Assembly (NCBI RefSeq): GCF_000167355.1
Contig: NZ_AAEW02000018.1
Span: 1-64,000, forward strand
Length of the DNA stretch: 64,000 nt
Direction: 5' to 3'
From: Desulfuromonas acetoxidans DSM 684
GTDB taxonomy: Bacteria > Desulfobacterota > Desulfuromonadia > Desulfuromonadales > Desulfuromonadaceae
Shown here one piece after another: positions 1-64,000 of this stretch (position 1 is its first letter; every line of letters begins with the position of its first letter). Below the pieces are notes generated by a model, which saw only the letters and a program-made list of their open reading frames with translations, made no database searches and was not told where the DNA came from. The position numbers and the translations under genes are program-made.

Positions 1-4
1 TGCT

Positions 5-286
5 ATGACTAAGACACCTTTGCAAAAATTATTGTCTCTTCGCCGCATCAGCGCAACCCAGATTGCCAGCGACACCGGTCTGGGCTATCATGCTGTGCAA
101 AAAACGATTAAAAACCAGAGACATAGCTCAAGAATCCGTGGTGCGATTGCCAAGTATCTCGATCTTGACTATGAATACCTGTGGGGAGAGCAAGCCGCTG
201 ACTATCTCAAAGAATTGATCCGCTGCGAGATTGATAAAAAGACAGCGACAACGGCGCACCACCTCACGCAAAAATTTCTCGACTAA
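5..286 (+). CDS. small helix-turn-helix DNA-binding protein
   Basis: A 93-residue basic protein. Residues 10-50 (LSLRRISATQIASDTGLGYH, then AVQKTIKNQR) look like a Cro/phage-repressor type helix-turn-helix: a conserved A-x-D-x-G-L turn followed by a recognition helix. A residual C-terminal helix (residues 50-93) has no recognised domain. The start codon lies 4 bases from the window edge, so its ribosome-binding site and promoter are out of view. The intergenic stretch that follows carries the pqi promoter. A phage-derived or plasmid-type regulator is possible; the target is unknown. Confidence 0.6.
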   Translation: MTKTPLQKLLSLRRISATQIASDTGLGYHAVQKTIKNQRHSSRIRGAIAKYLDLDYEYLWGEQAADYLKELIRCEIDKKTATTAHHLTQKFLD

Positions 287-394
287 CTTCTACGAGGCGC
301 GTCGAAGTGCAGCAATGAGACGATTGTCAACATTCGCCGCTGATCATTAAAACCAAGACACGGTCCGACATTTTCACCCGTCGAACGGCATTAA

Positions 395-403
395 TGTTAT
401 AAT
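395..403 (+). promoter_or_regulatory. candidate extended -10 promoter of the pqi operon
   Basis: TGTTATAAT is a perfect TATAAT preceded by the TGn extension. It lies about 20-30 bp upstream of the pqiA start. No convincing -35 is visible 16-18 bp upstream, which fits an extended -10 promoter. Confidence 0.5.
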
Positions 404-424
404 GTCACCTTATTTCACTTATGC

Positions 425-1666
425 GTGAGAAAAGGTATGAACCGCGTCAGTTGTCCTGATTGTGACCTCATCATTGAACTGCCAGCGCTACGCGATGGCC
501 AGCGCGCTTTCTGTCCCCGGTGCAACCATCTGCTAACGCATCGGGCACACCGCGCACTGGAGCGTTCAGCAGCCTTCGCCATGGCCGCGCTGATCTTCCT
601 CATCCTGTCCAACCTCTACCCGTTTCTCTCCTTTGAAGCCAGTGGTCGTGAACAAGTCATGACATTGCTGCAAAGCGCTCAAGAGCTGTATAAGACCGGC
701 AGTCAGGTTCTGAGTTTTTTCGTTCTGGCATTCATTATCATCTTTCCCGGGCTGATCCTCATCAGCCAGCTTCTTGTCCTGATGCCGATTGTCCTCAAAA
801 AACGCCCGGTGATCGGTTGCCGACTGTGGGCTCGTTTCATTTTCACATTGGGACCATGGAGCATGGCCGAGGTATTCATCCTCGGTGTGCTGGCCAGCCT
901 GACCAAGATCGCCAGCATGGCCACCATTGTGCTCGGGCTGTCATTCTGGGCCTACGTGGCTTTTTCGCTGTGTTTTCTCATTGCCGTGACCCGGCTCGAC
1001 CGCTACCAGTTCTGGCGCATCATTCTGCCTTTTCCGTCACCGCAGGCCACCAGTGGACAGACTGCCGCAACTCAAGGGCTGGCCCATTGTCACATCTGCA
1101 CACTCACCAGTCCGGAACATCTCAACCACTGCCCACGATGCGGCGCTACGCTGCATTATCGCACCCCGCAAAGCCTGCAACGCACCCTGGCCTGTCTAAT
1201 CACGGCCGTGGTGCTTTACCTGCCCGCTAACGTGCTGCCGATCACCCATACTGATCAGTTTGGCAACAACACCGACAGCACCATTATCGGCAGTGCCATC
1301 ATGATGTGGCACCATGGCAGTTACCCGGTATCCCTGATTATTTTTATTGCCAGCATTCTGATCCCCCTGGCCAAACTGTTGGGCCTGTTCTGGCTGTGCT
1401 GGAGCGTTAACCGCCCCAACAGCCCATTACCACGCCAACGCACCTCGTTGTACCGCATCACAGAATTTGTTGGCCGCTGGTCCATGGTCGACGTGTTTGT
1501 AGTCGCCATTCTCGTCGCTCTGGTTCAGCTCGGCGGCATCTTATCCATTCGCCCCGGCCCGGCTGCACTGGCCTTTTCCGGGGTTGTTATCATTACCATG
1601 TTTGCTGCGGAGTCTTTTGATCCGCGGCTGATCTGGGATAAAATTGAGGAGAGTTCCCGTGACTGA
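425..1666 (+). CDS. pqiA: PqiA-family membrane protein (paraquat-inducible protein A)
   Basis: A 413-residue inner-membrane protein with the PqiA architecture: two homologous halves, each starting with a zinc-ribbon-like CxxC pair (CPDCD...CPRCN near residues 10-35; CHICT...CPRCG near 215-235) followed by four hydrophobic helices. Known PqiA/YebS proteins pair with MCE proteins of the PqiB/YebT type, which bridge the periplasm for lipid transport. The start is GTG 425 or ATG 437; an AGAAAAGG stretch sits just before 437, and neither start is decisive. The stop overlaps pqiB by 8 bp, so this is the first gene of a pqiABC operon. Confidence 0.9.
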   Translation: MRKGMNRVSCPDCDLIIELPALRDGQRAFCPRCNHLLTHRAHRALERSAAFAMAALIFLILSNLYPFLSFEASGREQVMTLLQSAQELYKTGSQVLSFFVLAFIIIFPGLILISQLLVLMPIVLKKRPVIGCRLWARFIFTLGPWSMAEVFILGVLASLTKIASMATIVLGLSFWAYVAFSLCFLIAVTRLDRYQFWRIILPFPSPQATSGQTAATQGLAHCHICTLTSPEHLNHCPRCGATLHYRTPQSLQRTLACLITAVVLYLPANVLPITHTDQFGNNTDSTIIGSAIMMWHHGSYPVSLIIFIASILIPLAKLLGLFWLCWSVNRPNSPLPRQRTSLYRITEFVGRWSMVDVFVVAILVALVQLGGILSIRPGPAALAFSGVVIITMFAAESFDPRLIWDKIEESSRD

Positions 1667-3311
1667 GACTCAAGCCGTTATCTCTCAAAAAAAACGTTTC
1701 TCCATGGTGTGGATTATCCCCATCGTCGCCGTACTGCTTGGTGGATGGATGGCCGTGCATAATTTCCAGAACCGTGGCCCGCTGATCACCATTGAGTTTG
1801 TCAGTGCCGAAGGAATTGAGGCCGGTAAAACCCATATTAAAGCATTAAGTGTCGATATTGGTCTGGTGAAAAGTGTTGCATTGAACAAAAAACGCGATGG
1901 CGTTCTTGTCACCGCGCAAATTCAGAAACAGAGCAGCGACCTGCTGCGCGATGACAGTCAATTCTGGGTGGTGCGACCGCGGATCGGTGCCAGCGGCATT
2001 TCAGGACTGGGCACCCTGCTCAGTGGTGCCTATATCGAACTCTCCCCCGGCAGTGGCTCAGCGGGTCACGATCATTTTAAAGGCCTTAACGAGCCCCCAC
2101 TGACCCCGGCCAATACACCGGGACTGCATGTGACTCTGATCGGCACCGATCAAACCTCGCTTAATTCCGGCGAACCGGTGCTGTATCGCGGTTTTGAGGT
2201 TGGTCGCGTCGAAAAAACCGCCTTCGACACCAATAAACGCCAAATCCGTTTCTCCCTGTTTATCAACGCCCCCTATGATGACCTGATTACCGAAAACACC
2301 CGATTCTGGAATGCCAGCGGCATTGCCGTTAAAATGGACGCTGAAGGGGTGCGCCTCAACAGCGAATCCGTGGAATCCCTGCTGATCGGTGGCGTTTCGT
2401 TTGCCTTGCCGGACAACTTACCCCCCGGTGGAGCCGTGGACGATGGTCGGGAGTTTCTCCTCTACCCCGACAAGGAAAGCATCAACCACACAAGCTACAA
2501 GCACACCGCCGACTATCTGCTGTTGTTTGACAGTTCCGTTCGTGGCCTGTTGCCGGGTGCCCCGGTCACCTACCGTGGCCTGGAGATCGGTAAAGTGGTG
2601 GGGATCTCGTTTGATTATCTTCCTGAAGAGAATCTCTATCTGGATAACGATTACAAAATGGTTCCGGTCCTCATTCGTCTAACACCGGCAGCACTCACCG
2701 GCAACGACACGCCGCAAACTATCGCCGCCATGCAGCAACGCCTTGAAGATAGCATTGCCAAAGGGTTGCGAGCTACGCTGAAAACAGGCAATCTGCTGAC
2801 CGGCAGCCTGTATATTTCACTGGATTTTCTTGACCATCCACCCGAGGCTGACCTGCAACACATCGCCGGCTATGTTGTGCTGCCGACCCTGTCGGGCGGC
2901 TTTGACCAGATTCAGAACAAAATCACCCAGTTGCTCGATACCATCAACAACCTGCCGTTGAAAGAAACTGTTCTCAGTGCCGACAGTACTCTGAAAAGTA
3001 TTGGCTCCGCGGCGACTCAAGCCGACCAGGTTCTTGCTGAGTTGGATCAACTCCTAGGCGACGAGGACACTCAGAACCTTCCGCTTGAGCTACGAAACAC
3101 GCTTGAAAACTTGCGTCACAACCTCGGTGGTCTGGCAGGTGATTTTTCATCAGGCTCACCGTTCTATCGCAAGCTCAATGGCAACCTCGACCAGTTGCAG
3201 AAAACATTGCACAGTGTCGATCAACTCAGTGTTCAACTGGCCACCCAACCCAGTGAATTGCTCTTTTCCGATCCTCTGCCAGAGGATCCCCTGGCAGGAG
3301 ATAACTTATGA
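1659..3311 (+). CDS. pqiB: PqiB-family MCE-domain protein
   Basis: About 550 residues, anchored by one N-terminal membrane helix (about residues 15-33, SMVWIIPIVAVLLGGWMAV) and followed by three MCE-type repeats. Each repeat carries a G-x-x-V-x-Y/x-G-x-x-V/I-G core (IGLVKSVAL near 70; LYRGFEVGRVEKTAF near 180; TYRGLEIGKVVGISF near 310). A C-terminal helical region resembles the needle-forming part of PqiB. GTG 1659 is chosen because GAGGAG lies 7-8 nt upstream; a TTG at 1644 would place that ribosome-binding site inside the gene. It overlaps pqiA by 8 bp and pqiC by 4 bp. Confidence 0.9.
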   Translation: MTETQAVISQKKRFSMVWIIPIVAVLLGGWMAVHNFQNRGPLITIEFVSAEGIEAGKTHIKALSVDIGLVKSVALNKKRDGVLVTAQIQKQSSDLLRDDSQFWVVRPRIGASGISGLGTLLSGAYIELSPGSGSAGHDHFKGLNEPPLTPANTPGLHVTLIGTDQTSLNSGEPVLYRGFEVGRVEKTAFDTNKRQIRFSLFINAPYDDLITENTRFWNASGIAVKMDAEGVRLNSESVESLLIGGVSFALPDNLPPGGAVDDGREFLLYPDKESINHTSYKHTADYLLLFDSSVRGLLPGAPVTYRGLEIGKVVGISFDYLPEENLYLDNDYKMVPVLIRLTPAALTGNDTPQTIAAMQQRLEDSIAKGLRATLKTGNLLTGSLYISLDFLDHPPEADLQHIAGYVVLPTLSGGFDQIQNKITQLLDTINNLPLKETVLSADSTLKSIGSAATQADQVLAELDQLLGDEDTQNLPLELRNTLENLRHNLGGLAGDFSSGSPFYRKLNGNLDQLQKTLHSVDQLSVQLATQPSELLFSDPLPEDPLAGDNL

Positions 3312-3865
3312 GACGTGCATCCTTTTATTTAACGATTGTCACTACTCTGGGCCTGTTACTCGTTGCCGGTTGCAGCTCACCGACAACACCTAAAACCCAC
3401 TACTACCTCATTGCACCGGACTATCAGGCATCAGCCGTTCTCTCGCCACCTGCCACAATAAGTGTCGAATGCGCGCCATTTTTAAGTCAGGGAGGACTGG
3501 TGGTTGAACACGGAGATCAAACCATTGCCACTGCGCACTACCACCGTTGGGCCGAACCGCTGCCTGGCATGATCTCCCGCTATCTGCAGCGCCGACTGCA
3601 AAGCGGTCTGCGCACTGAAACTACCCCGCCCACCATGACCCTGCTGATTGATCAGTTTCATCGCCTCAATAACGGAACCGTGATCTATAGCGGGCAATGG
3701 TGGACGCAAGGAAGCGCTCCTCAGACCTTCCGTTATGAGGAACATCCGATATCCGCAAATTATGACACCACCGTCGCCAGTCTGCACCACCTGCTCGATA
3801 AGCAGGCGATGACTCTGGTCAAGACACTGGCTCCCGACACACTGGCTAAAACGGAGACGCCATGA
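3308..3865 (+). CDS. pqiC: PqiC-family outer-membrane lipoprotein (ABC-type transport auxiliary lipoprotein)
   Basis: A 185-residue lipoprotein: a signal sequence ends in the lipobox LVAGC (Cys about 22), followed by the HYYLIAPDY motif typical of the DUF330/PqiC family. Known PqiC proteins sit in the outer membrane and dock the PqiB needle. The ATG overlaps the pqiB stop (ATGA), and the downstream membrane protein starts 4 bp before its stop, so all four genes appear translationally coupled. Confidence 0.87.
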   Translation: MRRASFYLTIVTTLGLLLVAGCSSPTTPKTHYYLIAPDYQASAVLSPPATISVECAPFLSQGGLVVEHGDQTIATAHYHRWAEPLPGMISRYLQRRLQSGLRTETTPPTMTLLIDQFHRLNNGTVIYSGQWWTQGSAPQTFRYEEHPISANYDTTVASLHHLLDKQAMTLVKTLAPDTLAKTETP

Positions 3866-4368
3866 ACGAAGAAACACCGCCATTGCTGCCACGGCTGCTA
3901 ACCACGAATGCGCTGCGCGCCAACCTTAGCAAACACATGCAGCTCAACCAGATGGCCGACTCCAAGGCATCGATGATCCTTACCGTTTCATCGCTGGTTA
4001 TCACCATTACCCTGACCCAGTACGACCGGCTGCATCTGTCAACGGTGTTGATCCTTGCCGGAGCCGGCTTACTGGCCATTCTTTTTTCTATTCTGGCCAT
4101 CATTCCGCCGCTACATGCCAGCGGAGAGACCAACCTGTTTTACTTTCGCTCGTTTTCTGAACTCAGCGAAGAGGAGTTCAGTACCCGTTTCAAACAGATC
4201 ATTGCCGACAAAAACGCTCTGTACGATGCCTACCTGCATGAAATCTATTACCTCGGCAAACATCGTCTAACCCGTAAATATGGTCTGATTCGCGATGGTT
4301 TGTGGTGCCTGTTGGGGGGACTCATCGGTGCGACACTCAGTGCCGTGATCCATCGCTTACCCATGTGA
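3862..4368 (+). CDS. PycTM-like (Pycsar effector transmembrane domain, DUF5706-type) protein
   Basis: A 168-residue protein with two closely spaced membrane helices (about residues 36-52 and 58-76) and a third hydrophobic segment at the C terminus (about 145-163). The segment before helix 1 (HMQLNQMADSKASMIL) matches the pattern A-D-x-K-A-x-x-x-L of the PycTM/DUF5706 family. In Pycsar anti-phage systems such proteins are membrane-disrupting effectors switched on by cCMP or cUMP. No cyclase gene is visible nearby, and the start overlaps pqiC (ATGA), so here it belongs to the lipid-transport operon and may have a housekeeping membrane role. The family call is by motif. Confidence 0.6.
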   Translation: MNEETPPLLPRLLTTNALRANLSKHMQLNQMADSKASMILTVSSLVITITLTQYDRLHLSTVLILAGAGLLAILFSILAIIPPLHASGETNLFYFRSFSELSEEEFSTRFKQIIADKNALYDAYLHEIYYLGKHRLTRKYGLIRDGLWCLLGGLIGATLSAVIHRLPM

Positions 4369-4559
4369 CACAAATATTTTTTCCTGTTAACCATTGGGAA
4401 TATAGGAAGTTTCTCACCTAAACAAGCAATTGCGGCAAAAAAAATGAAAAAATGTCTAAAAAGCCTGGCAAAAAGTGCTAAAATAAAACCTAAATTTTAA
4501 TGTTGTAAAAAAACACATTAAAGAAGGGCCCTTCTAAGGGTCCGGTCGGGAGTCAAAAC
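4369..4559. other. AT-rich intergenic region with a 14-bp palindrome
   Basis: There is no gene here. The stretch is AT-rich with A-tracts and ends in a perfect palindrome, AGAAGGGCCCTTCT at 4522-4535, between the pqi operon and the HDOD gene. It is either the promoter/operator of the HDOD gene or a short hairpin in its 5' leader. A GGGAG ribosome-binding site lies just before the ATG at 4560. Confidence 0.4.
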
Positions 4560-5399
4560 ATGGGGGATTCAATCAGCAACCATATCCGCAAAGTGCGCGA
4601 GATCTCTGCACCACCAGAGCAGTTCGCCCAACTATTGCAGATGATCGGTGACGACCACAGCGATCTCACAGATCTGGTTGCCTTGCTGGAACTCCATCCA
4701 TTCATTACCGCCCGCCTGCTGCAGTGCGCCAACTCGGCCTATTTTCGTCAAGCCGGCGAAATCGATAACGTCCGAGATGCGGTTATCCGGGTTCTCGGTT
4801 TATCACTGACCCGCAGCCTGACTCTGGCATTTCTGGTTTCCGACAGTTTCAACCTCAACAAGGTCAGCAACTTTGACGGCCACCGCCATTGGTTTATCGC
4901 CCTGGTCACCGCAACCATGGCCCGCGAAATGGCTCCGAGGCTCAAAAATCCGCTCGACCAGGCCCCGGCACTGTACAGTGCAGGCATGCTGCACAATATC
5001 GGCGTTGCCGCTCTGGCCCATTGTTTTCCGGAACAAATGAACCAGGCTCTGATGACAGACACCGTCAGCCTGTCGGAGAAAACCCGCCGTCTATTTCACC
5101 TCGACCACTATCAGGCCGGGGCGTTGCTGATCCGAAGTTGGAACCTGCCCAAAACCATTGTCGAGCCGATCCTCCACCTGCGCAACCCCAACATTCATGG
5201 CCCCTCCGGATCAGCCGTCCAATTGATTCGCCTGTGCAGCACTCTGGCCAATCTGCTCTACAAAAAAGAGTTCCACTCCCTGAGGAATTACTCAGTCCAC
5301 CCGTCGTTTATGTCGCGTATCTCTTTTGAAGAAAGTATCTTTTTCATTGAAGGACAGTGTCGCACCCTCGACGAGATCAGTCAGATGATGTCGCGCTGA
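4560..5399 (+). CDS. HDOD-domain signalling protein
   Basis: A 279-residue protein made almost wholly of one HDOD domain. Typical features are the N-terminal PPEQFAQLLQMI, the LLQCANSAYFR segment (about 58-70), DAVIRVLGLSLTRSL (about 78-92) and the Y-S-A-G-M-L-H-N-I-G segment (about 138-147). The HD metal ligands are only partly kept, as usual for HDOD proteins, which are mostly non-catalytic regulators in c-di-GMP, chemotaxis or stress circuits. It is monocistronic, with a clear terminator downstream. The substrate or partner cannot be read from the sequence. Confidence 0.85.
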   Translation: MGDSISNHIRKVREISAPPEQFAQLLQMIGDDHSDLTDLVALLELHPFITARLLQCANSAYFRQAGEIDNVRDAVIRVLGLSLTRSLTLAFLVSDSFNLNKVSNFDGHRHWFIALVTATMAREMAPRLKNPLDQAPALYSAGMLHNIGVAALAHCFPEQMNQALMTDTVSLSEKTRRLFHLDHYQAGALLIRSWNLPKTIVEPILHLRNPNIHGPSGSAVQLIRLCSTLANLLYKKEFHSLRNYSVHPSFMSRISFEESIFFIEGQCRTLDEISQMMSR

Positions 5400-5459
5400 T
5401 TTCAGCCCGCATGTCTCGCAAAGATCACCGTCGTACAGACCTCCCCTGCCACAACAGAA

Positions 5460-5497
5460 AAAGGCCCCAGCGTTGAGTGTTCAACACCGGGGCCTTT
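5460..5497 (+). terminator. hairpin terminator after the HDOD gene
   Basis: AAAGGCCCC (5460-5468) pairs with GGGGCCTTT (5489-5497), with further pairing in the loop. The U-run is only the TTT of the stem itself. A-rich sequence on the other side would also let it work on the opposite strand. Confidence 0.7.
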
Positions 5498-5603
5498 CCC
5501 GTTACACGGATGCACACGTCTGCCACAACGAGTGACATGCTTTCAATCTAACATCCCGGCACACCCTGTCAAATCGATAGCGCCCTGCAGCGCTCTTTGC
5601 TTC

Positions 5604-5612
5604 TGTTATACT
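5604..5612 (+). promoter_or_regulatory. candidate extended -10 promoter of ald
   Basis: TGTTATACT carries the TGn extension and a 5/6 match to TATAAT. It lies about 50 bp upstream of the ald ATG. No clear -35 is present. Confidence 0.45.
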
Positions 5613-5662
5613 TTGAACGAGCTAAGTCACGGCAGGACAACGCACCTATCAGGGAGATCACC

Positions 5663-6790
5663 ATGAATATCGCCGTTGCCAAAGAGATTAAAAACAACGA
5701 ATACCGGGTCGCCATGACCGCAGAAGGCGTGGCACGTCTCACCGGACTTGGCCATCATGTCAGTGTCGAACAAAATGCCGGAGCCGGCAGCGGTATCAGC
5801 GACAGCGATTATCTTAATGCCGGTGCTCATATTGCCTTTGACCGTGCAGAGCTGTTTCAACGGGCCGACTTAATTGTCAAGGTCAAGGAACCACAGCCCG
5901 AGGAACTCCCACTGCTTAAAGCCGGGCAAACACTCTTCACCTATCTTCATCTCGCCGCGCTACCCGATCTGACCCGCCAACTGCTCGACAACGGCATCAC
6001 CGCCATCGGCTATGAAACCGTCACCGCGCCCCACGGCACTCTGCCGCTACTCCATCCCATGAGTTTAATCGCCGGACGATTGGCCGTACAAACCGGTGCA
6101 TCGTTATTGGAAAAAAACCACGGTGGACAAGGAATTCTGCTCAGCGGAGCTCCCGGAGCCGGTCGTGGACGGGTGGTCATTCTCGGTGCCGGAACCGTTG
6201 GTGAAAATGCGGTTGAAATCGCTGTCGGAATGGGTGCGGAGGTGGTCGTGCTCAACCGAAGCGCCCGTCGTCTCGAACAGCTCGAACAGCGCTACGCCAG
6301 CCGCATCACCACCCACATTCTCAGTGAAAAGACTCTCCACGAGCAAACCCGTCAGGCCGATCTGCTCATTGGTGCCGTGCTGGTTCCCGGAGCCAAAGCC
6401 CCGCAATTGGTCAGCCGCGACATGGTGGCCGCCATGAAGCCGGGCAGCGTCATCGTCGATGTCGCCATTGATCAGGGCGGCTGTGTTGAAACAATTCGCC
6501 CCACGAGTCACGATAATCCCACCTACATTGCGCACGACGTTATCCATTACGCCGTCACCAATATCCCCGGAGCCGTAGCACGCACCAGCACTCTGGCCCT
6601 CACCGGCCGAACGCTGGCATTCATTGAGCAACTAGCCGCCCATGGCACCGAACAAGCCTGTCAGCGCAACCCTCATCTGGCTAATGGGGTTAACGTTCAC
6701 GATGGAATCCTGTACAATCGCCAGGTTGCCGAAGCCCACAGCCTCAAATCCGCACCGCTGGCATCCTGGCTTGCCACACCGCACTCATAA
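5663..6790 (+). CDS. ald: alanine dehydrogenase
   Basis: A 375-residue enzyme of the alanine dehydrogenase/PNT family, catalysing L-alanine + NAD+ to pyruvate + ammonia + NADH. Visible motifs are the N-terminal KEIKNNEYRVAMTAEGV, the Lys-containing substrate segment VKVKEPQP (about 72-79), the HLAA segment near 95, and the NAD-binding GRVVILGAGTVGENAVEIA (about 165-183) with GxGxxG. The C-terminal ITNIPGAV...TLALTG pattern is also family-typical. ATG 5663 is chosen because AGGGAG lies just upstream and the protein begins at the family start; the reading frame stays open 66 bp further upstream without a ribosome-binding site. The next gene follows after 12 bp, probably in the same transcript. 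Confidence 0.93.
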   Translation: MNIAVAKEIKNNEYRVAMTAEGVARLTGLGHHVSVEQNAGAGSGISDSDYLNAGAHIAFDRAELFQRADLIVKVKEPQPEELPLLKAGQTLFTYLHLAALPDLTRQLLDNGITAIGYETVTAPHGTLPLLHPMSLIAGRLAVQTGASLLEKNHGGQGILLSGAPGAGRGRVVILGAGTVGENAVEIAVGMGAEVVVLNRSARRLEQLEQRYASRITTHILSEKTLHEQTRQADLLIGAVLVPGAKAPQLVSRDMVAAMKPGSVIVDVAIDQGGCVETIRPTSHDNPTYIAHDVIHYAVTNIPGAVARTSTLALTGRTLAFIEQLAAHGTEQACQRNPHLANGVNVHDGILYNRQVAEAHSLKSAPLASWLATPHS

Positions 6791-6802
6791 TCAGGAGCAT
6801 CA

Positions 6803-7060
6803 ATGACCATCACATTTTACCGAACAGCCCTGTGTCCACGCTGCTTTCTGGCCAAACGAGCCTTGGACAAGATCGTCGCCGACACAGATATCACCGTTGA
6901 AACCGTCGAAATTGCCACCACAGCCGTTAGCAGTTGGCGCAATGGAATCCGTATGATTCCGGCCTTAAAAATTGGTGATGAGATTCTCAGTGGTGTGCTG
7001 CTCGACGAACAACGCATTCGCAGATTTATTGACCAGCAGAAGGAGGACGCATCAGCTTGA
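6803..7060 (+). CDS. glutaredoxin-like thioredoxin-fold protein
   Basis: An 85-residue protein with an N-terminal beta strand, a redox motif CPRC (residues 11-14, ALCPRCFLAKRAL) and a cis-Pro loop (RMIPALKI, about 51-58): a minimal glutaredoxin/thioredoxin fold. GAGCATCA precedes the ATG, 12 bp after ald, suggesting co-transcription. The physiological partner is unknown. Confidence 0.75.
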   Translation: MTITFYRTALCPRCFLAKRALDKIVADTDITVETVEIATTAVSSWRNGIRMIPALKIGDEILSGVLLDEQRIRRFIDQQKEDASA

Positions 7061-7064
7061 AATA

Positions 7065-8129
7065 TTAGCGGTTGTCATGGGCAAAGCCATTGCCATCGAA
7101 AGACCAATCGCGAAAGGCAAACATAAAAGGATGATTCAACGTGCGGAAAAACCATTGATTGCGATGGTTGAAGCCGACAACGCGGCTCATCGTTGAAAAA
7201 TCGAGTTGCCAGCCATCCTCACAGCGTTCAAAAAAATACGGCGACCACTGGCGCTGATCCAAAGAGAAGCGCACCACCGCCAGCGGACCCTGCTCAAACA
7301 CTTCGGCCTGCGCTAAACCTCTTTCCAAATCACGCCGTTCATTATTCTGCTGGGCATCCGTTACCAGCCAACTGGCAAAAAACTCGCGAGTGGCTGGCGT
7401 GTACAACGTTAATTCAGCATCTTTAACATGCTCTTCAAGAACCTGCCGATAACATTCCAATGCCGCCAACGGCGTTGGTTGAGGCACAAAACGACTGCGG
7501 ACCGACTCTGACATCGGACCGCTGAATTCAGGCGACAGCGGCTTGTTGATGGGAACTGTCGTCACCGCCCCGCCCCCACCGGAATAGCGCCCTGCCATTC
7601 CCTGCGTCGGCACCACCTCATTTTCCGGCTGTTCAGCAACCAACAACTCCAAGCTAGCCTCAATCCCGTCACCAACCCGGTTCGCAGCAAAAAATGGGGC
7701 CATCTGATCATGCTCAATCCGCGCCACAATCACATCACTGAACACCCCTTCGAGGTCATAACCGATTTCAACGCGCACCTGCTGCGCCACCGGATCAACC
7801 ATCAGCACCACGCCGCGGGCACCACCGGCCAGTTGACCAACGTGGTGTTCCTCCATCCAGCGCAACGCCGCAGCATCAATATCCACCGGCGTCTGTTTCA
7901 GGGTTACCACCTGCAGCTGAACGCCATTATGCTTCAGCATCGAATGCGCCAGGCTTTCAATCCGCTGAATTGCCTGTGGTGACAGCAGGTCAGCCTGATC
8001 GACAACTGCTCGTTCCTCCAGTGTCGTACGTTCACAGCCCGCACTGAATGCCAAAACCGCAAGCAGCAAAAAAACACTAGCGTTCGTCAGCAGGGTCTTC
8101 TTCAGGCTCTTGCTGTTCCAGGTCGGCAT
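7065..8129 (-). CDS. TPM-domain lipoprotein
   Basis: About 354 residues. A membrane signal (VFLLLAVLAFSAGC) ends in a lipobox-like Cys, followed by a TPM-phosphatase type domain (VVDQADLLSPQAIQRIESLA ... LQVVTL ... RGVVLMVDP ... VRVEIGYDLEGVFSD), about residues 38-165. A glycine-rich spacer (GRYSGGGG) and an unassigned C-terminal half follow. TPM proteins act at the membrane or in the periplasm with varied roles. ATG 8129 (AGGACA upstream) is preferred over an upstream start at 8165. The start lies inside the DUF4124 gene, so the two are co-transcribed. Confidence 0.75.
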   Translation of the reverse strand: MPTWNSKSLKKTLLTNASVFLLLAVLAFSAGCERTTLEERAVVDQADLLSPQAIQRIESLAHSMLKHNGVQLQVVTLKQTPVDIDAAALRWMEEHHVGQLAGGARGVVLMVDPVAQQVRVEIGYDLEGVFSDVIVARIEHDQMAPFFAANRVGDGIEASLELLVAEQPENEVVPTQGMAGRYSGGGGAVTTVPINKPLSPEFSGPMSESVRSRFVPQPTPLAALECYRQVLEEHVKDAELTLYTPATREFFASWLVTDAQQNNERRDLERGLAQAEVFEQGPLAVVRFSLDQRQWSPYFFERCEDGWQLDFSTMSRVVGFNHRNQWFFRTLNHPFMFAFRDWSFDGNGFAHDNR

Positions 8130-8430
8130 TGTCCTCTTCCGAGCTTGTCTCATCAGTCGCCTCATCGGTCTCGTCCTCCTCCGCAGCCATCATTTCAGGC
8201 TCTTCAGCAGCATCCTGCTCTGCCATGGCAGAGGTCTCATCAGCAGACTGGGATGGTTTTGCGTCCGGATAAGAACGATCCTCGAAATTTTTCACATTGG
8301 CGGAAGAACCAGGATGGCGGTCACTGTAATGAACCACACCCTTATCATCCACCCATTTATACAACGGTCCGGCAAAACTCACCGCCGGGAACAGACACAC
8401 CAAACACAAGCAAACCACAACACAACGCAT
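8077..8430 (-). CDS. DUF4124-domain secreted protein with acidic tail
   Basis: A 117-residue protein: a signal peptide (about residues 1-21, ending AVSFA), then the DUF4124 signature GPLYKWVDDKGVVHYSDRHP, then about 60 residues extremely rich in Glu/Asp. ATG 8430 is chosen because GGAGGAAG is 3-7 nt upstream. It overlaps the 5' end of the TPM gene by 53 bp, so the two form an operon. DUF4124 proteins are exported and of unknown function. Confidence 0.8.
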   Translation of the reverse strand: MRCVVVCLCLVCLFPAVSFAGPLYKWVDDKGVVHYSDRHPGSSANVKNFEDRSYPDAKPSQSADETSAMAEQDAAEEPEMMAAEEDETDEATDETSSEEDNADLEQQEPEEDPADER

Positions 8431-8593
8431 GGCTTCCTCCACTCTCAAAGGTTGATGCCTAAAAAACCGTTCACTTTTATCCATAAATACTCGAAAAGAG
8501 TCAAAAACACCAGCGCTGTTATTACTCTATTAGAAGAACCGATAACGCACTGATATTCCCTTACCAAATGCCTATCTACGGCTGACTCACCCC

Positions 8594-8628
8594 AAAGAAA
8601 AACGCCGTTGACAAGAAACTCAACGGCG
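8594..8628 (-). terminator. rho-independent terminator for the zinc-ribbon gene
   Basis: CGCCGTTGA (8603-8611) pairs with TCAACGGCG (8620-8628). On the minus strand the stem is followed by TTTTTCTTT (8602 down to 8594), as expected downstream of the minus-strand gene ending at 8654. Confidence 0.8.
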
Positions 8629-8653
8629 CATCGTTTCTAAAACGGAAGGTGCC

Positions 8654-8968
8654 TTACGATGCTCCCTCCTTCTGTTCCGGTTCGGGATAGGGCTGCGGAT
8701 CACACAACAATTCCGGATTCACAGCCACCTTGCGGCACTTACCACAGATATAACGAAGATTATTAGGGAAATTCTGACAGCTTTCCGGCGGTTTCAAACT
8801 CGGCGTGCCACACCAATCACGCCGGCACCCTTTGCCCAAAGGTTGACACAAACGATCCACATCCAATGATACCGCGCCACAGCGGGCACACATAAACGCC
8901 TGGGTGTCATCCGGAACCGGAATGCATTTCGAAAGATCTTCCATGCGATCATGCTTTTCTTGGGTCAT
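8654..8968 (-). CDS. small Cys-rich (zinc-ribbon-like) protein
   Basis: A 104-residue protein with ten cysteines, including two CxxC knuckles (FMCARCGAV and YICGKCRKV) and a central C-x8-C-x4-C run, so it is probably metal-binding. No family is recognised. ATG 8968 follows AGGAG at good spacing. It is monocistronic, with its own terminator, and lies just beyond the leader-distal end of the CRISPR array. Confidence 0.65.
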   Translation of the reverse strand: MTQEKHDRMEDLSKCIPVPDDTQAFMCARCGAVSLDVDRLCQPLGKGCRRDWCGTPSLKPPESCQNFPNNLRYICGKCRKVAVNPELLCDPQPYPEPEQKEGAS

Positions 8969-9057
8969 AGACAACTCCTTTATATGGTTTGGAATGTAAG
9001 ATGGTTTATTACAAGTTTAGCATGGACGAAGGGAATGACGAGCGATGTCACTACTTG

Positions 9058-12000
9058 TTGTTCATCCCCGCATCTGCGGGGAACATAAAAAAACAAGTGC
9101 GCCTGTGGGCAGCCAGTTCGGTTCATCCCCGCATCTGCGGGGAACATGTCCGGCGTGATACGCCGATAGATGCCACTGCCGGTTCATCCCCGCATCTGCG
9201 GGGAACATGGAAGTATTACAAGCCGTGGCACTTTGAGCGGCGGTTCATCCCCGCATCTGCGGGGAACATCGATCTCCGCCGTTATCTGGGCGGTGATCGG
9301 ACGGTTCATCCCCGCATCTGCGGGGAACATGGCAACGACACCCGTAAAAAAATGGATATTACCGGTTCATCCCCGCATCTGCGGGGAACATTTTCATATA
9401 CCAGTTGTCTGTGGCGCTTGTTCCGGTTCATCCCCGCATCTGCGGGGAACATGTATTTTCAGGAGTAACAAAGGAATGTTAAGCCGGTTCATCCCCGCAT
9501 CTGCGGGGAACATCTGAATAGCATCCGACGCGACCCGGCAATCATCGGTTCATCCCCGCATTTGCGGGGAACATGATCGTCTTGGCGACAAAATGAGTTC
9601 CAGCGGCGGTTCATCCCCGCATCTGCGGGGAACATGGCAACCTCTGGGCGTGGTCACTGGCCGCTCTCGGTTCATCCCCGCATCTGCGGGGAACATATCT
9701 GCTCCATCACCGAAGCACCCTCAGCGCTCGGTTCATCCCCGCATCTGCGGGGAACATGATTATTTCTCCGAAAAGGGTCATTTTGAATCCGGTTCATCCC
9801 CGCATCTGCGGGGAACATGTTTGATTCTTCGAGCAACGCCAAAAAAACCTCGGTTCATCCCCGCATCTGCGGGGAACATCCTAAACACGTTGCCGTTGAT
9901 GGTGGCCTCGACGGTTCATCCCCGCATCTGCGGGGAACATGGCTCTCAATGAATCAGCAAGCAATATCGCACCGGTTCATCCCCGCATCTGCGGGGAACA
10001 TACAGTCTGTCCATGATTTTAGCCAGTCAGGTGCGGTTCATCCCCGCATCTGCGGGGAACATGACCACCGGAGAGACGACAGCAAAATGACCGCCGGTTC
10101 ATCCCCGCATCTGCGGGGAACATGACGTGATTTTGTCAATAAAAAGGTTGATGAGCGGTTCATCCCCGCATCTGCGGGGAACATCCATGACAAGCGGTAT
10201 GAAAATTGCCGCACGTCGGTTCATCCCCGCATCTGCGGGGAACATTTATTCGATGAGGTTGTCAAGGAGCGTGACGACGGTTCATCCCCGCATCTGCGGG
10301 GAACATGCATTAAAGCCGCGCTGCGTGGCATCCTCAATCGGTTCATCCCCGCATCTGCGGGGAACATTCGACAGCGTTGATGCCGTCATCGGCACCAAGC
10401 GGTTCATCCCCGCATCTGCGGGGAACATACGGACATAGCTTCAGGGTCATGGTCGGCCCCCGGTTCATCCCCGCATCTGCGGGGAACATGCTCGCGTGTC
10501 TGGGGCTGGCATTGTTGTGAACGGTTCATCCCCGCATCTGCGGGGAACATACCTGTCTGCCGTGATAAAAAAGGTCAACGAGCGGTTCATCCCCGCATCT
10601 GCGGGGAACATTCGCGTCGGATGCTATTTAGGTCTGGGAAAACCGGTTCATCCCCGCATCTGCGGGGAACATAGACGTGCAAGCTCTGCTTTTTCTTGTT
10701 CAAGCGGTTCATCCCCGCATCTGCGGGGAACATTGAAATTTGGTGAATTCCTGGTAGTAGTCCCACGGTTCATCCCCGCATCTGCGGGGAACATTTTACC
10801 AGAATAAGGAGTATTGATATGTCAGACGGTTCATCCCCGCATCTGCGGGGAACATAAAGGCATAGAGGTTTACCTAAACAGCAAGAACGGTTCATCCCCG
10901 CATCTGCGGGGAACATGCGGAATCCCTAAAGAGGACGCACGTTTTATTCGGTTCATCCCCGCATCTGCGGGGAACATACCAAGCTATCTGGTCGCACAAA
11001 CAATTGAGCCGGTTCATCCCCGCATCTGCGGGGAACATTTGAGAACAAAGACGCCAACAAAGGATGATAGCGGTTCATCCCCGCATCTGCGGGGAACATT
11101 GGATGTTCAATAGATTATGGCACTTCGAATGCGGTTCATCCCCGCATCTGCGGGGAACATCTTATCAAGATGTGAAGGGTTACCACTCAAAACGGTTCAT
11201 CCCCGCATCTGCGGGGAACATACCAAGCTATCTGGTCGCACAAACAATTGAGCCGGTTCATCCCCGCATCTGCGGGGAACATTCGTGTGCTGTTGCGCTC
11301 ATCTGTTTAGGCTCCGGTTCATCCCCGCATCTGCGGGGAACATTGTGGAGATAAAGGCTACTGCTGTGAAGAACACGGTTCATCCCCGCATCTGCGGGGA
11401 ACATGACGTTATCGACAGAGCAGAAGAACTAAATTTCGGTTCATCCCCGCATCTGCGGGGAACATTCAGTCAGCCCAATCGGATCAGAGGATGGTGTCGG
11501 TTCATCCCCGCATCTGCGGGGAACATGCTCGCAAGTGGGAACACACAAAGCATCTCCGCGGTTCATCCCCGCATCTGCGGGGAACATAACTATTTGATGA
11601 CAGCCGTTGACCTGAGTAACGGTTCATCCCCGCATCTGCGGGGAACATTGCTCAGGATAACGCAACGTGAACGCCATCCACGGTTCATCCCCGCATCTGC
11701 GGGGAACATAGCAACCTGAACAGCACCGGAATCAGGATCATCGGTTCATCCCCGCATCTGCGGGGAACATTTAATTTGGGTGGTATCTGGTGGGGTGAAA
11801 AGCGGTTCATCCCCGCATCTGCGGGGAACATTACCACCGCTGTGATGCTGAGGCATCGTACCACGGTTCATCCCCGCATCTGCGGGGAACATACGTTTTC
11901 AGGGTGGATCATTGCAACACCTACCGGTTCATCCCCGCATCTGCGGGGAACATTAACCTGTTCGTCTGTGAACTCTTTTCGCGCTCGGTTCATCCCCGCA

Positions 12001-15000
12001 TCTGCGGGGAACATCGGCAAAGCGGCAGGTCCAAACCTAACCAATACGGTTCATCCCCGCATCTGCGGGGAACATGCACCGTCCTTTGACCACTCTGGAA
12101 CTGGCGGCGGTTCATCCCCGCATCTGCGGGGAACATGATACAGCACCAGGCGCGCCCTTAAAATGATCCGGTTCATCCCCGCATCTGCGGGGAACATTGA
12201 CTATATTAGAGCAAGAGATCACGGGATGGCGGTTCATCCCCGCATCTGCGGGGAACATAAAAGGAGGCAAGAAAGCCAGTAATGACAGACCGGTTCATCC
12301 CCGCATCTGCGGGGAACATCTTTGTTGCGGCGCCCGCCTTGCTTGCCGTACCGGTTCATCCCCGCATCTGCGGGGAACATTGTCGAGGTTGAGGTTACTG
12401 TTGACGGAGTTACGGTTCATCCCCGCATCTGCGGGGAACATTGGCGTTGCGCTACTAACTACATCTATACCTACGGTTCATCCCCGCATCTGCGGGGAAC
12501 ATCACCTGCAAGCGCAAGTGCTGGCCCTATTTTACGGTTCATCCCCGCATCTGCGGGGAACATACCAGCATACTCAATCGCAGTGTTTAGCGTATCGGTT
12601 CATCCCCGCATCTGCGGGGAACATATACCTTCGAATCTAACAGTTCTCCATGACGCCGGTTCATCCCCGCATCTGCGGGGAACATCCCTGCCTCAAGCTC
12701 TTGCGCCCGAGTTAATCCGGTTCATCCCCGCATCTGCGGGGAACATTCGGGTGGTGGTGGAGGGTCAATCAACATCAACGGTTCATCCCCGCATCTGCGG
12801 GGAACATTTGATGAACTGGTAATTGAGCTACCGGAAAAACGGTTCATCCCCGCATCTGCGGGGAACATACGTGTTTGATGACATCCTGCTGGCTGCAGGC
12901 CGGTTCATCCCCGCATCTGCGGGGAACATTCATAAGAAATTGACCCTGGTTCCACTCCATACGGTTCATCCCCGCATCTGCGGGGAACATCGTGAAGATC
13001 AGGAGTACAGCATTATCCGTGCCGGTTCATCCCCGCATCTGCGGGGAACATCCCTGATGTACTGATGGATTTCCGCTATATCCCGGTTCATCCCCGCATC
13101 TGCGGGGAACATTATTAACACAACGGCCCCGGATCGCTCCGGGGCGGTTCATCCCCGCATCTGCGGGGAACATCGCGACGATCTTCGCCGGGGTTTCGAA
13201 GAGTGCGGTTCATCCCCGCATCTGCGGGGAACATCAGTCGGTGCCGCTCTTGATGCCAAACCGCAACGGTTCATCCCCGCATCTGCGGGGAACATGAAAC
13301 ACCGCCAGAGATTGGCCGGGAGAATCACGGTTCATCCCCGCATCTGCGGGGAACATTACTGGCTCCGGTGTTGAGGTCCAGAATACTTCGGTTCATCCCC
13401 GCATCTGCGGGGAACATGTGTTGACGGTTGGAAGAAGTTGCTCAGTCATCGGTTCATCCCCGCATCTGCGGGGAACATCGCGAGTGCGAATACTGCCAGA
13501 AATGCAGGGACGGTTCATCCCCGCATCTGCGGGGAACATTGTGGTTGTCCATCCATCTCTGCACGTTTTTTCGGTTCATCCCCGCATCTGCGGGGAACAT
13601 GTTTGCGATTCCAACTTGGCGCGCCTCCCTATCGGTTCATCCCCGCATCTGCGGGGAACATTATTCCAGATTCATTTTGGTGCTGTTTGTCTTCGGTTCA
13701 TCCCCGCATCTGCGGGGAACATGGCAGCGGACAGGCGTTGAAACTAGCAGAGAGCGGTTCATCCCCGCATCTGCGGGGAACATCTTGAATTTCCATTTTA
13801 AGCGCCTCTTTTGTGCGGTTCATCCCCGCATCTGCGGGGAACATCCAGCATGGAGGATGAAGAAAATGGCTAACCGCGGTTCATCCCCGCATCTGCGGGG
13901 AACATCGCAAAAATTCCTATATTTAATTACAGCAGGTCGGTTCATCCCCGCATCTGCGGGGAACATCCCAACGCCCCCGCCCAGCCAAGCGTTGCCAACG
14001 GTTCATCCCCGCATCTGCGGGGAACATCCACGCGGAAGGATAGCGGGCAAGAGATAGACCGGTTCATCCCCGCATCTGCGGGGAACATTTCTTCGGTCTC
14101 CTCTTTTCCTTCATCGGGCGCGGTTCATCCCCGCATCTGCGGGGAACATAACTGTAGCGTATCGTTTAGCGCAATGCCAGACGGTTCATCCCCGCATCTG
14201 CGGGGAACATAGTTCTGGAGATCCCCAAAGTTGATACAGGTACGGTTCATCCCCGCATCTGCGGGGAACATTTTGCCCCGCTGGTCAGGATGCAGGGGGT
14301 TAGCGGTTCATCCCCGCATCTGCGGGGAACATGGCTCGCATGGCGGCGACGTTCTGCGCTATTTCGGTTCATCCCCGCATCTGCGGGGAACATGTCTGTG
14401 CAAACCGAAGCTGTTGCGCCTCAATCGGTTCATCCCCGCATCTGCGGGGAACATCTGTCAGAGCTATTTTGATTGTTACGGAAGAACGGTTCATCCCCGC
14501 ATCTGCGGGGAACATTATAGTCCTGTGCAAACTTCAGTTGACTATCGCGGTTCATCCCCGCATCTGCGGGGAACATTTAAGCCCCATAGCCGCCACCTGC
14601 ACAGCTTCCGGTTCATCCCCGCATCTGCGGGGAACATTGAATTTTCAGCCACGCTTAAGGCTGTTGAGACGGTTCATCCCCGCATCTGCGGGGAACATTG
14701 CCCACTCGTTTACGACAGCCTTTAATGCATCGGTTCATCCCCGCATCTGCGGGGAACATCAAGGCGCGGTCAGTAGTTATCTCAACGTCAACGGTTCATC
14801 CCCGCATCTGCGGGGAACATTGTCAGAAATCCAAGCCGCCATTGATATTGGGCGGTTCATCCCCGCATCTGCGGGGAACATGTAAAATACCGCTTTCTTG
14901 CCACCGCTACCCCAGGTTCATCCCCGCATCTGCGGGGAACATACCGTCTTTGCCTTGTCCATCACGATTACGGGCGGTTCATCCCCGCATCTGCGGGGAA

Positions 15001-15613
15001 CATGTCGTCGAGCGCATCCTGGTACCCGGCTTCGCCGGTTCATCCCCGCATCTGCGGGGAACATGGCTTCCGCATCGGCCACCACCACGGTGCTGATGGT
15101 TCATCCCCGCATCTGCGGGGAACATGGGGTCGTTACCTCCGTACAGAATCCAAAAAACGGTTCATCCCCGCATCTGCGGGGAACATCCCGGTGCTGTCTG
15201 CTGCGGCATTGGCAATGCCGGTTCATCCCCGCATCTGCGGGGAACATGGGTCAGGCGCAAAGCCGATGCCCTCCAGCCACGGTTCATCTCCGCATCTGCG
15301 GGGAACATGAGGCTTTCGACCAGTGATCCGTAAAACAGTTCGGTTCATCCCCGCATCTGCGGGGAACATGGCGCGCTCTTCGTCGGTGAAGGTAAATGTG
15401 TCGGTTCATCCCCGCATCTGCGGGGAACATTATGCCTAAGCTGCGTTGTAACTCGTAGGATGCGGTTCATCCCCGCATCTGCGGGGAACATAGCTATTTC
15501 AGACGACAGCAATTTCACTATCTCGGTTCATCCCCGCATCTGCGGGGAACATGTTTTTTCATCTTGGACAAACAAAGTCATCAACGGTTCATCCCCGCAT
15601 CTGCGGGGAACAT
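9058..15613 (-). CRISPR. type I-E CRISPR array, 108 repeats / 107 spacers
   Basis: A 29-bp repeat recurs every 61 bp (32-bp spacers). Starts follow 9058+61n exactly at every point checked (n=31, 35, 48, 70, 85, 96, 99, 102, 107). The repeat has the palindromic core CCCCGCATCTGCGGGG. On the minus strand it starts ATGTTCCCCGC and ends GGGGATGAACCG, matching the I-E consensus form and pointing away from the cas operon. The leader-proximal repeat is therefore 15585-15613 and the oldest is 9058-9086, whose final two bases have decayed (AA for CG). Only five variant repeats were seen: 9058, 9546, 14914, 15097 and 15280. Spacer 10978-11009 is repeated exactly at 11222-11253. Long plus-strand reading frames here are repeat translation artefacts. 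Confidence 0.99.
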
Positions 15614-15707
15614 ACTATTTATATCTATTCGTATTTATTCAGTTTTCAATGAACTGTTTTTTCTACCAGAAAAAGAAGGGCTATCTACATCTCTTTAGAA
15701 ACACGAA
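15614..15707 (-). promoter_or_regulatory. CRISPR leader
   Basis: A 94-bp AT-rich stretch between the cas2 stop and the first repeat, on the side expected for a minus-strand I-E array. It contains a small CAGTT/AACTG inverted repeat around 15641-15657 with a partial IHF-like TTTCAATGAACTG. It should hold the pre-crRNA promoter and the integration-host signals. Confidence 0.7.
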
Positions 15708-16925
<1,218 letters not shown>

Positions 16926-16929
<4 letters not shown>

Positions 16930-17090
16930 TGTCCTCCCTCCTGTTCGTTGAGACCAGGTATTGACTCGGTCTTGTCGGCTTCACGACGAACACGATTGGG
17001 TTCCTTCTTGGCATCCTTTTTATAGCCCCAATAGGCCCCCTTGCCCTTTTTTGCGCCGCTATGTTCGATCTTTTTGGCTTCATTGGCCAT
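16926..17090 (-). CDS. 54-aa basic protein inside the cas operon
   Basis: ATG 17090 follows GGAG at 7-nt spacing. The frame runs 54 codons and ends in a TGA overlapping the cas1 ATG. The product begins MANEAKKIEHSGAKKGKG and is Lys/Gly-rich at the N terminus, with a YWGYKKDAKKEPNRVRRE segment and an acidic tail. No hydrophobic segment or known domain is visible. The ribosome-binding site, tight coupling and lack of wasted bases argue that it is a real gene. Standard I-E operons have cas6e directly followed by cas1, so this is an extra component. A role in adaptation or nucleic-acid binding is speculation. Confidence 0.65.
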
Positions 17091-17110
17091 GGAGTGGCTC
17101 CTTTAGAACG

Positions 17111-17716
17111 TTATGCTCGTGCCAAAGACAACATCCCGCAGCCAAACCCTTTTGCAGGACCAATACCGTTTTCAATCAAATCCATCAACGCTGCTTCATT
17201 CTCAACTTTGAGAACACCTTGAAAACGAACGGGCTGAATTTTCCCAACACGACGCTCCTTGGCTTTGCGAAAATTCATCGGTAAACGTTTTTCGGCGATC
17301 AGGGTTTCTAACTCTGCGCAGCCAGCCAGTTTACGTTCCAACCACTGTCGCCATTCTTCGTCACGAATTAACGGCACACGGCATTTTTTCACCTCTCCTT
17401 GCCGATTAAGCCGTCCACTTTCGTCGAGAATGGTCTTAACAGGATTACCAATTACCATAAAACGGAGTCGCTGCCCGGACCGCAATCGAGGCACGTATTC
17501 CCGTGTCGCCAGCAGGGATGCATCACGTGTTGCGCACTCGGGTTTTCTTTGCGATTGCAACAAAATTTCCGCCTGCTGCTGCCCCATTCGCTCCACTCGA
17601 AACAGATAATCACGCTGTGCATCGGCATCTGAAGGAAACAGGTTCCATAATATTCGATGGATTTCATACGGATTGCGACATGCAGCCCCTTTGATCATGA
17701 TTTTACTCAGATACAT
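17111..17716 (-). CDS. cas6e: Cas6e (CasE) crRNA endoribonuclease
   Basis: A 201-residue ferredoxin-fold RNase. From ATG 17716 (GGAGG upstream) the protein starts MYLSKIMIKG and places His at residue 20 (NPYEIHRIL), the position of the catalytic His of E. coli CasE. The C-terminal glycine-rich loop GIGPAKGFGCGMLSLARA is the Cas6 signature. Known Cas6e cleaves the repeat hairpin to make mature crRNAs. The start overlaps the cas5e stop by 14 bp. Confidence 0.95.
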   Translation of the reverse strand: MYLSKIMIKGAACRNPYEIHRILWNLFPSDADAQRDYLFRVERMGQQQAEILLQSQRKPECATRDASLLATREYVPRLRSGQRLRFMVIGNPVKTILDESGRLNRQGEVKKCRVPLIRDEEWRQWLERKLAGCAELETLIAEKRLPMNFRKAKERRVGKIQPVRFQGVLKVENEAALMDLIENGIGPAKGFGCGMLSLARA

Positions 17717-18389
17717 GCGGTCCTCCGTAAATATAGACAGTGCGAGAGGCAAATTGACGTGGTTGATTGATCATCGGCACATCACGCAAACGGATACTGC
17801 GATCCGCCAGGCCATCAATATCAGCATCCGTGAACACCACGCCACCAGCCCCCTCGCATTGTTCAAAAGCTTGCAAAGGATTTTGTGCCGAAACCTTTCG
17901 GGAGAAGAGAGGCTGTGCCAGCGGACAACTGCGCCGTCCCAGATAGGGGGTAAAAATCGGCTTTTTGATCGCCCTTTCCAGATCAGCCAGTGAAACGGTG
18001 GCTCCAGCATCGACCCAAATTGCAACGGTGAATTCAGCGTCTTGAAGGTATTCCCGCCACGTCTGGATGGTTTCATGACTTTTTAAACCACTGTAATTCT
18101 GGCGCGCGTCCTGAACGGTGTGGTAATCCGTCATTTTAATCACCGTTAAAGGACAAGTGCTGCCTGCTGTTTTGACATGACGAACCTCTTTGCGTACCGC
18201 AAAATGAACACTGTCCGCCAACTGTTGCAAGCGACCATGCTCGTTACGACGAATTCCAAGGCAGGCACCGAGCAAACCAAGTAGAGCGCTGAGCGTCGGA
18301 AAATTTCCCGACGAGCGGGTCCCCTCAAAACTATGTTCACCCCAGGCCTGCATCGGACCTTGTAGTTTGAGAATCAGAAAATCCTCCAT
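17703..18389 (-). CDS. cas5e: Cas5e (CasD) Cascade subunit
   Basis: A 228-residue protein with the Cas5e start FLILKLQGPMQAWGEHSFEGTR, the SALLGLLGACLGI helix (about 35-47), PIFTPYLGRRSCPLAQPLF (about 143-161) and the C-terminal RDVP/YIYGGPH segment. Known Cas5e caps the 5' handle of the crRNA in Cascade. It starts 3 bp after cas7e. Confidence 0.95.
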   Translation of the reverse strand: MEDFLILKLQGPMQAWGEHSFEGTRSSGNFPTLSALLGLLGACLGIRRNEHGRLQQLADSVHFAVRKEVRHVKTAGSTCPLTVIKMTDYHTVQDARQNYSGLKSHETIQTWREYLQDAEFTVAIWVDAGATVSLADLERAIKKPIFTPYLGRRSCPLAQPLFSRKVSAQNPLQAFEQCEGAGGVVFTDADIDGLADRSIRLRDVPMINQPRQFASRTVYIYGGPHVSE

Positions 18390-18392
18390 AGC

Positions 18393-19487
18393 TTACCCCT
18401 CACCATTATTGCGCACCCAGGTTTTCAATTCTTCAAGGTTCGTCTTGACAGCAATCCCCTCTGGAATTTCTGATTTTGCCAAGGAAAACTGCGCGCACTG
18501 TTCATCCAGACCGTATCCGATATGCACACGTTGCCAATAATCCTGCAGTGCCGTCATTGAGGGTTCCCGAAAGCCACTGCCGTTATGTTGCATGATGGGT
18601 TTTTCAAAAGCATTCGCGAGAGAAATGGGAAGGTCGGAAAACGAAACCAGCGCCAGATCCGCCACATTGTGTGCAGCAAAACTCTGTTGCTTGGCCGAAG
18701 GAACCACGGTCGCCATCATGTACAAAAGGTGGGAAGCAATTTCCAACGCTTTTTCCCGTGATGCGTTGCCAAGATTTTCCTGCAATTGGCCGAGATTCAG
18801 GCTGGCATAACGATAAAAGACGCCACTGGAAAATTCCTGCGTATCAAGATGACCAGAACCTTGTTCCTGAAGGTCATCCACGGCGGTAAACCAGTCAATA
18901 TCGGAATCAACAGCGTGTGTCGTTAAAGCGTGCGCCATAGCCAGAGCACCATCCACCTGACCAAGCTCACTGAGCAAGCCGGAGGTTGCCATGCGTCCAG
19001 ACAGGGCTATATCCAGTCCGCCAACCAATGTCTTGCGCATGGATTCGACAGAGTCTTTCAGTTGTTTGATCAAGGCCTTGTCATCCACTCCCTCGTTCTG
19101 AGCCTTTTTGACCTGTTCACAAAACCAGGAAAACTCTTCAAGCGCCCAGGGAGCAACGGCATCCCCTTCGACAATGCCATCAACGGCAACATCTTTTTCA
19201 ATCAAAAGTTTCATTGTTTTTTCAATAATCTCAACAGGGAAACGGCCCTCAAGTTCCGCAATAAACCTGTCCCGCAATTGACTCAGATGCTTTGTTCTAA
19301 TGCTACCTTCACCCAGGTTGTCCGCATAATAATCGCTTTTTCTCATAGCGCGTTTAAGGCTCTGACTGGAAACACGTACCCGGCGAACACCACCGAAAAT
19401 TGCAGATTTCTGCATGTTCATGTCATCACGGTTCAGACAGGAAGGGCTATGGGAAATCAGGATGTGAAAATTGACGTAATTCTTCAT
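18393..19487 (-). CDS. cas7e: Cas7e (CasC) Cascade backbone subunit
   Basis: A 364-residue protein starting [19 protein letters not shown], then [20 protein letters not shown] (about 33-52), the classic Cas7e/Cse4 signature, with a long helical middle and the [15 protein letters not shown] segment (about 222-236). Six copies form the crRNA-binding filament in known Cascade. GGAGGAATAACCC precedes the ATG. Confidence 0.95.
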
Positions 19488-19502
19488 GGGTTATTCCTCC
19501 GA

Positions 19503-19970
19503 TTATTTATCTGACTGATTGATGAAAAAATCTTCGAGCAAATCACGTTTACTGCGTTCGTTGTAATCCCAGTACCACAGCTGTTTTGCCATAAGCGGCC
19601 AATGCACTTTAGGTTCAACCTGTTTGAGGATACGGCGCAACTGGATCATGTCGTTGGGGGTCTGGTTGCGGATCACCTGGATCATGCGGCTTTCGGAAAC
19701 TGCTGGTCGCTCTCCTTTGCGGCCACCTGCCAAAGCAGCCCCTAAAGAAATCTTTTGTTCCGTATGCTCAATGCAGGGCAGGCAAAAAATCAGCCTTTGA
19801 TAGGCTTTCTTTTGCCATTCTTTTTCTCCGCGTCCGCCGAACAGACGATAAAAGGCCGGCACTTCCAGCAGATCGTCCGGTTTGGTGCAGCGTCTCAATT
19901 CAGCTTTGGAACCATTCGGCAAAGACTTCCAGGCCTGGTACAGCTCCATAAAATCATTTTCTTTTGTCAT
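19503..19970 (-). CDS. cse2: Cse2 (CasB) small Cascade subunit
   Basis: A 155-residue all-helical basic protein. The features LYQAWKSLPNGSKAELRRC, VPAFYRLFGGRG and the C-terminal WPLMAKQLWYWDYNERSKRD are typical of Cse2. Known Cse2 dimers stabilise the displaced strand. ATG 19970 follows GGGGGGAG; before the IS insertion it overlapped the cse1 3' end by 17 bp. It now sits 83 bp from the IS end, so expression depends on read-through of the IS or a promoter near its end. Confidence 0.92.
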   Translation of the reverse strand: MTKENDFMELYQAWKSLPNGSKAELRRCTKPDDLLEVPAFYRLFGGRGEKEWQKKAYQRLIFCLPCIEHTEQKISLGAALAGGRKGERPAVSESRMIQVIRNQTPNDMIQLRRILKQVEPKVHWPLMAKQLWYWDYNERSKRDLLEDFFINQSDK

Positions 19971-20053
19971 CAACTCCCCCCTCCTTCAGAGGTTTAAGTG
20001 CGTTGAGGTGTTTAAAAAGAACCCGACGGGCTATCGCCATAGTGTGAATCAGA
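19954..20053 (-). pseudogene. orphaned 3' end of cse1, cut off by the IS
   Basis: Joining 21276 to 20050 (removing the IS and one AGA) keeps the cse1 frame open for 31 more codons, beginning IHTMAIARRVLFKHLN, then a TGA at 19954-19956. The restored gene overlaps cse2 by 17 bp, a normal arrangement in cas operons. This stretch is the severed native C-terminus. Confidence 0.8.
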
Positions 20054-20114
20054 GGGTTCTACCCCGAATTTACGGACACTTCAAAAAAGCCTATAGTGGG
20101 CTAAAGGAGTGTTT

Positions 20115-20402
20115 ATGTCTAAGAGAAGAAAATTCAGTCAGGAATTTAAACGTGGGGCAGTAGAACAGGCTTGCCAGCCTAATGTCAGTTGCGCTCAGGT
20201 TGCAAGAGAACTCGGTATCAATGCCAACCTGCTTTCACGGTGGAAGCGAGAGGCTGAGGCAGAGGGCCGCCATGCCTTTGGCGGGACTGGAAATCCCAGA
20301 GATGATGAGGTTGCAGCTCTTAAACGTGAATTAGCCCGGGTAAAAAAGGAACGGGATTTTTTACGCGAAGCGGCAACGTTCTTTGCCAGGGAGTCGTCCT
20401 GA
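20115..20402 (+). CDS. IS3-family transposase OrfA (HTH subunit)
   Basis: A protein of about 95 residues: an N-terminal helix-turn-helix ([18 protein letters not shown], then [18 protein letters not shown]) and a C-terminal leucine-zipper-like coil ([27 protein letters not shown]), the IS3 OrfA plan. AGGAG precedes the ATGs at 20109 and 20115 (position approximate between the two). In IS3 elements programmed -1 frameshifting fuses OrfA to OrfB; OrfB here is in the -1 frame. Confidence 0.9.
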
Positions 20403-20446
20403 AGTATCAGGCGGTTCAACGTTGTCGCAATGAATTTCCTATTCGC

Positions 20447-21259
20447 TTGATGTGTCGTTGCCTCAAAGTTTCTCACAGTGGTTATTATGACTGGGAGAAA
20501 AGATCCCCCAGCACACGACAGATTGACAACGAGCGTCTACTGAAGCGCATTCGTGAAATCCATGAAGACAGCAACGGTGCCATTGGTGTTCCGCGTATGC
20601 ATGAAGACCTTCGGGAAACCGGAGAGACTGCAAGTAAAAATCGCATTGCTCGTTTAATGGCTTCAGCCGGACTTCAAGGCTGGCCGCGAAAGAAAAAACG
20701 AGGTCGATATCACACACCAGTTGTAGTCCCTGCCGATGTTCAGAATCAGTTGCAGCGTGATTTTAAGGCATTGGAACCAGAACAAAAATGGGTCACAGAC
20801 ATCACAGAACTCAAGACCGGCGAAGGAAAACTTTATCTGTGTGTTGTCATCGATCTGTTCAGCAAGTTGGTCGTTGGCTGGTCAATGCACCATCGCCAAG
20901 ACCGGCAGATGGTGATCCGTGCCGTTGAAATGGCCGTGTGGCAACGTCAAGAAAGTAACCATGTGATTTTGCATTCGGATCGCAGCAGTCAATTTCGCAG
21001 CACGGACTACCAAAGATTCTTGAAGGAGAACGCCCTGGTTTGCTCCATGAGTGCTGTTGGTCATTGTGGAGATAACGCAGCCTGCGAGGGATTCTTTGGT
21101 GTTCTCAAGCGAGAACGCACAAATCGGATGAGATATCCGACAATGGATGCCGCCAAAGCGGATCTATTCAACTATATTGAACGCTTCCATAATCCACGAA
21201 TGAGGAAAAGGATTGCTAGACGTGATATGGAGTTTCAGTTGTTTTCAAACCGTCCGTAG
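20447..21259 (+). CDS. IS3-family transposase OrfB (DDE integrase)
   Basis: About 270 residues from the first usable start; the frame stays open upstream ([16 protein letters not shown]), consistent with an OrfA-B frameshift fusion. It has the rve fold with the DDE set: D in [10 protein letters not shown] in [10 protein letters not shown] in [12 protein letters not shown]. The usual HSDRGSQ reads HSDRSSQ (Gly to Ser) and the Ser before E is also altered, so activity may be reduced. Its stop lies 16 bp inside the right end. Confidence 0.92.
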
Positions 21260-22702
21260 AAACGGGGTATAACCCAGATTCGGATCACTTAAATAAGGTT
21301 GGACAAGTTCCTCAAACAGCTCACGGTCAAGGCGGTGCAGGACTTCGCCAAGAGTCAACAGAGTTTCTTTGGGATTCTCAAAGTCCACACTAGCCAGAGC
21401 ATCAAGAATGATTCCTTCGCTACGGCGATAGAATTGCTCTTTGCCCGCTTCATGAACAGCTACTCCGGCGCCCTTGATTTCTTTGTTGTTCATTCCTTTA
21501 AAAAAGGTCAAAAGCGCCTTATTCAAAGCATCACGGTAACCAAGGGCCTTATCCACAATCTCTTGAACCGTTTTCGGATGTTTATTCCAGCCCTGGCCTA
21601 AAGAGAGGAGTTCATGACGGCGTTCCAGAATAGAGGCTTGGTTGTTGCGATAACCGCCGACTGTCAAAGCCAGCCTTCGCAAGCCTAATTCCTGTGCCTG
21701 TTTAATCACAGCAGCCGGCTGTTGACCTGGTGTTTTGGCATCAACCACATCCCGTGCAAAAACAAAGGACCCCAACTGAGTCCATGAGGGTGCGGTTGTG
21801 GTGAAGCTCACGAATTTTTCTTCTTTCTCCCCTTTTTTCAAAGCAACGATTCTGGCTCCATGAGGATGGGGCCACAAACCTTCAATGCGGTAACTGAATT
21901 TGGCCTTATTGAAGCCCCGATAAACCTCGACATGGTGTTGACCACAACAACTGCATGATCCCCCTTGCTCTGCCTGGCAGAGTTCGATGTGTGCCGGTTG
22001 CCAAAACAGTCCACGAAGAAAACCAATGCTCTGAGCGGCAAAAGTTTCCGGCTTAATAGGGTCTATCCATGTCGGTTTTTGTTTCTTTGTCTTCTGATGC
22101 CAGGGCAACAAGTGGTCAATGTTTTCCTCAGTGAGAACATTCAACCAAATGGTTTGGCGCAAATGTTCTCCCTGCACCAGAGTTGTTACCGGTGCCCCAC
22201 CGCGCAAGCCGGCTTTGAACCCGCCACCAAAACCGGGTACGTTCATGGCCTGGTTAAACAAGGCTATCGCTGTACACCCGGCACACAGGGACTCCCCCAA
22301 GCCGGATGGATTGACAAAACAGCTGTTGGTGGCGCCGGTAACCCCGGCCAGCAGTTTGTCCATCGGAGTCGGTTCTTTTGCCTTGACGTTACGGACTTGC
22401 ATGAAGGGGGATGTTGGATGATCTAGCTGAAACCAATCATTAAAGAATTTGCCCGCGCTATCGAGCAGCTCCCCAGTTAACGGCGTCTTGATTCGCTGTT
22501 TCAATGTGGTGGCGTTGTCCGGTGTTGCCAGGGCCTGGGTCAGACAAATCAACAGCTGCAATGCCGCCAGTTCCATGTCGTCACGTGGCAGGCACAACTC
22601 CCAGTGTTCGTCTCCACAGAGAAGCTGTCGAACTGTTAGCTTCTGCGCCGAGGCTTTACCCTGTAACCGAACAGGTATCCAGGCATCGCTCAATAGATTC
22701 AT
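21245..22702 (-). CDS. cse1: Cse1 (CasA) large Cascade subunit, C-terminus replaced by IS sequence
   Basis: A 485-residue protein starting [16 protein letters not shown], the canonical Cse1 N terminus, followed by the L1-loop region ([16 protein letters not shown]) and a Cys/His cluster (CSCCGQHH, about 250). Known Cse1 recognises the PAM and recruits Cas3. The last 9 residues (GYTPFLRTV) and the stop are encoded by the IS right end; the native 31-codon tail is stranded at 19954-20053. The loss affects the end of the C-terminal helical bundle, so function is uncertain. The ATG overlaps the cas3 stop (ATGA). Confidence 0.93.
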
Positions 22703-25356
22703 TTTTTCTCCCTCCTCAAACCGGTATCCCGGTGATACCGAAAAATTGTCTGTATTCCTTCGGCAATAAATCCCTCTCTTGTCGGCTGCATATTTAACCA
22801 GTACCGTTTATCCTCCCCCAGAGGGACATCTTTCAAAGCGCCTTTCCACCCTCCTGTTCCCGGCACATTGATACTGTTGAGCGCCAGTATTTCGAGCAAC
22901 CGGTATTCATCCAGCGAGTCCAATAAGTCACCATCCAGTGTCCGGCGACCGGCGTCCGAATCGAGATATGGAATGACCGTCAAACTCATTTCTCCATCGC
23001 GGGTCACGGCGGTGATGCTTTCATCGCTATCGACAAAAGGATTGGAATCTCTGGCCATATTGACCGCCTGGCGTGCTTTATAGCCTTTGATGTAAATTTC
23101 ATCCTCGAACTCACGGTTAGCCTCAGTGATCTCTTCGGGTTCATAGGGCCACGGTTCCTGTTGATAAGCTTTTTCAATCTGGGTCCGGTAAGCCACTGGA
23201 AAGACTATCTGTTCACTTTCAGCAAGAATCTGCTCTGTGCGCCATAAAACGCGCTTGTTGCCATAAACGACTGCAGTACCGCCGTAATCATCGTCGGTCG
23301 GCAACACCACCGTACACAACCGCTTGGAAAAAGCAGCTGGACGCGTTGCATCATTGATTTCATGGCGATGCAGACGGCCCATGCGCTGAAATAAGAGATC
23401 AATGGGGCAGAGTTGCGTGATGATCCAATCGAAATCGACATCCAGAGATTGCTCCACCACCTGTGTCGCCACCAGAATCCGCCCTTTTTTGCGATTACCG
23501 TTAAGTCCAAAGGTGTGTATGACGCTCTGTTCTTTCACTTGGCGGTCAAGAAAGCGGAACCGGGCATGAAACAGATCAACCGTGATAGAGGCCTCCTTCG
23601 CCTGTTTCTTCAGTTGCTCATAAAGGTTTTGTGCAACATCAACCAGATTACAGATCACCGCCACTTGTGCTCCCGCCGCAGCGGCTGCGATCAACCGCTC
23701 TATCAACGACGCATCAGGCACCATGCCGTCAAAACGAACGCATTCGACGTTGACAGTAAGCGGGTCCGGTTCATCATCTTCCGCCAACGAAAGCGGCAAA
23801 ACTTCCCTATTGGTGGCACAACTGATGAGAGGATAGGAATCGCGCTCTCGCGACTCTGGCAAATCACTATCCCACGCTGAAAACAGATGCTGTTTTTGGT
23901 GAAAAGGCAGGGTTGCCGACAACAGAATCGCTGATCCACCAGATGCTCGTTGCTGTCGTAGAACCTCTTCCAGCAAACCATACATGTAGGCATCATAAGC
24001 GTGCACCTCATCGACAATCAGCACACTGCGCCCCACGCCAAAACCTCGCACGAAACGATGCCGGACCGGCAACACCGAAATAAGCACCTGATCAATGGTG
24101 CAAACTCCGATCTGACCAAGAAAAACCCGTTTGCGACTCTCAGCCAACCATTCACTGCACTTGACCCAGCCGTCCTGTTCATCGCCGTCTTCAACCCTTC
24201 CTCGTTTTTTCAGTTCAGCAAAAGGTTCATTAAATCTGGCAAACCCGTGGGCCAACAGGAGATTGGGAGAATCGGCAAAAAGGATTTTCGCTGCTTTTTC
24301 CAAACGACCAAACATGGCATTAGCAGTCGCCTGGGTTGGTAACGCGAAAATAATCGCCTCAGCCAACCCGCTATCAACGATTTTCCAGGCGTGAGCCAGG
24401 GCGGCTTCCGTTTTACCATTTCCGGTCGGCGCTTCGATGATAGTCAGGGACGGATTGGCTGGAAGATTTTCGGTTAAACACTGTAAAGGTCGAGGAGGCT
24501 TTCCAGCAGGAAGCAAAGCGGCGACTCCAGAGAAAGACTTTGGCTGACCGATGAGGCCGGATAATTGCAGAACTCTTTGAGCATCGGCAGCAATCTTTCC
24601 TTCAAAATAAGATTGAAGATCCTGCGGGGTTTCAAGAAAGGAGAAATCTGTATCGTCACAACGGGAGCCCAGCCAATCGGCAACAGAGCAAAACCCGGCG
24701 AGAAAAACGGCTTGATAAGATGAGAGGCAGGGTGGCTCGCTGGTCATTGATAGGCCCGCCGGAGTCAAAAAAAGCTTTTCAAGAGCGTACAGCCATGCCA
24801 CCCGAGATTTGAAATCAATTGAGGCATAACGGTCATCAACCTGGGAGCTGAAGGATAAATCACGCAGGTAGTCGGCATTCTTTAAATGCCCATGATGTCC
24901 GGTAACCGCTTCTATCCAAGGCTTAAAAGCCGCCCACTGCTCAGGATCATTTTCATCCACAAATAGACTATCACCGGTATCCCCCTCGCCGAAAAGCTCC
25001 AGAATATCGTTATGGAACCAATACAGTCCGGCCTCTCCATGCCAGTAGTCCTTACTTTCATTCTTAGAAGGCAGAATGCCATCCGAAAAACCATAGAGCT
25101 GTTTGAACGCAGGATGGCTTTTGAGTTGGAACCGTAAGTCAAACTTTCCGTAATCATGTAAGGCACAGAAAAACAGTAACCAAGCCCGGATTCGAGTTTC
25201 ATCCTGTCCCTGACAAAAACGATGACGGATAGCAAAACTTGCATTCCACCATGCAGCTGCCACTGCCGCCACATCCAAACAGTGATAGGGCAACAGATGA
25301 TAGCGGCCATCCTCAGCTGTTTTGCCCCAGTAGGCATAAAATTTTACGAACTCCAT
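22699..25356 (-). CDS. cas3: Cas3 HD nuclease-helicase (type I-E)
   Basis: An 885-residue protein. The N-terminal HD nuclease has PYHCLDVAAVAAAWW (about 25-39) and FCALHDYGKFDLRFQ (about 65-79). The SF2 helicase follows with Walker A APTGNGKTEAALA (about 303), DEVHAYD for motif II (about 434), a SATLP motif III, and the C-terminal VATQVVEQSLDVDFD ... QRMGRLHRH motif VI. Known Cas3 unwinds and degrades Cascade-bound DNA. ATG 25356 is used because AGGAGGG is immediately upstream; a start 36 bp earlier has none. It is the first gene of the operon. Confidence 0.97.
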   Translation of the reverse strand: MEFVKFYAYWGKTAEDGRYHLLPYHCLDVAAVAAAWWNASFAIRHRFCQGQDETRIRAWLLFFCALHDYGKFDLRFQLKSHPAFKQLYGFSDGILPSKNESKDYWHGEAGLYWFHNDILELFGEGDTGDSLFVDENDPEQWAAFKPWIEAVTGHHGHLKNADYLRDLSFSSQVDDRYASIDFKSRVAWLYALEKLFLTPAGLSMTSEPPCLSSYQAVFLAGFCSVADWLGSRCDDTDFSFLETPQDLQSYFEGKIAADAQRVLQLSGLIGQPKSFSGVAALLPAGKPPRPLQCLTENLPANPSLTIIEAPTGNGKTEAALAHAWKIVDSGLAEAIIFALPTQATANAMFGRLEKAAKILFADSPNLLLAHGFARFNEPFAELKKRGRVEDGDEQDGWVKCSEWLAESRKRVFLGQIGVCTIDQVLISVLPVRHRFVRGFGVGRSVLIVDEVHAYDAYMYGLLEEVLRQQRASGGSAILLSATLPFHQKQHLFSAWDSDLPESRERDSYPLISCATNREVLPLSLAEDDEPDPLTVNVECVRFDGMVPDASLIERLIAAAAAGAQVAVICNLVDVAQNLYEQLKKQAKEASITVDLFHARFRFLDRQVKEQSVIHTFGLNGNRKKGRILVATQVVEQSLDVDFDWIITQLCPIDLLFQRMGRLHRHEINDATRPAAFSKRLCTVVLPTDDDYGGTAVVYGNKRVLWRTEQILAESEQIVFPVAYRTQIEKAYQQEPWPYEPEEITEANREFEDEIYIKGYKARQAVNMARDSNPFVDSDESITAVTRDGEMSLTVIPYLDSDAGRRTLDGDLLDSLDEYRLLEILALNSINVPGTGGWKGALKDVPLGEDKRYWLNMQPTREGFIAEGIQTIFRYHRDTGLRREKK

Positions 25357-25377
25357 TTTTTCCCTCCTAAAAATCAC

Positions 25378-25406
25378 ATAACAATAACTCATAGTTACAT
25401 TCGCAA
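25378..25406 (-). promoter_or_regulatory. weak candidate sigma-70 promoter of the cas operon
   Basis: On the minus strand TTGCGA (25406-25401), a 17-bp spacer and TGTTAT (25383-25378) precede cas3. Each hexamer matches consensus at 4 of 6 positions. It is the only -35/-10 pair visible in the short upstream gap. Confidence 0.3.
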
Positions 25407-25450
25407 CAGGCTACGCTCCCCCTCTCCAATCTTCAACAGTTCTAATCTTC

Positions 25451-25927
25451 TTACTCCCGCACCCAACACCCCAGCAACACACCGATCACCAACCACGTCA
25501 GCAGTTGCACGGCAGTTTTATTGTCGGTGCGCTGATACCAGTGAGGCCAGCGGCGCAGCCAGCGGGAAACGGTGGTGTGATTTTCCAACACCGTAGGCAA
25601 CTGCCAGCCCTGGCTGTCGGCCAGCCAGTAGACGGGGATCAACATCAGCCACAGGCCCAGGCCTAGCAAAAACATGGCCAGCACAACCACCAGACCGTAG
25701 CTCAAGGCCATGACACCGCCGAGGGGCAGGCCGAGCAGCAAGGCTCCGTAGATACCGGATGTGTAGCCGCACCAGACGGTGCCCGCGACAATCATCAGCG
25801 CCAGGTAGCGGGGCAACCAGGATTCGAGGGCATCGAAAAAGGCGACCACCTGGGCAAGCAGGGTTTCGCAAATCCAACTCAGGGCAGTCAAGGTCACGGG
25901 GGCTTGGGTGGCAACGGTGGTGTTCAT
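25451..25927 (-). CDS. membrane protein of unknown function
   Basis: A 158-residue protein. After a short N-terminal helix (TALSWICETLLAQVV) there are three strong membrane segments (about 40-57, 60-95 as a hairpin, and the C-terminal AVQLLTWLVIGVLLGCWV). No family is recognised. ATG 25927 is preferred because AGGAGA is 6 nt upstream; an in-frame ATG at 25933 abuts that site. It ends about 95 bp before cas3 on the same strand, so read-through into the cas operon is possible. Confidence 0.6.
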   Translation of the reverse strand: MNTTVATQAPVTLTALSWICETLLAQVVAFFDALESWLPRYLALMIVAGTVWCGYTSGIYGALLLGLPLGGVMALSYGLVVVLAMFLLGLGLWLMLIPVYWLADSQGWQLPTVLENHTTVSRWLRRWPHWYQRTDNKTAVQLLTWLVIGVLLGCWVRE

Positions 25928-26241
25928 GGGCATTCTCCTGTCGTGGCGTCAACCCGGATTTTTCACAAAAATCGTCGCAAGAGGCCGGAAAGGGCCGTGG
26001 CTGCAAGGCACGCGTAGTAAAACGCTCGTAGGCATACTTACAGTCTGCCGAGAACGTTTTTCAAGCGTAACGCAACAGACATAGTCCTTGCCGGATTCGC
26101 AGCAGGTCTCTTGTGAGAAATGCGGGTTCAGTTCATCGTTGAAATAAACGATAAACCGCTGCCGTGACAAAAGATGTCACCCCAAGGCATTTTTTTTGAT
26201 GTGCTGTGAAAAAATCAGGTGGGAACGGTTTTAAAGGCTGA
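25928..26241. other. intergenic region without a convincing gene
   Basis: A 73-codon minus-strand frame (25949-26170) lacks a ribosome-binding site and a recognisable domain. The composition resembles a non-coding dispersed element. The dispersed repeat at 26242 follows. Confidence 0.4.
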
Positions 26242-26419
26242 ACCACGGAGGCACGAAGACACGGAGAAAATCGTTTGAAAAAGCTTTGGTTTCTTTGTCC
26301 TGAGGACTTGTGATTCTATGTTGACTTGGCAAAGAGAAGGATGTTTTTTATCTTGGCCATTATCAGATTTGATCGTGAAGTCATCGCGAAGCTAAATGGG
26401 GCCCCCGTGACTCCGTGGT
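26242..26419 (+). repeat. MITE-like dispersed repeat, copy A
   Basis: A 178-bp element bounded by inverted arms. The left arm is ACCACGGAGGCACG plus AAGACACGGAG (26242-26266); the right arm is CCGTGACTCCGTGGT (26405-26419). The interior TTATCAGATTTGATCGTGAA (26362-26381) recurs in copy B at 61817-62050 in the opposite orientation. It has no coding capacity. Confidence 0.7.
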
Positions 26420-26426
26420 CAAAAAA

Positions 26427-27386
26427 TCAGTTATAAACAGCGCTCATCCGTGCAATTTCCTCAACCACCTGCTGACGCAGATCAGCGGGCGATACCACTT
26501 CCACCTCAGCGCCGTGCTCGAGGATCTTCATGACGATTTCCCGGTAATCGGCCACGGGGATGGTCAATTCCAGGCGGCCGTCGTCGCGTAGAACCTGCTG
26601 CTGACCATCGCACCAGTGTTGTTCCCGCACAAACGGCGCACGCCGGGCGCTGAAGCGCAGGGTGACCGGCTGATGGTGCTGATCCTGAAAAATACCGCAC
26701 GCCCCTTGAATCTTATGCTGCCAGGTTTCTGGATCACGGTAGTCAAAGGGTGTATCGGTGAGGTGCATCTGGCTGATACGTGACAACTGGAAGGTGCGCC
26801 AATCCTGCTGCTCTTCACACCAGCTAATCAGATACCAACTGCCGCTGTAATGTTGCAGATGGTAGGGATGCACCATGCGGCTGCTCGCTTGCGGGCGGGT
26901 CGGATTCTGGTAGCTGAAATAGACCTTGCGCCGGGTCAGCACCGCCTCACCGAGTTGCTGAAAGATGGTCTCATCCACCGGGATGTAATGACTCCAGTTG
27001 GCGGAAAAACAGTGGTCAAGATGTTCGCGGTCAATACCGCATTGCTCCAGATTGGTGAGCATCTTTTCGCACAGGGCGTTGAGTTCACCACTGAGCGGCG
27101 ACGCCCCGCCGCTGTCGAGCATGCGGCGCAGAATGAGCATGGCCATGATCTCCTGATGGGAGAACCGCGTCCAGGTCAAGCTGTAGCTGGCGTCGCTGTA
27201 ACGATACCCGCGCCGGGTGGCGTTGTATTCCAGCGGGGCACCGATCTGGTTGGTCAAGGCGTCAATATCACGCTTGGCCGTGCGCTCGCTGATCTCAAAC
27301 TGGCGTGCCAGCTTGGGCGCGTTGGGATAGTTGCCCTGGCGGATCTGATGGTCAAACCAGAAAAAGCGTTCAATACGGGACAGCAT
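26427..27386 (-). CDS. WYL-domain transcriptional regulator
   Basis: A 319-residue protein with an N-terminal winged HTH (LARQFEISERTAKRDIDALTNQI, about 26-48) and the WYL ligand-binding domain (HPYHLQHYSGSWYLISWCEEQQDWRTFQLSRI, about 175-208, with the W-Y-L triad), then a WCX C-terminal extension. WYL regulators often respond to nucleic acids or nucleotides, and several control CRISPR or other defence loci. It lies upstream of the cas operon on the same strand, separated by a repeat and one membrane-protein gene; a regulatory link is only suggested. The N-terminal MLSRIERFFWFD gives the start. Confidence 0.88.
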   Translation of the reverse strand: MLSRIERFFWFDHQIRQGNYPNAPKLARQFEISERTAKRDIDALTNQIGAPLEYNATRRGYRYSDASYSLTWTRFSHQEIMAMLILRRMLDSGGASPLSGELNALCEKMLTNLEQCGIDREHLDHCFSANWSHYIPVDETIFQQLGEAVLTRRKVYFSYQNPTRPQASSRMVHPYHLQHYSGSWYLISWCEEQQDWRTFQLSRISQMHLTDTPFDYRDPETWQHKIQGACGIFQDQHHQPVTLRFSARRAPFVREQHWCDGQQQVLRDDGRLELTIPVADYREIVMKILEHGAEVEVVSPADLRQQVVEEIARMSAVYN

Positions 27387-27429
27387 GGTGGCCTTTCATT
27401 GCAACAGGGAACAGGTCAAAGAGCTATTG

Positions 27430-29772
27430 TCACCGAGAATCACGCACCAAGGCAACCTGAATCGTCTTCTGCGCCGCGCGGCCGTGATCATCGACCACGC
27501 GCAACACCACCTCCCCCGGACGCGCCTGCCACAGGAACGGCTCATCAGCGGCGCAACTGCCAAGATAGCCGTCATCGGCAAACCAGTACAGCGTTTGCAC
27601 ATCGCCATCGGTAATGGCCGTCAGGGCGATGGTTTCGTCGTCAAGGCGATCACTGCGCAGCTGATAGGTAACCCCGGCCACCGGCGCGGTGATGCGTGGC
27701 GCGGCACCGGACTGGGCCACCTCCTGCAGGCTGCAGCCGGGTTCAAATGGCGGCGGCACGGCCAAGGCCACTCCGGCAAGGCGGAAAATACGTAACAGAT
27801 CCGAGGGCCAGAATTCATAGACGTTCATTTCGGTGCGCCCCGCTTCAGCGCGGCAGGCACGCAGGCCGGTGTTGCGATCAACCGCCACCTGACGGTGCAA
27901 CTGCGATACCTGAATCGGCGATACGCCGGGGATAAACCAGGTCGGCACCGTATGCGGCGTCAACGGATTGGGCAACGCTCCGTCTTCGCGACACACCGCA
28001 ACCTTGCGCAGATTGAGCAGACCGGGCTTGAGACGCTCCGTCGCCGTCCAGCCCTGGCCGTGGCCCAGCGCTTCGAACAGATCAAACAGCAACGGCCCGG
28101 CGGCCTGACGCCCGATCAGCGCCGGATTGCCGTGGCCATCGAAATGCCCCAGCCACACGGCAATCACGTACGGGCCGGACACGCCCACCGCCCAGGCATC
28201 GCGAAAGGCAAACGAGGTGCCGGTCTTCCACGCCACCTCGACACCGCCGCCCACCTGCCCCAGCAGTTCCTGGCGCTGCGGCGGCGGATTATCGCGCAAG
28301 ATATCCAGCACCAGAAACGACGCTTCCGGGCTGAGTAAATTCTTGCCCTGGTGTTGCGGTTGTTCCATCAGGCTGCGCAGCGGCTTGAATTCACCACCAT
28401 TGGCCAACAACGCGTACAGGCGCACCAGTTCCACCATGGTGACTTCCGCGCTGCCCAGCGACAACGCCAGCCCGTAATACTCAGCAGCGCGCAACCCCTC
28501 GACCCCGGCCTGCTGCAGCCAACCGTGCAGCCCCGGCTCAGTCAATCGGGCTTGCAGTACCGTGGCCGGCACGTTGCGGCTGAGGATCAGGGCATCACGG
28601 GCAAACACCGGGCCGAGAAATTTCTGGTCGTAGTTTTCCGGGCTGAACCCGGCGAAACGGTGCGGCGAATCTTTGAGCATGGTCAGCGGATGGATCAGCC
28701 CTTGGTCCATGGCCAGCCCGTAGACAAACGGTTTGAGGGTTGAGCCGGGGGAGCGCTTGGCCGTGGTGCCGTTGACCTGCCCGTCAATGCCGTCATCCCA
28801 GAAATCCGCTGAGCCGAGCATCGCCTCCACGGCCATGGTGGCACTGTTGACCACCAGCACGGCGGCGTTGTCGAGTCCGGCAGGCGCGCGCCGTTCGAGA
28901 TAGGCGGCGGTCAACTGTTCGACGGTGTTCTGCACATCACGGTTGAGCGTGGTGTTGACTGCGCCATGGCGCAGGGTGGGGAGCTGCTGATCGAGCCAGG
29001 TGATGAAGTGCGGTGCGGCGAACGGCAACTTCTGGGGAGAGCGAAATTGCGGCGGCAAATCGAAGAACACCTGCTGACTGACGGCGTCGGGATGAAACTG
29101 ACACCAGCGCTGAAACAGATGGCTGCGTGCCTCCAGCAGATGAGACAGGCCTTGGGTGGTGGTCGGCGAACGTTTGACCGGGTTTTGCGGGATGACACTG
29201 AGGCTCAGCGCCTCGGGCAGGGTCAGGGCGTTGGCGTGCTTGTCGAAATAGATCAGACTGGCCGCCTCCACCCCTTCAATGTTGCCGCCGTAGCTGGCCA
29301 GATTGAGATAGGCCTGAAAGATGTCGTCCTTGGAATAATGACGGGTCAACTGCACGGCGCGAGCGATCTGCACCAGCTTGCCCCACAAGTCACGGGTATC
29401 GAGACGCCAGCGCAGCCGCGCCACCTGCATGGTGATGGTCGACGCCCCCACCCGCCGATCTCGGGTCACGTAGGTGGTCCAGGCCGCGCGCAACAGCGCC
29501 AACGGATCGACGCCGGGATGCTGGTAGTAATCGCGATCTTCGTAGAGCAAGGTCGCTTGACGCAGGGATGCCGCCACCTCGTCCAGATCGACATGCAGCC
29601 GATAGCGATCATCATCGGCCAGGGTCAGGCGCAGCAACCGCCCCCGGCTGTCAAAATAGGCACGCGACTCACTCTGGTAGCGGCTCAATGCCGGTTTTGG
29701 CACCAGCGCATAACCCAGGGCCGTGACCAGCAACAATCCGGTCACGGCCCATAACCAGCGCCGCCGCCTCAT
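27430..29772 (-). CDS. pbpC: penicillin-binding protein 1C
   Basis: A 780-residue bifunctional peptidoglycan synthase. After an N-terminal anchor (about 6-22) comes the GT51 glycosyltransferase with the catalytic Glu in LLYEDRDYYQHPGVD (about 77-91) and GASTITMQVARL. The transpeptidase has STLK (SPGSTLKPF), SRN (LSRNVPA) and KTG (VAWKTGTSFAFRDAW). A C-terminal BiPBP_C-type beta domain (about 690-775) is the PBP1C hallmark. The start overlaps the stop of the alpha-2-macroglobulin gene (ATGA), the conserved pairing seen in many bacteria. Confidence 0.94.
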   Translation of the reverse strand: MRRRRWLWAVTGLLLVTALGYALVPKPALSRYQSESRAYFDSRGRLLRLTLADDDRYRLHVDLDEVAASLRQATLLYEDRDYYQHPGVDPLALLRAAWTTYVTRDRRVGASTITMQVARLRWRLDTRDLWGKLVQIARAVQLTRHYSKDDIFQAYLNLASYGGNIEGVEAASLIYFDKHANALTLPEALSLSVIPQNPVKRSPTTTQGLSHLLEARSHLFQRWCQFHPDAVSQQVFFDLPPQFRSPQKLPFAAPHFITWLDQQLPTLRHGAVNTTLNRDVQNTVEQLTAAYLERRAPAGLDNAAVLVVNSATMAVEAMLGSADFWDDGIDGQVNGTTAKRSPGSTLKPFVYGLAMDQGLIHPLTMLKDSPHRFAGFSPENYDQKFLGPVFARDALILSRNVPATVLQARLTEPGLHGWLQQAGVEGLRAAEYYGLALSLGSAEVTMVELVRLYALLANGGEFKPLRSLMEQPQHQGKNLLSPEASFLVLDILRDNPPPQRQELLGQVGGGVEVAWKTGTSFAFRDAWAVGVSGPYVIAVWLGHFDGHGNPALIGRQAAGPLLFDLFEALGHGQGWTATERLKPGLLNLRKVAVCREDGALPNPLTPHTVPTWFIPGVSPIQVSQLHRQVAVDRNTGLRACRAEAGRTEMNVYEFWPSDLLRIFRLAGVALAVPPPFEPGCSLQEVAQSGAAPRITAPVAGVTYQLRSDRLDDETIALTAITDGDVQTLYWFADDGYLGSCAADEPFLWQARPGEVVLRVVDDHGRAAQKTIQVALVRDSR

Positions 29773-32700
29773 GGCGTGGCAACCACCTCAACACGACCCG
29801 GCAGCGCCGAGGCATGAACGCTGCGGTCATACATCGATTCGGCATACAGGGCGGGAACAACAAAATTCCCCGCCGCCGTCGCCTTGGCGCGATAAGTCAG
29901 GGTCCGCACCCGGGTGTCGAACCGACCGTAAAACACCAGCCGATCCTCACGCACATCCACATAGTCGGCGCGCCAGCCCACGGCGGTGCGGGGCACGGAA
30001 TCGCGCAGCACCTCAAAGCCGCCGGGCAGCAGATCGATCACGGCAATGTTGTCACGGACACGGCCCAGAGCGCGGATGGTCAGCTCGACGGTGACCTCCT
30101 GGCCCTGCTGCAGTGTGGTGACGGCGTTACCGTCGTCATCCACCATGCGCCGCTGCACCTCAAGGCCTTCGCGCACCACCTCAGTCGGCAAGGTGCTGTC
30201 AAAACCGGCCTGGGACAGCAGGGCAAACAGCCGCTGGTGGGAGCGCACCAGCACCTCGTGGGCGGTCAGCGGCACGTCGGCGGTAGCAAACGGCTTCAAG
30301 GCCACGTCCAACGGCTGCTCCTGTTCCGTTTTGGCCAGCAGACGAATTCGCCCATCCTCCCCCTGCGGGTTGGTCAGGGTGGAATAGGCGCCAAGGGCGA
30401 GAATGGTGTACGAGGCGGACAAGGTATTGTAGCGGCCACGGAACACCGGATCGATCAGACGCAGCACACGGTCGCCGTCGACCTGACGCGCCCGCTGCGG
30501 GAAATGCCGACACAGCAGATAGAGATACTGGGCATCACGGGTCAGCGGCGACTGGAAGGTGACGAAATCTTCTGTCTTACTCTCGCTGAGTCGGTAGCCA
30601 TCGATGAGCTGTTCCGCCTCATTCTGTTTACGCAGCAATTGATAGGACGCCGCCACATAAGCCGCGGTGATGTCCTGATGCCAGTCGACTTTTTTCCCGT
30701 CCAGTGTCGTCTGCACATCCACCAGTGCATTGGTGGTCACCTGGCCCATGCGGGTCAGCAGATAGATGGCGTAAACACGCAACCGCGAGTCGGCCAGATC
30801 GCTCGTGGATTGGTAGGCGATCTGGCGCAGATAATCCTCCCCACGCGCCAGCATGTCGTGCGGCACCGTAAAACCAAATTGACGTGTCTCAAGAAGAAAG
30901 TGCATCACGTACAACGACGGGAACGGTGCCGCTTCACGACCACCGGGCCAGAAGGTAAACGCCCCATCACTGCGCTGGCGTTGACGCAACCGCGAGATCA
31001 GCACATCGATCCGTTTTTGCAACGCGTCACGCTCGCCGACCAGCCGCGGATAGGCCAGCAGGCCGATGGACGGGAACACCTGACTGACCACCTGTTCGGT
31101 GCAGCCATGGGGGAAATGATCAAGATAATGGCTCAGGCCATCCACCAGCACCAGCGGACTGACACTGGCCGCCACCTTCTGCTCGGCCAGCGGCGTCAGC
31201 AAGGCGCGTGTCACCGGCAGATCAATGCGGCCATCATCGCCACTCCGGCAGTGCATGGTGGTACGGTACGGCACCGCCGGACGCAGACTGATGCCGCTGC
31301 GGCGACGACTCCGTTCATCTCCCGCCGTGGCGGTAAAGATCAGTTGCGCCGCTTCGGGCTGCTCCCCGGCCTGCACCTGGAAGCGCGCCACCTGTTCGCT
31401 GCCTTCATCGATGGTCAGCGTCTGTGTGGTCGATCCTTTGATCTGCAACGGACCAACGCTTTCAACGCTCAACGTCACCGGCAAGGCGTCTCCCGAACCT
31501 TCCAGCACATTGGCCACACCAACACTCACCTCAAAGGTGTCGCCGGGAGCGGCCTGAGTCAACACACTCGGTGTCAGCACAAACGGCCCGCGCACCACGG
31601 TATCCTGTTGGGCCACGCCCAGCGCCTGTTCGCTGACGGCCACCGACATCACCCGCAGGTTGCCGGAGAAGCTGTCCGGCAGGTCAAAGTTGACAGTGGT
31701 AGCGTCCGGCCCGGCATCGACAATGCCCGACCAGAATACCGCCGCCTTTTCCACCTGACGGGTAAACGGATTGAGATTGGCGGCCAGCGCCTTCATCCGT
31801 TTGGCGGCAAAACCGCCGCCACTGGCCGACACCTCTTTGACCAGAGCGAATTCCGGCAGAATCAAATCGAGAATCTGCAGGGTCTCCACCTCAAGGGCAC
31901 GTTTTTTGAGAAAATGATCCAACGGCTGCGGCGTGGTGTAGCCCGCGACCTGAAGAATGCCTTCATCGACGGCAAACACCACCAGCCGCGACGGCTTGGA
32001 CACGGTGACCGCCACCGGCAGGGCTTTGCCCGGACGAGCCAGCTCCGGCACCGTCACATCGACCTGCAACTCACGGCGACTGCGGTCAATGGTAAACGGC
32101 TGCACCGCGTAGCTTAACGGGCTGGTAAAGATCTCTTTGGACGCCGCATCACGCACAAACGCCACGTTGACATAGGCGTTGCCCTCCAGATCTTTCGGGA
32201 CCGTGATCGTCTGTAGAGTACTGGTGGTGTCGGTTTTAAACCACTTGAAGGCATGCACCTGATCGCTCTCAATGGTGATCAGCCCGGCACCGCGATAGGG
32301 TGCGGTGATGCTCATCTCAATGGTGTCACCGGCCCGGTAATCTTTGCGATCCAGCGCCAGTTTCAACTCGGCGTTGCGCTCCAGTTCGCCGGTGAGATTG
32401 CCATGACCAACCACGGTGAACGGCACGCGAGCCAACTTCAACCCGGCATCATCGACAATTTCGAGAATGTAGTCTCCCGGCGTCGCGGTCGGCAGTGGAT
32501 AGTTTTGTGCTCCGGCCTGTAACGTCAGCGCTGTGGCCTCTCCGGGTTTTTCCCGTTTCACACTCTGGTATTTAAACGTGCCGTTGGGCTGCTTAACCAG
32601 CGTCGACAGGGTTTCCACGGTGATCAGTCGCACCTGAAGATGATCTGCGGCCACCGGGGTCAGTTCGCTATTCAGCGCGATCAATTCCAGGCTGCGCGGC

Positions 32701-35507
32701 TTATCCTTGTGGATATAATTGAGCGCACCGTCACTCTTGTAACCGAGCAGTGTGGTACAGGGCGAGATCAGGGTGCGATTCTGCGCCGTGACACTGCGCC
32801 CGCCACCCGGCTCAAAGCCTTCCACGGTCAGGGTCAGTTGATAGGTGCCGCGGGCAAAGCGCTGCAGCGGTAATTCAAAGCGGGCCACGCCGTCGTTATC
32901 GGTGGTGAGGCTGTCCAGAGGTTCATTCACGGACAACGCTGCCTGCTCCGGGTCATAATAGGGATCGGTAAACACAAACCCTTGATAGTCGCGGAAACTG
33001 AACCGCGCCGGTGTGACCTGCAAGCGCCCAGTCACCTTACGCTGCTGCGCGGCGGTGCCGAACAGATTGCGCAGATGGACCTCGGCGGTCAGCGCCGACG
33101 CTGTACTCCAGCCTTTGCTCGGCACATCGAGCAGGCGACTTTCGATTTTCAGGGTGTCGGGCTGGAACTCCTCAATGCGGAAATTGCCGGAACCGATCAT
33201 GCGGTCGCGGTATTTGCCGTCGCGCACCAGATACAGGGCCACCTGATAAGTGCCGGTCTCCGAGGTCGGCTGCGAGGCAAACTCTTCATCGAAAAAACCC
33301 ATCGCCGGCAGCATCAGCCGTTGCGACCACACTTCGTTGCCGCGCGGCGAACGCACTGCCACTTCCAGGGGCATGCCCTCGACATTGCCGAGCTGGTTAT
33401 CCTTGACGATAAACCCGAGATGCGCCGTGTCGCCAGGACGGTAAATGCCACGGTCAGTGAACACAAAGGCATTGAGATTGTCGCGGCGGTGCTGATTGGA
33501 GCGCACCCCGCCGACATTGAACGACGAGTAATTGAGCTGGCGCTGATAACGGGCAAACGGAATAAACGACAAATCAGCGCCCGACTCCACCACATAGGCG
33601 GTGGGCTGCTGCGATTCTTCAAAGCCTTTGGTGCTGGGGAAGCTGACGTTGCCATCGGCGCCGGTGGTGCGCTCAAACAGCGGCACACCGTTACGGCCGA
33701 GCAGGCGCACCTTGGCTCCGGCCACCGGCTTGCCACTACGGATCGACTGAACAAACAGCAGATGGCTGTCATCGGCCTGATCCTTGACCAGCAAACCGAG
33801 ATCGGTGACCAGAATCACCCGCCGGTCGCGGATATGGCCGAGTTGCCGTTTATTAACCGGGTCCCAGCCGGTGACGGTGACGAAAAACAGGCCGAACTGA
33901 TCCTGTCGATCCGGCAGATAGCTGCTGAGATCCACGGCGGCATAATTGGCTTTGGCCGGATGGACCTTTTGCAACGGCAACACCTGCTCGCTCAACGCGG
34001 TGATGTTGTTTTCATCAAAATTGTAATTACTGAAATAACCGTCCTTGATGTCACCGCGACTCTGGCTGACCAGATGGTTGATCTGGTGAGGCAACAGTTT
34101 GCCCACCTCCACCTTGACTGCTTGCAGGCCGCGCGCCAGCAGACTGAGCTGATGAGCACCCGAGCGTGACAACATCGCCCCCTCGCCCATGATACTGAGC
34201 TCCTGCGGATAATCCGGTGCCCGTAACAGGGTGTCGTAAAACGAGCTGTGAACGAAATCGTTGACCGAGGTCAACCCCTCACCAATACGCAGATAGAGCT
34301 GGCAGTCTTGATCCACATCAATGACAAAATTGTAGAGTTTAGAGGCCGGGCGCGGATTGTCGATCATCTCCAGAGTAAGCGGCTGCGATTCCTTGAGCAC
34401 GGCAGCGGTCACCTGACGCGGGCCACTCCAATAGCGGCTGTTGGCGTTCGGCAGGACGAACACCTGCAGTTTGCCGAGCAGTTCAGCGCGGTCGATGTCA
34501 TCGGTGAACTCCAGGGTGATCACCTGTTGCGGCTCCTGCTGGTCGTTGCGGACGATCTGGCTGCGCGCCTGAGTCACTTTCAGATAACTGTAGCGATCCG
34601 GGATGGCCACCTTGGCCGCCACATCCTTGGTGCTGGCTGCCCCGCCCGTCGCAGGCGCGACACCGGCCAGAACCTGCAGCTGCATGGTGTTGGTCTCATC
34701 CGGCAACGCCAGAGGAACGGAATGAAGGTAGGCTTCACGCTGCCGTTTATCAAAACTGAGTTCATACGCCACCGGTTGCAACGCGGTTTGCGCCGAGGCA
34801 CCGGACGGGCGCATGCCGAGGCGGATATGTTCACGCAAACTCTGCTCATCCACCGGATAGGAAAAGCGCAGAGTGGCCACCACTTTGCGCACCGAGGACT
34901 GTTGCGGGTCCTGATAAAAAGTCATGGATGCCGGGGTAACGGTCAATGTCGGCGTAGTAAAGGTGACGCGACGTTCAGCCAAACGGGTTTCGGCACTGAA
35001 AATACTCGCATCGAATTCGGCGGTCATCTCCGTTCCGGCGGGCCACGGTTCCTCCGGGGTAAACGCCAACGTGGCATCACCACGCCATTGCCACTGGCCA
35101 CGCAGGGCGGGTGTCAGGCGAATGCCCTGCTCCACCGGCTGATCGACCAGATCAATGCGCGCGACAGAGGGATATCCATCGGGAATCGGCTGGGAAGAGC
35201 GTTGCTGATCGTCATAAACAAAATCAATGACCAGCTGATCAGGTGTCGCCAGATCATCGTTGGCCATAATGCCGGGGCCATCCACTCGTGCCACCACCTG
35301 TAGCGGTTGCGGCTGCAGAGCATAATAAACGCCACCACCGACAATGCCGCCGATCACCAGCACTGCCAGCAACAGACGCAGATAAAACCGGCCCGGCTTT
35401 TCCCGACGCTGCAGATTGAGAATCGTCAACCACGGTGGCGCCTGCCAGCTCACGGAACCCACAAGCCCTGCCACACAACGTCCCAACAGCCTGAACAATG
35501 CCTTCAC
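29769..35507 (-). CDS. bacterial alpha-2-macroglobulin with intact thioester
   Basis: About 1912 residues. An N-terminal membrane helix (LRLLLAVLVIGGIVGGGVYYAL) replaces the lipobox of E. coli YfhM. Next come MG-type beta domains, with TDRGIYRPGDTAHLGFIVKD marking the MG domain before the bait region. The thioester motif GCTEQ is at 31092-31106 (about residue 1468), within an alpha-alpha thioester domain, and a C-terminal receptor-like domain follows. Known family members trap proteases in the periplasm and pair with PBP1C. GTG 35507 is preferred (GGAGG at 7 nt); ATG 35555 would add 16 residues but has no ribosome-binding site. Confidence 0.93.
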   Translation of the reverse strand: MKALFRLLGRCVAGLVGSVSWQAPPWLTILNLQRREKPGRFYLRLLLAVLVIGGIVGGGVYYALQPQPLQVVARVDGPGIMANDDLATPDQLVIDFVYDDQQRSSQPIPDGYPSVARIDLVDQPVEQGIRLTPALRGQWQWRGDATLAFTPEEPWPAGTEMTAEFDASIFSAETRLAERRVTFTTPTLTVTPASMTFYQDPQQSSVRKVVATLRFSYPVDEQSLREHIRLGMRPSGASAQTALQPVAYELSFDKRQREAYLHSVPLALPDETNTMQLQVLAGVAPATGGAASTKDVAAKVAIPDRYSYLKVTQARSQIVRNDQQEPQQVITLEFTDDIDRAELLGKLQVFVLPNANSRYWSGPRQVTAAVLKESQPLTLEMIDNPRPASKLYNFVIDVDQDCQLYLRIGEGLTSVNDFVHSSFYDTLLRAPDYPQELSIMGEGAMLSRSGAHQLSLLARGLQAVKVEVGKLLPHQINHLVSQSRGDIKDGYFSNYNFDENNITALSEQVLPLQKVHPAKANYAAVDLSSYLPDRQDQFGLFFVTVTGWDPVNKRQLGHIRDRRVILVTDLGLLVKDQADDSHLLFVQSIRSGKPVAGAKVRLLGRNGVPLFERTTGADGNVSFPSTKGFEESQQPTAYVVESGADLSFIPFARYQRQLNYSSFNVGGVRSNQHRRDNLNAFVFTDRGIYRPGDTAHLGFIVKDNQLGNVEGMPLEVAVRSPRGNEVWSQRLMLPAMGFFDEEFASQPTSETGTYQVALYLVRDGKYRDRMIGSGNFRIEEFQPDTLKIESRLLDVPSKGWSTASALTAEVHLRNLFGTAAQQRKVTGRLQVTPARFSFRDYQGFVFTDPYYDPEQAALSVNEPLDSLTTDNDGVARFELPLQRFARGTYQLTLTVEGFEPGGGRSVTAQNRTLISPCTTLLGYKSDGALNYIHKDKPRSLELIALNSELTPVAADHLQVRLITVETLSTLVKQPNGTFKYQSVKREKPGEATALTLQAGAQNYPLPTATPGDYILEIVDDAGLKLARVPFTVVGHGNLTGELERNAELKLALDRKDYRAGDTIEMSITAPYRGAGLITIESDQVHAFKWFKTDTTSTLQTITVPKDLEGNAYVNVAFVRDAASKEIFTSPLSYAVQPFTIDRSRRELQVDVTVPELARPGKALPVAVTVSKPSRLVVFAVDEGILQVAGYTTPQPLDHFLKKRALEVETLQILDLILPEFALVKEVSASGGGFAAKRMKALAANLNPFTRQVEKAAVFWSGIVDAGPDATTVNFDLPDSFSGNLRVMSVAVSEQALGVAQQDTVVRGPFVLTPSVLTQAAPGDTFEVSVGVANVLEGSGDALPVTLSVESVGPLQIKGSTTQTLTIDEGSEQVARFQVQAGEQPEAAQLIFTATAGDERSRRRSGISLRPAVPYRTTMHCRSGDDGRIDLPVTRALLTPLAEQKVAASVSPLVLVDGLSHYLDHFPHGCTEQVVSQVFPSIGLLAYPRLVGERDALQKRIDVLISRLRQRQRSDGAFTFWPGGREAAPFPSLYVMHFLLETRQFGFTVPHDMLARGEDYLRQIAYQSTSDLADSRLRVYAIYLLTRMGQVTTNALVDVQTTLDGKKVDWHQDITAAYVAASYQLLRKQNEAEQLIDGYRLSESKTEDFVTFQSPLTRDAQYLYLLCRHFPQRARQVDGDRVLRLIDPVFRGRYNTLSASYTILALGAYSTLTNPQGEDGRIRLLAKTEQEQPLDVALKPFATADVPLTAHEVLVRSHQRLFALLSQAGFDSTLPTEVVREGLEVQRRMVDDDGNAVTTLQQGQEVTVELTIRALGRVRDNIAVIDLLPGGFEVLRDSVPRTAVGWRADYVDVREDRLVFYGRFDTRVRTLTYRAKATAAGNFVVPALYAESMYDRSVHASALPGRVEVVATP

Positions 35508-35731
35508 GCACCACCTCCGGATTAAAGGTCTGAGTTTTTGCCAAAACCTGCCCATCTATGGGCTTGTATCTTACCGATATAACTTAATTGTCACGTTAAA
35601 TTATCAAAGTTACATCCCTGTGATAGAAACACAAGTTTTTTTAACAACACCTCGCAATTGATCACATGTATCGATAGAAAAAATCAACAATGACGATCAC
35701 CACAACACGTGACAGCCGTCACGGCTCACTT

Positions 35732-35804
35732 GATAAAGACTTTCATTTTCTTATTGACACAAGAGCGGCCATTCTTTTACTTTATGAAAACGAATTTCAT
35801 TTTC
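35732..35804 (+). promoter_or_regulatory. feo promoter region with two Fur-box-like sites
   Basis: GATAAAGACTTTCATTTTC (35732-35750) matches the 19-bp Fur consensus at 14 of 19 positions; GAAAACGAATTTCATTTTC (35786-35804) matches at 13. A perfect -35 TTGACA (35754-35759) lies between them, with a weak -10 near 35777-35784. Iron-dependent repression of feoAB is the natural reading. Confidence 0.6.
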
Positions 35805-35845
35805 CTATTCATAAAACATCAGCCCATCTGGAGGTCAACCGCTCA

Positions 35846-36085
35846 ATGGAACTGTCACTACGCACCCTCAACGTCAATGAAAAAGCCCGCATCACCCAGT
35901 TGTCCGCCTCCGGTGAAATGGCTCGTCGTCTGCGCGATATGGGGTTGACCCCCGGCACCCAACTGGAAGTCACCGGCCGCGCCCCGCTCAAAGATCCCGT
36001 CGCTCTGCGCCTGCGCGACTTCACCCTCACCCTGCGCAACAACGAAGCTGATCACATCATGGTCGAACGATTGGAGAACAACTGA
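35846..36085 (+). CDS. feoA: FeoA, ferrous iron transport accessory protein
   Basis: A 79-residue SH3-like protein with the FeoA pattern ARITQLSASGEMARRLRDMGLTPGTQLEV and the C-terminal PVALRLRDFTLTLRNNEADHIMV. ATG 35846 (GGAGG upstream) is used; the open frame extends to 35690, but that would run through the Fur boxes and promoter. The stop overlaps the feoB ATG. Confidence 0.92.
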   Translation: MELSLRTLNVNEKARITQLSASGEMARRLRDMGLTPGTQLEVTGRAPLKDPVALRLRDFTLTLRNNEADHIMVERLENN

Positions 36086-38247
36086 TGAACCACACCGCCA
36101 CCATTGCCCTGGCAGGCAACCCCAACTCCGGCAAAACCACCCTGTTCAACGCCATCACCGGCGCGCGTCAACATGTCGGCAACTATCCCGGCATCACTGT
36201 TGAACGCAAAGAAGGCTCCCTCAACCTTAACGACACCCGTGTCAACATCGTCGACCTGCCCGGCTGTTATTCACTGTCTGCTTTTTCCCAGGAAGAGCTG
36301 GTTGCCCGCAAGGTGCTGGTTGATGAGCGACCGGACATTGTTGTCGATATCGTCGATGCCACCAAACTGGAACGCCACCTGTATCTGGCCATCCAGTTTT
36401 TCGAGCTGGGCATCCCGGTGATGCTGACCCTCAACATGATGGATGAGGCGAATAAAAAAGGGTTGCGCATTGATACAGAAAAACTTTCAACCCTGCTCAA
36501 ATGCCCGGTGGTGGAAACCGTGGCCCGTTCCGGCGAAGGCAAGCAGGAACTTTTGGAAAAAGCTCTGCACTACGCGGCGGATCGCGGTGGTGTCTGGGAA
36601 CCACTGGAGATCTCCTACGGCGCCGATCTCGACACGGCTCTCAATGCCATGGTGGAAAAGATCGAAGCCGCCCGTTTCATGACCAACCGCTATCCGGCAC
36701 GTTGGGTGGCCCTGAAATATCTGGAAAGCGATGACGAGATCGTCACCGCCGGACGCAGTATCGGCAGTGTGGCCTTTGAACTCGAAGAGATGGTCAGCGA
36801 AGTGGATACCCACTGCCGTACCACCCTCAACACAACACCAGAGGCCTTGATTGCCGACTACCGTTACGGCCTGATCAACTCGATCCTGCGTCAGGACATT
36901 ATCGAACGTCCTCAACAGGTAGACCGCCGCGAACTCACCGACAAACTGGATAACGTTCTGACCAACCGCCTGTTCGGTCCGCTGATCATGTTTGGCGTAC
37001 TCTACGCCATGTTCCAGATCACCTTCACCCTCGGCGAAATCCCCATGGGCTGGTTTGAAAGCTTTTTCGGTTGGCTCGGCAATACGGCTACAGCTCTGAT
37101 TCCCGACGGCATGCTGCAATCGCTGATCGTCTCCGGTGTCATCGACGGCGTCGGCGGTGTCATGGGCTTTGTCCCGTTGATCGCCATCATGTTCCTGATG
37201 ATCGCCTTTCTCGAAGATTCCGGCTACATGGCCCGCGTTGCTTACATGCTCGACCGCGTGTTGCGCATGTTCGGCCTGCACGGCTGCTCGGCCATGCCGT
37301 TTATCATCTCCGGCGGCATCATGGGTGGCTGCGCCGTGCCCGGCGTCATGGCCACCCGCACCCTGCGCAGTCCCAAGGAAAAATTGGCTACGCTGATCAC
37401 CGCCCCGTTTATGCCATGCGGTGCCAAGCTACCGGTGTTTCTGCTGCTCATCGCCGCCTTTTTCAGCGAGAACGAAGCGCAGATCATGTTCTCTATCACT
37501 CTGGGCGCCTGGGCCATGGCCCTGCTGGTCTCTAAATTACTGCGCTCAACCATCATCAAGGGCGAACCGACGCCGTTCGTCATGGAACTGCCACCCTACC
37601 GTCTGCCGACCCTGCGTGGCGTGCTGATTCACACCTGGGAACGGGTGTGGCAATACATCCGCAAGGCCGGGACCGTTATTCTGGCCGTGTCCATTTTGCT
37701 GTGGGCGGCCATGACATTTCCGCAATTGCCGGAAAATCAGGTTAACGCCTTTAACCAGCAACGCATTGCCGTCGCCACCAATGTGATGGATATGGAACAA
37801 CGCTCCACCCAGCTCGAAAAGATTGACAACCAGGAAGCTCAAGCCACGTTGCGTTACTCCGTGGCAGGCCAGATAGGCAGTTTCTTTGAACCGGTTAGTC
37901 AGTGGGCCGGATTTGACTGGCGCACCAATATCGCCCTAGTTGGTGGATTTGCCGCCAAAGAGGTGATTGTTTCCACCTTCGGCACCGCTTATTCGCTGGG
38001 CGAGATCGATCCGGAAGAGGCCGCGCCATTGTCGCATCAGATCGCCACCGATCCGAGCTGGAACAAGTACACGGCCATCTCGCTGATCATCTTTGTGCTG
38101 CTCTACGCACCGTGCTTTGTCACCGTGGTGACCATGGCCAAGGAGTCGTCATGGGGCTGGGCGGTGTTTTCTACAGTGTTTAACACCGCGCTCGGCTTTG
38201 GACTGGCGGTGGCGGTGTATCAGGTTGGCACTCGGTTATTGACTTAA
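36085..38247 (+). CDS. feoB: FeoB, ferrous iron transporter
   Basis: A 720-residue protein with an N-terminal G domain: GNPNSGKTTLFNAITG (G1, about 9-24), GNYPGITVERKEG (G2/switch I), DLPGCYSL (G3) and LNMMDEA (G4). A GDI-like helical linker and a membrane domain with Gate motifs follow (GCSAMPFIISGGIMGGCAVPG, about 405-425, and MPCGAKLPVF, about 442). Known FeoB imports Fe2+. It overlaps feoA and is followed after 13 bp by a small Cys-rich gene. Confidence 0.97.
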   Translation: MNHTATIALAGNPNSGKTTLFNAITGARQHVGNYPGITVERKEGSLNLNDTRVNIVDLPGCYSLSAFSQEELVARKVLVDERPDIVVDIVDATKLERHLYLAIQFFELGIPVMLTLNMMDEANKKGLRIDTEKLSTLLKCPVVETVARSGEGKQELLEKALHYAADRGGVWEPLEISYGADLDTALNAMVEKIEAARFMTNRYPARWVALKYLESDDEIVTAGRSIGSVAFELEEMVSEVDTHCRTTLNTTPEALIADYRYGLINSILRQDIIERPQQVDRRELTDKLDNVLTNRLFGPLIMFGVLYAMFQITFTLGEIPMGWFESFFGWLGNTATALIPDGMLQSLIVSGVIDGVGGVMGFVPLIAIMFLMIAFLEDSGYMARVAYMLDRVLRMFGLHGCSAMPFIISGGIMGGCAVPGVMATRTLRSPKEKLATLITAPFMPCGAKLPVFLLLIAAFFSENEAQIMFSITLGAWAMALLVSKLLRSTIIKGEPTPFVMELPPYRLPTLRGVLIHTWERVWQYIRKAGTVILAVSILLWAAMTFPQLPENQVNAFNQQRIAVATNVMDMEQRSTQLEKIDNQEAQATLRYSVAGQIGSFFEPVSQWAGFDWRTNIALVGGFAAKEVIVSTFGTAYSLGEIDPEEAAPLSHQIATDPSWNKYTAISLIIFVLLYAPCFVTVVTMAKESSWGWAVFSTVFNTALGFGLAVAVYQVGTRLLT

Positions 38248-38260
38248 AGGAGGACATATT

Positions 38261-38434
38261 ATGACGTTAGATCTTTTTTTAACCCTTTGCGTTATCGTCA
38301 TTGCCGCGCTTTATCTGATTCGCACGTTGCGCCGCCAAAAGAATAGTGGTGGAGGATGCTCGTGTGGTTCGGGGGGATCGTGTTGCGGTGGGGGACAGGA
38401 GTCTGGTGGATGTTGCCAGGGGCAGCACCATTAA
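38261..38434 (+). CDS. FeoB-associated Cys-rich membrane protein
   Basis: A 57-residue protein (MTLDLFLTLCVIVIAALYLI at the N terminus): one membrane helix (about 4-21), an RTLRRQK basic turn, then a Gly/Cys tail with seven cysteines (CSCGSGGSCCGGG then CC) and a terminal HH. A strong ribosome-binding site (AAAGGAGGA) lies 6 nt before the ATG, 13 bp after feoB. Small Cys-rich proteins of this plan recur after feoB and may handle iron or sense redox. Confidence 0.8.
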   Translation: MTLDLFLTLCVIVIAALYLIRTLRRQKNSGGGCSCGSGGSCCGGGQESGGCCQGQHH

Positions 38435-38444
38435 TTTGAAACCA

Positions 38445-38477
38445 CAAGGGAGAGTTGGAACATTCAGCTCTCCCTTG
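38445..38477 (+). terminator. hairpin after the feo operon
   Basis: CAAGGGAGAG (38445-38454) pairs perfectly with CTCTCCCTTG (38468-38477). The following sequence is only modestly T-rich, so this may be a weak terminator or a 3'-end-stabilising hairpin. Confidence 0.55.
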
Positions 38478-38480
38478 TTG

Positions 38481-39850
38481 CTTGAAGATCAAGGTCAACG
38501 TCAAGGTCGCCGGGTTTCGTCCCGGCAGCCGACATCCTTTTGAACAGCGAATCGTGCACCTCATCCCTCCCGTACTGCAGCGCCGAACGCAATAAGCGTC
38601 GTCGTGATGGTTTTCGGCAAACTGTTTGAGCGCCAGCGAGTTTTTGCCGATATCACGGCGTAAGCGACTGAAGTGAGGGGACTCGAAGAGCGCGAAGCCC
38701 GGGAGTCGTTTGTCCGTCTCTTTTGACGACGCAAAAGGGACCCGACGTGTGGGCGCGGAAGCCCACGTCACGTGCGGACCACTTTCGCGAACAGATGACG
38801 TTCGCCAAAACGATCAGTTGAGTTATGCAAACCACTGAAGATCAAGGGCAAAGGCAAAGTCAAGATCAAGGTCGCCGGGTTTCGTCCCGGCAGCCGACAT
38901 ACTTTTGACTGGCCGCTCAAAAGTATGCAAAAGCCAGCTTGAACACCTCCTGAACCTGGATCAACCGACAATGCATCTGTTTCCGTGATGCTTCACGGAT
39001 TCAGCTCGCCGCCCTTTAGATCGACGAATCGTGCAACGCATCATCTTTGGCGTAAATGTTGATAATAGACTTACGCCTCACTCTATTTCTTTCGTGATAC
39101 CGATCAAACGGGTGGGCAGTGCCCACCCGTGCCTGGGTCTGTCATTTAGCAACCAAGCCCTCCCGTTCAGCAGCACCGAACGCAATGAACGTCACCGCGA
39201 TGGTTGTCGGCAACCTGTTTGAGCGTCAGCGAGTTTTGCCGACATCGCGGTGTAAGAGAATGGAGTGAGGGAACCCGAAGGGTGCAATGACGGGAGTCGA
39301 TTTTGCGGTACTTTTGTCGACGCAAAAGTGCCCCGACGTGCGGGCGCGGAAGCCCGCGTCACGTGGGTACCACCATCGCAAACGGATGAAGTTTGCCAGA
39401 GCGATCAGTTCCGAATGACGAACCACTGAAGATCAAAGTCAGGGTCGCCGGGTCTCGTCCCGGCAGCCGACATCCTTTTGATTGGCCGCTCAAAAGTATG
39501 CAAAAACCAGCTTGAACACCTCCTGACCCTCAGATTAACCGACAATGGGTCTGTTTCCGTTATGCTTCACGGATTCGGCTCGCCGCCCTTTAGGTCGACG
39601 AATCGTGCAACTCATCAGCTTTGGCGTAAAACGGTGATAACAACCTTAAGTCGCGCTCTATCTCTGGTGTGGCCCCGATCAAACGGGCGGGACGGTGCCC
39701 GCCCTACAGATGTGTGTTATTTACCACCCAACGTAATGACCATCACAGGGCAAACTCGGAGCGCGCGAAGCCCACGTCATGTGCGTACCCAAAAACACAA
39801 AAAGGTGGAGTTCGCCAAAGCAAACCCCACCCCCATTTACGAATCTATTT
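38481..39850 (+). repeat. three tandem copies of a dispersed ~0.6-kb non-coding repeat
   Basis: Units at about 38481-38838 (internally deleted), 38836-39427 (full length) and 39424-39850 (3' truncated). Each begins near ACCACTGAAGATCAA and the landmark GTCGCCGGGTTTCGTCCCGG followed by CAGCCGACAT. Each continues through AAAGTATGCAAAA, a hairpin such as CGGGTGGGCAGTGCCCACCCG, and CGACGTGCGGGCGCGGAAGC. Frames inside are short and appear in every copy as the same nonsense peptides, so no gene is called. Confidence 0.8.
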
Positions 39851-39876
39851 CGTCTAACTAATCAACTGTTCCAAAG

Positions 39877-40035
39877 CTACTTCTTGGCAATCACCCACAC
39901 CGCATGCACGATACCGGGAATATAGCCAAACAAGGTCAGCAGAATATTAATCCAGAACGGCCAACCAATACCGACCTGCAGAAACACGCCCAACGGCGGC
40001 AGCAGGATGGCGCATAGAATCCGAACGAGATCCAT
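39877..40035 (-). CDS. Pmp3/YqaE-family small membrane protein
   Basis: A 52-residue protein: MDLVRILCAILLPPLGVFLQ, then VGIGWPFWINILLTLFGYIPGIVHAVWVIAKK. It has two membrane helices with the P-P-L-G-V-F and L-G-Y-I-P-G-x-x-H-A motifs of the Pmp3/UPF0057 family, linked to membrane potential and stress. AAGGAG precedes the ATG. The gene is intact despite its size. Confidence 0.93.
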   Translation of the reverse strand: MDLVRILCAILLPPLGVFLQVGIGWPFWINILLTLFGYIPGIVHAVWVIAKK

Positions 40036-40049
40036 AGCTCTACTCCTTA

Positions 40050-40328
40050 TTATTTCTCTTGATGCTCTTCGATGGCATCGGTCACATCTTCTTTGACTTC
40101 AGCAGCACCTTCTTTCACATCTTCAACAGCCTCGTCCATCACCTCTCCGGCCTTTTCAAACATGCCTTTGGGATTAACGGTCTCTTCAACCGCATCCGTG
40201 GTCTGCTCAATGGTCTCATCGATCTTTTTGCCCGCCTTTTCCGCGGGACCTTCCTTTTCACAGCCGGTCACAGTCAAACAAAAAACAGTTGCCATAACGA
40301 CAAAAAAGCCAATGGTCGGGTTCATCAT
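40050..40328 (-). CDS. small lipoprotein with amphipathic helical repeats
   Basis: A 92-residue protein with a signal ending in the lipobox VTGC, then an acidic/Lys helix-forming body with recurring A/V-E/D-x-x-x-E units (KKIDETIEQTTDAVEETV; EVMDEAVEDVKEGAAEVKED). This resembles YtxH/CsbD-like stress proteins. ATG 40328 follows AAGGAGAAG; the longer upstream frame has no ribosome-binding site. It lies upstream of the Pmp3 gene on the same strand, separated by 14 bp, so the two probably form a stress operon. Confidence 0.7.
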   Translation of the reverse strand: MMNPTIGFFVVMATVFCLTVTGCEKEGPAEKAGKKIDETIEQTTDAVEETVNPKGMFEKAGEVMDEAVEDVKEGAAEVKEDVTDAIEEHQEK

Positions 40329-40525
40329 AGGGTCTCTTCTCCTTAAATGTGATTGCCAAAACACCGCCTCGACAGGAAAAGCCGGCAGCAGGCTTACTTT
40401 GCGGCAATCGGTGGTAGACTTATTTCTGAACCGGCAGACCATCCCCCTTCGGGACGAGCTGCTTACGTTATAACATAACAGAATTGTTGCTCACTGTGTC
40501 AAGAACAACCTGTTCAGGAGTCCTT

Positions 40526-41986
40526 ATGTCCCAGCCCGGCAGCGAACTGTTTTTTGCGGTACGACCCAAACTGATCGGTCATTATTTCGGTCAGTTCTGC
40601 CTGATTATGGCTGCCCTTAACCTGGTCACGCTGGTCGTCTCGCTGTTGACCGCCCCGGATTGGCGCATCTCGCTGAGCTATGCACTGATCATTCTCGGTC
40701 TGCTGCTGGCCTGGCTTGTATTGAAACGGCTGCGCGTCTCGCAACGGATGCAGATGAACGAAGCCATGGTGCTGGCTGCGCTGGTGTTTTTGGTGGTGCC
40801 GTTTATCATGACCATCCCGTTGTTGGTATCCGACATCCCGTTTATGGACGCCCTGTTTGAAACGGTGTCCTCCGTCACCACCACCGGCCTCAGCACCCTG
40901 CCCGGCATGGAGGGCAAGCCGCTGATTTTCACCTTCTCCCGCGCCTGGATGCAATGGTATGGCGGATTGGGCATTGTTGTCTTCTCCCTGGCGCTGGTGG
41001 TACGTCCCGGCCTGTCCGCCCTGCGCCTGGCGGCCATGGACGAACCGGACGATCTGGTCGGCGGCACCCGCGCCCATGCCCGACGAGTGGTGATTGTCTA
41101 TAGTGTGCTGACGTTGTCCGGCATCATACTGTGGCTGGTGTTGGGAGGATCACTACGCAACGGCGTGCTCTACATCCTCTCTGCGGTATCCACCGGCGGT
41201 TTTGCCCCAACCTCGGGCAGTTTTGCCGACCTTCCCCATGTGCGCTTGGCGTGGGTGGTCACCCTGACCACACTGGCTGGTGCCCTGCCATTGGCGCTGT
41301 ATCACCAAACATGGCGCGACGGGCTACGCCCGTTACTCGACAACGTTGAGCTGCGTCTGCTGATCCTGCTGATTGCAACCATGACCCTGCTGGTCACGCT
41401 GTCGATGTGGAGTTACGGCACCCCCTGGTCCACCGCCGTGCACCATGCGCCGCTGATGGTATGCTCGGCCCAGACCACGGCGGGTTTTTCCAGCCTTGAT
41501 CCGGCGGCACTTGATCCCGGCTCCAAGCTGCTGCTGATCCTGTCCATGCTCATCGGCGGCGGCGTTGGTTCTACCGCCGGTGGCTTCAAACTGCTGCGCC
41601 TGCTGGTGCTGCTGACGCTGATCCGCCACTTTGTCCGCACCATGAGTGTGCCGCCCAATACCGTGTTGCGGCAAAAACTCGGTAAAAAGGTGCTGGAACA
41701 GGATGACGTGCAGGATGCGCTGATGATCATCCTGCTGTTTATCGGTGCTATTGTGCTGTCGTGGCTGCCGTTTGTCGCCTACGGCTACGATCCGCTCAAT
41801 GCCCTGTTTGACGTAGTTTCCGCCACCGCCACCGTCGGCCTGTCCACCGGCATTGTCGGAGCGGACCTGCCCACCCCGCTTAAAGGGGTTTTGTGTGTCG
41901 ATATGTTCCTTGGCCGTCTGGAATGCGTGGCCTGGCTGATTTTCTTTTACCACCGGACCTGGTTCGGTAGAAAGCGAGACAACTGA
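40526..41986 (+). CDS. TrkH/KtrB-family potassium transporter
   Basis: A 486-residue protein with the four pore repeats of the Trk/Ktr/HKT superfamily: TVSSVTTTGLSTLPG, ILSAVSTGGFAPTSG, QTTAGFSSLD and VVSATATVGLSTGIVG, each contributing a filter Gly. ATG 40526 follows CAGGAG; the frame extends upstream to 40484 without a ribosome-binding site. The stop overlaps the start of the RCK gene by one base, so the channel and its regulator are co-translated. Confidence 0.93.
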   Translation: MSQPGSELFFAVRPKLIGHYFGQFCLIMAALNLVTLVVSLLTAPDWRISLSYALIILGLLLAWLVLKRLRVSQRMQMNEAMVLAALVFLVVPFIMTIPLLVSDIPFMDALFETVSSVTTTGLSTLPGMEGKPLIFTFSRAWMQWYGGLGIVVFSLALVVRPGLSALRLAAMDEPDDLVGGTRAHARRVVIVYSVLTLSGIILWLVLGGSLRNGVLYILSAVSTGGFAPTSGSFADLPHVRLAWVVTLTTLAGALPLALYHQTWRDGLRPLLDNVELRLLILLIATMTLLVTLSMWSYGTPWSTAVHHAPLMVCSAQTTAGFSSLDPAALDPGSKLLLILSMLIGGGVGSTAGGFKLLRLLVLLTLIRHFVRTMSVPPNTVLRQKLGKKVLEQDDVQDALMIILLFIGAIVLSWLPFVAYGYDPLNALFDVVSATATVGLSTGIVGADLPTPLKGVLCVDMFLGRLECVAWLIFFYHRTWFGRKRDN

Positions 41987-42660
41987 TGCGAATCGTCTTT
42001 GTCGGTGCCGGAGAACTCACCGTAGAAACCGCCTCTTTACTCATTGCACGCAAACATGAGGTGGTGATTATTGAAGAGGACAAGGAGCGCATTGAGGAGC
42101 TGACCGAAACGCTCGACTGCAGTTTTCTCCACGGCGACGGCAGCCGCCCCAACATCCTCAGTGAGGCCGGGCCGGAACACGCCGACTACCTGTTCTGCCT
42201 GACGGAAAATGATCAGTACAACATCATTGCCGCACTGGTGGGGCGTTCGTTAGGCTACGGCCATGTGGTGATCCAGATTCACAATGTCGACTACCTCACC
42301 ATCTGCCGCGAGCTGCGCCTTGAACATACCGTCACGCCATCGAAAACCATCAGCCGCTATCTGGCCGATACCGTGTCCGGGGTGGATGCCGTGGAACTGT
42401 CATCGATGATCAAATACGAGGCACGCTGCATCACGGTACAAATTACAGAAGACAATAAAGGCAAAATCTCCGACTTTGCCTTGCCCAAAGAGGCACGTAT
42501 CATCGGTATTTACCGCGATAAACAGTTTTTGATTGCCGATGCGGAAACTGTTCTCAAAGAGGATGATGAGGCGCTGATTCTGACCCATAGTAAGCATCTG
42601 TCGGAGTTGACGGAACGGTTTATTGAACAGGAGATCGAGGAGGAAGGGGAAGCGGATTGA
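41986..42660 (+). CDS. TrkA/KtrA-like RCK regulatory subunit
   Basis: A 224-residue protein: an N-terminal Rossmann RCK domain (MRIVFVGAGELTVETASLLI with GxGxxT, then VVIIEEDKERIEEL and FLHGDGSRPNILSEAG) and a C-terminal TrkA-C domain (about 140-210). Known partners gate TrkH/KtrB in response to ATP/ADP or NAD(H). A single RCK unit (about 220 aa) suggests a KtrA-type ring rather than the double-RCK TrkA of enterics. Confidence 0.9.
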   Translation: MRIVFVGAGELTVETASLLIARKHEVVIIEEDKERIEELTETLDCSFLHGDGSRPNILSEAGPEHADYLFCLTENDQYNIIAALVGRSLGYGHVVIQIHNVDYLTICRELRLEHTVTPSKTISRYLADTVSGVDAVELSSMIKYEARCITVQITEDNKGKISDFALPKEARIIGIYRDKQFLIADAETVLKEDDEALILTHSKHLSELTERFIEQEIEEEGEAD

Positions 42661-42677
42661 CCGATATGGTCTAGCGT

Positions 42678-43246
42678 TCTAAGTCAAGGTCAAGGTCAAG
42701 GTCGCCGGGTTTCGTCCCGGCAGCCGACATACTTTTGACTGGCCGCTCAAAAGTATGCAAAAGCCAGCTTAACTTCTCCTGAACCTAAACTCATCGACCA
42801 TGCGTCTGTTTCTGTCATGCTTCACTGATTCGGCTCGCCTCAACAAAGAGAATATTGGATAAACACGTCCTGTGTTTCCCAATAAACGCAAGCCGAAAAT
42901 GCGATTTCCGTCTTGCTTACACCATCAAAGATGGTGGTCGCCCGTCCATGGCCTCCACAGACGGTTTTCAGCCGTCTGTCAGCTCGGCAAATCGTGCAAC
43001 TCATCAGCTTTGGCGTAAAACGTTGATAATCGTCTTATGTCTTTCTCTCTTTTTTCCGTGGCACCGATCTAACGGGTGGGACGGAGCCCACCCTTCAGTA
43101 GTGTGTTATTTAGCACCCCAGCCCTTCCGCACTGCAGCGCCGAACACAACGAGTGTCGTCGTGTGGGCGCGAAAGCCCACGTCACGTGCGTACTTGATTG
43201 CGCAAACGGATGAATTCCGCCGAATCAATAGGTTCCAGATAACGAT
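42678..43246 (+). repeat. dispersed ~0.6-kb repeat, copy with internal insertion
   Basis: It carries the same landmarks as the copies at 38481-39850 (GTCGCCGGGTTTCGTCCCGG, CAAAAGTATGCAAAAGCCAG, GTGGGCGCGAAAGCCCACGT). About 150 bp of unrelated sequence (42841-42990) interrupts it. It fills the gap between the Trk genes and the ars promoter. No supported gene. Confidence 0.75.
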
Positions 43247-43281
43247 CCACGGAAAAAGAATAATCCTAACCTGAAAAAAAC

Positions 43282-43331
43282 TTGCCCATCCCCATTTTAT
43301 ACTTTATATAGTTAGCTAATTGGCTAACTAT
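43282..43331 (+). promoter_or_regulatory. ars promoter and palindromic operator
   Basis: TTGCCC (43282-43287), a 17-bp spacer and TATATA (43305-43310) form a promoter. It overlaps the perfect 9-bp inverted repeat ATAGTTAGC (43308-43316) / GCTAACTAT (43323-43331), 6 bp apart. This is the typical position for an ArsR dimer to block RNA polymerase, implying autoregulation relieved by arsenite. Confidence 0.75.
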
Positions 43332-43358
43332 GCAACAGATAGATTAAGGAGCTGATCC

Positions 43359-43721
43359 ATGGAGTCCATTTCACAACTGTTTAAAGCACTCGGCGACCAG
43401 AACCGCCTTCGGGTAGTTGCCGCCCTGCTTGAATACGACGAGCTGTGCGCCTGCCAGCTTACCGAGTTTTTGCAAATCACGGCAGCGACGGCATCACGTC
43501 ATATGGGCGTGCTGGTGGCGTCCGGCCTGGTCAGCAGCCGTAAGGAAAGCCGCTGGGTTTATTACCGTTTGACCCAAAAATCTCGACCGTTGCTGGAGAT
43601 GCTGGATTGGTTATCGCGCCAACTGAAAAACGACACGACCATCAAGCAGGATCGCAAAACACTGGCGGAAATCACCTCCTGCGACAAAAACGATCTTTGC
43701 AAAAGACACAACACCCCCTGA
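43359..43721 (+). CDS. arsR: ArsR-family arsenic-responsive repressor
   Basis: A 120-residue winged-helix repressor. Metal-site candidates lie in ELCACQLTEFL (about 28-38), the place of the ELCVCDL-type As(III) site, although only two Cys occur there and a further Cys pair is near the C terminus (CDKNDLC). The recognition helix is ITAATASRHMGVLVASGLV. GGAG precedes the ATG and the operator lies about 30 bp upstream. It is the first gene of arsR-arsC-acr3. Confidence 0.9.
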   Translation: MESISQLFKALGDQNRLRVVAALLEYDELCACQLTEFLQITAATASRHMGVLVASGLVSSRKESRWVYYRLTQKSRPLLEMLDWLSRQLKNDTTIKQDRKTLAEITSCDKNDLCKRHNTP

Positions 43722-43740
43722 TCAATAAGGAGCCAACCCC

Positions 43741-44187
43741 ATGAGTAGCAAATTGAAACTGTTATTTCTCTGTACCGGCAATTCCTGCCGCAGTCAGATG
43801 GCCGAAGGCTGGACCCGCCATCTTAAAGGCGATGTGATTGACGTCTACTCCGCCGGGATTGAAACCCACGGCCTCAATCCCAACGCCGTTAAAGTGATGG
43901 CCGAAGCCGGTGTGGATATATCCAGCCACCGCTCCCAGCATATCGATGAGTTCAAAGAGATCGCCATTGATGTCGTGGTCACGGTGTGCGGTCACGCCCA
44001 CGAAACCTGTCCGTATTTTCCGGCCAATTGCAAAGTGGTTCATGTCGGCTTTGACGATCCCCCCAAAATGGCCAAAGAGCTGGCCGAACAAGGGGCCTCG
44101 CAAGAACAGCAACTGGACTGTTACCGCACCGTGCGCGACCAGATCAAAGCCTTTGTCGAAACCCTGCCCTCATCCGTCATGGAGTAA
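43741..44187 (+). CDS. arsC: arsenate reductase, low-MW phosphatase / thioredoxin type
   Basis: A 148-residue protein with the PTPase-like P-loop CTGNSCRSQMAEGW (Cys about 11) and the downstream redox pair in VTVCGHAHETCPYFP (about 82 and 89), plus HVGFDDPPK. This is the Staphylococcus/Bacillus ArsC type, which reduces arsenate to arsenite with thioredoxin. AAGGAG precedes the ATG. Confidence 0.94.
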   Translation: MSSKLKLLFLCTGNSCRSQMAEGWTRHLKGDVIDVYSAGIETHGLNPNAVKVMAEAGVDISSHRSQHIDEFKEIAIDVVVTVCGHAHETCPYFPANCKVVHVGFDDPPKMAKELAEQGASQEQQLDCYRTVRDQIKAFVETLPSSVME

Positions 44188-44190
44188 CGC

Positions 44191-45378
44191 ATGCACAGTG
44201 AAACACCGTTGGACAACACCCGTAAAATGACCAGCCTGTTTGAACGCTACCTGACCCTGTGGGTCGGCCTGTGCATCATCGGCGGTATCCTGCTGGGCAA
44301 AGTCGCCCCCAATCTGGCCAGCTCCCTCGACAATATGGCGATCCAGGTCAACGGCGCGCCCGTGGTTTCCATCCCCATTGCCATCTGCCTGTTTTTCATG
44401 ATGTATCCCATCATGGTCAAAATCGATTTTGCCAGCGTCGTCAAAGCCGGGAAGAGCGGTAAGCCGGTCTTTCTCACCCTGTTTCTCAACTGGGCAATCA
44501 AGCCCTTTACCATGTACGCCATTGCCATGCTGTTTCTCGGTATTCTGCTCAAAAGCTTCATCGGTGCCGATGCCGTCGACCTGGTGAAAATGCCCTTCGG
44601 CCTTGACCTGCCGGTAGGTGCCAGCCACGGTGCCGGACTCGTCGTGCTGCACGATGGCGTAAAAATGCTGCAAATCCCGTTGTGGCGCAGCTACTTTGCC
44701 GGTTGCATCCTGCTCGGCATTGCCCCCTGCACCGCCATGGTGCTGGTGTGGGGCTATCTGGCGCGGGGCAACGACGGCCTCACCCTGGTAATGGTCGCCA
44801 TCAACTCGCTAACCATGCTGTTGCTCTATGGCGTACTCGGCGGCTTTCTGCTCGGTGTCGGCCAACTGCCGGTGCCCTGGCAGGCACTGCTGCTGTCCGT
44901 CGCTATTTACGTCGCCCTGCCGTTGGTTGCAGGCTACTTTTCCCGCAAATGGATCATTGCCCATAAGGGCGAGCACTGGTTTAAGGAGAAGTTTCTCCAT
45001 GTGCTGACGCCGGTCACGATCAGCGCCCTGCTGTTGACCCTGGTGCTGCTGTTCAGCTTTAAAGGGGAAACCATCCTCGCCAATCCGCTGACCATTGTCT
45101 GGATCTCGATCCCGCTGTTTTTGCAGACAGTGCTGATTTTCACCCTTGGCTATGTGGCGGCGAAGCTGTTAAAACTCGACTATGCCGACGCGGCTCCGGC
45201 AGCCATGATTGGCGCCTCGAACCACTTTGAGGTGGCCATTGCCACGGCGGTCATGCTGTTTGGCCTGTCGTCGGGTGCGGCCCTGGCCACGGTTGTCGGC
45301 GTCTTGATTGAAGTACCGGTGATGCTGATGCTGGTGGGGATCTGCAAACGCACAACCGGATGGTTTGAACACTCGTAG
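44191..45378 (+). CDS. acr3: ACR3-family arsenite efflux permease
   Basis: A 395-residue protein with ten predicted membrane segments and the ACR3 hallmarks [18 protein letters not shown] (essential Cys, about 177), the conserved Asn region of helix 9 and [19 protein letters not shown] near the end. It starts 3 bp after arsC. Known ACR3 exports As(III) using the proton gradient. The segment [18 protein letters not shown] is longer than usual. Confidence 0.93.
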
Positions 45379-45403
45379 CAGAGAAGATGAGGTGGCCAAG
45401 GCG

Positions 45404-46111
45404 ATGAGCAACGGCAACCAACCACAGCGATTGATTGCCATCGGCGATCTGCATGGTCAACGCGATATGCTGCGCCGATTGCTCAATGTCGTCCAGCCAA
45501 GCGCCGCTGATCAGCTGGTGTTTCTCGGTGACTATATTGATCGCGGCCCGGACAGTTGCGGTTTACTCTCCTACCTCATCGCCCTGCAACAACGCTTTCC
45601 CGACACCGTCTTTCTGCGTGGCAACCACGATCAAATGTTGCTTGATGCGCTGGTCGAGGTTGGCCTACGCCATGATGTGCGCCTGCGCGAAATCTGCTCA
45701 CGCTATCAGGAGGACGTCGGATCTTTTTCCGATATCGATATTTTCTACAGCAACGGCGGCCGGGCCACGTTGGCCAGTTACGAAACCACGAAACTCAGCG
45801 ATATCCCCCAAGAACACGTCGCCTTTCTGGAGAGCACCCGGCTGTGGTGGCCATGTGATCCGTTTGTCTTTGTCCACGCCGGGCTTCAGCCCGGCATCCC
45901 GGTGGAGAAGCAATCGATCTTTACCCTGCTGTGGGCGCGTAACTTACCGCCAAGCGATGATGGCATTATTCAGGTGGTTGGGCATAGTCCGACGGCAAAT
46001 AACTGGCCGACGTTTGATGCGGGGCGTTATGCGATGGATACCGGGGCCGGGCATCATCGGGTTTTGACGGCTTGTGATGTGTTGACGCAGCAGGTTTGGC
46101 AAGTTTCGTAA
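45404..46111 (+). CDS. PPP-type metallophosphatase (serine/threonine phosphatase-like)
   Basis: A 235-residue protein with all metallophosphoesterase motifs: GDLHG (about 15), GDYIDRG (about 46), RGNHD (about 73), FVHAGLQPG (about 160) and a late GHSP (about 195). It belongs with bacterial PPP phosphatases such as PrpA or diadenosine tetraphosphatase-like enzymes; the substrate is unknown. ATG 45404 (or GTG 45392) is preferred over the overlapping start at 45365, inside acr3. Confidence 0.88.
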   Translation: MSNGNQPQRLIAIGDLHGQRDMLRRLLNVVQPSAADQLVFLGDYIDRGPDSCGLLSYLIALQQRFPDTVFLRGNHDQMLLDALVEVGLRHDVRLREICSRYQEDVGSFSDIDIFYSNGGRATLASYETTKLSDIPQEHVAFLESTRLWWPCDPFVFVHAGLQPGIPVEKQSIFTLLWARNLPPSDDGIIQVVGHSPTANNWPTFDAGRYAMDTGAGHHRVLTACDVLTQQVWQVS

Positions 46112-46152
46112 GCGACGATTGCTCTTCGCCCCAATAATTCAGCAGTACCGCT

Positions 46153-46700
46153 CTTAAGAACTTCATCCGTTCACATCACTTGGTACGCACGTGACGTGGG
46201 CTTCCGCGCCCACACGTCGGGCCACATTTTGCGTCGACAAAAGTGGCGCAAAATCGACTCCCGACCATTGCGCCCTACGGGTTCCCTCACTGCATTCGCT
46301 TACGCTGAGATGTCGGCAAAAACTCGCCCTGTGTACCACAGTCCTCAAACAGTTTGCCGACGACCATCACAGCGACGCTCTTTCTGTTCGGCGCTGCTGA
46401 ACGGGAGGGCTTGGTTGCAAAATAAAGAAGATGTAGCGAAGGGGATGCCACGGAAGAAATAAAGAGAGACGCAAGATTGTTATCACGGTTTTACGCCATG
46501 GTTGATGAGTAGCAGGATTCGTCGTTCTAAAGGGCGGCGAGCCGAATCTGTAACGCAGACGGGAAATCGACTCATTTCAGGTGGGTTTGCGACCCCCGGA
46601 GGGCCGGGTCTAAAAAGCCGGTTTTGCATCCTTTTGTCGGCTTACAAAAGGATGGCGCAAGCCGGGGCGCTTCCCGGCGGTTTTGACTTTGGTCTTGATC
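46153..46700 (-). repeat. dispersed ~0.6-kb repeat, inverted copy
   Basis: It reads as the reverse complement of the 38.5-39.8 kb units (GACGTGGGCTTCCGCGCCCA near 46194; GACTCCCG...CCCTCACT near 46256; AAGGGCGGCGAGCCGAATC near 46539), degenerating toward 46700. It fills the gap between the phosphatase and the dehydrogenase. Confidence 0.7.
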
Positions 46701-46834
46701 GTAAGATTCAAACGCACATAGTCCCCGAAAAAATCAATGTACCCTTTTTCCCGCCATCAGAAGAAACATCCGTTTTCTCTGTTATTTTTTAAATAAGCGC
46801 CTCATCCCTGCTCACCATCAGAAAGGCTGCCGCC

Positions 46835-47946
46835 ATGGAAGACATTTTCAAATTCTATGATGATCTCGGCCCGACCAAGATCCTGCATATCTATGAACCT
46901 TCGCTCAACCTGAAAGCGGTTCTTGTGGTGGATAATGTCGCAGCCGGGCCTGCCATTGGTGGCCTGCGCATGGCTCCCGATGTCAGTACCGAAGAGTGCT
47001 GCCGTCTGGCGCGAGCCATGACCTTGAAAAATGCGGCTGCGGGCCTACCACATGGCGGCGGCAAGGCCGTGCTCTATGGCGATCCGAAAATGCCACACGA
47101 CCAGAAAGAATGCCTGATCCGCGCCGTGGCCAATGCCCTGCGCGACATCAAAGAATATATCGTCGGCCCGGACATGGGCACCGATGAAGAGTGTATGGCC
47201 TGGGTGCAGGATGAGATTGGTCGCTCCGTTGGTCTGCCGCGTGAGATTGGCGGCATTCCCCTTGATGAGATCGGCGCCACCGGCTGGGGCTGTTTCACGC
47301 GACGGAGGTGGCATTGGAGGCGTGTGATTTCGGTCTCGACGGTGCCCGCGTTGTGGTGCAGGGATTCGGAGCCGTGGGCAAACATGCCGCCCGCTTTCTG
47401 ACCGAGCACGGCGCGATCCTGGTAGGAGCGGCAGATTCACAAGGCACCATCTACAACGCCCAGGGGCTCAACATCGACCACCTTGCTGAACTCAAGGCCA
47501 ACGGCAAAAGTATCACCGCTTATAAGGATGGTCAGCACGGCACCAAAGACGCTATTCTCGACATGGAGTGCGATATCTGGATTCCCGCTGCCCGCCCCGA
47601 TGTGATTCACGAAGATAATGCCGAACGCCTCAAAGCCCGCCTCGTGGTCGAAGGGGCGAATATCCCCATCACCCATAATGCAGAGAGGATTCTTCATCAA
47701 CGCGGCATCCTGTGTATTCCTGATTTTATTGCCAACGCCGGTGGCGTGATCTGCGCCGCTATGGAATATGAAGGGGCCACGGAATCGGCGGCGCTCGAAG
47801 CGATTGAGGAAAAGTTGCGTCACAATACTCGCAATGTTCTGGATGGCGTTAAACGAAAAGGGATTTTGCCCCGAGAGGCGGCTGTGGAGCTTGCAGTTCA
47901 ACGGGTGAAAAAGGCGGGGTCGTTTCGGCGTTGGAATGTGTTTTGA
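46835..47946 (+). pseudogene. leucine/phenylalanine/valine-type dehydrogenase, single frameshift
   Basis: The first frame (46835 to about 47290) has the substrate domain, with the catalytic Lys regions TLKNAAAGLPHGGGKAV and YIVGPDMGTDEE. It then runs into nonsense after GATGWG. The second frame resumes from LFHATEVALEACDF with the NAD-binding domain (VVVQGFGAVGKHAARFL) and the family C terminus (WIPAARPDVI; EGANIPIT; IPDFIANAGGV). Adding one base in the G-run at about 47286-47290 restores a normal product of about 370 residues. It is either a real one-base deletion or a sequencing error; nothing else is decayed. Confidence 0.85.
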
Positions 47947-47984
47947 GCTATCTTCCCGCCCAGGGTTCAGCATGACCGCTCTTA

Positions 47985-48605
47985 AAAGCTTCATCCGTTC
48001 ACGTTATCTGGTACGCACATGACGTGGGCTTCCGCGCCCACACCTCGGGCCCCTTTTGCGTCGACAAAAGTGGCGTAAAATCGACTTCCGTCATTGCACC
48101 CTGCCGGGTTCCCTCTCTACATTCGCTTACGCTGAAATGTCGGCAAAAACTCGCTACCGCTCAAACAGTTTGCCGACGACCATCTCAGCGACACTCACTA
48201 CGTTCGGTGCTGCAGAACGGAAGGGCTGGGATGCTAAATAACACACGACTGGAGGGCGGGCACCGTCCAGCCCGTTCGATCGGTGCCACGGAAAAAAGAG
48301 AGAAAGACATAAGACTATTATCAACGTTTTACGCCATAGATGATGAGTTGCACGATTTGCCGAGCTAAAGGGAGGCAAGCCGAATCTGTGAAGTAAAATG
48401 GAAACAGACACAGTGTTGGTGGATCCAGGTTCAGGAGAAGTTCAAGCTGGTTTTTGCATACTTTTGAGCGGCAAGTCAAAAGTATGTCGGCTGCCGGGAC
48501 GAACTCCGGCGACCTTGACTTTGGTCCTGTGTTTCAGTAGTTCGTCATTCGGAACTGATCGCGCTGGCGAACTTCATCCGTTCAGCGCTGCAGTACGGAA
48601 GTGCC
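47985..48605 (-). repeat. dispersed ~0.6-kb repeat, inverted copy plus fragment
   Basis: A full-length inverted copy (47985-48528, ending with TGCCGGGACGAACTCCGGCG) is followed by the start of another (about 48540-48605, CATTCGGAACTGATCGC then CTTCATCCGTTCA). It lies between the dehydrogenase and the cytochrome gene. The open frames are repeat artefacts. Confidence 0.75.
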
Positions 48606-48735
48606 GGGCAATGCCCCTCATCATCCTCATAAATACTGAATACAGCAACGGCATGACATCATCGTTAAAGCATGCTAAAACAAATTGTTCCGTTTCACTT
48701 CATCAGCCCTCCTCCACTTCAGAAAGGACGCCATC

Positions 48736-50610
48736 ATGGTGCAACGCTTGTGCTTCCTGCTTATTCTGCTTCTGCCCACCCTGAGCTTTGGTTACAACGC
48801 CGACTCCACCTGCGTGCGCTGTCATGGCGATGAAATTCAGATGACATCCCTGGGCGCTCCAGCCCTGTATCTCGACCCGCAGACCGTGGACGACGAAGTC
48901 AACATGGGCGGTATGCCCACCTGTGTCGACTGCCATCAGGGCGACAACACTACTCTGGATAAAGACGCCGCGCATCAGGGCGTGCTCAAGCCGTTTTTGA
49001 TGGCCGTTGGTGGTGCGTACAAAGGCGAGACCATGGATCGGCAGCAGGTCGGCATCACCGCACTGGAACCGCAGGACCGAGACTTTGACGCCATGATTCC
49101 CAAGCCGGATAAAGCCACGCTGAAGCAGGCCAAAGCAGGCAAAATTCTCGGCGTCTATTATCACGACCGCGATCCGCAGACCTTTGCCTATGCGCCGGAA
49201 GTGGCCCGCGCCACCTGCGGCAAATGTCATGATGACGAGGTCACCGCTTACAACAGCTCCACCAAGGGGTTGCTCAAACATCAGCGCGCCTTCCGCACCT
49301 TCAGCGAAGACCTGCCCGGCCCGCAGAACTGCGGCCCGTGGTTCGGCGATAATTATGAGGCCCTGGCCAGTGAATGTGCGGTGCCGTTTGATGCCGCGCA
49401 AAACAACGCCTCGGCACGCCAGTGCAGCAAATGCCACGCCGGGTGCAACGATTGCCATTATCACGCCTACAAAGGCCAAGGCCGTCACCGCTTCGGCCCG
49501 CCCGAAGCGCCATCCTGCTATGGCGGTGGCCGTGCCAGCCTGTGTCATGCCGGGCCTATGGATCGACGCCGTGGCGCTGGATACATGCGCGGCGAATACG
49601 CCTTTCCGTCCGACCTGCCCGTAGGCGTGCATGTGCAGAACGGTGTCGACTGCATCGACTGCCATCAGATCGACAATCACCAGTTCGGCCACCTGGCCAG
49701 CGACTCGGCACGCAACTCCTGCCAACAGTGCCATGAACAGATCGTCGCCGCCGTCGCCCAGTCCAGCCACAGCAATGTCGATTGCAGCGCCTGCCACGTT
49801 CAGACCGTCGGCGCGTATCAGTTCACCTTCTGGGGGCCGGGCGTGGTCGCCGGGGTGGAAACACCCTTCACCAAGCACAAGGAATATTACGGCACCCGCT
49901 CCCTGCCGACGCTGATTAAAAACGCCGCCGGGAGCTGGATTCCGGTCAAGCCCTACCCCATGGCCGCGCTCAACCAGACCAAGGATGTCGCCCCCACCGA
50001 CCTGAAGTTCCGTGCCATCCCGCAACGCACCATCAAAGGAGATACCAGCATCGGCGAACCCGAGACCTTCGCCATTGCCCGCGAGCAGACCGACGTCAAC
50101 GACGCCTTTATCGTCAACGGCACCCGCAACGACTTGCCGCACAACAACAAGGCCTTGTTGTGGATTCAGATGGACAAAATGAGCCACGCCCTCGGCCAGG
50201 CCCGCACCTGCGATAGCTGCCACACCAGCCACGCCCAGGTCGCCGAGTCTAGCTACACCTACGCCAACAACAAGGATGTGCAGCAACCGTTCACCGGCAG
50301 CTACACCATTGTTGCCGATACCGACGGGATGCGCTTTGAAAACATGAAAACCAGCACCATCGTCCCAACGGCCAAACGGCAGATTGCCGACTTTGCACCG
50401 TTCATCACTTTCCCGGAAGGCTGGAATGTCAAAGGGATCGATTTCTCCATTCCGTTTCGCCCGCAGGAAGTGGCGACGGCGACCACTGAGTTAGAGAAAT
50501 TTCTTGCGGAATTGGATAAGGTGGAAGACCGTGATGTGGAGATGATTCGGGTTGTGGCTTGGCATAATTTGGAGATGGCGAGGGTGATGCTGATGGAGAA
50601 AAAGGATTAG
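48736..50610 (+). CDS. multihaem c-type cytochrome (nine CXXCH)
   Basis: A 624-residue exported protein: signal peptide of about 18 residues (LCFLLILLLPTLSFG), then nine canonical haem motifs (CVRCH, CVDCH, CGKCH, CSKCH, CNDCH, CIDCH, CQQCH, CSACH, CDSCH). There is also an unusual C-x8-CH segment (CYGGGRASLCH, 49516-49548) sitting among the regular motifs like a tenth site. The last quarter is haem-poor apart from CDSCH and beta-rich. It is probably a periplasmic or outer-surface electron-transfer protein; the named family is not recognised. ATG 48736 is chosen from the signal peptide and an upstream AAAGGA. Confidence 0.85.
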   Translation: MVQRLCFLLILLLPTLSFGYNADSTCVRCHGDEIQMTSLGAPALYLDPQTVDDEVNMGGMPTCVDCHQGDNTTLDKDAAHQGVLKPFLMAVGGAYKGETMDRQQVGITALEPQDRDFDAMIPKPDKATLKQAKAGKILGVYYHDRDPQTFAYAPEVARATCGKCHDDEVTAYNSSTKGLLKHQRAFRTFSEDLPGPQNCGPWFGDNYEALASECAVPFDAAQNNASARQCSKCHAGCNDCHYHAYKGQGRHRFGPPEAPSCYGGGRASLCHAGPMDRRRGAGYMRGEYAFPSDLPVGVHVQNGVDCIDCHQIDNHQFGHLASDSARNSCQQCHEQIVAAVAQSSHSNVDCSACHVQTVGAYQFTFWGPGVVAGVETPFTKHKEYYGTRSLPTLIKNAAGSWIPVKPYPMAALNQTKDVAPTDLKFRAIPQRTIKGDTSIGEPETFAIAREQTDVNDAFIVNGTRNDLPHNNKALLWIQMDKMSHALGQARTCDSCHTSHAQVAESSYTYANNKDVQQPFTGSYTIVADTDGMRFENMKTSTIVPTAKRQIADFAPFITFPEGWNVKGIDFSIPFRPQEVATATTELEKFLAELDKVEDRDVEMIRVVAWHNLEMARVMLMEKKD

Positions 50611-50613
50611 TCG

Positions 50614-50648
50614 TACTAAAAAAAAGCGGGATCGACAACGGTCCCGCT
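50614..50648 (-). terminator. rho-independent terminator for the RexAB-like pair
   Basis: AGCGGGA (50625-50631) pairs with TCCCGCT (50642-50648). On the minus strand the stem is followed by a run of eight or nine T. It lies 15 bp beyond the stop of the four-TM gene and may also serve the convergent cytochrome gene. Confidence 0.8.
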
Positions 50649-50663
50649 TCAAACAATCGCTAA

Positions 50664-51170
50664 TTATTTGGGCTTAAATTTACGATCGAGAGCTTCTCTT
50701 TTAGCTTTGCCCTTTTGGACTTCTCCCTGAGCGACATTACAAGGAATCAAAGTCAAAATCAATGACCACAATTGAATATATGTCAACAAACCTAGCATGG
50801 AAAAAGATAGCTGTCTGATGAGCACGTAGTTTTCTTTGGCCAACTGAATTTGCTTCAGCACTGGAGCAAAAAGCCCGACGAGCAAAACAATAGAAAGAAT
50901 AGCTGTCGAATAAACCATTGGGGCTATTAGTTTTTTTACTCTTTCAGCTTCTACGGCATTATCTTTTGTATCTCTGCTCTTTAAAATGTTTGTCAGTGCT
51001 TTTGGGTAGATAATTGCTATCCACGCTCCCATTACCCCAAAAATAATGGCAGCTGTGTTTCTGAGTGATTCATAAAGCGGCCACTGCTCCGAAAAACTAA
51101 CATTTCCTCCAAAAAAGAAAAAAGTTAGCAAAATTACAATTGCCAAAATGTAAAAAATTATTTTCACCAT
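50664..51170 (-). CDS. four-TM membrane protein, RexB-like
   Basis: A 168-residue protein with four membrane segments (about 4-22, 37-55, 84-103 and 120-145) and a basic C-terminal tail (KGKAKREALDRKFKPK). The order matches lambda RexB: an NVSFSEQW segment after TM1 compares with RexB GVSFSAHR, then a TM2 in the same place, a charged loop, then TM3 and TM4. In lambda, RexB is a depolarising ion channel opened by RexA during infection. Its ATG overlaps the stop of the upstream soluble protein (ATGGTGA), so the pair is coupled. The similarity is remote and judged by eye. Confidence 0.5.
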   Translation of the reverse strand: MVKIIFYILAIVILLTFFFFGGNVSFSEQWPLYESLRNTAAIIFGVMGAWIAIIYPKALTNILKSRDTKDNAVEAERVKKLIAPMVYSTAILSIVLLVGLFAPVLKQIQLAKENYVLIRQLSFSMLGLLTYIQLWSLILTLIPCNVAQGEVQKGKAKREALDRKFKPK

Positions 51171-52207
51171 TCTATTACTTCAAGAAAAGCATCTCTGTTT
51201 TCTATTAGTGCACCTAACAGAGATTCAGCATTTATTACTTCATCATTGTCCTTTTCGATATCGACCGTTTGGCTGGCTTTCGCAAGGGAATTGCTCAACC
51301 ATTTCGGCTGAGGGTCACCTTCCATTTTAAACCCTATATCATTCCAAGTCCCTCCTGCTGTTTCATTCCAATTATCAATAATTTCATCTAGTTCTCCAGT
51401 CCCAGGCTCAAAAGGCATATTGTATTCAATCTTAGCATGCATATCTGGGGCAGGAGGCTCACCAAGTCCAAAACGATTTAAAAGTCTTTGGTAAAACTCT
51501 ACTTCTGCCTGCACGTTAACATCAAGGGTGGTTTTCCTAATCATCTTTCTAATCCTCACCCTATTGTCTTTAATGTAGTTAATCTCGCCAGGATTTCTGA
51601 TCGGAGATGATGCAAAGGCTGGATATAAAGTGTCTGTCACTTCCCCTGTAAGCAGGTCACGATAACCATGAACCGCATAATGTCCATCCATAGCAGGATC
51701 CTCCTCTTTGACAACATGATCACTGAAAACATCCAGAAAACCATTGAGGTATTTTACAAGATTTTTGTGTCCATTGAGAGTTCTGCTTCCAAATCTGATT
51801 GTTGCAAAAATATTATTCTGAGGCAAAAACCAAAAATAAGTTGCATAACCGGGAATGGTCCCCTCCGGTAGCGCATTCATATGTACCGTGCTGTGTCCCA
51901 AAGTACTATTAGCTTCAATTGAGGCAACACGGCCTTCATTCGATGGAGTTTCATTCCAAGTAGTAAGCAGGTAATCCCCAGTGTTTTTTTCGTTGATAAG
52001 ATTGCAGCAGAAAGTCCTGAGAATCTGATCGTCATCTAGGACCTCATAGGTACAACTATCATTCAAAGTAAAATCATCCTGAGAAGCCCAGCGGAAAAGT
52101 TGATCTAGAATATTCTCTATACCACCAAACGAGTTAATATCATTTCCTCTTTCGTAATAGCCACATTTGTTTATTCTGTAAAAATTGACTTTCGCTTCTT
52201 CAATCAT
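51164..52207 (-). CDS. soluble sensor-like protein, RexA-like
   Basis: A 347-residue protein without signal or membrane segments. Stretches line up in order with lambda RexA: N-terminal NFYRINKCGYYERG; middle NNIFATIRFGSRTLNGHKNL against RexA GDTIGFARTVFGPTTSDL; and RKTTLDVNVQAEVEFYQRLL against RexA GRTTVKVEAKLPVFGDIL. ATG 52207 or GTG 52213 is the start; no strong ribosome-binding site is seen. Base composition is AT-richer than its neighbours, suggesting acquisition. Together with the coupled four-TM gene it resembles an abortive-infection pair; function unproven. Confidence 0.5.
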   Translation of the reverse strand: MIEEAKVNFYRINKCGYYERGNDINSFGGIENILDQLFRWASQDDFTLNDSCTYEVLDDDQILRTFCCNLINEKNTGDYLLTTWNETPSNEGRVASIEANSTLGHSTVHMNALPEGTIPGYATYFWFLPQNNIFATIRFGSRTLNGHKNLVKYLNGFLDVFSDHVVKEEDPAMDGHYAVHGYRDLLTGEVTDTLYPAFASSPIRNPGEINYIKDNRVRIRKMIRKTTLDVNVQAEVEFYQRLLNRFGLGEPPAPDMHAKIEYNMPFEPGTGELDEIIDNWNETAGGTWNDIGFKMEGDPQPKWLSNSLAKASQTVDIEKDNDEVINAESLLGALIENRDAFLEVIEW

Positions 52208-52255
52208 TATCACTATTCTCTTTCATCAGTATGTGGTTTTGAATGTTGCTGAGCA

Positions 52256-52535
52256 GGGAAAAGGGGACAGGCTACTTTTCCCTGCTCCTCGGCCTACCCT
52301 TTGGCCTCATTGTCGACTCAAGACCAAATTTCAAACACATCTTTCGTTGCCATTCCCCGGCCCCAAATGGGGCCTGTCGGGATAGGCTCTCAAGAAACAT
52401 GGGCCTCTCTTTTTCCGTCATCTCTGCATCAACGAATTCGGCCCAGTTGCCAACGAAAGGCACCGGTAAAGCGGCAATAACACTTCCGCCCACCTTGCAT
52501 TGACTCCCCCTCGCTAAAGTAGCCTGTCCCCTTTA
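52256..52535 (-). pseudogene. RAYT (REP-associated transposase) relic 1 with REP ends
   Basis: The minus-strand frame encodes only the C-terminal tail of a Y1 REP-associated transposase (NWAEFVDAEMTEKERPMFLE ... GLESTMRPKGRPR), without the catalytic Tyr/HUH part. It is bounded by inverted REP sequences AAAAGGGGACAGGCTACTTT (52259-52278) and AAAGTAGCCTGTCCCCTTT (52516-52534). The 5' part (52256-52439) is repeated at 53775-53957. Confidence 0.75.
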
Positions 52536-52724
52536 CCATGTGTCCCCTTTACCATGGTTCAAAAGACTCTCTGTTGAACTCTGGCTTGAACTTTGAAAAG
52601 GTCTCGACCTAGGATCAATCAACTGCCGGACCTTCTGTCTCTCCAGAATGGCTACAGAATGTTCGATAGTCCGCCATAGCCAACAGTCAGAACGTAATAA
52701 CCTTCCTTCGTGGTTTCTATCACT

Positions 52725-53744
52725 TTACGATTCCCAAACTTGTGTGGTTCCAGCATCGAAAAATGACACATCGAGCGTTGTCTTACCTTTCCGAGCAAGT
52801 GCCAGAGCCTTTGCCCGACTAATTATCGCTTTATTGGCCGCGCTCGTCGGATCGCCATATATCCCCACGTAAACGTGACGAATTTTTCCTTTCTCAATCC
52901 GCTTCAGGTAATGCTCGTCGTTCTCTGCTAAAGAATGGCCGTAGATGAACAATGCACCACCAATAGAACTGAAGCTCCGGTAGGCTTTAGCCAAATAATC
53001 ATTATGCCGAATTCTCTCAAGCTTTTCTTCACTCGTACCTTCGGCAACGAATAATGGAAAATAACTTCTTTCTAGTGCATCCCGGATTTGCTCAATCAGT
53101 CTAATCCCGGTGTTAACCCACGTGTATTTCTGAAGTTCGGTTCCAGTATCAAAGATATGGAGTGCACCATGCAAAAACCAAGTATTTTGCCCATAGCTAT
53201 TTTCCGGCTCCCAAGTAACGTAATTAGCCTCCAAGTCATCTTCAGGCTTTCGAAAGCCATCGTCTGATGAAGGATTCACACCGGGCTGAGTATGCATCTG
53301 CACCCAATACAGAAGCAGGTCATAGTTCAAAGTGTAGACGGTATCGAAGTTATTAAGGAAGACCCTGCAGACGGCATATTCTACATCTGTCAACTCTCCC
53401 GGCCACTCTGGATGGCTTGAAGCAATTGCCTGCACGAGAACCTCCCGTAATCCTTCAGCATCCTCAACCATCTGAGCAGGCACATCACCATGCACATCTT
53501 CATAAAGTGCAACTAAAGCGCTAGCGTCTCTAAGCGCCTTTATGACTTTTTCGAAATCTTGGGTACCTAGCGCCTCGAACGCATGCCTTGCCGAGGGAGA
53601 CAGAGCAGAGAAGTCGGCCCGCTCAAACAGCTTCCCATACACGAAAATGTCTGGGCGGCAGGCAATACTAAAACCGTTACCAAGTAGTAAATGCCTTTTG
53701 GTATATCTCTCAGAATCCTTGAACGCTTGCTTAAATGTGAACAT
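52725..53744 (-). CDS. DUF4917 / SIR2-like protein
   Basis: A 339-residue protein with SIR2-like nucleotide-fold motifs: HLLLGNGFSIA (about 17-27), TVYTLNYDLLLYWV (about 133-146), NTWFLHGALHIF (about 188-199) and IYGHSLAENDEHYLKRI (about 275-291). This is the pattern of DUF4917 proteins, relatives of SIR2 NADases that occur in defence loci. AAGGAG precedes the ATG. It is flanked on both sides by RAYT-derived direct repeats and adjoins the RexAB-like pair on the same strand. NAD cleavage is inferred, not shown. Confidence 0.75.
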   Translation of the reverse strand: MFTFKQAFKDSERYTKRHLLLGNGFSIACRPDIFVYGKLFERADFSALSPSARHAFEALGTQDFEKVIKALRDASALVALYEDVHGDVPAQMVEDAEGLREVLVQAIASSHPEWPGELTDVEYAVCRVFLNNFDTVYTLNYDLLLYWVQMHTQPGVNPSSDDGFRKPEDDLEANYVTWEPENSYGQNTWFLHGALHIFDTGTELQKYTWVNTGIRLIEQIRDALERSYFPLFVAEGTSEEKLERIRHNDYLAKAYRSFSSIGGALFIYGHSLAENDEHYLKRIEKGKIRHVYVGIYGDPTSAANKAIISRAKALALARKGKTTLDVSFFDAGTTQVWES

Positions 53745-53774
53745 ATAGAACTCCTTTTTTATCCAATCAGAAGA

Positions 53775-54062
53775 GGGAAAGGGGACAGGCTACTTCTCCT
53801 GTCTCCTCGGCCTTCCCTTTGACCTTATTGTCGACTCAAGCCCAAATTTCAAACACATCTTTCGTTGCCATACCCCGTCTCCGAATGGTGCCTGCCGGGA
53901 TAAGCTCTCAAGAAACATGGGCCTCTCTTTTTCCGTCATCTCTGCATCAACGAATTCTAGAAACACAAAGGGGTCAAGTCGTCCATTGACCAACCTATCT
54001 TCAGGAGGGAGTAAGGCCTTGAATGACAACATTTCAGCCAGACATTGCTTGAAAAAATGCAA
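53775..54062 (-). pseudogene. RAYT relic 2 (direct repeat of relic 1)
   Basis: It encodes the same transposase tail (EFVDAEMTEKERPMFLESLS ... GLESTIRSKGRPRR) and ends in one REP copy, AAAGGGGACAGGCTACTT (53778-53795). About 183 bp (53775-53957) is roughly 90% identical to 52256-52439. Upstream of residue EF the two copies are unrelated, so each was truncated independently or inserted into different sequence. Confidence 0.75.
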
Positions 54063-54064
54063 AT

Positions 54065-54703
54065 CTATTCGCCATTCTCAATCTGGCTAAATTCTGTCTC
54101 CTCACGAAACAGCGGTTTTATCAGAATGTTATTAATATGCCCCCACGACGTTTTCCGCTGGCGCGTATTGAATGCATGCACATTTCGCGCATGTGAAATT
54201 TTAACTCCCCCTATCGCATAAATCAGGCTATTCCCGGCATGACTGACCTTCGTCTTGCCTTTTGAGATGACAAGGCTGCCATTTCCCAAGCTTCCATCGT
54301 GGCCAATATCGACATCACCACCACAGACAATGACATTGTTGCCACTATGCGAGATGTCGAGCGAACCGGATGAAATAATGATCGAGTTTGTTGCGTGGGC
54401 AATCGTGAGGTTTTGACCGGCAATGACCAATTGATTATGAACTCGGGTCAACGTAAGCGGCTCGTTGTCGCGAATCACGCTCACCGGCGAAATCGTCTCG
54501 AAAACGGCTTTCCTCTCTTGGGGAATCTCCAGTCTGTCGAGAATGTCAGCCACGCCTTGTTGCGCTTTGGCAATGATTCTTTGCTGCTCGTAGGTAACAG
54601 GCTGCTCGGTCAGTTGCAGCAGACGGTCTCCGGTGTAGGTCGTGCAGGCTGAGACGGAAGCAATCACCAAGCCGATTAAGACGGTGCGAAGGACAAACGA
54701 CAT
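54065..54703 (-). CDS. lipoprotein with repetitive beta-rich domain
   Basis: A 212-residue protein with a signal ending in the lipobox VSAC (Cys about 20), then a helical segment (about 35-70), then about 100 residues of repeats of about 20-25 aa: LTIAHATNSIIISSGS, LDISHSGNNVIVCGGD, TKVSHAGNSLIYAIGG, VKISHARN. The repeating x-I-S-H-x-x-N-S-I-I pattern suggests a small beta-solenoid with stacked His/Asn ladders. No family is recognised. It ends 3 bp from RAYT relic 2, which may have altered its 3' flank. Confidence 0.7.
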   Translation of the reverse strand: MSFVLRTVLIGLVIASVSACTTYTGDRLLQLTEQPVTYEQQRIIAKAQQGVADILDRLEIPQERKAVFETISPVSVIRDNEPLTLTRVHNQLVIAGQNLTIAHATNSIIISSGSLDISHSGNNVIVCGGDVDIGHDGSLGNGSLVISKGKTKVSHAGNSLIYAIGGVKISHARNVHAFNTRQRKTSWGHINNILIKPLFREETEFSQIENGE

Positions 54704-54900
54704 TTTTCTCCCAGGGATAAAAAAGCAGAATTTGTGAAACCTCGCTCATCTTATACACTTGGGGATTAATGAACAATCTTGATTCCGATCTAATCACACG
54801 TTCTTCGTCGAACACCGCAGGTTGCCCGTTTGACACCTCTCCCGCAAACGCGGATAATGACGCCTCACAACACACTGCCTCTCATCCCAAGGCTCGATCC

Positions 54901-56304
54901 ATGACCCAGCCCCGCACTTACGTCACCGATTTCCACATCCACTCCCATTACTCGCGTGCCACCAGCAAGCAATTGACGCCGGAATATCTGGCCTACTGGG
55001 CGCGCATCAAAGGAGTGCATGTGGTCGGCAGTGGCGACATCACCCATCCGGGCTGGCTGGCCGAGCTGAAGGAAAAACTGGAACCGGCCGAGGAAGGATT
55101 GTTTCGCCTCAAACCGGAGTACGCCGATGTGCCGGAGGTCGAGGACTTCCCAGCACCGGATGGCGAAGTGCGTTTCATGCTTACCGGCGAGATCAGCAAC
55201 ATCTACAAAAAAGCCGGTAAGGTGCGCAAGGTGCACAATGTGATCTGCCTGCCGGACTTTGCCAGCGCTGAGGCGCTGCAGACCAGGCTGGATAAGATCG
55301 GCAACATCACTTCGGACGGGCGGCCGATTCTTGGGCTGGATTCCAAAGACTTGTTTGACCTGTGCCTGAATGTGTGCGAGCGCACGATGTTTATTCCGGC
55401 GCATATCTGGACGCCGTGGTTCTCGGCGCTGGGCGCTAAGTCGGGTTTTGACAATTTGACGGAATGTTACGAGGAGCTGACCCCGCTGCTGGCGGCGGTG
55501 GAGATGGGCCTGTCCACGGACCCGGCCATCAACTGGATGTGTTCGTTTCTCGACGACTTCACCCTGCTGGCCAACTCCGACGCCCATTCACCGGAAAAGC
55601 TGGGGCGCAACGCCAACCTGTTGGCCACGGACCTGAGCTATACGGCGCTGCGTGAGGCGGTGATCAAGGGCGACGACGGCTTTGTCGGCACCATTTCGTT
55701 TTTTCCCCAGGAGGGCAAATACCACTTTGACGGCCACCGCAAGTGCGGGGTGTGTTTTGATCCGGTGGAGACTTTTCGCCACGACGGCCTATGCCCGGAG
55801 TGCGGCAAACCGCTGACCGTAGGCGTGGCCAACCGGGTGGTACAACTCTCTGATCGCAGCGATATTTTGCAGCGGCCGAATCGCAAACCGTTTCATTCAC
55901 TTATCCCACTCAAAGAGCTGCTCAGCGAGCTGATGGATGTCGGACCGACCAGTAAAAAAGTAGCCAAGGTCTATCAGGGGTATATCCGCCAATGGGGACC
56001 AGAGCTGACAATCCTCATGGACCTGCCACTCGACATCATCGAACAACAGAGCGACGCCCTGTTTGCCGAGGCGATCCGTCGCATGCGCGCCGGAGAGATT
56101 CTCATCACAGAAGGCTACGACGGCGAATACGGTCGCATCCGCGTGTTTGACGACGGCGAGAAGGAACGCTTCACGGCACAGGGCCAACATGCCGCAGCGC
56201 TGCAGCCGCGCAAAAAGCGCTCCCTGCTCACCTTTGATCTGGAGGAATACCGCCGCCTGCTAACCCAAAAAGAACGGAAAGTGCACCTCACAGACATGGA
56301 ATAA
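54901..56304 (+). CDS. EndoQ-like PHP-domain DNA repair nuclease (TIGR00375-type)
   Basis: A 467-residue protein with a PHP-type metal site: DFHIHSHYSRA (about 9-19), GSGDITHPGWL (about 42-52) and NSDAHSPEKLGRNA (about 224-237). A zinc-finger pair follows (CGVCFD...CPECGK, about 282-303) and then a C-terminal HhH-like region. Known EndoQ cleaves 5' of deaminated bases in archaea and some bacteria. ATG 54901 is used because the conserved N terminus begins there; the frame is open from 54769 but that extension is low-complexity. Confidence 0.8.
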   Translation: MTQPRTYVTDFHIHSHYSRATSKQLTPEYLAYWARIKGVHVVGSGDITHPGWLAELKEKLEPAEEGLFRLKPEYADVPEVEDFPAPDGEVRFMLTGEISNIYKKAGKVRKVHNVICLPDFASAEALQTRLDKIGNITSDGRPILGLDSKDLFDLCLNVCERTMFIPAHIWTPWFSALGAKSGFDNLTECYEELTPLLAAVEMGLSTDPAINWMCSFLDDFTLLANSDAHSPEKLGRNANLLATDLSYTALREAVIKGDDGFVGTISFFPQEGKYHFDGHRKCGVCFDPVETFRHDGLCPECGKPLTVGVANRVVQLSDRSDILQRPNRKPFHSLIPLKELLSELMDVGPTSKKVAKVYQGYIRQWGPELTILMDLPLDIIEQQSDALFAEAIRRMRAGEILITEGYDGEYGRIRVFDDGEKERFTAQGQHAAALQPRKKRSLLTFDLEEYRRLLTQKERKVHLTDME

Positions 56305-56379
56305 ACATCTTTTTTCTTACGTTTTTCGTCCGAGAAGTCGAAAAGAAAAGGACGCTAAAACGATAAGTTAGGATACCCC

Positions 56380-57357
56380 ATGCCCGTTCAAATCGTTCAA
56401 CAGTCTCAAAGCACACAAGTCCGCTCGGCTCCGCCGGTGAAGAACGGGCAAACGGACGATTTTTCTCGCATCCTCGTCCGAGCCCGAAATAGCGCACAAC
56501 CAGAGCAACGTCTTTCTTCGCCATCCTCGCCCCCACGCCATGTTCCGGCTATCTCAACCGACGCCAGTGATTGGCAGAAATATCGTGACGAACAGTTGCT
56601 CAGTAATCCCGGTGGCGAGAACTATTTCATCCCCAGCGCCGCTCAATCCGAAGAGTCCAGTACAATCGACAATCTCACCAAAGATCTGTCCGATGTGGTC
56701 GACAACATCGGCAACTTTTTCCAGAACCTGCTGTTTGGCGCTGAAACGCATTACCGCGATGAACAGGGCGAGGTGCAGACCAGTCAAAACCGTGGCCTGG
56801 TCGGCTCGCTGGTCGATTTGGTCTGCGATGTGGGCAGTGCTCTGAGTTTTGGCGCTTGGCGCCCTGACGGCGAAGCCGCCCCCGAAGGATTTCAGGAGCG
56901 CGCCAGCTTTGTCTTCGACAAACTGACGGAAGCGGTGGCTGACGATGTGGTGGCCGGGGTTGGTGGCAGTGTTAATCACATGGGCGAAGATCTGCTGCTG
57001 GCGGGCTGGAATCTGGTGGAAATGGTTCCCGATGCAACGATCAGCAATGTGGATGCGGCCGAAAAGGTAGTGTCCAATGTTTTTGACAATGGTCAGGTGG
57101 TCATTGATTATCTGACCGATGTGCTTCCCGGCGCAGAGGCCTGGCTACGCATTCACGCCACAGACCTCAACGACAACCAAGTGCCTGTTTTCTACAATCT
57201 GACAACCCCGGAAAACTTCACCGGCGACACCCGCTGGGAACAGGTCAGCAATACACCACTGCGCAAGGCACTCGAAACCGTTGGTTCCTTGTTAGCCGAC
57301 GGCGCCATGCTGATGCTTTTGGGGCAATTGCCGAGCACGTCTCAGGATCATCACTAG
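56380..57357 (+). CDS. unrecognised acidic protein
   Basis: A 325-residue protein without signal peptide. Residues 1-60 are Ser/Pro/Gln-rich and probably disordered; the rest is helical with amphipathic, Val/Asp-rich stretches (NLTKDLSDVVDNIGNFFQNL; SNVDAAEKVVSNVFDNGQVV) and glycine-bearing hydrophobic segments (GLVGSLVDLVCDVGSALSFG; VVAGVGGSVNHMGED) that could insert into membranes. No domain is recognised. It lies between the EndoQ gene (+) and the convergent rhombosortase gene. The plan (disordered N terminus, central G-rich amphipathic helices) is reminiscent of secreted effectors, but there is no direct evidence. Confidence 0.6.
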   Translation: MPVQIVQQSQSTQVRSAPPVKNGQTDDFSRILVRARNSAQPEQRLSSPSSPPRHVPAISTDASDWQKYRDEQLLSNPGGENYFIPSAAQSEESSTIDNLTKDLSDVVDNIGNFFQNLLFGAETHYRDEQGEVQTSQNRGLVGSLVDLVCDVGSALSFGAWRPDGEAAPEGFQERASFVFDKLTEAVADDVVAGVGGSVNHMGEDLLLAGWNLVEMVPDATISNVDAAEKVVSNVFDNGQVVIDYLTDVLPGAEAWLRIHATDLNDNQVPVFYNLTTPENFTGDTRWEQVSNTPLRKALETVGSLLADGAMLMLLGQLPSTSQDHH

Positions 57358-57361
57358 GATG

Positions 57362-57994
57362 TCATGATTCGTGTCGATGCTTTTGCTTTGCACCACACAC
57401 CGCAAAGGCGGCCAACCCGCCAAGCAATCCGCCCAGATGAGTCGTCACCACCGGATGACCGATGTCGCCTAAATGCAGGTGATGAAACACGACGTTACCG
57501 GTGGCGACTTCCCACACGGTCTTGCCCACCAGAGCGGCCAAAAACAGTCCACCGATTACACGACTGTCACTGTTTTTCATCAGCTCCAGACAACTGACGG
57601 CCATCAGACCATGGGCCACGCCGGACAGGCCACAAAGACCATAAACATAAATAACCCGCGACACCAGCAACGGCACGACCAGACTGCCGACAACGGTCCA
57701 CAACAGAAACATGAAGCGCCGCGCGTGCAAGCCATGATAAAGCAAAACAAAGGTCAGGCCGTCAATCAGCAGATGGTACCCGCTGACATGCACCCACGGC
57801 CAGGTGAACAATCGCCACCACTGACCGGAGGCAACCGCTGAGGCATCGAACATCAATGCCGTGGTCGGCACGCCAGACCAAAACAGAGAGACATTGCACA
57901 GCCCGAGCACGGCAATCCAGAGCAGTGCAACTGAGAACGGGCTGGATGGGGTGGCGATGGTGGCCCCTTTGATGGTGGTATCGGCAACAGACAT
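57362..57994 (-). CDS. rrtA: rhombosortase (GlyGly-CTERM processing rhomboid protease)
   Basis: A 210-residue rhomboid-family intramembrane protease with about six helices. The active-site Ser is in GLSGVAHGLM (about 122-131) and the His in VVTTHLGGLLGG (about 184-195), together with the W-R-L-F-T-W-P-W-V-H segment (about 60-69). GLSGVxHG is the rhombosortase signature. AAGGAGAAG precedes the ATG. It lies 68 bp downstream of, and in the same orientation as, a VIT-VWA gene ending in a GlyGly-CTERM-like tail, its likely substrate. Confidence 0.82.
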   Translation of the reverse strand: MSVADTTIKGATIATPSSPFSVALLWIAVLGLCNVSLFWSGVPTTALMFDASAVASGQWWRLFTWPWVHVSGYHLLIDGLTFVLLYHGLHARRFMFLLWTVVGSLVVPLLVSRVIYVYGLCGLSGVAHGLMAVSCLELMKNSDSRVIGGLFLAALVGKTVWEVATGNVVFHHLHLGDIGHPVVTTHLGGLLGGLAAFAVCGAKQKHRHES

Positions 57995-58016
57995 GAAGCT
58001 TCTCCTTGACGATAAG

Positions 58017-58042
58017 GCCGGGTACGCATGTGCGCACCCGGC
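58017..58042 (-). other. intercistronic hairpin
   Basis: GCCGGGT (58017-58023) pairs with ACCCGGC (58036-58042), with further pairing possible in the loop, between the VIT-VWA stop and the rhombosortase start. There is no T-run, so it is more likely a processing or attenuation hairpin that lowers protease expression relative to substrate. Confidence 0.4.
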
Positions 58043-58062
58043 GTTGAGAATGAGGCGGAGAG

Positions 58063-60159
58063 TTAACGGTTACGTTTGCGGCGGTTGAGCCAGGCCACCA
58101 GTGGCACGGCGATCAGGCTCACCGGGCCGGAACCGTGGCCGATACCGGGTGACGGACGGTTGTTGAAGGTACTGGTCTGTTGAGCCGGAGCCGAAGCATC
58201 ATCGGTTGAGCGCTGTTGCGGCGTGTTATCGACGCGGTAATTGCGCACCGGTTGCTGACTGCGTTGCTGTTGGGCCTGGCGTTCCTTGGCCACGCGGTCG
58301 GCGTTGCGACGGCTGATCCCTTCTTGCTCGTAGACATCGTCGTTAAGCACCAGCATCGAGGTGTAATCGGTGACCAGGGAGTAATGGACGCCGAGGTCAA
58401 CAATCTGGCTGGTGAGCTGTTCTGTTTCGCCCAGCTCGCGGACCTCGGCCATCAGTTCGTCAATGCGGGACAGCGCCCATAACCGCTCCAGTTCCGGGTT
58501 ATCTGTCGCCACCTCGGGCAACATGGCGGTGCAGCGCCATTCTTTCTCTTCGCCGGAGATGCGCGCTTTCATTTTGATCGTCACCTCGCCGGAGCCGTGG
58601 TAGTGACCGAACAGCACCAGTTGCTGACCGAGATAGAGGTTGCCGATGGTGGCCGGAGTCAGGTCATCGACCTTTTCACCGTCGATTTCAATGCGCACAT
58701 CATGCATCTTTTCGTAGAGCACTTTCGCTTTGGCCTGAATCAACCGACCCTGGATATCGTCCACATCGGAAATCTGCATGGCAAAGCCCCCGGAATCTTT
58801 GGCGAGGCGGTCGAGCAGCGGTCGATTGGCGCTGTTGCCGATAACAAAGGTGAACAGGCGCACGTCGTACTCGGTGAGCAATTGCAAAAACTCGCGCTGT
58901 TCGGTGCGACCAACATTGGCGACACCGTCGGTGACCAACACAATGGAGGTGGTGCGGTCGTCGTCCAGGCGACGGCAGGCGGTTTCCAACCCGGCAAACA
59001 GGTTGGTGCTGCCTCCGGCGGCGATGGTTTTGACGCGGTTGATCCATTGGCCGACGGCTTCCGGGGTGGCGGTGACAAAACCACGGGTCAGGTCAGCGGC
59101 GGATTGATTAAAGGTGATGATGCGAAAACGGTCGTTGCTGTTGAGTTTGCCCAACGTCTGGCTGACACCATCGGCCAGGGTGGCGATTTTGTGGCCATCC
59201 ATGCTGCCGGACACGTCGAGAACAAAGGTCCAGTCGGTGCCTTCGGTAATCGGCTGCAGATCCGCCGCCGGAGTGACCACCAGCATCATGGTGCCGGTTG
59301 CATTGCGGTCAGCTTTGTAGGGGATCAACTCGATGCGCGCCGGGGTGGTGTCATCCAAACGGTAGAGAAAGACGATATCCTTGTTGAGGCTCGCTCCGGC
59401 GGGACGGTCGATGGTGACATCGACAATTTGGTTGTTGCCCTGCTCGCCGCCCTGTTCACTTGCCTCCTCGCCGTCACCATGTGTCGCGCCGCCATACTGC
59501 ACCACGGCTTCGTTTTCCAGACCGGGCAGACGCACATCCTTGATGGGAAAAGCGGATTTCAGTTGCAGATGGAAATGAAACGGACCGGACACGCGATCAT
59601 CCACCGACCAGAACGACAGGCGCTCTTCGTCGGTATTGCCTTCGCGCAGCGGATAAAGATAGCGGCCAATATTGAGGTCAATTGACATCGGCTGATAGTA
59701 GACCAGCCGCACCCGCACATCGGCCTGGGGCGGGATATTGCCGATGCGGGTGTCAAAGCTTTTGAAATCGTTCTTTTCGGCCAGGGCCACTTGGTTGCCC
59801 TGGGCTTTCTGCTGCTCGTAAATCTGGCGGGAACGTTCCTTTTCCACCACTTCGCCGAGAATTTCCCGTTCACCGACCCACATAGACAGCTCAGACAGGC
59901 TGGCCTGATGGGGCAACGGAAACGAGTAGAGCCCCTCAATAGCGCTGGTGCCGCTGTTGGTAAACACCTGATCCACCTCGGTGCGGACAAAGCCGTTATT
60001 GATGGTGACATCGACCCGGTGGGCGCTGATAGCCAGAGCGGCATCGTCGTTGGCGCCGACGGGCTTGAGCAGACCGGCGGCCAGCGCCGTGCCGGACAGA
60101 AACAAACAGGTGGTGATTGCAATCAATGGAATTAGGGTTTTCTTCAGTAATGATCTCAT
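58063..60159 (-). CDS. VIT-VWA surface protein with GlyGly-CTERM-like tail
   Basis: A 698-residue exported protein: signal peptide (about 1-27), VIT domain (VDVTINNGFVRTEVDQVFTN ... EGLYSFPLPHQASLSEL, about 48-175), then a VWA domain with the MIDAS motif DVSGSMDGHK (about 314-323), TDGVANVG (about 421) and the conserved Thr region. A Gln/Arg/Pro-rich linker follows, and the C terminus has the sorting pattern GIGHGSGPVSLIAVPLVAWL then RRKRNR: Gly/Ser turn, one helix, Arg cluster. Related VIT-VWA proteins are usually LPXTG-sortase targets; here the tail suits the adjacent rhombosortase. AAAGGAGAC precedes the ATG, with a sigma-54 promoter upstream. Confidence 0.85.
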   Translation of the reverse strand: MRSLLKKTLIPLIAITTCLFLSGTALAAGLLKPVGANDDAALAISAHRVDVTINNGFVRTEVDQVFTNSGTSAIEGLYSFPLPHQASLSELSMWVGEREILGEVVEKERSRQIYEQQKAQGNQVALAEKNDFKSFDTRIGNIPPQADVRVRLVYYQPMSIDLNIGRYLYPLREGNTDEERLSFWSVDDRVSGPFHFHLQLKSAFPIKDVRLPGLENEAVVQYGGATHGDGEEASEQGGEQGNNQIVDVTIDRPAGASLNKDIVFLYRLDDTTPARIELIPYKADRNATGTMMLVVTPAADLQPITEGTDWTFVLDVSGSMDGHKIATLADGVSQTLGKLNSNDRFRIITFNQSAADLTRGFVTATPEAVGQWINRVKTIAAGGSTNLFAGLETACRRLDDDRTTSIVLVTDGVANVGRTEQREFLQLLTEYDVRLFTFVIGNSANRPLLDRLAKDSGGFAMQISDVDDIQGRLIQAKAKVLYEKMHDVRIEIDGEKVDDLTPATIGNLYLGQQLVLFGHYHGSGEVTIKMKARISGEEKEWRCTAMLPEVATDNPELERLWALSRIDELMAEVRELGETEQLTSQIVDLGVHYSLVTDYTSMLVLNDDVYEQEGISRRNADRVAKERQAQQQRSQQPVRNYRVDNTPQQRSTDDASAPAQQTSTFNNRPSPGIGHGSGPVSLIAVPLVAWLNRRKRNR

Positions 60160-60200
60160 GACAAGTCTCCTTTACAATAGGTAAGATGACTTTCTCTATC

Positions 60201-60215
60201 GCAGAAGACGTGCCA
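60201..60215 (-). promoter_or_regulatory. sigma-54 (-24/-12) promoter of the VIT-VWA gene
   Basis: On the minus strand TGGCACGTCTTCTGC matches the consensus TGGCACG-N4-TTGC at all positions but one, with the required GG-to-GC spacing. It lies about 42 bp upstream of the VIT-VWA ATG. The divergent neighbour is a sigma-54 activator, which makes the site credible. Confidence 0.75.
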
Positions 60216-60312
60216 CTTTTTTGCAATCCACGTAAGACACTGAAACTAAAAGATTCCTATTTACAAACAAAACAATAAAGCCATTCCCGCAAAACAACAC
60301 TCTGGCATTTTA

Positions 60313-60329
60313 TGTACAATCGATGTACA
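60313..60329. promoter_or_regulatory. paired TGTACA motif, candidate activator-binding site
   Basis: TGTACAATCGATGTACA holds two self-palindromic TGTACA hexamers 11 bp apart. It is about 125-140 bp upstream of the predicted sigma-54 start site (a usual enhancer distance) and overlaps the 5' end of the activator gene, so it could serve both activation of the divergent operon and autoregulation. Confidence 0.45.
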
Positions 60330-60337
60330 AAATATGT

Positions 60338-61801
60338 ATGACGACTCAATACAAACTAACCAACGAAGAGCGAGATTTTTTCCTCCAGGTGAGCGAAGCA
60401 GCGTTCAGCAATCCGTTCAGCGATGCCCGCGACGGTGCCGACCGCGCCTTGGCCGGTATCAGCGGTAGCGATCGCGACCGGGCTTTGCAGGGAGCTACCA
60501 AGGCAATCCGACAACGGCTGAGCGATCTGAACAGCCAGGGACGCGCCAATCTGGCGCTGTACGATGGTGCAGACCGGCAGTTATTGCTCACCGCCATCCT
60601 GTTCGATCAGTATCATGTCTCCCTGCCCCAGTTTGACGCCCTGATCGTGGAGCAAATTCAGGCCGGAGAAGAACCGTGCGCCGTACCGTTTTCCGCCGAA
60701 GCCCTGGCCCGACTGCGTGACTACGGCTGCACCGCCCAGCAGGCGCGCCACTATTTCGCTTTTTTTTACCAACTGCGGCGCGGCTTCTTCTTCATCAACC
60801 AGCTGGTCGGCAGCAGCGCGTCGATGCGCACCCTGCGCTGTCGGTTGTGGAACACGATCTTCACCCACGACACCCAGCGCTACGAAGTCACGCTGTGGAA
60901 TCGGCTGGAGGATTTCTCCACCCTGTTGCTTGGCGAAACCGGCACCGGCAAAGGCGCGGCCGCCGCGGCCATCGGTCGCTCCGGGTTTATCCCGTTTGAC
61001 GAAAAAAGCGGTCGCTTTGCCGAGAGCTTTACCCGCAACTTTATCGCCATCAACCTGTCGCAGTTTCCCGAAAGCCTCATCGAATCAGAACTGTTCGGCC
61101 ACAAAAAAGGCTCCTTTACCGGCGCGGTGGACAACCACCAGGGCGTGTTCGCCCGCTGCGTGCCGCACGGTGCCATCTTTCTCGACGAGATCGGCGACGT
61201 CAGCGTGCCGGTGCAGATCAAGCTGTTGCAGGTGCTGCAAGAGCGGCGCTTCTGCCCAGTGGGCAGCCATGTTGGCCAGAGTTTCCGTGGACGCATTATC
61301 GCCGCCACCAACCGCCCCCTCGAAGAGCTGCGCCGTGCCGGTAACTTCCGCGACGATTTCTATTATCGCCTGTGTTCCGATGTGATTGAGGTGCCAACCC
61401 TGCGCAAACAACTGGCCGAGTCTCCCGACGCGTTACCAAGCCTGTTGGAACGGCTGATTGTACGCATTGTCGGCACGGAGGATGTCAAGCTGGCAGAAAC
61501 CATTCACCATCAACTGATGGAAGATTTGCCTCCCAACTACAGCTGGCCGGGCAACGTGCGCGAGCTGGAACAGGCCGTGCGCCGCCTGCTGCTCAACGGC
61601 CACTACTACGGCGATCCTTACGCCCACACCGGCAGCGGCGACAACCTGCAAACTCTGGCTGACAGCGGCACCATGGATGCCCAACAGCTGCTGTCACGCT
61701 ATTGCCGCCAGCTTTATGACCGCTTCGGCACCTATGAAGAGGTGGCACGGCGCACCCGATTGGATCGCCGCACGGTGAAAAAATATATTCAAGGGGATTA
61801 G
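60338..61801 (+). CDS. sigma-54-dependent transcriptional activator (EBP)
   Basis: A 487-residue protein. An N-terminal region (about 1-165) is not a recognisable REC, GAF or PAS domain. The AAA+ domain has Walker A GETGTGKG (about 203), ELFGHKKGSFTGA with the sigma-54 loop (GSFTGA in place of GAFTGA), Walker B GAIFLDEIGD, and the WPGNVRELEQA sensor II motif. The C-terminal HTH is TYEEVARRTRLDRRTVKKYI. ATG 60338 is chosen; an in-frame ATG at 60323 lies inside the TGTACA pair. It is divergent from the VIT-VWA/rhombosortase operon, which has a sigma-54 promoter. Confidence 0.93.
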   Translation: MTTQYKLTNEERDFFLQVSEAAFSNPFSDARDGADRALAGISGSDRDRALQGATKAIRQRLSDLNSQGRANLALYDGADRQLLLTAILFDQYHVSLPQFDALIVEQIQAGEEPCAVPFSAEALARLRDYGCTAQQARHYFAFFYQLRRGFFFINQLVGSSASMRTLRCRLWNTIFTHDTQRYEVTLWNRLEDFSTLLLGETGTGKGAAAAAIGRSGFIPFDEKSGRFAESFTRNFIAINLSQFPESLIESELFGHKKGSFTGAVDNHQGVFARCVPHGAIFLDEIGDVSVPVQIKLLQVLQERRFCPVGSHVGQSFRGRIIAATNRPLEELRRAGNFRDDFYYRLCSDVIEVPTLRKQLAESPDALPSLLERLIVRIVGTEDVKLAETIHHQLMEDLPPNYSWPGNVRELEQAVRRLLLNGHYYGDPYAHTGSGDNLQTLADSGTMDAQQLLSRYCRQLYDRFGTYEEVARRTRLDRRTVKKYIQGD

Positions 61802-61816
61802 CGGGAGGGATTTTTC

Positions 61817-62050
61817 ACCACGGAGGCACGGAGGAAGGTCAACTTCTTTTTTTGCCACCGACAAAGCAGACAAAAGCTGGACCATTCTCTTGGGGCAAAA
61901 AAAAAGCAATTCACTTCACGATGACTTCACGATCAAATCTGATAAATGCCGCGATGAAAAATAACGCTCTTTTATCTCTGAAAAACTTCCATGCTTTCAA
62001 AAGAAGGTTTTCCTCAAATGGTTTTCTCCGTGCCTCAGTGTCTCCGTGGT
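61817..62050 (-). repeat. MITE-like dispersed repeat, copy B
   Basis: A 234-bp element bounded by ACCACGGAGGCACGGAG (61817-61833) and its inverse CTCCGTGCCTCAGTG then TCTCCGTGGT (62026-62050). The interior (61919-61951) is the reverse complement of the copy A core TTATCAGATTTGATCGTGAA, so the two copies are in opposite orientation. It separates the activator gene from dbpA. Confidence 0.7.
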
Positions 62051-62178
62051 TCAATGGTTTCAAGGCATGCCCCCCCCAAGCACAAAAACAATCGATGGTA
62101 TCAACGCCACCGATGTGCTAGAAGACACTGCACTTCAATCCATTATTCCGCCCTCAACGCTTCAAGACAGGACCCGCC

Positions 62179-63570
62179 GTGAGCCAAACCGATTTTTCTA
62201 CGCTGAAATTACAGCCTGCACTGCTTAAAAACCTCCAGTCCATCGGCTACGCGCACATGACGCCGATCCAGGCACAGAGCCTGCCACATATTCTGGCCGG
62301 GCGTGATGTCATCGGTCAGGGTAAAACCGGCTCGGGGAAAACCGCCGCCTTCGGACTGGGCCTGCTGCAAAAACTCAACGTCAAACGCTTTCACGTGCAA
62401 GCGCTGGTATTGTGTCCAACGCGTGAATTGGCCGATCAAGTGGCTAAAGAGATTCGCAAGCTGGCGCGCACCATCCACAACATCAAAGTCCTCACGCTGT
62501 GCGGCGGCATGCCGTTTGGCCCGCAACTCGGCTCTTTGGAGCACGGCGCTCACATCATCGTCGGCACACCGGGACGCATTGAGGAGCACGTGCGCAAAGG
62601 TGCGCTGAAGCTGGACAACCTCACCCTGCTGGTATTGGATGAAGCGGACCGCATGTTAGAAATGGGCTTCCAGGAAGCGCTGGATGCCATCATCGACCAG
62701 ACCCCGCAAACGCGTCAGACCCTGCTGTTCAGCGCAACGTTTCCGCGCCAGATTGAATCCATTGCAGGGCGGGTGATGAAGACACCGGTGATGGTGCAGG
62801 TGGAAGCCACCCACGACAGCGCGGTGATCACACAACATTTCTACGAAGTTGCCGATGACACGGCTGATCGCCAACAGGCCCTGCGTCGCCTGCTGCGTTA
62901 TTACCAACCAACATCTGCCGTGGTGTTTTGCAATACCAAGCAGGACACCCGCGATGTTGCTGACGACCTGCGCGAACACGGCTTCAGCGCCCTGGCACTG
63001 CATGGCGATCTGGAGCAACGCGAGCGGGATCAATCGCTGGTGCGATTCAGCAACGGCAGTGCCTCGATTCTCGTTGCCACGGATGTTGCTGCGCGCGGCC
63101 TCGATATAGAGGCGTTGGATGCCGTGTTCAACTATCACATTGCCCGCGATACCGAGGTGCATGTCCACCGGATTGGCCGCACGGGTCGGGCAGGAAGTCA
63201 CGGCATGGCCTGTTCGCTGTACAGTGCCAAAGAGCATTTCAAAGTGGAACGGCTGGCAAAGTTTCTCGATCAATCATTGACCGGTGAACCGCTGCCCGAG
63301 CCCTCTGATGAGACACAACCTGTCATGCAACCAGCCATGGCCACCTTGCAGATCGACAGTGGCAAGCGGCAGAAAATCAGGCCGGGCGATATCCTTGGCG
63401 CGCTGACCGGAGGCGATGGAATTCGCGGAGACGACGTCGGCAAAATCACTGTTTTCCCCAACTGGGCCTATGTTGCGGTCAAACGCGAGGCAGCAGCGGC
63501 CGCGTTAAAAAAACTCTGTAACGGCAAGTTGAAAGGACGCACCATCCGCGCACGACGCATTCGCGGTTAA
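62179..63570 (+). CDS. dbpA: DEAD-box RNA helicase DbpA
   Basis: A 463-residue protein with Q motif (YAHMTPIQAQSLP), motif I GQGKTGSGKTAAF, Ia PTRELADQ, Ib GTPGRI, II LDEADRML, III SATF, V ATDVAARGLDI and VI HRIGRTGRAG. A C-terminal RNA-binding domain (IRPGDILGALTGGDGIRGDDVGKI ... AYVAVKR) is the DbpA type that binds hairpin 92 of 23S rRNA, implying a role in 50S assembly. The start is GTG 62179, matching the family N terminus; no strong ribosome-binding site is visible. Confidence 0.93.
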   Translation: MSQTDFSTLKLQPALLKNLQSIGYAHMTPIQAQSLPHILAGRDVIGQGKTGSGKTAAFGLGLLQKLNVKRFHVQALVLCPTRELADQVAKEIRKLARTIHNIKVLTLCGGMPFGPQLGSLEHGAHIIVGTPGRIEEHVRKGALKLDNLTLLVLDEADRMLEMGFQEALDAIIDQTPQTRQTLLFSATFPRQIESIAGRVMKTPVMVQVEATHDSAVITQHFYEVADDTADRQQALRRLLRYYQPTSAVVFCNTKQDTRDVADDLREHGFSALALHGDLEQRERDQSLVRFSNGSASILVATDVAARGLDIEALDAVFNYHIARDTEVHVHRIGRTGRAGSHGMACSLYSAKEHFKVERLAKFLDQSLTGEPLPEPSDETQPVMQPAMATLQIDSGKRQKIRPGDILGALTGGDGIRGDDVGKITVFPNWAYVAVKREAAAAALKKLCNGKLKGRTIRARRIRG

Positions 63571-63839
63571 ATGACGCTGTGCATCTACACAGGTTACGCG
63601 CGTGGATTGTCATGCGAACTTTTACGCGTCTGGCGGTGTTTTCTGCGGCACAACCTTGGTAGAGTTACAACCATCAAGGCTTGTTGTGGCAGGCAAGTTT
63701 TGGTTCTCCTTTCTTCCTAGTTGATACACACATAAACAAAGCCGGTTCGGATGCCTCCCCGAACCGGCTTTGTTGCGTTTGATGTTCACTGCACCAAACC
63801 ACATCACGCTCTTAATCGCCCCTCACGGAGCATTGCTGA
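63571..63839. other. intergenic region between dbpA and the final gene
   Basis: No gene or RNA is seen. It contains the hairpin terminator annotated separately. The short frames present have no ribosome-binding site. Confidence 0.5.
63738..63771. terminator. bidirectional rho-independent terminator
   Basis: AAAGCCGGTTCGG (63738-63750) pairs with CCGAACCGGCTTT (63759-63771), a 13-bp perfect stem with an 8-nt loop and A/T-runs at the base on both sides. It lies between convergent dbpA (+) and the partial minus-strand gene. Confidence 0.85.
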
Positions 63840-64000
63840 TCACAGAATATCTTCCATCGGCATCCACTTCCAGAACGTCATTTTCAGCCGTTTACCCCAG
63901 GGCGCGAAGCGGTCCGGGTTATCCTCGGCGCTGTTCCAGCTGTTGCCGGGGGCCATGTCACGCTCGATCTCCAGCTCCACCTGCTGAGCCAAATGCGGAT
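63840..64000 (-). CDS. C-terminal fragment, possibly phospholipase D / cardiolipin synthase family
   Basis: The last 52 codons or so of a minus-strand gene that continues beyond the window. It reads HLAQQVELEIERDMAPGNSW, then NPDRFAPWGKRLKMTFWKWM, and ends PMEDIL followed by TGA at 63840. The ending (W-x-x-R-x-K... then P-x-E-x-L at the C terminus) resembles cardiolipin synthase C-type PLD proteins, which end in a hydrophobic LPxExxL. The identity is tentative without the HKD motifs, which lie outside the window. Confidence 0.4.
   Translation of the reverse strand, partial: PHLAQQVELEIERDMAPGNSWNSAEDNPDRFAPWGKRLKMTFWKWMPMEDIL

What the first reader, a model, noticed from the sequence alone, without database searches (positions are those of the whole stretch)
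57362..61801. Sigma-54 activator, rhombosortase and VIT-VWA substrate form one self-contained module
A divergent EBP, a 14/15 match sigma-54 promoter (60201-60215), a paired TGTACA motif about 125 bp upstream of it, a VIT-VWA protein with a GlyGly-CTERM-like tail and a rhombosortase lie together. VIT-VWA proteins of this build are normally paired with LPXTG sortases; here a rhomboid-type protease takes that place. The EBP has an unassigned N-terminal domain, so the inducing signal is open.
Basis: partly seen in the sequence, partly recalled or inferred. Interest (0 to 1): 0.75.

Follow-up and report, generated by a model that had tools for sequence, protein, structure and literature searches.

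The report
Sigma-54-controlled rhombosortase surface-protein cassette
A Desulfuromonas-type bacterium carries a three-gene unit in which a dedicated genetic switch appears to turn on one secreted adhesin-like protein together with the membrane protease that should trim and anchor it; the protein-protease pairing was already known in outline, but the shared switch, its DNA target and its link to membrane-lipid repair genes look new.

Summary
Confirmed and extended. The unit (rhombosortase, VIT-VWA, divergent EBP) recurs in Desulfuromonadia and in contigs labelled Desulfobacterota, Verrucomicrobiota and Kiritimatiellota. An operator model built without the window's clade has its best hit in 64 kb at 60294-60337, abutting a revised EBP start (60338), 79 bp from the sigma-54 box. 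The same spacing occurs at three relatives' promoters with no EBP gene behind the operator, so it is an enhancer, not only the EBP's own promoter. The VIT-VWA tail carries GSGPV, not GlyGly; this motif goes with one rhombosortase clade, and each of 20 genomes with the tail has just one: a dedicated pair. Not new: VIT-VWA proteins with rhombosortase, sortase or exosortase tails, and an adjacent dedicated pair in Desulfuromonas acetoxidans, were published in 2011. Apparently new: the EBP family (helical N-domain without a significant structural match) and its co-control, in two relatives' genomes, of this cassette and a phospholipid-acyltransferase/amidohydrolase operon. Best mechanism: autoregulated sigma-54 control of a dedicated anchoring cassette; lipid attachment and signal are inferred. 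Caveat: rpoN is frameshifted in this draft assembly.

The parts
57362..57994 (-). Rhombosortase (210 aa), SGxxH-type active site (GLCGLSGVAH), TM6 His in THLGG
   Evidence: TIGR03902 104.5 bits vs cut-off 84; S124, G125, H128 and H186 invariant in the 5-row alignment A1
58063..60159 (-). VIT-VWA protein (698 aa): VIT aa 45-154, VWA aa 311-470 with a DVSGS metal-site motif
   Evidence: Pfam VIT 112 bits and VWA 58.5 bits; TIGR03788 249 bits, below its 551.65 cut-off
58066..58167 (-). C-terminal sorting tail FNNRPSPGIGHGSGPVSLIAVPLVAWLNRRKRNR: GSGPV motif, short hydrophobic stretch, basic end
   Evidence: alignment A5: G12, G14, P15, W26, R29 invariant in 16 rows; only strong hit in the genome
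60201..60215 (-). sigma-54 -24/-12 promoter TGGCACGTCTTCTGC
   Evidence: conserved in orthologous loci
60294..60337 (+). EBP operator (enhancer): two CATN3ATG-like dyads (60306-60314 and 60328-60336), centres 22 bp apart; the family consensus also resembles TTGACA-N18-TACATT, so it may double as the EBP gene's own promoter
   Evidence: PWM built without own clade scores 30.5 (+) and 23.5 (-, 60305) versus 9.3 for the next unrelated site in 64 kb
60338..61801 (+). Sigma-54 enhancer-binding protein (revised start)
   Evidence: Sigma54_activat 146.7 bits, AAA_lid_14; start by comparison with orthologues
60338..60910 (+). N-terminal all-helical domain of the EBP, no assigned family
   Evidence: AlphaFold2 mean pLDDT 90.7 from 59 sequences; no Foldseek PDB match with E<=0.001
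60908..61594 (+). AAA+ domain; GAFTGA loop reads GSFTGA here (GAFTGA in 7 of the 8 other sequences aligned)
61718..61801 (+). C-terminal helix-turn-helix-like segment YEEVARRTRLDRRTVKKYI
   Evidence: read from sequence; only sub-threshold HTH-type Pfam matches

Best explanation
A dedicated, autoregulated surface-anchoring cassette. The EBP binds two dyads just upstream of its own start codon; on an unknown signal read by its helical N-terminal domain it activates the sigma-54 promoter 79 bp away and turns on the VIT-VWA gene and the rhombosortase behind it. The VIT-VWA protein is exported, held by its C-terminal tail, and processed at or near the GSGPV motif by the co-expressed rhombosortase, whose only recognisable substrate in the genome it is. 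The new C-terminus is probably joined to a phosphatidylethanolamine-type lipid, as proposed for VesB of Vibrio cholerae, and the protein displayed at the surface. Shown by sequence: module conservation, operator-promoter geometry, enzyme-tail pairing, single target. Inferred: EBP binding, cleavage, lipid attachment, surface display, signal.
For: Module: of 277 class genomes, 19 have this rhombosortase type and 21 the VIT-VWA, 18 both; 16 of those 18 have the EBP beside the VIT-VWA, the other two being a contig edge (G101) and a genome with the EBP on another contig (G132). Of 78 named EBP loci, 18 have the VIT-VWA and 15 of these a rhombosortase on the contig; the three without are at contig ends or gaps. 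Enhancer: operator PWM; 79 bp to the sigma-54 TGG in the window and at the L062 amidohydrolase/acyltransferase promoter; operator plus box without an EBP gene behind it also in L070 and L171. Dedicated pair: the rhombosortases beside GSGPV-type tails fall in one 22-row clade, support 100/99; one strong tail hit in each of 20 of 24 genomes, none in the 4 without the tail. Lipid: glycerophosphoethanolamine on the VesB C-terminal glycine (PMC6219818, passages); a phospholipid-acyltransferase-type gene in 32 of 78 EBP loci. Type II secretin GspD above cut-off in G000.
Against: rpoN of this draft genome is split by a one-base difference from G008, separating its N-terminal part from the rest; if real, sigma-54 activation would fail. 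G000 has no amidohydrolase match and only partial, at best 34% identical matches to the acyltransferase fusion, so the lipid theme rests on relatives. The tail lacks GG and fails TIGR03501. No canonical Fis HTH Pfam match on the EBP. In 5 of 19 VIT-VWA loci the best box lies elsewhere, in several Geomonas loci none was found at the usual place, and in more distant members the operator-box offset is about 44 or 61-69, not 75-79. Some operator-like sites have no box at all (for example L068:5028, L071:449).
Confidence: 0.75

Rival explanations
1. The conserved 44-bp element is only the sigma-70 promoter of the EBP gene (TTGACA-N18-TACATT, leaderless transcript); the EBP acts elsewhere and the VIT-VWA operon answers to another activator.
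For: The consensus resembles TTGACA-N18-TACATT with the ATG 6 bases behind it.
Against: The same element with the sigma-54 box at offset 78-79 occurs at L062:13566, L070:3534 and L171:5055, where no EBP start follows; it often scores on both strands, as a dyad does; the -35-like half is weak in the window (CTGGCA), and a consensus scan reports no sigma-70-type promoter there.
Confidence: 0.12
2. The rhombosortase only cleaves the tail and releases the VIT-VWA protein; no lipid is attached.
For: Water could finish the reaction; the lipid on VesB is inferred from masses and the intact lipid peptide was not identified; VesC is released from cells by its own proteolysis (PMC13393428 abstract).
Against: Family precedent and the recurrent co-location of phospholipid-acyltransferase-type genes.
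Confidence: 0.3
3. In this strain the module is silent because rpoN is truly frameshifted.
For: rpoN reads as two ORFs of 115 and 390 aa; one of the two single-base differences from G008 found in the region lies in the junction.
Against: Draft assembly; the sigma-54 box, operator and three module genes look intact; EBP and VIT-VWA are 96% and 99% identical to G008.
Confidence: 0.1

Closest known systems
Rhombosortase / GlyGly-CTERM (Haft & Varghese 2011, PMC3237569; RssP-VesB of Vibrio cholerae, PMC6219818)
   Same: TIGR03902 enzyme, SGxxH active site, adjacent single target (a 'dedicated system'); vault/VWA targets already shown there; D. acetoxidans DSM 684 listed with one adjacent pair
   Different: Tail motif GSGPV not GG, not matched by TIGR03501; the words sigma, promoter, transcription, operon and acyltransferase do not occur in the 2011 text
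Marine proteobacterial sortase target TIGR03788 with sortase TIGR03784
   Same: VIT-VWA protein with a sorting tail next to its own sorting enzyme
   Different: Scores 249 against a cut-off of 551.65; no LPXTG; a rhomboid instead of a sortase
PEP-CTERM/exosortase with PrsK-PrsR (PMC1569441)
   Same: Sorting-signal proteins behind a conserved operator plus sigma-54 box
   Different: PrsR has a receiver domain and a histidine kinase partner; here a single EBP with an unassigned helical domain, encoded beside its target
Rhombotarget lipoprotein TIGR04179 plus rhombosortase
   Same: In L068 it is divergent from the same EBP family, with a sigma-54 box and operator
   Different: Unrelated substrate with a YTGAGS tail and another rhombosortase type

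Membership tests
Rhombosortase (TIGR03902) | HMM score above curated cut-off | tested here: met
   104.5 vs 84 bits
Rhombosortase (TIGR03902) | SGxxH in TM4 and catalytic His in TM6 | tested here: met
   S124-G-V-A-H128 and H186 invariant in A1; feature as described in PMC3237569 section 17
Rhombosortase (TIGR03902) | GlyGly-CTERM protein in the same genome | tested here: inconclusive
   TIGR03501 gives no match in G000 at E<=1; the partner tail is GSGPV. The paper says the HMM misses true cases (section 8) and itself lists a GlyGly-CTERM protein for D. acetoxidans DSM 684
GlyGly-CTERM (TIGR03501) | HMM match | tested here: not met
   none for the VIT-VWA protein
GlyGly-CTERM (TIGR03501) | tripartite tail: motif, hydrophobic stretch, basic end, at the extreme C-terminus | tested here: met
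   A5 alignment
GlyGly-CTERM (TIGR03501) | N-terminal signal peptide | tested here: inconclusive
   hydrophobic MRSLLKKTLIPLIAITTCLFLSGTALA read by eye; no predictor run
Marine sortase target (TIGR03788) | score above cut-off, LPXTG tail | tested here: not met
   249 of 551.65 bits; tail without LPXTG
Bacterial enhancer-binding protein | Sigma54_activat AAA+ domain with Walker motifs | tested here: met
   146.7 bits; GETGTGKG, FLDEIGD
Bacterial enhancer-binding protein | GAFTGA loop | tested here: inconclusive
   GSFTGA in the window, GAFTGA in 7 of 8 others, lost in the diverged G030
Bacterial enhancer-binding protein | Fis-type HTH | tested here: inconclusive
   only sub-threshold HTH-like Pfam hits at about 466-490
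PrsR-type regulator | response regulator receiver domain | tested here: not met
   no receiver domain match; TIGR02915 150.8 vs cut-off 502.6, AAA part only
RtcR (CARF-AAA-HTH) | N-terminal CARF domain | tested here: not met
   RtcR models match only from about residue 187 on; the predicted N-domain is all-helical

The most novel reading that the evidence does not exclude
This EBP family is a regulator of protein-to-phospholipid anchoring: its helical N-terminal domain senses the state of membrane phospholipid (for example lyso-PE), and it couples rhombosortase cassettes, which use PE as acceptor, to acyl-ACP-phospholipid O-acyltransferase and an amidohydrolase that repair or recycle the lipid. 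In two genomes (G103/L062 and G132/L096) one EBP's operator fronts both operons. The Desulfuromonas module is a reduced form that kept only the anchoring half.
Probability: 0.25. Interest if true: 0.75.

Novelty: new variant of a known kind. Interest (0 to 1): 0.52.

Why it matters
From the papers opened here, the rhombosortase reaction is worked out in one organism, V. cholerae, which has six candidate substrates. Here is a minimal one-enzyme, one-substrate unit with its own switch, a distinct recognition motif that co-varies with the enzyme type, and a recurrent tie to phospholipid-acyltransferase genes. That gives a simple handle for asking what rhombosortases recognise, whether PE is the acceptor, and what signal calls for it.

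Tried and rejected
Spacing test on ATGT in EBP orientation found nothing at 22 bp (1 of 71 loci; shuffles mean 0.16, maximum 1 at that spacing). I had looked on the wrong strand and at too fixed a word; the PWM replaced it.

Reading the 44-bp element as only the EBP's sigma-70 promoter was rejected on the three copies without an EBP start behind them. A defence-system reading of the RtcR-like AAA hit was rejected: the PADLOC match covers the AAA part only.

Fold of the N-domain: Foldseek PDB 0 matches with E<=0.001, VIA-align best Z 4.8, none of 5 or more, PDB sequences lowest E 0.046; no claim that the fold is new. Plasmid collection: two records, one 51-bp stretch each. Rfam: none in 54000-64000. 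The sigma-70 scan of 57200-62200 finds 2 promoter-like sites against 2.4 in shuffles.

Paper searches in whose listings I saw nothing on this EBP or on coupling of rhombosortase with phospholipid acyltransferase: (open-licence PMC only; two searches returned nothing). Papers opened: PMC3237569 sections 8, 12, 15, 17, outline and two term searches; PMC6219818 passages; PMC13393428 abstract and outline; PMC1569441 passages; PMC3162934 abstract, outline and passages; PMC7762298 passages and the figures/tables section.

Rows dropped: the rhombosortase tree left out ten listed redundant or partial loci and rows under 150 aa, and used the last 230 residues of long ones. The A5 tail model was built from 16 of the tails it then finds, so only the lack of a second hit per genome is informative. 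The operator consensus used 40 of 74 upstream regions, chosen for a TGTACA-like word at -14; 34 did not fit, some because the start was misplaced. One search lists 94 site-orientations at PWM >= 13 in 1.36 Mb, a low threshold; I quote those with a box.

Full report
What is there. Three genes lie together: rhombosortase 57362-57994(-), VIT-VWA 58063-60159(-) and a divergent EBP. Family scans agree. The VIT-VWA stop and the rhombosortase start are 68 bp apart, so one transcript is likely. The EBP start should move to 60338: orthologues begin at the corresponding place and the stretch before it is the operator.

Conservation. The same order is seen in G008, G032, G039, G037 and, cut by contig ends, G001. 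Over 277 genomes of the class the EBP N-domain is in 73 (E<=1e-10), this rhombosortase type in 19 (E<=1e-25), the VIT-VWA in 21 (E<=1e-120). Comparing the lists, 18 genomes have both enzyme and substrate and 16 of them the EBP next to the VIT-VWA (in G112 the rhombosortase is on another contig). G101 is cut by a contig edge; G132 has its EBP on another contig. G115 has the enzyme and a tail fragment at a contig edge. G121 and G123 have a VIT-VWA with a GGGALD-type tail and another rhombosortase, and no EBP of this family; G130 is a broken contig. A scan of named genomes gave 78 EBP loci, among them Malonomonas, Geomonas, Geobacter, Desulfobacterales, Acidobacteria, Verrucomicrobia, Kiritimatiellae and betaproteobacteria.

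Control region. In 75 loci scored, no EBP-strand box reached 10 of 12 consensus letters, while on the target strand 10 of 19 VIT-VWA loci, 5 of 20 acyltransferase/amidohydrolase loci, 5 of 15 other divergent genes and 5 of 21 loci without a called divergent gene did. The best box starts 119-130 bp before the EBP start in 14 of 19 VIT-VWA loci and 119-123 bp before it in 6 of 20 acyltransferase/amidohydrolase loci. A PWM from 40 upstream regions gives TTGaCAtt..aTG.ac.....aTgTACATtttaTGc: two CATN3ATG-like dyads 22 bp apart. Without the window's clade it scores the window site 30.5, the next unrelated site in 64 kb 9.3. Three copies have a sigma-54 box at offset 78-79 but no EBP start behind them: L062:13566 before amidohydrolase and acyltransferase genes, L070:3534 before a leftward gene, L171:5055 before the VIT-VWA of G132. 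In L062 and the window the operator-to-TGG distance is 79. This is the main evidence that the EBP reads the element as an enhancer. In distant members the offset is about 44 or 61-69 instead, and some operator-like sites have no box. In G000 the operator pattern occurs with 0-1 mismatches only here; three further sites with 3 mismatches compare with one in the backward-pattern control.

Two operons, one switch. L062 (the same contig as G103's L183) has the EBP facing VIT-VWA and rhombosortase, and an amidohydrolase-acyltransferase operon 7.5 kb away with its own operator and box. G132 is the mirror image: its only EBP of this family faces amidohydrolase and acyltransferase (L096, same contig as L172), and its VIT-VWA-rhombosortase pair on another contig has its own operator and box. 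So in two genomes the two operons appear to share the switch.

Enzyme and tail. Rhombosortases beside GSGPV, GTGPV, GSGPL or GSGPM tails have SGxxH and fall in one clade of 22 rows (100/99) in a 30-row, midpoint-rooted tree; two of the 22 (L177, L184) had no complete tail called, and SGxxH in L062 and L116 was read. Those beside GGGAMD, GGGALD, rhombotarget or other GGG tails have S, N, C or T at that place. G032 carries one of each kind, each next to a protein with the corresponding tail. A tail model finds one strong hit per genome in 20 of 24 genomes given, none in the other four. So the pair looks dedicated.

Wider neighbourhood. 44 of 78 EBP loci hold an acyltransferase fusion, amidohydrolase, VIT-VWA or rhombosortase; 33 have the acyltransferase or amidohydrolase, 19 the VIT-VWA or a rhombosortase, 8 both. 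Acyltransferase and amidohydrolase sets are BLAST clusters; one member of each was scored: L070 matches NF006386 acyl-[ACP]--phospholipid O-acyltransferase with 1483 bits against 1221, and PF04909. L068 pairs the EBP with rhombotarget lipoprotein TIGR04179, 299 against 150 bits, and a rhombosortase. G000 has no amidohydrolase match and only partial matches to the acyltransferase fusion.

What is known. PMC3237569 describes VWA/vault proteins with GlyGly-CTERM, LPXTG or PEP-CTERM tails (section 12) and lists D. acetoxidans DSM 684 with one adjacent pair (section 15). That strain's draft is 3.83 Mb in 51 contigs (PMC7762298 Table 1); G000 is 3,820,511 bases in 51 contigs, in one genus group with Desulfuromonas sp. 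BM513 (G001 and L057 share a 3073-bp contig). The window's G+C is 54-56% against 51.8% quoted for that genome. I infer that the window is this strain and the listed pair these two genes; no call proves it. VesB carries a glycerophosphoethanolamine-containing group on its C-terminal glycine (PMC6219818). Sigma-54 control of sorting-signal proteins has a precedent in PrsR/PEP-CTERM (PMC1569441).

Limits. No binding, cleavage or lipid was measured. rpoN in G000 is split into 115- and 390-aa frames; one of two single-base differences from G008 lies at the junction; sequencing error or real, I cannot tell. The signal is unknown: the N-domain is confidently predicted as helical (pLDDT 90.7) but has no significant structural neighbour.

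Noticed in passing
L185:503-1958 (G000 contig C3, about 37,002-38,457): rpoN of the window's genome is split into two frames, cutting off its N-terminal part; a one-base difference from G008 lies at the junction. G008, G002 and G007 are intact.
   Followed up: partly
window 61109-61126: The GAFTGA loop of the EBP reads GSFTGA in the window but GAFTGA in its 96% identical orthologue in G008.
   Followed up: no
L168, L169 (G121, G123): A third rhombosortase type (YCGLSGLLN) next to VIT-VWA proteins with GGGALDLWYGL tails, in genomes where no EBP of this family was found.
   Followed up: partly
L128:7922-8857: In a betaproteobacterium the EBP faces a ceramidase-family protein (Pfam 35.1 against 32.5 bits) with a sigma-54 box, another lipid-related neighbour of this EBP family.
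   Followed up: no
L110: A contig labelled Akkermansia muciniphila carries the full module; the label may be a binning error.
   Followed up: no
L184 and L134: VIT-VWA in L184 (G051) and the EBP N-terminal part in L134 (Geothermobacter) look interrupted in the assemblies.
   Followed up: no
window 56380-57357: A 325-aa ORF convergent with the rhombosortase has no Pfam match over cut-off and no NCBIfam match, and no BLAST match in the 11 relatives' stretches compared; not part of the module.
   Followed up: partly
L070:3534-3577: An extra operator plus sigma-54 box (offset 79) in Geomobilimonas luticola, upstream of a leftward membrane-protein-like gene; a possible further regulon member.
   Followed up: partly
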